From positions 1 through 27,914 of the IMG/VR virus record IMGVR_UViG_3300024503_000143: 27,914 bases of DNA; one strand, given 5' to 3'. This DNA comes from a virus. The translations under genes were made by a program, and so were the position numbers. Shown here piece after piece: positions 1 to 27,914 of this stretch; position 1 is the first letter of the stretch; the number at the start of each line of letters is the position of its first letter. The notes under the pieces were generated by a model. It was given only the letters and a program-made list of their open reading frames with translations, searched no databases and was not told the DNA's origin.

Positions 1-1
1 C

Positions 2-430
2 GGTGTTGATCTGAACGAAACCGCTCTGGAAAACGCTGTGATTCAAATCGCCGCGTGGACCGATGAACGTGGTCTGTTGATCGCCGCCAAGCCCCGCAAA
101 CTGGTCATTCCGCCCAGCCTGATGTTCGTGGCCAAGCGTCTGCTTGACACCGAACTGCGTGTGGCTACCGCCGACAACGACATCAACGCCCTGAAGCAGA
201 TGGGTGCCATCCCTGAAGGCTTCACCGTCAACCACTTCTTGACCGACACCAACGCTTGGTTCCTGACCACTGACGTTCCCAACGGTCTGAAGCACTTCGA
301 GCGTATGCCTCTGGCTAACTCGATGGACGGTGATTTCGACACTGGCAACGTCCGCTACAAGGCTCGCGAGCGTTATTCGTTCGGCTGGTCTGATCCCCTC
401 GGTATCTGGGGTTCTTCAGGTTCGACCTGA
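2..430 (+). CDS. Major capsid protein, C-terminal part (5' truncated by window)
   Basis: This is the last 142 residues of an open frame that enters from the window edge; the GTG at 38 is an internal Val codon, not a start. The fragment reads like the C-terminal half of a phage major head protein, with a segment around LIAAKPRKLVIPP, then RLLDTELRVATADNDINAL, and an aromatic tail (RYSFGWSDPLGIWGSSGST). I recall this pattern from Mu gpT-like/HK97-fold capsid proteins of environmental phages; that is memory, not a search. It would form the icosahedral shell. Its stop at 428-430 is followed directly by a strong intrinsic terminator, as expected for a highly expressed capsid gene ending its own transcript. 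The N-terminus is not visible, so the full length and any delta domain are unknown. Confidence 0.8.
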   Translation, partial: GVDLNETALENAVIQIAAWTDERGLLIAAKPRKLVIPPSLMFVAKRLLDTELRVATADNDINALKQMGAIPEGFTVNHFLTDTNAWFLTTDVPNGLKHFERMPLANSMDGDFDTGNVRYKARERYSFGWSDPLGIWGSSGST

Positions 431-437
431 TAGGATT

Positions 438-464
438 GGGGGGCCTTGTGCCCCCCTTTCTTTT
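438..464 (+). terminator. Rho-independent terminator after the capsid gene
   Basis: A perfect 7-bp GC stem (GGGGGGC at 438-444, GCCCCCC at 450-456) closes a 5-nt loop and is followed at once by TTTCTTTT (457-464). It begins 8 nt after the capsid stop codon. This is a textbook intrinsic terminator and should end or attenuate capsid transcription. Genes downstream then need read-through or their own promoter. Confidence 0.9.
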
Positions 465-465
465 G

Positions 466-497
466 GGGTATATTGATACCCATTCCGGGGTTCCCGG
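466..497. repeat. Two adjacent short palindromes in the post-capsid intergenic region
   Basis: Just after the terminator are two perfect inverted repeats: GGGTAT-ATTG-ATACCC (466-481) and CCGGG-GTT-CCCGG (485-497). They lie in the only non-coding stretch longer than 100 nt in the window (431-565). They could be an operator, RNA processing hairpins, or a 5' UTR structure for the next gene. I see no convincing sigma70 -35/-10 pair beside them. The rest of the gap, 498-556, holds no feature I can name. Confidence 0.5.
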
Positions 498-565
498 TGT
501 TCTGACAGTCCCGGCTGACGACATGCAGACAGAGCACCCAAACGTTTCTCGCATGTGAGGAAAAA

Positions 566-967
566 ATGGCAAATACGACTTTTACCGGGCCGGTTCGGTC
601 GCAAAACGGCTTCCAAGACATAACCGTCAACGCTACTACTGGTGCCGTAACTATTGACGCATCGTTTGGCACTGATGTCGTTTTGGGCACTCAGTCCCTC
701 TCTGGCGCTGGCGCGGTTGACATTACCAACGCTTTCACTTCTCTGACTACCACAGGTGCTTCGCAAGCCTTGACTTTGGCTAATGGCACTGTAGGCGAGA
801 TCAAGATCATCAGCCACGCTGTGGACGGCGGCTCGGCAATCCTGACTCCAACGACACCTCTTGGTTTTGCAACCATCACGTTTACCGCCGCAGGCGATAG
901 CGTCATGCTGGTTTACACTTCGGCTGGTTGGGCCATCATCGGTTCTCGCGGCGTCACCATCGCCTAA
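566..967 (+). CDS. Small beta-rich structural protein (head decoration or fibre candidate)
   Basis: 133 residues starting at ATG 566, with a GAGGAA-type ribosome site about 5 nt upstream (TGAGGAAAAAATG). The sequence is Thr/Ala/Gly/Val-rich with short alternating hydrophobic strands and few charges, as in all-beta virion proteins; it has no signal peptide or membrane segment. The C-terminal pattern (FATITFTAAGDSVMLVYTS, then GWAIIGSRG) resembles a small beta-barrel edge seen in phage fibre and head-decoration proteins. Its place directly after the major capsid gene favours a capsid-surface role, but that is inference. It lies downstream of the capsid terminator, so it may be transcribed separately or by read-through. 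I do not recognise a named family. Confidence 0.7.
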   Translation: MANTTFTGPVRSQNGFQDITVNATTGAVTIDASFGTDVVLGTQSLSGAGAVDITNAFTSLTTTGASQALTLANGTVGEIKIISHAVDGGSAILTPTTPLGFATITFTAAGDSVMLVYTSAGWAIIGSRGVTIA

Positions 968-982
968 TAGGAGCATCGCATC

Positions 983-1261
983 ATGATGCAAACAGACGTC
1001 AAAAGTGCCACGGCCACCGCCAACGGCACGATGGTGAACCAACCCACCCGGGTCAAAGGCGTTTTGATCACTACGACTGGCACAGCCGGTTCGGTGGTGC
1101 TCAGAGATGGCGGCTCGGGCGGTACGGCGCTCATCACGCTCAACACCCCTGCGGTGGCTGAGATGTTTAACGCGTTGTTGCCCGCCGAAGGCGTGCGGTT
1201 TACGACTGACGTTTATGTCACCGTGTCCAACGTCGCCTCTGTCACGGTGTTCTATGGCTAA
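983..1261 (+). CDS. Small beta-rich hypothetical structural protein
   Basis: 92 residues, starting ATG 983 (a second ATG follows at 986), with TAGGAG about 10 nt upstream. It is another low-charge, Thr/Val/Gly-rich protein, with strands such as GVLITTTGTAGSVVLRDGG and VYVTVSNVASVTVFYG. It probably pairs with the preceding gene as a minor head component, because the two are 15 nt apart and of similar composition. There are no catalytic motifs, cysteines or membrane segments. Its last 8 nt overlap the start of the next gene. No named family is recognised; function is inferred only from context and composition. Confidence 0.65.
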   Translation: MMQTDVKSATATANGTMVNQPTRVKGVLITTTGTAGSVVLRDGGSGGTALITLNTPAVAEMFNALLPAEGVRFTTDVYVTVSNVASVTVFYG

Positions 1262-1577
1262 GACCCCCGCATGGCAACGCAAGGAAGGCAAGAATCCCAG
1301 CGGCGGATTGAACGCCAAGGGGCGAGCCTCCTACAACGCGGCCAACCCGGGCAAGCCGGGGTTGAAAAGACCTCAGCCCGAGGGCGGTTCACGGCGCGAC
1401 TCTTTCTGTGCCCGAATGAAGGGCATGAAAGCCAAACTGACATCAGCCGAGACAGCACGGGACCCGGACAGCAGGATCAACAAGAGCCTGCGTGCGTGGA
1501 ACTGCGCTGATGGTGGTTATGTCAAAGCCGCTGATGGATGTGCTGAACGAGGCAAAACCAAAGGTCGAATGGTTTAG
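1254..1577 (+). CDS. DUF6321-like small basic phage protein
   Basis: 107 residues from ATG 1254, which overlaps the preceding stop by 8 nt. This start gives MAKTPAWQRKEGKNPSGG, the N-terminus I recall for the phage/environmental family annotated DUF6321 (unverified). Conserved-looking landmarks are AWQRKEGKNPSGGLNAKGR, a SFCARMKGMKAK segment and a Cys-containing C-terminal part (NCADGGYVKAADGCAERG). It is rich in Lys, Arg and Gly and probably partly disordered. There is no obvious Shine-Dalgarno, so translation is probably coupled to the upstream gene. Function is unknown. Neighbouring small basic proteins suggest a capsid-interior or DNA-associated role, which is speculation. A longer reading from 1107 in the same frame would overlap the upstream gene heavily and is unlikely. 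Confidence 0.75.
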   Translation: MAKTPAWQRKEGKNPSGGLNAKGRASYNAANPGKPGLKRPQPEGGSRRDSFCARMKGMKAKLTSAETARDPDSRINKSLRAWNCADGGYVKAADGCAERGKTKGRMV

Positions 1578-1579
1578 AA

Positions 1580-1828
1580 ATGGAACTGATGGTATGGAAC
1601 GCCTTGCTGACTACATTTCTTGGGCTTCTAGGATGGAGTCTAAGAGAGAAGTCAGCCGAACTGCTCAGGGTGCAGATTCTTCTGAATCGCACTCGGGAGG
1701 AGATCGCCAAGGAGTATGTGACCAAAATGGAGGTTCACAGCGACATCAATCGGGTTTTGGATCGGATCGACCGGTTGGAAAAGAAAATTGATGACTTCAT
1801 GAAGGAACAACGAAGTGCCATCAGTTAG
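1580..1828 (+). CDS. Small membrane-anchored coiled-coil protein
   Basis: 82 residues from ATG 1580. Residues about 4-20 form a short hydrophobic segment (MVWNALLTTFLGLLGW). A long charged helix follows with heptad-like spacing (EVHSDINRVLDRIDRLEKKI), probably a coiled coil. The topology is N-in with a cytoplasmic or periplasmic helical arm, which resembles small phage membrane proteins such as i-spanin-like or holin-accessory proteins. It lies far from the lysis cassette at 16.7-19.0 kb, so a lysis role is not supported by context. It overlaps the next gene by 14 nt. No named family; membrane association is the only property I would rely on. Confidence 0.65.
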   Translation: MELMVWNALLTTFLGLLGWSLREKSAELLRVQILLNRTREEIAKEYVTKMEVHSDINRVLDRIDRLEKKIDDFMKEQRSAIS

Positions 1829-2144
1829 CAAAAAACAACATAATTTCATGGCGGCGGTGGCCAACAACCCAGCGTTTGCCAAGAAAGCAGGCGTCCCACA
1901 GTCTGTGGGAAAAGAGTTTGTAAAAGCGGACAAGGAGTCTGGTATGAAATCGATGAAGAAAATGGCTGGCGGCGGCATGACCACTGCCAAAATGGGCGCT
2001 GTTAAGACTGCGGCTCCTAGCCGTGACGGTCTGGCCACCAAGGGTAAAACCAAGGGCAAGCAAGTTGTCATGTCGGGTTCCAAGCCTTTGGGCATGAAAA
2101 ATGGCGGCATGACCAAGAAGATGAATTACGGCGGGAAGTGCTGA
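1815..2144 (+). CDS. Small Lys/Gly-rich phage protein with a KKMAGGGM motif
   Basis: 109 residues, probable GTG start at 1815 with GAAGGAA at 1801-1807. The start overlaps the upstream gene by 14 nt in another frame. The N-terminus (SKKQHNFMAAVANNPAFAKK) is a recurrent opening in small phage proteins that I recall but cannot name firmly. The remainder is strongly basic and glycine-rich, with repeated KMxxGG-type units (KKMAGGGMTTAKMG, GMKNGGMTKKMNYGGKC) and one terminal cysteine. It is probably disordered and nucleic-acid or membrane interacting; this is inferred from composition only. It is one of seven small basic proteins clustered in the head/neck region. Confidence 0.65.
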   Translation: MPSVSKKQHNFMAAVANNPAFAKKAGVPQSVGKEFVKADKESGMKSMKKMAGGGMTTAKMGAVKTAAPSRDGLATKGKTKGKQVVMSGSKPLGMKNGGMTKKMNYGGKC

Positions 2145-2145
2145 G

Positions 2146-2430
2146 ATGAGACCCAGCCGTGGCATGGGGGCCATCCTGCCCAGCAAAATGCCGGGCGGGG
2201 TTAAAAAGGCGCGTCGTGACAACACAGACTTTACTGAGTACGCCGAGGGCGGAAAGGTAAAGTCCAAAGTCAATGAGGCCGGTGTTTACACTAAGCCCGG
2301 GATGCGCAAGTCGCTGTTTGAGTCCATCAAGTCTCGGGCGGTGCAGGGTACTGGGGCAGGTCAATGGAGCGCAAGAAAAGCGCAATTGTTGGCCAAGCAG
2401 TACAAAGCCAAGGGTGGGGGCTACAAGTGA
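2146..2430 (+). CDS. Small basic protein, DUF5872-like N-terminal half
   Basis: 94 residues from ATG 2146, one base after the preceding stop. The C-terminal 45 residues contain KPGMRKSLFESIK and GQWSARKAQLLAKQYKAKGG. I associate this with the uncharacterised domain DUF5872 of phages and large DNA viruses (unverified memory). The N-terminal half has a YAEGGKVKSK unit like the GG motifs in neighbouring genes. It overlaps the next gene by 4 nt (GTGA), and that gene reads like the remainder of the same family. No enzymatic motif is visible and function is unknown. The basic GQWSARK helix suggests nucleic-acid contact, by inference. Confidence 0.7.
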   Translation: MRPSRGMGAILPSKMPGGVKKARRDNTDFTEYAEGGKVKSKVNEAGVYTKPGMRKSLFESIKSRAVQGTGAGQWSARKAQLLAKQYKAKGGGYK

Positions 2431-2660
2431 AAGACCCGCAGAAATCGCTCAAGGACTGGACGGCACAGAAGTGGCGCACCAAGTCTGGCAAACCGTCTTC
2501 CAAGACGGGGGAGCGGTATCTGCCCGAAGCCGCGATCAAAGCCCTATCCCCTGCTGAGTACGCCGCCACGACCAAGGCCAAGCGTGCGGGCAAAAAGGCA
2601 GGTAAACAGTTTGTAAAGCAACCCAAGGGGATTGCGCAGAAGACCGCGAGGTACCGATAA
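2427..2660 (+). CDS. Small basic protein, DUF5872-like C-terminal half
   Basis: 77 residues from GTG 2427, preferred over an upstream in-frame ATG at 2364 because it forms a GTGA overlap with the previous stop and follows a purine-rich GGGTGGGGG (2412-2420). Sequence landmarks are SLKDWTAQKWRTKSGKPS, TGERYLPEAAIKALSPAEYA and KKAGKQFVKQPKGIAQKTA. In other viruses I recall these following directly after a GQWSARK-type segment, which here sits in the preceding gene, so the pair may be one ancestral protein split in two. It is very Lys/Arg-rich and of unknown function. Its TAA overlaps the next ATG by one base. Confidence 0.7.
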   Translation: MKDPQKSLKDWTAQKWRTKSGKPSSKTGERYLPEAAIKALSPAEYAATTKAKRAGKKAGKQFVKQPKGIAQKTARYR

Positions 2661-2839
2661 TGGCTGAGAAATGGATTCAGAAAGCGATCAAAAAGCCCGG
2701 CGCGTTAAGGTCAGAACTTGGCGCGAAGCCCGGGAAACCGATCCCCGCGAAAAAACTTGCCGCCGCCGCAAAGAAACCCGGAATTACGGGCCAACGTGCT
2801 CGGCTTGCGCAGACGCTCAAGGGCTTGAAAAAGAAGTAA
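2660..2839 (+). CDS. 59-residue Lys-rich phage protein (MAEKWIQKAIKKPG)
   Basis: A short gene from ATG 2660, whose A is shared with the preceding TAA, to TAA 2837-2839. The product begins MAEKWIQKAIKKPGALR and ends KGLKKK. It is very basic, with several proline-glycine turns (KKPGAL, AKPGKPIPAKK, KKPGIT) and amphipathic helices between. I recall near-identical small proteins in many environmental phages, without assigned function. It sits in tight tandem between the DUF5872-like half and the next structural gene. A role in DNA condensation or as a small capsid-internal protein is possible but unproven. The overlapping frame starting at 2671 is rejected because it lacks this conserved-looking sequence. 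Confidence 0.75.
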   Translation: MAEKWIQKAIKKPGALRSELGAKPGKPIPAKKLAAAAKKPGITGQRARLAQTLKGLKKK

Positions 2840-2842
2840 GAC

Positions 2843-3787
2843 ATGGCAACCACATCCGGCGCTTCAGGGTTTAACCTAGACCTCACAGAAATTGTTGAGG
2901 AGGCGTTTGAGCGCGTCGGCTCAGAGATGCGCACGGGCTACGATCTGAAGACTGCCCGTCGTTCCATGAATCTGATGTTCGCAGACTGGGCCAACCGGGG
3001 CATCAACATGTGGACGTTTGAGCAAGGCACGATCAATCTCGTGCAGGGGCTGAACACCTACACTTTGCCCAACGACACAGTGGACTTGCTGGAGCATGTG
3101 ATCCGCACCCAAGCCAACCAGCAGTCCAATCAGGCCGACCTGACAATCACGCGTATCAGTGTTTCTACCTACGCCACGATTCCCAACAAGTTGACGCAAG
3201 CCCGCCCCATTCAAGTCTGGGTTCAGCGTTTGGACGGGCAAATCTCTCCCACCGGGTTCACATACCAGAGCGCAGATACGGGAGCGCAGACTGTAACTTT
3301 ATCCAGTACTGCTGGTTTGCCCACAACAGGTTATCTGAACATTGGGTCGGAGACCATTTACTACGGCTGGATTGCCAGCGCCACCACGCTTGGTGGGGTG
3401 TTCCGTGCTCAGAATGGCACAAGCCAAACCAGCCCAGCCGTGGGCACAGCCGTATATGTCAACAACATTCCCCGTGTGACGGTCTGGCCGACACCCGATC
3501 AGGGCACTGTGGCTACCCCGTACTACCAGTTTGTCTACTGGCGCATGCGCCGAGTTGAGGATGCCGGTGGTGGTGTGAACGTCATGGACGTGCCCTTCCG
3601 CTTTATCCCCTGTATGGTTGCTGGGCTGGCCTACTACATGGCACTCAAAGTCCCCGGGGCGATGGAGCGTTTGCCGGTGCTCAAACAGCAGTACGATGAG
3701 GCTTGGGACTTGGCGTCTCAGGAAGACCACGAGAAGGCGGCTGTGCGGTTTGTGCCGCGTCGCCAGTACATCTCTGGAGCCTTCTGA
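2843..3787 (+). CDS. Neck/head-tail connector-type structural protein
   Basis: 314 residues from ATG 2843. The N-terminal 100 residues are helical (LTEIVEEAFERVGSE, LKTARRSMNLMFADWANRG) and lead into INMWTFEQGTINLVQGLNTY, a pattern typical of phage adaptor/stopper proteins that dock on the portal; P22 gp4-like is my best analogy. Residues about 128-215 look like an inserted beta domain (TVTLSSTAGLPTTGYLNI, ETIYYGWIASATTLGGVFR). The C-terminus returns to helices (KVPGAMERLPVLKQQYDEAW). It is followed by the zinc-ribbon gene with a 1-nt TGATG overlap and, 0.9 kb on, by the SU10-like adaptor. It probably contributes to the head-tail interface; the exact position is inferred. No catalytic site is seen. 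Confidence 0.65.
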   Translation: MATTSGASGFNLDLTEIVEEAFERVGSEMRTGYDLKTARRSMNLMFADWANRGINMWTFEQGTINLVQGLNTYTLPNDTVDLLEHVIRTQANQQSNQADLTITRISVSTYATIPNKLTQARPIQVWVQRLDGQISPTGFTYQSADTGAQTVTLSSTAGLPTTGYLNIGSETIYYGWIASATTLGGVFRAQNGTSQTSPAVGTAVYVNNIPRVTVWPTPDQGTVATPYYQFVYWRMRRVEDAGGGVNVMDVPFRFIPCMVAGLAYYMALKVPGAMERLPVLKQQYDEAWDLASQEDHEKAAVRFVPRRQYISGAF

Positions 3788-4215
3788 TGCCTAATCGGTT
3801 TTCGTCTGGCAAATACGCGATTGCCCAGTGCGATCGTTGTAATTTTCGGTTCAAGTTGAAGGAACTGAAGACGGAGATCATCAAGACCAAAAACTACCAG
3901 ATTCTGGTCTGCCCTCAGTGCTGGGACCCCGACCACCCGCAATTGCAACTGGGTATGTACCCGGTGGAAGACCCGCAGGCAGTCAGAAACCCTCGTCCCG
4001 ATGTCACATATCGGCTGGGCGGCAACAGTGGCTTACAGATCACAAACACCTCTGGCACCGCCCCAAGCGAAGACGGGACGGCCACGGGGGGCAGTCGAAT
4101 CTTCCAGTGGGGGTGGAACCCTGTTGGCGGTTCTTCGTTTTTTACCGCAAATGAGACGCCAAACAACTTGGTGATTACGGTAAATTTGGGTACAGTAACG
4201 GTAGCAACGACATAA
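3787..4215 (+). CDS. Zinc-ribbon phage protein with C-terminal beta segment
   Basis: 142 residues from ATG 3787, which shares its A with the preceding TGA. Two CxxC knuckles, C15-x2-C18 and C42-x2-C45 (CDRC and CPQC), sit 23 residues apart and would bind one structural zinc. Between them lies a basic strand/helix (FRFKLKELKTEIIKTK). Residues 50-80 are proline-rich and probably extended (GMYPVEDPQAVRNPRPDV). The last 60 residues are Gly/Ser/Thr-rich with a terminal beta strand (NNLVITVNLGTVTVATT). I recall similar proteins, beginning MPNRFSSGKYAIAQCDRC, next to phage neck genes, with no known function. It could be a virion component or an assembly factor. Confidence 0.7.
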   Translation: MPNRFSSGKYAIAQCDRCNFRFKLKELKTEIIKTKNYQILVCPQCWDPDHPQLQLGMYPVEDPQAVRNPRPDVTYRLGGNSGLQITNTSGTAPSEDGTATGGSRIFQWGWNPVGGSSFFTANETPNNLVITVNLGTVTVATT

Positions 4216-4225
4216 GGAGTCGGAC

Positions 4226-4420
4226 ATGGACAAGAAAGACTTGGCACAGGACAAAAAGATGATCGCATCTGCTGTGCATAAACACGAAAAGCGCATGCAC
4301 CCGGGCAAGCCCGTAACCAAATTGCGTGCTGGCGGCAAGACCAACGCGGACATGCTCAAGATGGGCCGCAATCTGGCCAAGATTGCCAACCAAAAATCGC
4401 CCGGTCGTAAAGGAGCCTGA
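4226..4420 (+). CDS. Small basic phage protein (KHEKRMHPGKP type)
   Basis: 64 residues from ATG 4226, preceded by AAGGAG 10 nt upstream. It is helical and basic: KKMIASAVHKHEKRMHPGKP followed by TKLRAGGKTNADMLKMGRNL. It carries the same Gly-Gly-Lys style of linker as the small proteins at 1.8-2.8 kb. It lies between the zinc-ribbon gene and another small gene. The family is familiar to me from environmental phage genomes but has no function I can state. Its charge and histidines are compatible with nucleic-acid contact, by inference. Confidence 0.7.
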   Translation: MDKKDLAQDKKMIASAVHKHEKRMHPGKPVTKLRAGGKTNADMLKMGRNLAKIANQKSPGRKGA

Positions 4421-4422
4421 TC

Positions 4423-4629
4423 ATGGCAACTACGCAATACAAAAACCCCAAGTATCAGCCGATGGAAGAGGCGGGTAAATCGAACCAGAAGAAATTTCTG
4501 AAAGACACCCCTTTGTCCGTGGCCAATGCCCGTAGCGATGACTACGCCGGGGTCAAGACCAGCGGCATCAAGATTCGCGGCACTGGTGCCGCCACCAAGG
4601 GCGTGATGGCCCGAGGCCCGATGGGTTGA
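4423..4629 (+). CDS. Small hypothetical phage protein
   Basis: 68 residues from ATG 4423, with AAAGGAG 8 nt upstream inside the end of the previous gene. It opens with polar, probably disordered sequence (TTQYKNPKYQPMEEAGKSNQ), then SDDYAGVKTSGIKIRGTGAA and a terminal MARGPMG. The TSGIKIRGTGAATKG stretch looks conserved and recurs, in my memory, in small phage proteins beside adaptor genes. There are no cysteines, membrane segments or catalytic motifs. It ends 8 nt before the adaptor start and is probably co-translated with it. Confidence 0.65.
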   Translation: MATTQYKNPKYQPMEEAGKSNQKKFLKDTPLSVANARSDDYAGVKTSGIKIRGTGAATKGVMARGPMG

Positions 4630-4637
4630 GGTGATAG

Positions 4638-5333
4638 ATGAATTACACCCAGTTAAGTGATGCGATTCAGGCGTACACGGAAAACACCGAAGCGAACTTT
4701 ATCGCTGAGATTCCTGTTTTCGTTACGCAGGCAGAACAGCGCATCTACAACTCGGTGCAGTTTCCTTCTTTGCGTAAAAACATGACGGGTGTCACGCAGT
4801 CTGGTAATAAGTACCTGTCTGCGCCTGATGATTTTCTGTCGGTGTTCTCTTTGGCCGTGATTGACGCCTCGGGTAACTACGAGTACCTGCTCAACAAAGA
4901 CGTTAACTTCATCCGCCAAGCGTATCCCAACCCAACAACAGACACAGGCATTCCCAAGTACTACGCGCTTTTTGGCCCCAAAGTTGTGAGTGGAGTGATC
5001 AGCGACGAGTTGTCATTCATCCTTGGGCCAACCCCTGACGCAATCTACAGCGTCGAATTGCACTTCTATTACTACCCTGAGTCAATAACAACTGCGGCTG
5101 ATGGACGCACATGGCTTGGCGATAATTTTGACTCTGTACTTTTGTACGGCTCGTTGGTTGAGGCTTACACCTACATGAAGGGTGAGCAAGACATGATGGC
5201 CATGTACAACCAGAAATACATGGAAGCCCTTGCGCTTGCCAAACGTCTGGGCGATGGCCTTGAGCGTAGCGATGCATACCGCAGTGGCCAGTTCCGTGCA
5301 CCGCCGTTGCCTCAGAATAGTGGGGTTGCTTGA
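4638..5333 (+). CDS. Head-tail adaptor protein, SU10-like
   Basis: 231 residues from ATG 4638, with GAGGTGAT immediately upstream. The N-terminus (YTQLSDAIQAYTENTEANF, then IPVFVTQAEQRIYNSVQFP) is the helical opening I associate with the phage SU10-type adaptor family. Adaptors form a dodecameric ring under the portal and connect it to the tail nozzle. A beta-rich middle follows (LSAPDDFLSVFSLAVIDASG, ELSFILGPTPDAIYSVELH). The C-terminal helices (LVEAYTYMKGEQDMMAMYNQ, YMEALALAKRLGDGLERSDA) end in a proline-rich tail. Length and order fit a complete adaptor. Together with the nozzle-like gene at 19 kb it argues for a podovirus-like neck. The next gene starts on its stop codon (TGATG). Confidence 0.75.
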   Translation: MNYTQLSDAIQAYTENTEANFIAEIPVFVTQAEQRIYNSVQFPSLRKNMTGVTQSGNKYLSAPDDFLSVFSLAVIDASGNYEYLLNKDVNFIRQAYPNPTTDTGIPKYYALFGPKVVSGVISDELSFILGPTPDAIYSVELHFYYYPESITTAADGRTWLGDNFDSVLLYGSLVEAYTYMKGEQDMMAMYNQKYMEALALAKRLGDGLERSDAYRSGQFRAPPLPQNSGVA

Positions 5334-5755
5334 TGGCGCTCACAGGCAATTACTCTTGCAACACCCTGCGCTCTGGTCTGGCCAACGGCACGATCAACTT
5401 TGCCACGGACACTTTCTATTTGGCACTGTACACAAACACGGCCACTTTGGACTCGACCACCACGGCGTACACGACCACGGGTGAAGCGTCTGGCGGCAAC
5501 TACGTTGCCGGGGGGCAGGTCGTTACTGCCACGGTTTCATCTGAGAACACATCCACGGGTAGCACGGTCTACGTCAACTTCTCGTCCCCCGCGTGGACGG
5601 GCGCGATTACTGCTCGAGGCGCGTTGATTTACACGCCGGGCGACAATGGCGCTGTGTGCGTCTTGGACTTTGGTTCGGACAAAAATTCCGTCAACACGTT
5701 CACTGTGCAGATGCCAGAGAACACTTCAACCTCAGCACTAATAAGGCTTGTCTAA
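5333..5755 (+). CDS. Small structural protein, paralogue A
   Basis: 140 residues from ATG 5333, overlapping the adaptor TGA by one base. Uncharged beta-type sequence contains DTFYLALYTNTATLDSTTTA followed by YTTTGEASGGNYVAGG, which is clearly matched by the gene at 5965 (ALYLTTATINASTTAYTATG, then NYSAGG). Both also share an FGS...TFT..MP C-terminal pattern. This identifies two copies of one virion-protein family separated by a 64-residue gene. It is likely a tail or fibre-base component, judging from the position between adaptor and fibres. No known enzymatic motif is present. Confidence 0.7.
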   Translation: MALTGNYSCNTLRSGLANGTINFATDTFYLALYTNTATLDSTTTAYTTTGEASGGNYVAGGQVVTATVSSENTSTGSTVYVNFSSPAWTGAITARGALIYTPGDNGAVCVLDFGSDKNSVNTFTVQMPENTSTSALIRLV

Positions 5756-5756
5756 C

Positions 5757-5951
5757 ATGGCACTTGTCAACACCACCAAAGGCGAAATGGACGAATCCTT
5801 GCTTGAGAAAAAAGAGGGTTCCGTGGACAATGAAAACGAGTACACGACTTGGGTCGAGTATTGGTTGGAAGGCGAACTTGTTCACCGTTCGGTGCATGTT
5901 CAATTGAAACAAAACGTTTTGGCGGATGGGATTGCCGCCATGCTCGGTTAA
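5757..5951 (+). CDS. Small acidic hypothetical phage protein
   Basis: 64 residues from ATG 5757; a TTG at 5748 is possible but the ATG gives the opening MALVNTTKGEMDESLLEKKE that I recall for this small phage family. An AAGG lies about 10 nt upstream. The centre (NENEYTTWVEYWLEGELVHR, then SVHVQLKQNV) predicts a small two- or three-strand sheet. It is acidic, unlike the basic small genes upstream. It sits exactly between the two paralogous structural genes, so it may act with them in assembly; this is inference. No function is known. Confidence 0.65.
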   Translation: MALVNTTKGEMDESLLEKKEGSVDNENEYTTWVEYWLEGELVHRSVHVQLKQNVLADGIAAMLG

Positions 5952-5964
5952 CAAGGAGTTAAAA

Positions 5965-6420
5965 ATGGCCAACACACAAGCAATGTGTACTTCGTTCAAG
6001 AACGAAATTCTTCAGGCGTACCACAACTTTGGCACGACCGTCACCCGCGCTGGCACAGGCGCGGACACCTTCAAAGCAGCGTTGTATTTGACAACTGCCA
6101 CAATTAACGCCAGTACCACAGCCTATACGGCTACTGGTGAAGTGACGGGTACAAACTACAGCGCAGGCGGTGTTACTGTGACCAACGCAACGGCTCCAAC
6201 GACCAGTGGTACAACCGCTTATTGGACTCCCTCCGCAAGTTTGGTGTACACCAACGTGACGCTATCTACTGCGTTTGACACCGTGTTGATCTACAACAGC
6301 ACCCAGTCAAACCGTGCGGTAAGTGTCCACACATTTGGTTCTCAGACAGTGACTGCTGGTACTTTCACGCTGACCATGCCGACTAACGCCGCTGGCACTG
6401 CTCTGTTGAACATCGCCTAA
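5965..6420 (+). CDS. Small structural protein, paralogue B
   Basis: 151 residues from ATG 5965, chosen over an in-frame upstream start because CAAGGAG lies about 7 nt before it. The first 25 residues are helical (SFKNEILQAYHNFG), a possible anchor. From residue 34 on it matches the 5333 gene: DTFKAALYLTTATINASTTA, then TGEVTGTNYSAGG, and a TFTLTMP ending. Repeated Thr/Ser/Asn strands suggest an all-beta virion domain that oligomerises. The different N-terminal part compared with paralogue A suggests the two copies are docked at different sites. Specific function unknown. Confidence 0.7.
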   Translation: MANTQAMCTSFKNEILQAYHNFGTTVTRAGTGADTFKAALYLTTATINASTTAYTATGEVTGTNYSAGGVTVTNATAPTTSGTTAYWTPSASLVYTNVTLSTAFDTVLIYNSTQSNRAVSVHTFGSQTVTAGTFTLTMPTNAAGTALLNIA

Positions 6421-6428
6421 GGTAGCGT

Positions 6429-7406
6429 ATGCCTCTTGTATTTGCTGATCGCGTCCAAGAGACGACAACAACCGCAGGAACCGGCACGGTAACACTTGCC
6501 GGTGCGGTTGCTGGCTTCCAGTCTTTCTCTGCAATTGGTAACGGGAACACCACCTATTACACAATTGTTAACGGAAACAACTGGGAAACTGGGGTTGGCA
6601 CATACACATCCGCTGGTACGACGCTGAGTCGGGATACGGTTTTTGCTTCTTCTAATTCGGGCAACAAGATCACGCTTGCCAACACATCGAATGTGTTTGT
6701 ATCGCCGCCTTCTGCTCGGACTGTTTTGAGGGATGCCTCAAATATTTTGACGCTTCCCGCTGGCACGGCAACTGTTCCTCCTTTGGATTTCACAGCGGGA
6801 ACAAACCTGACCACTCCGATTGCAGGGGCAATGGAGTATGACGGCAGGGTTGCATACTTCACTCCGCAAGGAACACAGCGTGGCGTGATTCCCGGAATGC
6901 AACTGTATCAGTTCAATACCACGTATGCGCTGTCGTCCACAACTACATCCCCGCAGGCATGGGTTAACGGATTAAGTTGTACTTTGTCTTCAAATACGAC
7001 CTATGCGTTTCAAGCGTTTATCCCGTTCATCAGGACTGGAGTTGGCACTGTTACTGTTTCGCACGGGTTTGGCGGAACAGCCACTTTAACCAATATTGGA
7101 TACGTTCTTTATCGTTACTACGATACCGGGGGATTTACTGGCGTAAACAACAACGCATCACTTGCAGGTATAGGTTTTTTTACCTCAGCCGCAAATGGTA
7201 CAACAATGACCGGTTCAACTGCGGGAACCACGTATCAATGGTTGAAAATGGACGGTCAAGTCACGGTTAACGCTGGTGGCACGTTTACCCCTACACTGAC
7301 AAACTCAGCGACTGGTACAACAAATACCATTCAGGTTGGTGCTTATTTTAGGATTTACCCTATTGGCGCGTCTGGTGCAAATATTAATGTTGGAACATGG
7401 GCGTAA
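6429..7406 (+). CDS. Tail fibre protein with a widespread N-terminal module
   Basis: 325 residues from ATG 6429. The N-terminal 95 residues (MPLVFADRVQETTTTAGTG, AGFQSFSAIGNGNTTYYTI, then GTTLSRDTVFASSN) are a module I recall at the start of many environmental phage tail fibres, where it serves as the virion attachment part. A short linker (TVPPLDFTAGTNLTTPIAG) leads to a C-terminal jelly-roll-like region, residues about 150-325, full of aromatic and Thr/Asn strands (TYAFQAFIPFIRTGVGTVTV, IQVGAYFRIYPIGASGANI), probably receptor or glycan binding. It starts the fibre-rich segment that runs to 15.3 kb. Chaperone or cleavage sites are not visible. Confidence 0.75.
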   Translation: MPLVFADRVQETTTTAGTGTVTLAGAVAGFQSFSAIGNGNTTYYTIVNGNNWETGVGTYTSAGTTLSRDTVFASSNSGNKITLANTSNVFVSPPSARTVLRDASNILTLPAGTATVPPLDFTAGTNLTTPIAGAMEYDGRVAYFTPQGTQRGVIPGMQLYQFNTTYALSSTTTSPQAWVNGLSCTLSSNTTYAFQAFIPFIRTGVGTVTVSHGFGGTATLTNIGYVLYRYYDTGGFTGVNNNASLAGIGFFTSAANGTTMTGSTAGTTYQWLKMDGQVTVNAGGTFTPTLTNSATGTTNTIQVGAYFRIYPIGASGANINVGTWA

Positions 7407-7409
7407 ATC

Positions 7410-8597
7410 ATGTTCGGATTTTCAGCGTTCTCTGAAACTGCATTCGGGGCGCTTCCAGCCGCATCTGGCACAAATGTAACTGTAGCAATCAGCGGGGTTT
7501 CTTCTGGCTCCCCTTGGGGTAATAGCACTTGGGGCAGTAATGTCTGGGGTGGAGCGTATGACCCTGTAGGAAGCGTTTCTCCCACGGTTTCAGTTCAACT
7601 GTCTGGTGTTACTGCCACTGGGACTGTTGGTCTTGTTATGCCGCCAATTTCAGGCGTTACCGCAACAGGCTCGGTTGGAACCGTAACGAATGGCGGTATT
7701 ACTGTTGCATTGACAGGCGTTTATGCCACGGGCAGTGTCACTTCTGTTACATTTGGCCCTCCAGTTACCGGAGTTACGGCTACTGGCTCTGTTGGAACGG
7801 TATCTGGTGGCGTATCTCAGTCTTTATCTGGCGTTACCGCAACAGGCTCGGTTGGAACCGTTACAAACGGCGGTATTACCGTTGCTTTGACCGGGGTTTC
7901 TGCCACCGGTTCGGTTGGGATTGTTTACGGGACACAGGAAAGTTCTGGAGCGGGTGTTGTTGCAACTGGATTTGTTGGTTATGTAACGCCAGCGCAATCT
8001 GTCAGTTTGTCGGGTGTAACGGGTACTGGATCAGTCGGGTCTGTATCTGGTAGCGTATCACCATCCCTTTCGGGTGTTACTGGTACAGGTTCTGTTGGGA
8101 ATGTCTCCATAGCCATTTCTGACGCTGTTTCTGGTGTAACAGCCACAGGGTCGGCTGGGACAGTTTCTGGTAATACATCTGTAAGTATCAGTGGTGTTAC
8201 CGCCACTGGCAGTGTTGGGTTTGTCACCTTCAATCCTTCCGTCTCCGGTGTCACGGCAACGGGATCAGTCGGATCGGTTGGTTTTGCCGTAACTGTTGCG
8301 CTTTCCGGGGTCAGTGCTACCGGATCGGTTGGGAATGTTGCCCCATCCAGTTCTTTGGCACTCTCTGGCGTTTCTGCCGCCGGGTCGGTTGGAAATGTTT
8401 CTGTTGGGGCGCGTTTGGTGGCAATTACAGGTTGTACCGCGCTTGGCTCCGTGGGTGATTTAGGGGTCTTCTATTGGAGTCTGATTGATGACAATGAGAA
8501 CGCAAACTGGCAAAATATCAACAGTGCCCAAACCCCGGCGTGGGGGCTTGTTGATGACAACGAAACGGCTGATTGGGAATTGATTCCCACTGAATAG
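7410..8597 (+). CDS. Repeat-containing tail fibre protein (SGVTATGSVG repeats)
   Basis: 395 residues from ATG 7410. After a 55-residue N-terminus (MFGFSAFSETAFGALP, then a Trp-rich patch STWGSNVWGGAYDP) come 15 variants of the unit [ST]GVTATGSVGxV, spaced mostly 18-28 residues apart. The C-terminus has two acidic-aromatic half repeats, LIDDNENANWQNI and LVDDNETADWELI. The repeats predict a long beta-solenoid or triple-stranded fibre shaft. It has almost no Lys or Arg, no cysteine beyond one in the last repeat, and no catalytic motif. Its repeat number can change by unequal recombination, which would alter fibre length. Position between two other fibre genes supports a tail-fibre role. Confidence 0.75.
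   Translation: MFGFSAFSETAFGALPAASGTNVTVAISGVSSGSPWGNSTWGSNVWGGAYDPVGSVSPTVSVQLSGVTATGTVGLVMPPISGVTATGSVGTVTNGGITVALTGVYATGSVTSVTFGPPVTGVTATGSVGTVSGGVSQSLSGVTATGSVGTVTNGGITVALTGVSATGSVGIVYGTQESSGAGVVATGFVGYVTPAQSVSLSGVTGTGSVGSVSGSVSPSLSGVTGTGSVGNVSIAISDAVSGVTATGSAGTVSGNTSVSISGVTATGSVGFVTFNPSVSGVTATGSVGSVGFAVTVALSGVSATGSVGNVAPSSSLALSGVSAAGSVGNVSVGARLVAITGCTALGSVGDLGVFYWSLIDDNENANWQNINSAQTPAWGLVDDNETADWELIPTE
7653..7861 (+). repeat. 32-nt perfect direct repeat inside the fibre repeat gene
   Basis: Bases 7653-7684 and 7830-7861 are identical over 32 nt (from GGCGTTACCGCAACAGG to GGTTGGAACCGT). The offset is 177 nt, exactly 59 codons, and flanking similarity continues (GGCGGTATTAC). Most other repeat units in this gene use different synonymous codons, so this pair looks like a recent in-frame duplication. 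Recombination between the copies would delete or add 59 residues without a frameshift. Confidence 0.85.
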
Positions 8598-8606
8598 GAG
8601 TTTTGA

Positions 8607-9524
8607 ATGGCAACATCTTACACATCACTGCTAGGGCTGGCGCTTCCAGTCACGGGCGAACTATCGGGCACTTGGGGCGATACTGTCAACAACTACATCA
8701 CCCAGTACACTGACGCGTCAATTGCTGGAACTCAAACTATTAGCGGCAGCCAGACTGCGGTTACGCTTTCCGTGACAAATGGCACATCATTGTCTCAGGC
8801 GGGTTCTGGCGCCACAGGTTCTGCGCAGTATCAGGTTATTAACTGCACAGGAAACCCGGCAGGTCTTTTGACCATTACGGCTCCTGCGTCAAGCAAAACA
8901 TACATTGTCATCAATGCTACATCTACCAGCCAGTCTGTGAAGATTGTGGGTACTGGCCCAACGACTGGTGTAACGGTGGCATCTGGTCAACGCGCTTTGG
9001 TGGCGTGGAACGGTTCTGACTTTGTGCAGGTCGGCGCTTCTGCTGGTGGTTCGACCACTCAGGTTCAGTACAACAACGGCGGTGCTTTGGCTGGATCGGC
9101 AAACCTGACGTTCGATGGCACAACGCTGACAGCCAATGCGCTAACGCTAACAAACAAACTGACTATTGCAAACGGCGGAACAAATGCAACTGCAACACCT
9201 ACCGCAGGCGCTGTGGCTTACGGCACGGGTTCGGCCTATGCTTTTACCTCTGCTGGCACATCAGGACAAGCGTTGGTTAGTAACGGAGCATCTGCGCCTT
9301 CGTTTGGTACGCTTGGTGTTGCGGGTGGTGGCACAGGAGCCACAACTTTAACGGCCAACAACGTCATTTTGGGCAACGGTACATCGGCTGTGCAGTTTGT
9401 TGCCCCCGGCACAAACGGTAACGTTCTTGTCTCAAACGGCACAACATGGACAAGTGCCGCCCCCGCCGCATCTGGTGTGTCTCAAGCAAAGGCCACCGCA
9501 ATCGCAATGATCTTTGGAATCTAA
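8607..9524 (+). CDS. Tail fibre protein with glycine-rich beta shaft
   Basis: 305 residues from ATG 8607 with TAGGAG about 8 nt upstream. The N-terminus (SLLGLALPVTGELSGTWGDT, then VNNYITQYTDASIAG) is a widespread attachment module in environmental phage fibres that I recognise from memory. The middle holds a beta domain ending in RALVAWNGSDFVQVG. The distal half has fibre-shaft motifs such as TTQVQYNNGGALAGSANLTF, IANGGTNATATPTAG and GGGTGATTLTANNVILGNG. The last 15 residues (SQAKATAIAMIFGI) form a hydrophobic helix that recurs at this position in the family. No lyase or hydrolase motif is visible. Confidence 0.75.
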   Translation: MATSYTSLLGLALPVTGELSGTWGDTVNNYITQYTDASIAGTQTISGSQTAVTLSVTNGTSLSQAGSGATGSAQYQVINCTGNPAGLLTITAPASSKTYIVINATSTSQSVKIVGTGPTTGVTVASGQRALVAWNGSDFVQVGASAGGSTTQVQYNNGGALAGSANLTFDGTTLTANALTLTNKLTIANGGTNATATPTAGAVAYGTGSAYAFTSAGTSGQALVSNGASAPSFGTLGVAGGGTGATTLTANNVILGNGTSAVQFVAPGTNGNVLVSNGTTWTSAAPAASGVSQAKATAIAMIFGI

Positions 9525-9533
9525 GGAGTTGAA

Positions 9534-9929
9534 ATGGCTAACCCAAATCTTTTTACCGCCACAACCGCACTTGGCACAACAACCTATCTCACACCTTCTG
9601 CAACCACTGCTGTGGTGCTTTTGCCCAATGCCGCCGCATCAGGCAAGGTGCTAAAGATTAACCAGATCGTTGCCGCCAATGTGAACGGATCAAGCGCAGT
9701 AAACACTACTGTGTCGATCTACACCAACGGCGCTGTGGCTCAAGGTTCTGCCCCATCAGGCGGCACGGCATTCCCTGTGGCATCCACGATTTCTGTTCCC
9801 GCCAACGCTTCTTTGATTGTTGTGGATAAGACCACACCGATCTACTTGCAAGAGGGAACATCAATCACTGTGACCAGCGGTACTGCCAGCGGAATAACCT
9901 ACAGCATTTCTTACGAAGACATCTCTTGA
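9534..9929 (+). CDS. Small beta-sandwich structural protein
   Basis: 131 residues from ATG 9534 with a strong TAAGGAG 8 nt upstream. All-beta, Thr/Ala/Val-rich sequence with recurring short strands (TAVVLLPNAAASGKVLKIN, ASLIVVDKTTPIYLQEGTSI, TYSISYEDIS). No charged catalytic cluster, cysteine or membrane segment. Its fold pattern and place between a fibre gene and the RCC1 genes suggest a fibre-tip or collar component. The leader TAAGGAGTTGAAATG is identical to that of the gene at 24288. I do not recognise a named family. Confidence 0.65.
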   Translation: MANPNLFTATTALGTTTYLTPSATTAVVLLPNAAASGKVLKINQIVAANVNGSSAVNTTVSIYTNGAVAQGSAPSGGTAFPVASTISVPANASLIVVDKTTPIYLQEGTSITVTSGTASGITYSISYEDIS

Positions 9930-9941
9930 TAGGAGATAGCC

Positions 9942-11093
9942 ATGTCGATGCGCTATCAGGCGGCAATCATCAAGCCGGGGTTTAACCCCCTCGGTACTCA
10001 ACAAGTTGGGTACTACAACGCATTGTATTCGTGGGGATTAAATGTCAACGGGCAACTTGGCCTTGGTGACACCACTTATCGCTCGTCGCCTGTACAAGTT
10101 GGCACTCTTAGCGATTGGGTTACAGTTGCTACTGGTTACAGGCACACATTATCAATTAAAAGTAATGGTACATTGTGGTCTTGGGGAAGAAATCAAGTTG
10201 GTCAACTTGGTCTTGGAAATATCACGGATTATTCATCTCCAAAACAAATTGGTGCATTAACAAACTGGTTGACTATTGCGGCTAGTAATTACAGCACAAT
10301 AGCAATTAAAACCGATGGTACTCTTTGGACATGGGGACAAAATAATTATGGACAACTTGGTTTGGGAACAAGTGGAACTAATTATTCAAGCCCAAGACAA
10401 GTCGGTGCGTTAACAAATTGGTCGCAAGTTTCTTGTGGTAGTACTTGGGCAATAGCAATTAAAACCGATGGCACTCTTTGGTCTTGGGGGCAAAACAATC
10501 TTGGACAACTTGGCCTTGGCAACCTAACAAATTACTCATCACCAAAACAAGTTGGCTCTTTAACAAATTGGTCGCAAGTTTCTTGTGGTAATTTTTGGAC
10601 AATTGCATTAAAGAATGACGGAACGCTTTGGTCTTGGGGTCAAAATAATACTGGGCAACTTGGTCAAAACAATTTAACTTATTTGTCATCACCAAAACAA
10701 GTTGGCGCTTTGACAACATGGTCAAAACTTTCTACTGGCGCAAATCATGCGGCTGTAATTACAACTAGCGGCGCTCTTTGGGCATGGGGCTACAATTATT
10801 ATGGTCAACTTGGTTTAGGTACCAGCGGTAGTTACACGGATTACTCATCACCAAAACAAGTTGGCTCTTTAACAACTTGGGCACAAATTTCTTGCGGCCT
10901 GAATTTTACGACTGCACTTAGTACCAACGGTAAATTGTGGGTTATGGGCCAAAATGCTTTTGGGCAATTGGGTCTTGGTGATTCTGGAGGATTGGCGTTT
11001 TCCAGATCAAGCCCAACTCAAGTTGGTAGCCTAACGACATGGTCGCTTCTTGCAAAAATATCAAGATCGTCTTTTACTCTAGCAATGATTTAA
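9942..11093 (+). CDS. RCC1 seven-repeat beta-propeller protein 1 (receptor-binding candidate)
   Basis: 383 residues from ATG 9942, with AGGAGA about 7 nt upstream. After a 30-residue N-terminus (MSMRYQAAIIKPGFNPLG) come seven RCC1-type repeats, each with a core like LWSWGxNxxGQLGLG followed by YSSPKQVGxLTNW and an AIKTDGTLW strand. Seven repeats equal the blade number of a canonical RCC1 propeller. Eukaryotic RCC1 is a Ran exchange factor, but in phages such propellers are most simply receptor-binding heads. DNA here is AT-rich (21 of 60 G/C in 10201-10260) compared with capsid-side genes, suggesting separate origin. It is the first of three RCC1 genes in the window. Binding specificity is unknown. 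Confidence 0.8.
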   Translation: MSMRYQAAIIKPGFNPLGTQQVGYYNALYSWGLNVNGQLGLGDTTYRSSPVQVGTLSDWVTVATGYRHTLSIKSNGTLWSWGRNQVGQLGLGNITDYSSPKQIGALTNWLTIAASNYSTIAIKTDGTLWTWGQNNYGQLGLGTSGTNYSSPRQVGALTNWSQVSCGSTWAIAIKTDGTLWSWGQNNLGQLGLGNLTNYSSPKQVGSLTNWSQVSCGNFWTIALKNDGTLWSWGQNNTGQLGQNNLTYLSSPKQVGALTTWSKLSTGANHAAVITTSGALWAWGYNYYGQLGLGTSGSYTDYSSPKQVGSLTTWAQISCGLNFTTALSTNGKLWVMGQNAFGQLGLGDSGGLAFSRSSPTQVGSLTTWSLLAKISRSSFTLAMI

Positions 11094-11102
11094 GGAACGA
11101 CC

Positions 11103-12266
11103 ATGCCATACATAAACTCAGGCGTTCAATACTCAGGACTGTGGACTCGTGCCCAACAGATGCAGGCTGTTGCGGCTGGCACTTGGACTTTTGCTCCAAC
11201 GCCTTTATATTCTTGGGGTCAAAATGATCTTGGGCAACTTGGTCTTGGCAACGTCACAAATTACTCATCTCCAAAACAAATTAGTGCAACGGATTCTTGG
11301 TTGCAAATTTCTGGGGGCTATAAATTTTTTACTGGAGTTAAAGTAAATGGAACTCTGTGGACTTGGGGATGGAACAATTTTGGTCAACTTGGTTTAGGAA
11401 ACACAACAAATTATTCTTCAGCCAAACAGGTCGGGTCATTGACAAATTGGCAGTCTGTTTCAAATGGCTCGTATCATGTTCTTGCAGTTAAAACAGATGG
11501 AACATTGTGGTCGTGGGGTTACAACCCATCAGGAGCGTTAGGTCTTGGAAACACCACCAATTATTCATCTCCTAAACAAATTGGGTCGGGCACAAATTGG
11601 GTAACAGTTGCCGCCGCTGGTGTTTTTAATAGTTACGCAATTAAAACTGATGGAACTCTTTGGGCTTGGGGTAGAAACACTGAAGGCGAACTTGGCCTTG
11701 GCAACACAACTGATTATTCATCTCCCAAGCAAGTTGGGGCATTAACAAACTGGTCAAAAATTTCTGGTTTTTATTATGGTGTTTTGGCTATAAAAACTAA
11801 TGGAACACTTTGGGCATGGGGGAAAAATAATTACGGACAACTTGGTCTTGGAAACACAACATATTATTCTTCGCCAAAACAAGTTGGGGCTTTGACAAAT
11901 TGGTCTGGATTAGCCACTTCTATGGCTGTCGCAGTTGCCGTAGGAGCCTCAAAAACAGACGGTACTTTGTGGATGTGGGGAGACAATAGTTATGGACAGG
12001 CTGGCCAAGGAACATCAGGTACGACATTTTCATCGCCTAAACAAGTTGGTTCGTTGACCAATTGGACAAGTCAAATCTCAATTGGCCAATTGACTGTTAA
12101 CGCTGTTAAATCAGATGGCACTTGGTGGAGTTGGGGCGGTGGTCTTTATGGCACATTAGGTCGTGGAAATACAACAAGTTATTCTTCTCCAAAACAACTC
12201 GGTGCATTGACCACATGGATCAAAGTTGCGGCTGGCGCATATTCCACATACGGTCTTACATCATAA
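11103..12266 (+). CDS. RCC1 seven-repeat beta-propeller protein 2 (receptor-binding candidate)
   Basis: 387 residues from ATG 11103, 10 nt after RCC1 protein 1 and preceded by AAGGA. The N-terminal 33 residues (INSGVQYSGLWTRAQQMQAV, then AAGTWTF) form an anchor of the GLWTxxQQxxAxxAGTW type that I recall from other phage fibre proteins. Seven RCC1 repeats follow, for example TWGWNNFGQLGLG, SWGYNPSGALGLG and AWGKNNYGQLGLG. The sixth and seventh are more divergent (MWGDNSYGQAGQG, SWGGGLYGTLGRG). The gene is as AT-rich as the first. It differs from protein 1 chiefly at loop residues and at the anchor. It ends 9 nt before the sulfotransferase fusion gene. Confidence 0.8.
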   Translation: MPYINSGVQYSGLWTRAQQMQAVAAGTWTFAPTPLYSWGQNDLGQLGLGNVTNYSSPKQISATDSWLQISGGYKFFTGVKVNGTLWTWGWNNFGQLGLGNTTNYSSAKQVGSLTNWQSVSNGSYHVLAVKTDGTLWSWGYNPSGALGLGNTTNYSSPKQIGSGTNWVTVAAAGVFNSYAIKTDGTLWAWGRNTEGELGLGNTTDYSSPKQVGALTNWSKISGFYYGVLAIKTNGTLWAWGKNNYGQLGLGNTTYYSSPKQVGALTNWSGLATSMAVAVAVGASKTDGTLWMWGDNSYGQAGQGTSGTTFSSPKQVGSLTNWTSQISIGQLTVNAVKSDGTWWSWGGGLYGTLGRGNTTSYSSPKQLGALTTWIKVAAGAYSTYGLTS

Positions 12267-12275
12267 GGAAAACAA

Positions 12276-14048
12276 TTGAAAAAACAACTGCACTTCCTCT
12301 CTGGCATCCCCCGTTCTGGCTCGACAGTCCTTGCGGCTATTCTGAACCAGAACCCCATGACCCATGTCTCGACCACATCTGGTCTTGTTCATGCGCTTGA
12401 TGGCTTGGCAAACACTTGGCACTCCCAAGGCTTGCTCAATGAGAATGACCCAGAGCGAAAGAAGTTGGCGCAGACCATGCGAGGCATGATTGATGCCTTC
12501 TATGAGGACACCGACAAGCCTGTGGTGATTGACAAGGGTCGTGGATGGCCTATCCCCGTCATCATGGGTGCTATGACTCAGGTGTTGGGTCACAAGCCCA
12601 AGATCATCGCCACAGTGCGTTCTGTGCCTGATTGCATGGCATCCTTTGTTCGTGTTGCCAAACCCGCAGACCTGGACGAATTCATAGCGACAGGTCAGTT
12701 GGCTGACCACCTGAAAGCCGCATACATCAGTTTGCAATCTGGGTATGAGTACGACAAAGACTGCTTCTTGATGGTGGAATACGAAGAACTGTTGGCTGAC
12801 CCCAAGAAGCAACTTGACCGCATCCATGAGTTCCTTGGGCTTCCCGCCTTTGACTACGACCTGTCCAACATTGACGGATCATCTGTTAAAGAAGACGATG
12901 AGAACCTGCACGGATACGCTGGGATGCACGACATTAAACCTGTCTTGGCAAAACAGCACAACCAGTCAGCCAAAGATTCGTTAAAGCACCATTATTCGGC
13001 CTTCTGCCAGCCTGAGTTTTGGCTGGAAAAGCCTCGCACAGTCCCTGAAATCCACGACCTTGATTTGCAACTTGCTGCATCAACGATGGGTGATTTTGCT
13101 GAAGGATGGAGATTGGCGCAGAAACTGGAACGTGAAGAGCCAAACAACCATCGTGCGGCATACAACCGAGGCTGGTATCTTTTGCGTCAAGGGCAGATTC
13201 AAAAAGGCTACCAGTTGATGGATCGGGGTCGAATCTCAGGTGTGTTTGGCAATAGCAGACCTGATGCCCCGACTGGCCCGTGGGATGGCAAGACCAAAGG
13301 CACAGTGATGCTGTACCTCGAAGGCGGTTTGGGCGATCAAATCCACCAAATCCGTTATGCCAAATACATTGCCGAGCGTGGGTGCAAAGTGGTTGTTTCT
13401 TGCACTGGCCCTCTGGCAAGTCTCTTCACCGATGTCGAGGGCGTGTCGGCGGTTGTCCAGCACGAAGCCACATTTGGCATCTACCACGACTTCTGGGTGC
13501 AGGGTATGTCAGCCGTTGTGCCGCTTGGCTTTGAACTGAAAGACCTGTCGGGTAAACCCTACCTGACGAAGCCGACCACGATTAAAGGTCGCAAGAAGCG
13601 GATTGGTTTGCGCTGGCAGGGCAACAGCAAGTTTGAGCATGAGCATCACAAGAAGTTCCCCTACGAATTGATGTTTGAGGCGGTCAAAGATGCTGACGCA
13701 GAATTCATCAGCCTACAGCGTGATGAGGGCGTAGATGCTTGTCCTCCCTGGGTCAAACAAGTACCATTGGACAGTTGGGAAGACACCCGCATGGCGGCGG
13801 CTTCCTGTGATCTGGTAATCAGTTCTTGCACCTCTGTGAGCCATTTGGCGGCGGCTATGGGGGTGGAAACTTGGGTGGTGACTCCTGTGATGCCTTACTT
13901 CTTGTATGCTTTGGATGGGGAGAAGACCCCGTACTACGACAGCATGGTGCTGTTGCGTCAGGAAGTTTTTGGCGATTGGACGCACCCGTTTGCCAAGATC
14001 AAAGAACGATTGACAGCCGAGAAAGCCGCTTTGCGGAGAGTTGTATGA
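12276..14048 (+). CDS. Bifunctional sulfotransferase - TPR/glycosyltransferase-like fusion
   Basis: 590 residues from a TTG start at 12276, supported by AAGGAA at 12265-12270. Residues 1-250 are a PAPS-dependent sulfotransferase: a 5'-phosphosulfate loop PRSGST (12-17) and a 3'-phosphate site with R115 and S123 at the canonical eight-residue spacing (VRSVPDCMAS). Residues about 270-320 look like a TPR helix pair. Residues about 340-580 resemble TPR-linked GT9/heptosyltransferase-type glycosyltransferases, with EGGLGDQIHQIRYA, IGLRWQGN and SSCTSVSHLAAAMG. It is cytosolic, with no signal peptide. Its substrate is unknown; a surface glycan or the neighbouring fibres are the candidates. Base composition (34 of 60 G/C at 12541-12600) differs from the AT-rich RCC1 genes on both sides. 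An APS kinase 2.2 kb downstream could supply PAPS. Confidence 0.8.
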   Translation: MKKQLHFLSGIPRSGSTVLAAILNQNPMTHVSTTSGLVHALDGLANTWHSQGLLNENDPERKKLAQTMRGMIDAFYEDTDKPVVIDKGRGWPIPVIMGAMTQVLGHKPKIIATVRSVPDCMASFVRVAKPADLDEFIATGQLADHLKAAYISLQSGYEYDKDCFLMVEYEELLADPKKQLDRIHEFLGLPAFDYDLSNIDGSSVKEDDENLHGYAGMHDIKPVLAKQHNQSAKDSLKHHYSAFCQPEFWLEKPRTVPEIHDLDLQLAASTMGDFAEGWRLAQKLEREEPNNHRAAYNRGWYLLRQGQIQKGYQLMDRGRISGVFGNSRPDAPTGPWDGKTKGTVMLYLEGGLGDQIHQIRYAKYIAERGCKVVVSCTGPLASLFTDVEGVSAVVQHEATFGIYHDFWVQGMSAVVPLGFELKDLSGKPYLTKPTTIKGRKKRIGLRWQGNSKFEHEHHKKFPYELMFEAVKDADAEFISLQRDEGVDACPPWVKQVPLDSWEDTRMAAASCDLVISSCTSVSHLAAAMGVETWVVTPVMPYFLYALDGEKTPYYDSMVLLRQEVFGDWTHPFAKIKERLTAEKAALRRVV

Positions 14049-15268
14049 GCCACACACTGTATCCCGGTTCCATCATTTCCAAGACTGCCCCGACAGTCAC
14101 CCCGCCTGTTGATGGTGAAGGTGGCTCTGCGTCTGGTATTTGGACAATAGATCAGGCCGATTACTATATTTCTCAAGGTACTTGGCCTAAACCTGTGACA
14201 CCTAGAGGTTTATGGGCATTTGGTTCTGGTCTTATTGGCGGGTTAGGTCTTAGCAATAGTTATAGTTACTCATCGCCTGTTCAGGTTGGATCTCTTACAA
14301 CTTGGAATACTATGGCTGGGGCTGAATACGCAGGTTTAGCAATCAAAAACGACGGAACTCTTTGGTCTTGGGGGTACAATGCCTTTGGAGTATTAGGTCT
14401 TAACAACACAACAAATTATTCTTCGCCAAAACAAGTTGGTGCGTTAACTAATTGGAAAAGTGTTGTTTCTGGAAATAGGTCTGTTAAAGCGATTAAGACT
14501 GATGGAACAACATGGGCATGGGGGTCAAACCAATTTGGAAACCTCGGTTTAGGGGACACAACTAACAGATCGTCACCGACTCAAGTTGGAATTTTGACTA
14601 ATTGGGCGCAAATTGCGGGTGGCAGTGTTATTACTGGAGCAATTAAAACTGATGGTACTTTGTGGATGTGGGGATTAAACGCAGAAGGTCAGTTGGGTCT
14701 TGGAAACACAATTTACTATTCATCGCCTAAACAAGTTGGATCGCTTACAAACTGGTCAAAAATTCAAGTGGGCGATAACTGTGGTATTGCGTTAAAAACT
14801 GACGGCACTCTTTGGTCTTGGGGAGGCAATTCTTTTGGTCAGTTAGGTTTGGGCGACACTGTAAATCGATCATCGCCAACTCAAATTGGCTCCGGTACTA
14901 ACTGGGCACAAATATGCGTTGGAAATTCATCGCCCGTGTGTTTTGCATTAAAAACAGATGGAACACTTTGGGCGTGGGGTTATAACCAAACCTATGGCGC
15001 TCTTGGTTTAAACGACACAGTAAATCGCTCATCCCCAACTCAAGTCGGCGCATTAACAAATTGGTCAAAGTTTCCAACTTCGGCTTATAAACCGGGGTTG
15101 TTAATGATTAAATCCGACGGAACTCTTTGGGGGTGGGGGTTAAATACTGATGGCCAAGTTGGGATTGGAAATACCATAAATCGATCTAGTCCTGCCCAAA
15201 TCGGTTCCCTTACAAGTTGGCAAAAATGCGCTCTGTCCTACAGAAACAGTTTTGCGCTTCGTTCATAA
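14045..15268 (+). CDS. RCC1 seven-repeat beta-propeller protein 3 (receptor-binding candidate)
   Basis: 407 residues from ATG 14045, an ATGA overlap with the sulfotransferase stop; an upstream in-frame start at 13826 would lie inside that gene and is rejected. The 50-residue N-terminus has a proline-rich linker (KTAPTVTPPVDGEGGSASG) and an anchor IWTIDQADYYISQGTWP that parallels that of RCC1 protein 2. Seven RCC1 repeats follow, starting with a degenerate one (AFGSGLIGGLGLS) and including SWGGNSFGQLGLG and GWGLNTDGQVGIG. The DNA is AT-rich (20 of 60 G/C in 14401-14460). Translational coupling ties it to the modification enzyme, hinting at a functional link. Confidence 0.8.
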   Translation: MSHTLYPGSIISKTAPTVTPPVDGEGGSASGIWTIDQADYYISQGTWPKPVTPRGLWAFGSGLIGGLGLSNSYSYSSPVQVGSLTTWNTMAGAEYAGLAIKNDGTLWSWGYNAFGVLGLNNTTNYSSPKQVGALTNWKSVVSGNRSVKAIKTDGTTWAWGSNQFGNLGLGDTTNRSSPTQVGILTNWAQIAGGSVITGAIKTDGTLWMWGLNAEGQLGLGNTIYYSSPKQVGSLTNWSKIQVGDNCGIALKTDGTLWSWGGNSFGQLGLGDTVNRSSPTQIGSGTNWAQICVGNSSPVCFALKTDGTLWAWGYNQTYGALGLNDTVNRSSPTQVGALTNWSKFPTSAYKPGLLMIKSDGTLWGWGLNTDGQVGIGNTINRSSPAQIGSLTSWQKCALSYRNSFALRS

Positions 15269-15289
15269 TCTTTTCAAAGGAGTAAACAA

Positions 15290-15700
15290 ATGACACATTT
15301 TGTTCGAGTGGTAGACGGTCAGGTAAAGGATGTGTGGGACACTCCTCCTGCCGAAGGCGTTGGCAATAACGGCTGGCGAAATGCGGTAGAGGTTCGCCCT
15401 GCCATCATCCCTAATCGTCAGGGCTATACCGCCCATCGTTTTGATCTGGACACAGACCCTGTGCAGATCATCTGGGGTACATACGAAATCAGCGTGGATG
15501 ACCGCAAGAACAGCATGAAAGCAAATGCTGGCTTTGGCTTCCAACAGGCTGTGCAAGAGCAGATGCGTTTGCAGATGTCTCCCAACCCTGCTGAACAGTA
15601 TGATTCCACGGCTGTGGAGACTGCTCGTCAGGCGATGCTTGCCAAACAAGCCGCCATCGACGCTTGCACCACCCACGACCAACTGGATGCCCTCCAGTGA
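15290..15700 (+). CDS. Hypothetical protein, tail-assembly-chaperone-like
   Basis: 136 residues from ATG 15290 with AAAGGAG at 15276-15282. It opens THFVRVVDGQVKDVWDTPP and contains GWRNAVEVRPAIIPNRQGY and a helical C-terminus (ETARQAMLAKQAAIDACTTH). This N-terminal pattern, a short strand followed by a W..A..VRP segment, resembles small phage tail-fibre-assembly or tail-chaperone proteins, a weak match from memory. Its place directly after the last receptor-binding gene supports a fibre folding or attachment role. The final 4 nt overlap the GTG start of the methyltransferase. No catalytic residues are evident. Confidence 0.6.
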   Translation: MTHFVRVVDGQVKDVWDTPPAEGVGNNGWRNAVEVRPAIIPNRQGYTAHRFDLDTDPVQIIWGTYEISVDDRKNSMKANAGFGFQQAVQEQMRLQMSPNPAEQYDSTAVETARQAMLAKQAAIDACTTHDQLDALQ

Positions 15701-16278
15701 AAATCAACCTCGGTAGTGGTTACAAACGGATTGACGGGTTTCTAAACATTGATGATGATCCGTTGGTAGCGCCAGACTATCTCCTAAATGTGGAGAAGGA
15801 CAAGTTGCCTTTTCCTGATAATTCTGTTGAGGAGATTCGGGCGCACCACATCCTTGAGCATATTGGGGATGGCTTTATTCCGTTGATGCAAGAGTTGTAT
15901 CGGGTGTCAAAGCACGGGTGTTTGTTGGATATTATTGTTCCGCACCATCAGCATGAAAACTTTTATAGCGATCCCACGCATAAAAGGCCAATTACTGTTG
16001 GTGGGATGTATTTATTTTGTCAAAAATCCAACAAAGAAAGTATTGAGCGAGGTGATTCAAACTCAACGCTAGGGTTGAAATACGGAATCAACTTTATTGT
16101 TGAAAACTACAGTTTTGAGTACGATGGTTTTTATCATGGGTTGATTTCTTCAGTTGAAGAAAAAAGAAAAAATGGAAAATTGACTCAAGAAGATGATTTC
16201 ATGTATCGTAGATTGATGAGAGAGGCGACCAATGTTGCCGTTCACACAATCATCAAGATGAGGGCTGTCAAAGAATGA
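15697..16278 (+). CDS. Class I SAM-dependent methyltransferase
   Basis: 193 residues from GTG 15697, in a GTGA overlap with the previous stop, which places the SAM-binding motif at the very N-terminus (KINLGSGYKRIDGFLNIDDD). Motif I is NLGSG (4-8). An acidic residue ends strand 2 (D19-D21). FPDNSVEEI (39-47) and HHILEHI (50-56) are typical of methyltransferase-11 type enzymes. IIVPHHQHENFYSDPTHKRP (about 88-107) is a His-rich loop common to this subgroup. The substrate is unknown; the company of sulfotransferase and glycosyltransferase domains suggests a glycan or small metabolite. The 3' half is notably AT-rich (16 of 60 G/C in 16141-16200), unlike the APS kinase that follows. Confidence 0.75.
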   Translation: MKINLGSGYKRIDGFLNIDDDPLVAPDYLLNVEKDKLPFPDNSVEEIRAHHILEHIGDGFIPLMQELYRVSKHGCLLDIIVPHHQHENFYSDPTHKRPITVGGMYLFCQKSNKESIERGDSNSTLGLKYGINFIVENYSFEYDGFYHGLISSVEEKRKNGKLTQEDDFMYRRLMREATNVAVHTIIKMRAVKE

Positions 16279-16715
16279 AGATTCTGATCATGGGTCTGCC
16301 GGGGGCAGGCAAAACAACACTGGCTGTAGAACTCGCCCGACGCTTGGGCTGTGTTCACTTCAATGCTGATGAAATCCGCAAGGAAATCAACAAAGACCTT
16401 GGATTTAGCGTCAAGGATCGAATTGAACAGGCACGGCGCATGGGCGTTCTCTGCGACATTGCAACACGCTACGGCACTCATGTGATTGCCGACTTTGTTT
16501 GTCCTACCCCTGAAACCCGTGCGGCGTTTGATCCTGACTTCATTGTGTGGGTTGACCGAATCAAAGAAGGTCGGTTTGAAGATACGAACAAACTGTTTGT
16601 GCCACCAGAGAAATTTAATTATCGGGTCACAGCAGAACCGTTTGATTTTGTTTCATACCACGCCGAAGAGATTGAACGCATGTTAAAACGCCCTCGCAGA
16701 CTGAAGGTGGCATGA
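16275..16715 (+). CDS. cysC: Adenylylsulfate (APS) kinase-like P-loop kinase
   Basis: 146 residues from ATG 16275 in an ATGA overlap with the methyltransferase. Walker A is GLPGAGKTT (7-15). The APS-kinase signature follows as FNADEIRKEINKDLGFSVKD, then RIEQARRMG, which aligns with the canonical GDNVR...LNxDLGFSxxDRxExxRRxG. VIADFVCPTPETRAAF and GRFEDTNKLFVPPEKFN match the phage/environmental subtype I remember. The reaction is APS + ATP to PAPS + ADP in the cytosol. PAPS is the donor for the sulfotransferase domain at 12276. No ATP sulfurylase is visible, so APS would come from the host. It is shorter than bacterial CysC (about 200 residues), and a related nucleotide or sugar kinase cannot be excluded. 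Confidence 0.72.
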   Translation: MKILIMGLPGAGKTTLAVELARRLGCVHFNADEIRKEINKDLGFSVKDRIEQARRMGVLCDIATRYGTHVIADFVCPTPETRAAFDPDFIVWVDRIKEGRFEDTNKLFVPPEKFNYRVTAEPFDFVSYHAEEIERMLKRPRRLKVA

Positions 16716-17125
16716 TGGAAAAGCAAGACCTTGATTACTTCAAAGCGCAGGCTCAGGCCGAACTAAACCGTCTGGAAGCGCAGTCAAGCGCCAAAGACGT
16801 GGCGGGTAAAGCGATTGGCAAACATGGTCTTGCGTATATCACGGCCATCGTGGTAATTGGCGTTGTGTCTAGTTTGTTTCTGGAAAACGAGAAGATCGCC
16901 GCTGTCATGGGTTTGCTGGGTGCTGCACTCACAGCCCTGATCTCCATGCTCAACGGTATTGCTGGGGCAAATCCAAAACAAGAGAAGCCTGAGTTTGAGA
17001 TCATGCGCCAGTTGATTGACAAATTGGATCGGCTTGACCGACAAGAGCCTCCCATGCGGGTGGAAGTCGAGGGGGACAAAGTTACCGTCCGAAAGGGCGA
17101 TGACGAAATAACAACGAGGAAATGA
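16712..17125 (+). CDS. Two-TM membrane protein (holin candidate)
   Basis: 137 residues from ATG 16712 (ATGATGG, overlapping the APS kinase stop; 16715 is an alternative). A charged N-terminal helix (about 1-38) is followed by two hydrophobic segments, about 40-57 (LAYITAIVVIGVVSSLFL) and about 62-84 (AAVMGLLGAALTALISML), and a charged cytoplasmic tail with a coiled-coil-like part (FEIMRQLIDKLDRLDRQ). Two membrane spans and the position at the head of the lysis segment fit a class II holin or holin-like protein. It is longer than typical class II holins because of the tail. It is one of several membrane proteins here, so which one makes the lethal hole is not decided by sequence. Confidence 0.6.
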   Translation: MMEKQDLDYFKAQAQAELNRLEAQSSAKDVAGKAIGKHGLAYITAIVVIGVVSSLFLENEKIAAVMGLLGAALTALISMLNGIAGANPKQEKPEFEIMRQLIDKLDRLDRQEPPMRVEVEGDKVTVRKGDDEITTRK

Positions 17126-17134
17126 CAGTGAATC

Positions 17135-17623
17135 ATGGATCCAATCACCATTGCCATGACGGCGTTCGCCACCGTTCAAAAGACGGTGCAGGTAATCAAA
17201 CAGGCACAAAAGACTGTTAATGATGTTTCGTCACTTGGCCCAATGTTGGGCCAATATTTTGGAGCCAAGCAGGAAACTGTAAAGGCGCTGGAGGAGGCTA
17301 AGAAGAAGGGTGGGTCATCACTGGCGCAGGCCATTCAGATTGAGATGGAGTTGTTGAGCCAGAAGCAGTTTGAAGACCAATTGAAGATGATCTTCTTCCA
17401 GACAGGCCATGCAGACATTTGGGATAACATTCAGAAGCGGGTTCAGGAGGGTGAGCAGGCGCAACGGGAAGCCCAACGTCGAGCCAGAGATGCGGCGATT
17501 AAGAAGGCCAAAAAGATGGCAGAGTTGGTAAACCTGATCATTGGGATTGTGCTGGTGGTATTGCTTGTGCCCCCGCTGGTCTGGTTGGTGATTCAAGGAA
17601 TCATGTTTGCAAAGGACAAATGA
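17135..17623 (+). CDS. C-terminally membrane-anchored helical protein
   Basis: 162 residues from ATG 17135. A mainly helical soluble region (VQKTVQVIKQAQKTVNDVSS and a QREAQRRARDAAIKKAKKM helix) is followed by one strong C-terminal membrane segment, about 131-157 (LVNLIIGIVLVVLLVPPLVW). This tail-anchored topology differs from i-spanins, which are anchored N-terminally. I recall similar proteins beside lysis genes of environmental phages, of unknown function. It lies between two holin candidates and overlaps the lipoprotein gene by 4 nt. Possible roles are a holin regulator or antiholin; this is inferred from context alone. Confidence 0.6.
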   Translation: MDPITIAMTAFATVQKTVQVIKQAQKTVNDVSSLGPMLGQYFGAKQETVKALEEAKKKGGSSLAQAIQIEMELLSQKQFEDQLKMIFFQTGHADIWDNIQKRVQEGEQAQREAQRRARDAAIKKAKKMAELVNLIIGIVLVVLLVPPLVWLVIQGIMFAKDK

Positions 17624-17838
17624 TGATTAGGTTTGGCCAAATAACCATTGTTCTTTTGTATGTGGCGCTTTTAGCGATCATCGTTACTGGTTGTGACGCC
17701 CCAGAGTATTACCGTTATCCCTGCATGAACCCAAAGAACTGGGAAAAGGAAGAGTGCAAACGGCCTCTGTGTGCTATCACGCAAGAGTGCCCAGATCAGT
17801 TGCTCAAGCCCGAAGAGATGAAAGGTGATCAAAGATGA
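17620..17838 (+). CDS. Small Cys-rich lipoprotein in the lysis region
   Basis: 72 residues from ATG 17620 (ATGATGA overlap). A hydrophobic signal segment (about 7-22) ends in lipobox VTGC, so C25 would be lipidated and the mature protein would be only about 48 residues. Four more cysteines (C35, C46, C51, C57) could make two disulfides in the periplasm. D26 right after the lipidated cysteine is the classical inner-membrane retention signal (+2 Asp) in enterobacteria, if that rule holds in this host. It could be an o-spanin-like protein, but there is no proline-rich region and no paired i-spanin. A superinfection-exclusion lipoprotein is an alternative. Confidence 0.65.
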   Translation: MMIRFGQITIVLLYVALLAIIVTGCDAPEYYRYPCMNPKNWEKEECKRPLCAITQECPDQLLKPEEMKGDQR

Positions 17839-18164
17839 AGTGGGACAATGAATCCATTGAGGCAAAGATCAAATTCATGATCGCCTTTACCTTTTGCACA
17901 ACGGTGCTGGTTATGGTCGGTTTGTCCATGTTTTCTATCGTGTTTGTGCCCCAGCCGATGAACGGGATTGCCCCGGCAGACAAGCAGTTTTTCTACCTGT
18001 TGAGCGACATGTCCAAGTACATCTTGGGCAGTTTGGGAACCTTGCTGGCCATCAAAGGCAAGGATGTGATTCAAGAGATGATCAAAAAGGAGCCTGAAAA
18101 TGATCCCCCTGCCAGCACTGATGGAAGTCGGGAGCAAGATTCTGGACAAGGTACTCCCAAATGA
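17835..18164 (+). CDS. Two-TM holin-like membrane protein
   Basis: 109 residues from ATG 17835 in an ATGA overlap with the lipoprotein gene. Segments about 13-38 (KFMIAFTFCTTVLVMVGLSM onward) and about 52-74 (FFYLLSDMSKYILGSLGTLL) are membrane spans, followed by a hydrophilic tail (KEPENDPPASTDGSREQDSG). The last 21 residues are encoded inside the next gene, a 65-nt overlap in another frame, so that low-complexity tail may be an overprinted extension. Size and topology fit a class II holin or a holin partner. Confidence in it being a gene is good; the exact role is open. Confidence 0.6.
   Translation: MKWDNESIEAKIKFMIAFTFCTTVLVMVGLSMFSIVFVPQPMNGIAPADKQFFYLLSDMSKYILGSLGTLLAIKGKDVIQEMIKKEPENDPPASTDGSREQDSGQGTPK
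18085..18092 (+). promoter_or_regulatory. Ribosome binding site for the internal holin start
   Basis: AAAAGGAG (18085-18092) lies 7 nt before ATG 18100, inside the coding sequence of the preceding membrane protein. It is strong enough to support independent initiation and decides the start of the downstream holin gene, which otherwise would need a 65-nt overlap without explanation. Confidence 0.7.
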
Positions 18165-18519
18165 GGAGGCCAAGACCCGTGCTCTTGCTGAACTGAAAAA
18201 GATTGAGTCCGACGGAAAACTGGGCGAACTCAACGTTGATCTGGAAGCCTACAAGACTGAGCAGAACAACCTGACGGAACGGCTGAAGGCAGACATGGGG
18301 TCAGACTCATGGCTGTCCAAGAACATCCGACCGCTTACCCTTATATTCATTTTGGGCGCATATTTCACCTTTGCCATGATGTCTGCGTTTGACTTTGAAA
18401 CCCGAGGCGCTTATGTGGAGTTGCTGGGGCAGTGGGGCATGTTAATCATGTCGTTTTATTTTGGTGGTCGCACCCTTGAAAAGATCATGGATATGAAGTC
18501 CAAGAAGGAGCAGAAATGA
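18100..18519 (+). CDS. Holin, 3-TM / gene-transfer-agent type
   Basis: 139 residues from ATG 18100. The first 70 residues are a charged helix (LPNEEAKTRALAELKKIESD). Then come WLSKNIRPLTLIFILGAYFT and a second span ending GQWGMLIMSFYFGGRTLEKI. The NIRP...YFGGRTLEK pattern is what I recall for the holin family named 'holin of 3TMs, for gene-transfer release' (Pfam GTA_holin_3TM). It would permeabilise the inner membrane and release the endolysin, which lacks a signal peptide and follows directly with a 4-nt overlap (ATGA). Spans are at about 76-97 and 103-123. Of the membrane proteins in the region this is the best holin call. Confidence 0.75.
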   Translation: MIPLPALMEVGSKILDKVLPNEEAKTRALAELKKIESDGKLGELNVDLEAYKTEQNNLTERLKADMGSDSWLSKNIRPLTLIFILGAYFTFAMMSAFDFETRGAYVELLGQWGMLIMSFYFGGRTLEKIMDMKSKKEQK

Positions 18520-19025
18520 AAGAAAACTTTGACACCGCACTCAAGGCCCTGCTGAAACATGAGGGTGGATATGTGAACCACCCGGCTGATCCCGGCGGTA
18601 TGACGAACTTAGGTGTTACAAAAAAGGTATGGGAAGAATGGGTGGGCCATGCAGTCGATGAACAAACCATGCGTGGACTCACGCCTGACGCAGTGGCCCC
18701 GCTCTACAAAAAGAGGTATTGGGATGCTGTACACGGTGACGATCTACCTTCTGGCGTGGATTTGGTGGTGTTTGATTGTGCTGTTAACAGCGGGGTTGGT
18801 CGCGCTTCTAAGTTACTTCAGCGAGCGGCGGGGGTAGCGGACGATGGCAAAATTGGACCCGGAACGCTTCAAGCCGTTGCATCCAAAGACCCCAAAGAAT
18901 TGGTTGACGCATTCTGTGATCAACGGCAGGCTTTCTTGGAAGCCCTCCCCACCTTTGCAACCTTTGGAAAAGGTTGGTCCAGAAGGGTTGCCGAAGTCCG
19001 AGAACAAGGCGAAAATCTAGCCTGA
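18516..19025 (+). CDS. Endolysin, glycoside hydrolase family 108 muramidase
   Basis: 169 residues from ATG 18516. The N-terminal GH108 domain has the catalytic motif KHEGGYVNHPADPGG, with E16 as the predicted catalytic acid, followed by MTNLGVTKKVW. The centre contains RYWDAVHGDDLPSGVDLVVF and the C-terminal part, about 88-165, matches the family's peptidoglycan-binding domain (VGRASKLLQRAAGV, DGKIGPGTLQAV, FGKGWSRRV). It would cleave the glycan chains of peptidoglycan after holin-mediated release, since it has no signal peptide. The length is typical of single-unit GH108 phage lysozymes. It overlaps the holin by 4 nt. Confidence 0.9.
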   Translation: MKENFDTALKALLKHEGGYVNHPADPGGMTNLGVTKKVWEEWVGHAVDEQTMRGLTPDAVAPLYKKRYWDAVHGDDLPSGVDLVVFDCAVNSGVGRASKLLQRAAGVADDGKIGPGTLQAVASKDPKELVDAFCDQRQAFLEALPTFATFGKGWSRRVAEVREQGENLA

Positions 19026-19038
19026 AAGGGGTTAGCCC

Positions 19039-21150
19039 GTGCCGCTCCAAAAGATACTGTTCAAACCCGGCGTCAACCGCGAAAACACTCGATACACCAC
19101 TGAGGGTGGATGGTATGAGTGCGACAAAATTCGTTTTCGTCAAGGCAACCCAGAAGTCATTGGAGGCTGGCAACGTATCTCATCCAACACGTTCCAAGGT
19201 GTTTGCCGTTCCATGTGGAATTGGGTGACGCTGGGGTTCTTGAACCTGCTGGGTGTTGGCACAAACCTGAAGTTTTACATTGAGCGCGGTGGTGCCTACA
19301 ACGACATCACGCCCATCCGCGCCACGTCCACAATCAATAACAATCCGTTTGCCTTAACGGCCTCGACCACAGTAACTGTAACGGACACGGCGCATGGCTG
19401 TGTGACCGGTGACTTTGTGACATTCAGCGGTGCCGTGGACATTGGCGGTGTTGGCACAAACGTGACGGCGGCTGTCCTCAATCAAGAGTTTCAAGTCACT
19501 GTCGTCAACGCCAACACGTACACTATCCAGTTATCAGTCACGCCCAACGCTACAGCGATTGCTGGTTCTCCCGGCGGCGGTGCCTCGGTAGTTGCTACTT
19601 ATCAGATCAACGTCGGCCCAGCGTTTGCCATTCCCTACGTGGGATGGGGCGCAGGTACTTGGGGGTCTGGGTCGTGGGGTATTGGTTCAACATCCGTATC
19701 GGCTCTACGACTTTGGAGCCAGATGAACTACGGCGAAGACTTGGTGTTTTCTCCCCGAGGTGGTGGTCTGTATTACTGGGATGCTACCGGTGGTTTGACT
19801 TCTCGCGGCGTGCTATTGAACTCTTTGGGTGGTACGGCCACTATCACCATTGCATCTCCGGCTGTGATCACATCAACCATCCTCTATACCGAGGGTGCAG
19901 CAATTTCTTTTAGCACGACAGGCGCACTGCCGACTGGCATAACCGCAGGTACAACCTACTACGTGTACAACGTCGATGGACTGACGTTTAATTTGCTGGA
20001 TGCAAACGGTGCGGTTGTTAACACCTCTGGTTCTCAGTCAGGAACTCACACCATCACTCCGGTGGACTGTCCAACGGTGGTCAATACTTTTACGGTGTCG
20101 GATACATCGCGCTTCCTGTTGGTGTTTGGCACAAACGACTATGGCTCTAGCACACTTGACCCGATGTTGATCCGCTGGTCAAATCAAGATGATCTGTATA
20201 ACTGGACGCCAAACGCAACAAACCAAGCCGGTAGTATCCGACTGTCACACGGTTCTGAAATTGTGGCTACCGTCCAGACCCGTCAGGAAATTGTGGTGAT
20301 CACTGATGCGTCGATCTATTCGCTTCAGTACCTTGGCCCTCCGTATGTGTGGCAGTCACAACTTTTGGGCGACAACATCTCCATCCAAGGACAAAATGCA
20401 GCGGTGATTGCTTCCGGCATCGTCTATTGGATGGGCGTGGACAAGTTTTATATGTACGATGGCCGCGTTCAGACTCTGAACTGCGACTTGCGACGGTACG
20501 TATTTGGCGACATTAATCAGTCTCAAGCCGCTCAAATTTTTGCTGGCACAAACGAAGGCTTCAACGAAGTTTGGTGGTTCTATTGTTCCGCAAGTAATAA
20601 TACGGCTTTCCCTGACAAATATGTGATCTACAACTATTTGGAAAAAGTTTGGTATTACGGAACATTGGCGCGTACTGCATGGTCAGATTCTGGTCTGCGT
20701 GATTACCCTCAAGCGGCGACTAGTAATTACAACATTGTCAACCATGAAAATGGTATTAACAACAACGAAACAGGTACGACCACAGCCATCAACGCCTACA
20801 TTTCGTCGTCTGAATTTGACATTGGTGATGGTCATAACTTTGGGTTTGTATGGCGTATCTTGCCAGACTTGACGTTTGAAAATTCAAGCACAGAACCAAC
20901 CACGGGTGATCAGCCCAGAGTGACGATGGAGTTGTACGGTCTGACCAACTCAGGCTCAGGTGTAACAAGCGATGCAAGTCAGCCTGTGCGCAAGTCATCT
21001 GCCTACTACATCACGGAAGAATTCACGGGACAGATTTACACCCGTTTCCGTGGGCGTCAGATGATCTTCAAGATTAGTTCAGAGCAAATCAACACGACGT
21101 GGCAGTTGGGTGCGCCTCGTATTGACATTAGACCGGATGGCCGTCGATGA
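19039..21150 (+). CDS. Tail nozzle-like protein (P22 gp10-like candidate) with inserted beta domains
   Basis: 703 residues from GTG 19039, with GAAAGGGG upstream. The opening (PLQKILFKPGVNRENTRYTT, then KIRFRQGNPEVIGGWQRIS) and the later core (GSIRLSHGSEIVATVQTRQE, VVITDASIYSLQYLGPP, KFYMYDGRVQTLNCDLRRYV) resemble the beta-propeller nozzle/packaged-DNA-stabilisation proteins of podoviruses. Two inserted beta domains are visible at about 105-190 and 264-340; the second has FSTTGALPTGITAGTTYYVY, a domain that recurs in phage structural proteins. It would close the tail channel below the adaptor. Identification is from pattern memory, so family naming is tentative. It ends in an ATGA overlap with the next gene. 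Confidence 0.7.
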   Translation: MPLQKILFKPGVNRENTRYTTEGGWYECDKIRFRQGNPEVIGGWQRISSNTFQGVCRSMWNWVTLGFLNLLGVGTNLKFYIERGGAYNDITPIRATSTINNNPFALTASTTVTVTDTAHGCVTGDFVTFSGAVDIGGVGTNVTAAVLNQEFQVTVVNANTYTIQLSVTPNATAIAGSPGGGASVVATYQINVGPAFAIPYVGWGAGTWGSGSWGIGSTSVSALRLWSQMNYGEDLVFSPRGGGLYYWDATGGLTSRGVLLNSLGGTATITIASPAVITSTILYTEGAAISFSTTGALPTGITAGTTYYVYNVDGLTFNLLDANGAVVNTSGSQSGTHTITPVDCPTVVNTFTVSDTSRFLLVFGTNDYGSSTLDPMLIRWSNQDDLYNWTPNATNQAGSIRLSHGSEIVATVQTRQEIVVITDASIYSLQYLGPPYVWQSQLLGDNISIQGQNAAVIASGIVYWMGVDKFYMYDGRVQTLNCDLRRYVFGDINQSQAAQIFAGTNEGFNEVWWFYCSASNNTAFPDKYVIYNYLEKVWYYGTLARTAWSDSGLRDYPQAATSNYNIVNHENGINNNETGTTTAINAYISSSEFDIGDGHNFGFVWRILPDLTFENSSTEPTTGDQPRVTMELYGLTNSGSGVTSDASQPVRKSSAYYITEEFTGQIYTRFRGRQMIFKISSEQINTTWQLGAPRIDIRPDGRR

Positions 21151-22538
21151 CACTGATTGTTACCACCGACTACCAGATCGACAAGATCGCTGCGCCAAAC
21201 TTGCCTTTGGCTCCTGATCAATGGGATAGACGCTTCCAAGATCAGTACTCCAACGTCTTGCGTCTGTATTTCAACCGACTTGACAATTTCATCGCACGAC
21301 TTATGGCATCTACTACACCAATCCCAATCGACGGCACGGTGACGCTGCCGGGTACGTACTTTGATGCCTTTGGCCGTCAACGGGTCAGCCAGCCATACAC
21401 CCTCTTTGATAGCCAAAACCGTTACGCGGCAGACAATCAGTTTGACGTTTCCACGACCGGCACTGGTACCACGACATTCTTGTCAAACGAAGCCGCCGTC
21501 AAAATGGAAGTCACTGCTGGCGGTGTTGGCTCAGTCACGCGCCAATCGTATCGCTCTTTTCCCTATCAGCCGGGTAAGGGTCTGTTGGTTTTGGCAACCT
21601 TTGTGATGGACAGCAGTCAAAGCCTGAATTTGACGCAACGGGTTGGATATTTCAACGCCCAAAACGGCGTGTTCTTCCAGCGTGTAGATGGCACGTATTC
21701 GTTTGTCTTGCGCTCTTATGTGACTGGCACTGCATCTGACGCACGGACTGTGAATCAAGCCGATTGGAACGGGGACAAACTGGATGGCACTGGACCGTCA
21801 GGGTTAACCCTTGATCCCAGCAAAGCGCAAATTTTGTGGATGGATTTTGAATGGCTGGGTGTTGGATCAATCCGTTGCGGGTTCATCATCAATGGCCAGT
21901 ACATTGTTTGCCACACATTCAACAATGCCAACTTAATTACTAATGTGTATATGACGACGGCTATTTTGCCTGTTCGATACGAGATCAGCACGACTTCTGC
22001 ACTTGCCGCATCCATGAAGGCCATCTGCTGTTCTGTGGTGTCTGAGGGCGGGTTTGAGCAGACGTCAATTGACCATGTGGCTCGTCGCACCACGTCATTT
22101 ACAAATATTGACACAGCGGCGTTCTATCCGATTGTGTCCATCCGTCTTGCTTCTGGGCGCACAGGGGCCGTGGTTCTTCCCAACCGGACGCAGTTTTTGC
22201 CTTTGACTAGCCAGAACTATGAGGTTGCTTTGTTTAAGAATGCAACCTTGACGGGTGCAACTTGGGCGGCGACTGTGCCTTCTGACTCCAACGTGGACTA
22301 TGACGTGGCGGCAACGGCCATGACGGGCGGGACAATCGTTCAGACCGACTATGTCACTTCCACAGGTAGCGGTGGAACAGTTAACACGGCGTCTACGGTA
22401 TCGTACAACTGGGATTTGCAGTTAGGAGCAACCATTTCAGGCACAAGCGATGTCTACACCTTGGGTGTTCGGACTGTATCTGGGGCCACCAAAGGTGACG
22501 GCGTTGGCTCTATTTCGTTCTACGACCTTACCCAGTAA
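21147..22538 (+). CDS. Virion structural protein with helical anchor and large beta domain
   Basis: 463 residues from ATG 21147. Residues about 15-52 (APNLPLAPDQWDRRFQDQYS, then NVLRLYFNRLDNF) match a helical N-terminal module that I recall on many phage tail and fibre proteins. From residue about 70 a large beta domain starts at TYFDAFGRQRVSQPYTLFDS and continues through VTRQSYRSFPYQPGKGLLVL and VGYFNAQNGVFFQRVDGTYS, a domain that also occurs in unrelated phage virion proteins. The C-terminal 130 residues are Thr/Ser-rich strands. It is tightly coupled to the nozzle-like gene, which suggests attachment near the tail tip. No enzyme motif is seen. Confidence 0.65.
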   Translation: MTLIVTTDYQIDKIAAPNLPLAPDQWDRRFQDQYSNVLRLYFNRLDNFIARLMASTTPIPIDGTVTLPGTYFDAFGRQRVSQPYTLFDSQNRYAADNQFDVSTTGTGTTTFLSNEAAVKMEVTAGGVGSVTRQSYRSFPYQPGKGLLVLATFVMDSSQSLNLTQRVGYFNAQNGVFFQRVDGTYSFVLRSYVTGTASDARTVNQADWNGDKLDGTGPSGLTLDPSKAQILWMDFEWLGVGSIRCGFIINGQYIVCHTFNNANLITNVYMTTAILPVRYEISTTSALAASMKAICCSVVSEGGFEQTSIDHVARRTTSFTNIDTAAFYPIVSIRLASGRTGAVVLPNRTQFLPLTSQNYEVALFKNATLTGATWAATVPSDSNVDYDVAATAMTGGTIVQTDYVTSTGSGGTVNTASTVSYNWDLQLGATISGTSDVYTLGVRTVSGATKGDGVGSISFYDLTQ

Positions 22539-22557
22539 TTGAGAAAAAGACAGCCGC

Positions 22558-22599
22558 ATGATACAGTTCAATAACCCCCAATTTGAGAGGCAAACATGA
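22558..22599 (+). other. 13-codon mini-ORF upstream of the ejection-type protein gene
   Basis: Within the 57-nt gap 22539-22595, ATG 22558 opens a 13-codon frame (MIQFNNPQFERQT) whose TGA overlaps the ATG of the next gene by 4 nt. This is the same coupling geometry used between true genes here. It may be a leader for translational coupling or chance. No ribosome site is convincing. The next gene has its own purine-rich GAGAGG upstream. Confidence 0.25.
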
Positions 22600-24278
22600 G
22601 CCTTCAAGACGCAGAAGCATCCCCCAAACGCAGTGGTATTGGCGCAATACCAATTGCCGATGTCAAAAGTTCAGTTCAGCAAGCCATTGAACAAGCCGCA
22701 AGACAGCGGCAGGTTCTTGCCGACACTGCACAAAAACAAGCCCTTGGCTTGTACCCTAACACCGGTACATCCGCCGCCGCGTATAACTACCTGCGTGGGG
22801 CGCCGGGTGCAAAATATCCCGTGAATCCAATTTTGGCCGGACAACCGGGCAGTGCCTTAGAGTCATCGACGGTTTCTAAACCATACGAAGGCGCAACCAA
22901 AGTTGGCACACCCACGCAAACGGAGATAAGTAAAACTGCAAAAGACACTCCGACAAAAATGCCGACAGTGTCGTATGGCCCAAGGGCAGTTCAACAACCG
23001 GGGTTGCTTGGTTCGCTGTTGGATTTGGCGCTTCCTGCGTATCTGGGGTACAAAGGGTATCAATATCTGTCTGGGTTGCCCGCCGCCGCTGGCGCTGCTG
23101 GTTCAATTACTGGCGTCGGCGGTTTACCTATGATTGTTCAAGACCCATTTGGGTATGTCGAGCCTGCCGCCGCTGAAACCGTTTCGGGCATTCAATCTTA
23201 TCTGGATGCTGGGGCTTCAGGTGGTGGTGGTGGTTGGTTTGGTGGTGGGCTTGACGATGTAGTTCAACAAGGGTCGCGAGCAATAACAGAGCGCGCCGCA
23301 ACCCTACCCACTCTAAGTGCTGAGGCTGGTGAAGTTGGGTACATTTTGCAAGACGGTGCTTTGGTCCCGGCAACGGCGGAACAGATTGCCGCCGCAAGTT
23401 CATCTGGGGCTTACGTTACTACCCCCGGAGACCTCATATCTTCAAGTTTTACTGCCGACACTGGCGCGGCTGCTGGCGCTGAAGGTTTTGGTGCTATGGC
23501 CTCTCAATACGGCCCGTATATTGCCGCCGCAATCATTGCTGACCAGTTAACTGGTGGGCAACTTGGCAAAGGTGTTCAAGACGTTATATCTAATTTAGGT
23601 AAAGCAGGACAGAGTGTTATTGACACTGCTACAGGAGCGCTTGAAGATCTTGGTGGTGGGGCTAAAGAAATTGTTAATAATGTTCTTGGCTTCGCTGGAA
23701 TTAGATTAGCCAAAGGCGGCGCAGTCAAAGGCATCCCTGCGCTACTGCCCCGTCGGTTTGATGCAGGCGGCGAAACAGAAGCCCCTGATAATCCATTAAT
23801 TCCGCGTTTTGCGGACACCAACGCGCTTGGTCGAGTGCTCGATAGTGATCTCGTTACTCAATACGACAAAGCCACCAAGGCGGGCAACATCTCCAAAGCC
23901 AAAGCCCTGAAGGGCGAGATTGACTACCGCAATCGCATGCGCAGTACGCAGACTACCCCAATGGCTTCGGGCGGTCTCTCTGCCATTCACTACAATCTTG
24001 GCGGCTACTCAGACGGTGGTCGGCTACTCAAAGGCCCCGGCGATGGCGTGAGTGACGACATCCCTGCTGTAATTGGCAACAAGCAACCAGCCAGATTGGC
24101 TGACGGAGAGTTCGTTGTCCCCGCACGCATCGTCTCCGAACTGGGTAACGGCTCAACAGACGCCGGTGCCCGCAAACTTTACGCGATGATGGATCGCATC
24201 CAGAACGCTCGTAAGAAATCAGTTGGTAAAGGCAAAGTGGCTGTGAATAGCCGTGCCGATAAAAACCTCCCCGCATAA
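22596..24278 (+). CDS. Internal virion / ejection-type protein 1
   Basis: 560 residues from ATG 22596. Ala/Gly-rich, low-complexity sequence with an apolar segment at about 134-165 (LLGSLLDLALPAYLGYKGYQ) and glycine runs (GGGGGWFGGG). Hydrophobic and Gly-rich helical stretches around 295-385 are typical of phage proteins ejected with DNA and inserted in membranes. The C-terminal part, about 470-540, has GGRLLKGPGDGVSDDIPAVI followed by ARLADGEFVVPARIVSELG and GARKLYAMMDRIQ. I recall this conserved module at the ends of large internal proteins of environmental podoviruses. Units LAKGGAVKG and MASGGLSAI belong to the GG motif also seen in other genes here. No enzymatic site; role inferred from position and composition. 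Confidence 0.6.
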   Translation: MSLQDAEASPKRSGIGAIPIADVKSSVQQAIEQAARQRQVLADTAQKQALGLYPNTGTSAAAYNYLRGAPGAKYPVNPILAGQPGSALESSTVSKPYEGATKVGTPTQTEISKTAKDTPTKMPTVSYGPRAVQQPGLLGSLLDLALPAYLGYKGYQYLSGLPAAAGAAGSITGVGGLPMIVQDPFGYVEPAAAETVSGIQSYLDAGASGGGGGWFGGGLDDVVQQGSRAITERAATLPTLSAEAGEVGYILQDGALVPATAEQIAAASSSGAYVTTPGDLISSSFTADTGAAAGAEGFGAMASQYGPYIAAAIIADQLTGGQLGKGVQDVISNLGKAGQSVIDTATGALEDLGGGAKEIVNNVLGFAGIRLAKGGAVKGIPALLPRRFDAGGETEAPDNPLIPRFADTNALGRVLDSDLVTQYDKATKAGNISKAKALKGEIDYRNRMRSTQTTPMASGGLSAIHYNLGGYSDGGRLLKGPGDGVSDDIPAVIGNKQPARLADGEFVVPARIVSELGNGSTDAGARKLYAMMDRIQNARKKSVGKGKVAVNSRADKNLPA

Positions 24279-24287
24279 GGAGTTGAA

Positions 24288-25358
24288 ATGGCCGCAACAT
24301 CATCTTCGGTTTATCAGACAAACATCCCGGAACAACTGCTTCCGTATCAGCAGACTTTGCTGGATCAGGCCGCGGCGTTTACTGACTTAACTCAGAACCC
24401 GTACCAACAATACCAAGGCGAACGCGTAGCGCAATTCTCCCCTCTAACTCAGCAAGCAATAGAGTCCGCTGGGCAGATGGGTGTGGCAGGCCAGATTGGT
24501 GCGGCAACAAATATTGCTGGTGCCGCCGGTCTTGGCGCATTGGGTGCGCAGTACGACCCAATGAATTACTATGCCGGGTCTTTTACTCAGCCCGACGTGG
24601 CAGGCAGTTTCATGTCCCCCTACATGCAAAATGTGGTGGATGTTCAACAACGCGAAGCCAAACGCCAAGCCGATATTGCTTCTACCGCTCGTGGTGCTCA
24701 AGCCGCCCGTGCCGGGGCTTTTGGTGGTTCACGCCAAGCGATTGAGAACGCTGAGGCCAACCGGGCCTTGCAGACTCAGTTGGGGCAAATTCAGGCCACA
24801 GGTTTGCAAGGCGCGTTTCAGCAAGCCCAACAGCAATTCAACGCCGAACAAGCCGCACGGCAAGCAGCGGCTCAAATGCGTGAACAGTCTCGTCAATTTG
24901 GCGCTGGGTTTGGACTACAAGGTCTTGGCGTTGGTTTACAGGCCGCTGGTCAGTTGGGGCAACTTGGTCAACAACAGTTTGGTCAACAACAGCAAGCCAT
25001 CCAAACTCAGGCTGGTTTGGGTCAGATGGAACAACAGCGTGCTCAAGACATCTTGAATGCCCAGTATCAGGATTTCCTAAACTACCAGAACTACCCGTTT
25101 AAGACGCTGGGCTTTATGTCCGACATCTTACGCGGCACCCCCCTTACCCAAGTCTCAGGAACGCTTTACCAAGCACCGCCAAGTACGGCATCTCAACTGA
25201 CCGGTTTGGGCCTTAGCGCCTACGGGCTGAATCAAGCGTTTCCCAAACTGTTTGGGGGAGCCGAGGGCGGGTTGCCTAAAGACTTCAAACAAGCGCCCCC
25301 GCCCAAGAAGAACAAAGCGCCCATGGGTTTGCAGGCACTGGCACTCTCGAAAATGTAA
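24288..25358 (+). CDS. Internal virion / ejection-type protein 2, Gln-rich coiled coil
   Basis: 356 residues from ATG 24288 with TAAGGAG 8 nt upstream. The sequence is Gln/Ala-rich and mostly helical. A conserved-looking segment at about 104-160 (SFMSPYMQNVVDVQQREAKR, then ARAGAFGGSRQAIENAEANR) recurs in environmental phage virion proteins in my memory. Residues 165-265 are long Q-rich helices with repeats of GQLGQQQFGQQQQ type, probably a coiled coil. The C-terminal part (LGFMSDILRGTPLTQVSGTL) is conserved-looking and ends in a basic proline-rich tail (APPPKKNKAPMG). It probably forms part of an internal core or ejection channel, as with T7 gp14-16-type proteins; this is analogy only. Confidence 0.6.
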   Translation: MAATSSSVYQTNIPEQLLPYQQTLLDQAAAFTDLTQNPYQQYQGERVAQFSPLTQQAIESAGQMGVAGQIGAATNIAGAAGLGALGAQYDPMNYYAGSFTQPDVAGSFMSPYMQNVVDVQQREAKRQADIASTARGAQAARAGAFGGSRQAIENAEANRALQTQLGQIQATGLQGAFQQAQQQFNAEQAARQAAAQMREQSRQFGAGFGLQGLGVGLQAAGQLGQLGQQQFGQQQQAIQTQAGLGQMEQQRAQDILNAQYQDFLNYQNYPFKTLGFMSDILRGTPLTQVSGTLYQAPPSTASQLTGLGLSAYGLNQAFPKLFGGAEGGLPKDFKQAPPPKKNKAPMGLQALALSKM

Positions 25359-25367
25359 GGACGCGCC

Positions 25368-27167
25368 ATGATTAACGTCAATCAGATCACCAGTTATCTG
25401 TCAAAACTGCAACCGGATGCGGCGTTGCAACGCTACGCCATGATGCACAAAGACGACCCGTATATCGTGTCGTTAGCACTGGCCGAGTCAAACCGCCGCA
25501 AAGACACGCGCATGGGCGCGCAAATGACCACCCCTCAACAACCAAAAGTGGCGGATCAAGCCATTCAGGGCATGGCGTCAGTAGACCCGATGGGCAATTA
25601 CGCTGGTACACCCATGCCTGAGACCGTTGGTATTGGCCAACTCCCTGCCAAAAACCTTGCCAAAATGGCGGGTGGCGGCATCGTAGCCTTTGCCGATGGT
25701 GGGGAGACTGACGACGATTACATGTACCCCCCGGGTGAGGTTGTGGCCCGCATGGCTGATGGCGGGATGGTGCCGAGGTATCAAACAGGTGGTGTGTTGG
25801 CCGGAACAGAATACGAAATACCCGGCATGACGCAAAGTGACGTGTATCAAAAAGCCTTGCAAAAAGTGCAAGAAGGTCGTGAACTGAGCGATATTGAAAA
25901 AGCGCTACTGTTTGCTTCCAAACCACTTACCGCCGCCGCTGACGTGGTTGCATCTCCGGTTAATTTACTGCGTCGTGTTGTGCGCAATCCCCTTGATACC
26001 AGCCCTTTGCCGAGCATGACCCCGGTATCGGATGCCCGCGCTCGTGCGTTGGGGCTTGATCAAACACCGACCTCCGCGCCTTCTGCCCCGCGTACTGCTC
26101 CCACTGCGGCAGACCTTGGCCCTGTGCCGGGTTCGGATGAGCGTAGTATTCTTGGCGGTGTACCTACCGGTCAGCGGCCTGCCCCTGCACCGCTTACTGA
26201 GCGACGTCCGCCTCTCCCCGCCGCTCCCGGTGCCGCCCCTGCCGCCGCTGGTTCAGCCATGCCTACTACCGCAGAAGGTGTTATGGCGCTGTACAAAAAC
26301 ATGCGTGACAAAGTTGGCACGGATATGCCGGAGAGCCAAAGAGACCTGCTTAAAGATATTGCCACCACGGCACAAGAGCAGGCGCAAAAGAATTTAGAAA
26401 CCGTTGAACTTCAACAAGCCGCCCGTGGCAAGTACGGCGAAGAGCAAGAGAAACGCCTCAAAGCCCGGGAAGAGCGGCTTGGTCGGGAAGAAGCGCAGTT
26501 AGGCCCTATGGCTTTGTTCCAAGCCGGTCTGGCCATCATGGGCGGAACATCGCCTCATGGGCTGGTCAACATTGCCGCTGGCGCACAAGTCGGCCTGAAA
26601 AACTATCAGATGGGTATCGACAAATTGTCAATTGCTCGGGACAAACTGGACGATGCGTTTGGCAAATTGGAGGACATCCGCCGCAGTGAAGGCATCATGA
26701 ACGACAAAGAGCGCAATGCGGCTATGGCTGAAGTTGACAAAGCCATCCTGCAAGGCAAGAAAGACCTATACACGGCCAACCACGAGTACTTCAAGATGAG
26801 CCGCGAAGACGCCAATAAAGCCGCAGACGCATACCTTGGCGTGCTAAAAACCCAGTACGAACAAACCGAACAAACCAAGCGCGCCAATATTACCGCTGGC
26901 GCTCACGATCCGTTAGCGCTGTACAAAGCGTTGGGTGGTGGCGATATTGAGGCAGGCTACAAACGCGCCAAAGTATTGGCGACGGAACCCAAGTCCGACC
27001 AAGAGTTCCGCCAAGATTGGGCCAAGAGCGCAGTGCTTCGTAGCCAGTATCCAAATGTGGAAGATTTCGTTAGAATGATGAAAGGTACCGCTGCTTTGCA
27101 GTCGGGACAACAACTGAACCCGGCTGACGCCGCCCTGATCAACAAGTACTTGCAACCGCCAAGGTAA
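25368..27167 (+). CDS. Internal virion / ejection-type protein 3 with GG motifs and coiled coil
   Basis: 599 residues from ATG 25368 with TAAGGA upstream. The N-terminus (NVNQITSYLSKLQPDAALQR, then YAMMHKDDPYIVSLALAESN) is a helical module that I recall in podovirus-like internal proteins. At about 100-145 are repeated GG units: KMAGGGIVAFADGGE and RMADGGMVPRYQTGG. A proline/alanine-rich linker (about 225-300) precedes helices with a charged coiled coil (KYGEEQEKRLKAREERLGRE), an apolar stretch LFQAGLAIMGGTSPHGLVNI, and a long C-terminal helical region. It is probably packaged and ejected with DNA; there is no lytic transglycosylase Glu motif that I can identify. Length is in the range of T7 gp15-type core proteins. 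Confidence 0.6.
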   Translation: MINVNQITSYLSKLQPDAALQRYAMMHKDDPYIVSLALAESNRRKDTRMGAQMTTPQQPKVADQAIQGMASVDPMGNYAGTPMPETVGIGQLPAKNLAKMAGGGIVAFADGGETDDDYMYPPGEVVARMADGGMVPRYQTGGVLAGTEYEIPGMTQSDVYQKALQKVQEGRELSDIEKALLFASKPLTAAADVVASPVNLLRRVVRNPLDTSPLPSMTPVSDARARALGLDQTPTSAPSAPRTAPTAADLGPVPGSDERSILGGVPTGQRPAPAPLTERRPPLPAAPGAAPAAAGSAMPTTAEGVMALYKNMRDKVGTDMPESQRDLLKDIATTAQEQAQKNLETVELQQAARGKYGEEQEKRLKAREERLGREEAQLGPMALFQAGLAIMGGTSPHGLVNIAAGAQVGLKNYQMGIDKLSIARDKLDDAFGKLEDIRRSEGIMNDKERNAAMAEVDKAILQGKKDLYTANHEYFKMSREDANKAADAYLGVLKTQYEQTEQTKRANITAGAHDPLALYKALGGGDIEAGYKRAKVLATEPKSDQEFRQDWAKSAVLRSQYPNVEDFVRMMKGTAALQSGQQLNPADAALINKYLQPPR

Positions 27168-27170
27168 AAC

Positions 27171-27914
27171 ATGGAACTGAGCCAAGTCCTCGAAGCCCTT
27201 CGTAATGCAGATGCCGCAGGCGACAGGGAGGCGGCTCAGAGGTTGGCTCAGATCGCTCGGCAGTTGTCTTCCGCCGCACCAGCGGCTACCCCCCAACCCG
27301 CCGAACCCACGGTGGGCGGGCAAGTCAAAGAATTCTTCAAAGGTTTGGCGCCCGGCGCTGTCGGGTTATTGGAGAGCGCCGCTACTGGTGCGTCTGCCCT
27401 GCTCCCTGAAGAGGCTGAAAAGCGTGCCCGTGAAGGTATTGCCAGTCTGGCCAAGACGGCCAAGACCCCGTTTGCCGCCGCCCCCGGATACGAAGAAACC
27501 ATTGGTCGTAAGTTTGGTGAAGCCGCTGGTTCAATTGTCCCGTTTTTAGGGCTTGGGCCTTTGGGCGTAGCAGGCCGCGTCGGCATGGCCGCGTTGGGCA
27601 CCGGTGCTGGGGCGGGCGAAGCCCGTACACGGGCAGAACAAGAAGGCGCAACCCCTGAACAACGCGCTTTAGCCACCGGTCTTGGCTCCGTAGTCGGTAT
27701 CACCGAAATGTTTGCGCCCATGCGCATACTAAATCGCATCGACGAACCGATCAAACAAGGCATTACCGCCAGCCTCAAACGCATCGCTCTTGCTGGTGGA
27801 GAAGAAGCCGCACAGGAAGCCGCCAGCCAAGCCGCTCAGAACCTGATTGCCAAGGGCATTTACAAACCTGAGCAGTCAATTATCGAGCAAGTGGGCGAGT
27901 CTGCCGCCTATGGC
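27171..27914 (+). CDS. Large internal virion protein, N-terminal part (3' truncated by window)
   Basis: An open frame from ATG 27171 runs off the window with 248 residues visible. It opens with MELSQVLEALRNADAAGDRE, then RLAQIARQL, an N-terminal helical pair that I associate with very large phage virion or co-injected proteins. A glycine/alanine-rich hydrophobic region (about 115-155: FGEAAGSIVPFLGLGPLGVA and onward) and GEEAAQEAASQAAQNLIAKG follow. These suggest membrane-active segments before later domains out of view. It starts 3 nt after the previous stop and belongs to the same ejection-protein block. Candidate functions such as a lytic or polyvalent megaprotein cannot be judged without the rest. 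Confidence 0.6.
   Translation, partial: MELSQVLEALRNADAAGDREAAQRLAQIARQLSSAAPAATPQPAEPTVGGQVKEFFKGLAPGAVGLLESAATGASALLPEEAEKRAREGIASLAKTAKTPFAAAPGYEETIGRKFGEAAGSIVPFLGLGPLGVAGRVGMAALGTGAGAGEARTRAEQEGATPEQRALATGLGSVVGITEMFAPMRILNRIDEPIKQGITASLKRIALAGGEEAAQEAASQAAQNLIAKGIYKPEQSIIEQVGESAAYG

Follow-up and report, generated by a model that had tools for sequence, protein, structure and literature searches.

Tail fibres with repetitive shafts are a recognised kind of phage protein, and a gene at positions 7410-8597 of the viral record IMGVR_UViG_3300024503_000143 (positions 1 to 27,914, the whole 27,914-nucleotide stretch analysed, hereafter the window) shares with them its genomic position and a repetitive beta sequence. 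Among described phage repeat proteins, the BACON proteins of crAss-like and other gut phages carry tandem repeats that are reported to have arisen by horizontal transfer of domains in two lineages and by duplication in a third (PMC6949934). Those proteins resemble the window protein in their tandem repeats and their association with phage tails, whereas the window family has 20-residue units and comes from aquatic phages; Pfam scans of the window protein and 29 members of its family returned no BACON family. Another described counterpart is encoded by Phage DSL-LC04 (OR003939.1), which is reported from the Dishui Lake metagenome (PMC10611076). Its hypothetical protein WJZ48131.1 contains the same kind of repeat and the same Trp tail as the window protein and likewise follows an adaptor gene and two small genes; however, it is 31.6% identical over 39% of the window protein and bears a Trp-Gly cap instead of an MFG cap.

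The window gene is an open frame on the plus strand encoding 395 aa, with relatives recovered by database scans. Alignments place its N-terminal cap in the first 37 or so codons (7410-7520, plus strand), which read MFGISAFAEAPFASLAG in relatives and about whose end many upstream DNA homology blocks stop. A Trp-Gly segment, GSPWGNSTWGSNVWGG (7506-7553, plus strand), resembles the second cap type of relatives. The array (7605-8456, plus strand) comprises 15 cores of the form G-V-x-A-x-G-x-V-G, starting at residues 66 to 341 and spaced 16, 18, 20 or 21 residues apart, within degenerate units of about 20 residues. Finally, the C-terminal tail (8475-8594, plus strand) consists of four 11-residue Trp units (W356, W367, W378 and W389) and is homologous to that of a second repeat type discussed below. 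An initial sequence-only reading of this DNA had described 15 SGVTATGSVG repeats; the number of units holds, but the exact decamer occurs in four of them and the rest are variants. Its statement that the repeats have diverged at synonymous sites agrees with the count of identical codons, 345 of 1062 over all unit pairs and 11 of 15 for units 2 and 5.

Scanning with the window protein yielded 4 loci, and an alignment-based scan 326 confirmed relatives, of which the best 80 were taken; two other scans confirmed at least 487 and at least 598 relatives, with the best 80 again taken from each. By its sequence, the window gene is thus placed in a large IMG/VR phage family. In a typical member, an N-terminal cap (MFGISAFAEAPFASLAG or Trp-Gly-rich) precedes the repeats, and the C-terminal tail that follows them has the pattern W-x-x-I-D-D-x-x-x-A-N-W-Q-N. 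Unit spacing across the family is 20 residues in 893 of 1311 cases, 21 in 220, 22 in 108 and 18 in 52; a spacing of 19 occurs twice and 17 never. The proposed variability in length is strong between phages: the 159 complete genes, left from 181 loci after removal of 17 (same-contig duplicates judged by hand from listings, together with named or bacterial records) and of 5 incomplete genes, contain 7 to 56 units, with a median of 14, and the count is accordingly not uniform among related phages. In a phage collection, the window protein matches Phage DSL-LC04 only; with a relative as query, a Manatee Spring contig is matched as well. A scan of bacterial genomes found a single contig, in an Armatimonadetes bin, and no host is therefore inferred from it.

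The gene lies in a block of tail or fibre genes. In a survey of 82 loci, a phrog_644-like gene is found no more than 150 nt upstream of the repeat gene at 79 of 82 loci, an adaptor gene farther upstream at 80, and a VFADRV gene no more than 150 nt downstream at 74. In the window, the phrog_644-like gene that usually precedes the repeat gene in relatives, recognised by a PHROG match and the neighbourhood survey, occupies 5965-6417, and the VFADRV gene, which starts MPLVFADRVQETTT, occupies 6429-7406 and matches at 6447-6650 the DNA of a gene annotated as tail fiber (both plus strand). An open frame beginning MATSYTSLLGLALP (8607-9524, plus strand) was identified in the same survey as the downstream neighbour of the repeat gene. 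The gene order of the window differs in that the VFADRV gene is upstream of the repeat gene, as in three of the 82 loci.

With no match between the window protein and any family of known function, the label "fibre" rests on these neighbours and on the repetitiveness of the sequence. Neither Pfam nor PHROGs contained a family matching it, and among the 29 members scanned one gave a marginal Pfam match and two a marginal PHROG match. Likewise, searches of Pfam, PHROGs and PDB profiles found no sequence match between the window protein and a characterised fibre, with distant homology a possibility. The product could, then, be a structural protein of the virion interior or the head, or else act as a secreted effector, and sit among tail genes by chance; the silence of Pfam and PHROGs as to function, and the indirect grounds for placing the repeat protein at the virion surface, leave room for this. 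Its usual place after the phrog_644-like gene and before fibre-like genes, together with its repetitive beta sequence, makes such an identity unlikely. The best reading, which we hold to be somewhat better than an even bet, is a modular, fibre-like virion appendage, for which we infer the virion location, the fold, the role in host contact and the frequency of each route of change. The short N-terminal cap would serve for attachment, the elongated array of 20-residue beta units would form the shaft, and the tail of 11-residue Trp units would provide a tip or an assembly element. Modular repetitive phage appendages are a known kind, to which the product would belong by virtue of this putative role.

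Structure prediction offered limited guidance on the fold. AlphaFold2 placed about two short strands in each unit, in weak models whose mean pLDDT was 58 (window protein) and 42 (a relative). A Foldseek search of the PDB with the pLDDT 58 model gave no significant match (best E 0.32), and VIA-align against PDB chains ranked EtpA and HMW1 first for this same weak model (Z 15-17, rmsd 3.5-4.1). EtpA and HMW1 are two-partner secretion adhesins with a right-handed beta-helix fold. They provide the best structural alignments of the window model, with Z 17.1 over 320 residues and 15.0 over 246, but at 7% and 5% identity and a model pLDDT of 58 these fall short of demonstrating common ancestry. YdcK (Z 10-12, rmsd 10) and GlmU and LpxA (Z no higher than 9.3, rmsd near 10) ranked lower; none of the PDB chains listed by VIA-align is a phage fibre, which excludes nothing. 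Three BFVD matches at E no greater than 0.001, with TM-scores of 0.18-0.30, were to two uncharacterised proteins of uncultured Caudovirales phages and to one protein without a name, and a PDB profile search gave a single weak match, to IgA1 protease (E 2e-4), which, like the Foldseek matches in the PDB, was set aside. A repeat of about 20 residues, as in right-handed beta-helices of the EtpA/HMW1 kind, is the commonest spacing in the family, and the set of spacings observed (16, 18, 20, 21 and 22, with 17 missing and 19 almost so) would fit a beta architecture. A right-handed beta-solenoid with one unit per turn may be the guess most consistent with these models, and it is offered as a guess, not a result.

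The sequence-only reading had singled out a 32-nt exact direct repeat within the array, and this is confirmed at 7653-7684 and 7830-7861, offset by 177 nt. It is the sole exact repeat of at least 16 nt at offsets of at least 20 nt within the gene, and it lies beyond chance: when codons were permuted between positions of the same amino acid, the longest exact repeat had a mean length of 14.0 nt and a maximum of 27, and none of 1000 shuffles reached 32 nt. Self-comparison shows the two copies to lie within a longer patch of 83 nt, about 28 codons, at 7650-7732 and 7827-7909 (plus strand), over which they match at 88%. The match decays along the patch from 29 of 30 positions to 25 and then 21; the next three 30-nt blocks at the 177-nt offset match at 8, 11 and 13 positions, and all blocks compared outside the patch lie between 5 and 14. 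The repeat had been read as the trace of a 59-codon duplication; a tandem duplication of that size is rejected because the copies match over 83 nt only; the 59 codons are the offset between the copies, not the length of a copied segment. A recent 59-codon in-frame expansion in the window is likewise not supported, the match being lost beyond the patch, and since there is no such duplication and the similarity is confined to a decaying patch, the word "recent" is itself doubtful. The patch may instead be a short stretch copied within the gene and shared by units 2-3 and 5-6, left by an old duplication or by gene conversion. Relative L063 contains a small intragenic copy as well, 51 nt long, exact and offset by 82 codons.

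A second, near-identical contig (L002; IMG/VR 3300024505) carries an identical repeat gene with the same 15 units. An assembly error is unlikely as the origin of these units, because L002 agrees with the window base for base over the gene and differs in the preceding one; from that difference, the two contigs appear to be separate assemblies. The 3' end of the preceding gene (7196-7386) differs between window and L002, with an in-frame 3-nt indel, directly beside an identical repeat gene.

Two easily confused ideas must be set apart here: length that varies between phages and length that switches within a phage population. On the evidence assembled, the repeat family is a case of the former. 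When pairs from the 159 complete genes were grouped by the identity of their upstream DNA, a length difference of at least 15 aa was seen in none of 35 pairs at 99% identity or above and in 1 of 13 at 95-99%, then in 6 of 16 (90-95%), 41 of 80 (85-90%), 181 of 267 (80-85%), 873 of 972 (75-80%) and, in the lowest band, 1736 of 2011. Thus, 47 of the 48 pairs at 95% or above differ by less than 15 aa, and length does not vary within 22 of the 23 clusters formed at 95%. A first, smaller set of 82 genes (L006 was left out, and L010 and L036, on the same contigs as L002 and L004, never entered) behaved in the same way, with no such difference in 35 pairs at or above 95% upstream identity and with none of its 16 clusters varying by more than one residue. 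The single departure in the larger set, the pair L043/L194, shows 95.7% identity as far as nt 111 of the gene and is then unlike up to the stop codon; the body after the cap is a different sequence, not the same one lengthened or shortened by a unit. Unit number is therefore stable within close pairs as far as the assemblies show, assemblies representing the majority form and possibly hiding minority variants.

These data bear on the proposal that repeat number is tuned by a phase-variation-like route, in which units would be gained or lost quickly, by slippage or by recombination between identical copies, so that fibre length changes within a population. Recombination between the two 32-nt copies could occur in frame (177 nt being 59 codons), the range of lengths in the family is wide, and among the close relatives L219, L222, L223 and L231 the tail varies by two tandem 11-residue Trp units. 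However, a tandem-repeat search reported no tandem array in the window gene, 345 of 1062 synonymous codons are common to its units, and the near-identical tandem repeats expected of a phase-variable locus are lacking. Among the close pairs, the only one of 48 to differ by 15 aa or more does so by an unlike body, and L002 has the same 15 units. Stable length in 47 of the 48 close pairs and the identity of the L002 gene are therefore evidence against tuning of this kind, which we regard as highly improbable. To judge by the contigs, phages differ from one another in length but near-identical ones do not. That array length is a property of the lineage, not toggled within a strain, forms part of the modular-appendage reading as a whole, with the modest preference stated for it above.

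How the array changes over longer distances can be approached through the 445 pairs in which upstream homology enters the gene. The homology runs through in 129 pairs and stops inside in 316, and length changed in 3 of the former versus 266 of the latter; the contrast is in part built in, since any large insertion or deletion will by itself break off an alignment block. All three length-changed run-through pairs reflect two extra Trp units in L231, the only change of at least 15 aa seen with homology through the gene. Relative to L219, L222 and L223, this amounts to a tail difference of 22 aa. Stops cluster about the end of the cap, with 181 of the 316 interrupted pairs ending at nt 75-119. 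Longer-term remodelling of the array would accordingly be of two kinds, exchange of the body behind a conserved cap and changes in the number of units.

The same pattern might also arise by ordinary divergence, through point changes and slow gain or loss of units, with blocks ending at the cap because the cap is conserved and with exchange being rare. Block identity is 80-90% in 311 of the 316 interrupted pairs, a range in which the stop at the cap may simply be the end of a conserved segment, and ten orthologues of exactly 341 aa can be compared residue for residue, at 71-97% identity in 24 of their 45 pairs. Furthermore, in a recount with chained blocks and other alignment settings, covering 245 pairs, 27 of the 107 length-differing pairs keep at least 85% of the shorter gene collinear, a generous figure since the chain double-counts overlaps in some pairs; the share is 60-85% in 30 pairs and below 60% in 50. 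Collinear genes that have gained or lost units include L173/L224 and L172/L180, and slow in-frame gain or loss between distant relatives is real in the family. On the other side, L043/L194 and L042/L199, at 95.7% and 93.4% identity, lose all collinear similarity from one shared base, nt 111, until about the stop codon, and the slot can also be occupied by a dissimilar repeat type whose tail is homologous. Only 5 of the 316 interrupted pairs have blocks at 90% identity or above, and 4 of these stop at nt 111, all in one group of four loci. In the recount, all 44 pairs at 95% block identity or above keep their length, and at 90-95% 3 of 12 differ, all of them less than 60% collinear and from one four-locus group. 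These alignments make exchange of the gene body plain in one group and probable in others, and divergence as the whole account is possible but distinctly less probable than the modular appendage.

The second repeat type was met among 80 loci retrieved for the window's adaptor gene, 35 of which extend 4.5 kb past it. The G-V-x-A-x-G-x-V-G type is present in 15 of these 35, and some other adaptor loci combine similar caps and tail with a different unit, V-S-E-T-A-T-G-x-D. A scan for the latter confirmed 453 relatives, of which the best 80 were taken; 78 loci were examined and 75 had a complete gene, the survey omitting the 3 without one and L241 (same contig as L166). Among these complete genes, unit spacing is 20 residues in 663 of 693 cases, with a phrog_644-like gene upstream in 69 and an LGLALP gene downstream in 72. 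None of its 75 complete genes encodes a G-type core, and by motif none of 145 distinct proteins, nor any of the 75 in the second-type set, contains both repeat types. When profiles of the two types were compared, the tail region alone aligned (probability 98.6, 62 columns), and its Trp residues are spaced by 11 in all 480 cases in the first type and all 187 in the second.

The same genomic slot can thus hold a second, dissimilar 20-residue repeat type with a homologous Trp tail. This suggests, tentatively, an appendage with standard ends and exchangeable middles, in which two dissimilar repeat chemistries of 20-residue pitch would act as alternative shafts for one homologous 11-residue-Trp tip in aquatic phages; the fixed pitch would let recombination swap the surface and length of the shaft with the fold intact, altering host contact. 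We consider this proposal possible, though rather doubtful. If true, it is the fixed pitch of the repeats that makes recombination of long fibre-like proteins possible, and a large family of "hypothetical proteins" becomes recognisable by its cap and Trp tail and testable for host contact. The tails themselves contain 2, 3, 4 or 6 Trp units in 11, 29, 99 and 35 cases, respectively (118 and 56 distinct tails of the two types, related and hence not independent), with 5 or more than 6 never seen.

Elsewhere in the window, three RCC1-repeat genes lie close together at 9942-11093, 11103-12266 and about 14042-15268; Pfam assigns RCC1 to two of them, and PHROG "regulator of chromosome condensation" to all three. 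A 590-aa open frame (12276-14048) separates the RCC1 genes. A small gene at 1815-2144 (MPSVSKKQHNFM) is 75.8% identical in DNA to phiKZ over 95 nt, with similar matches to other Pseudomonas phages.
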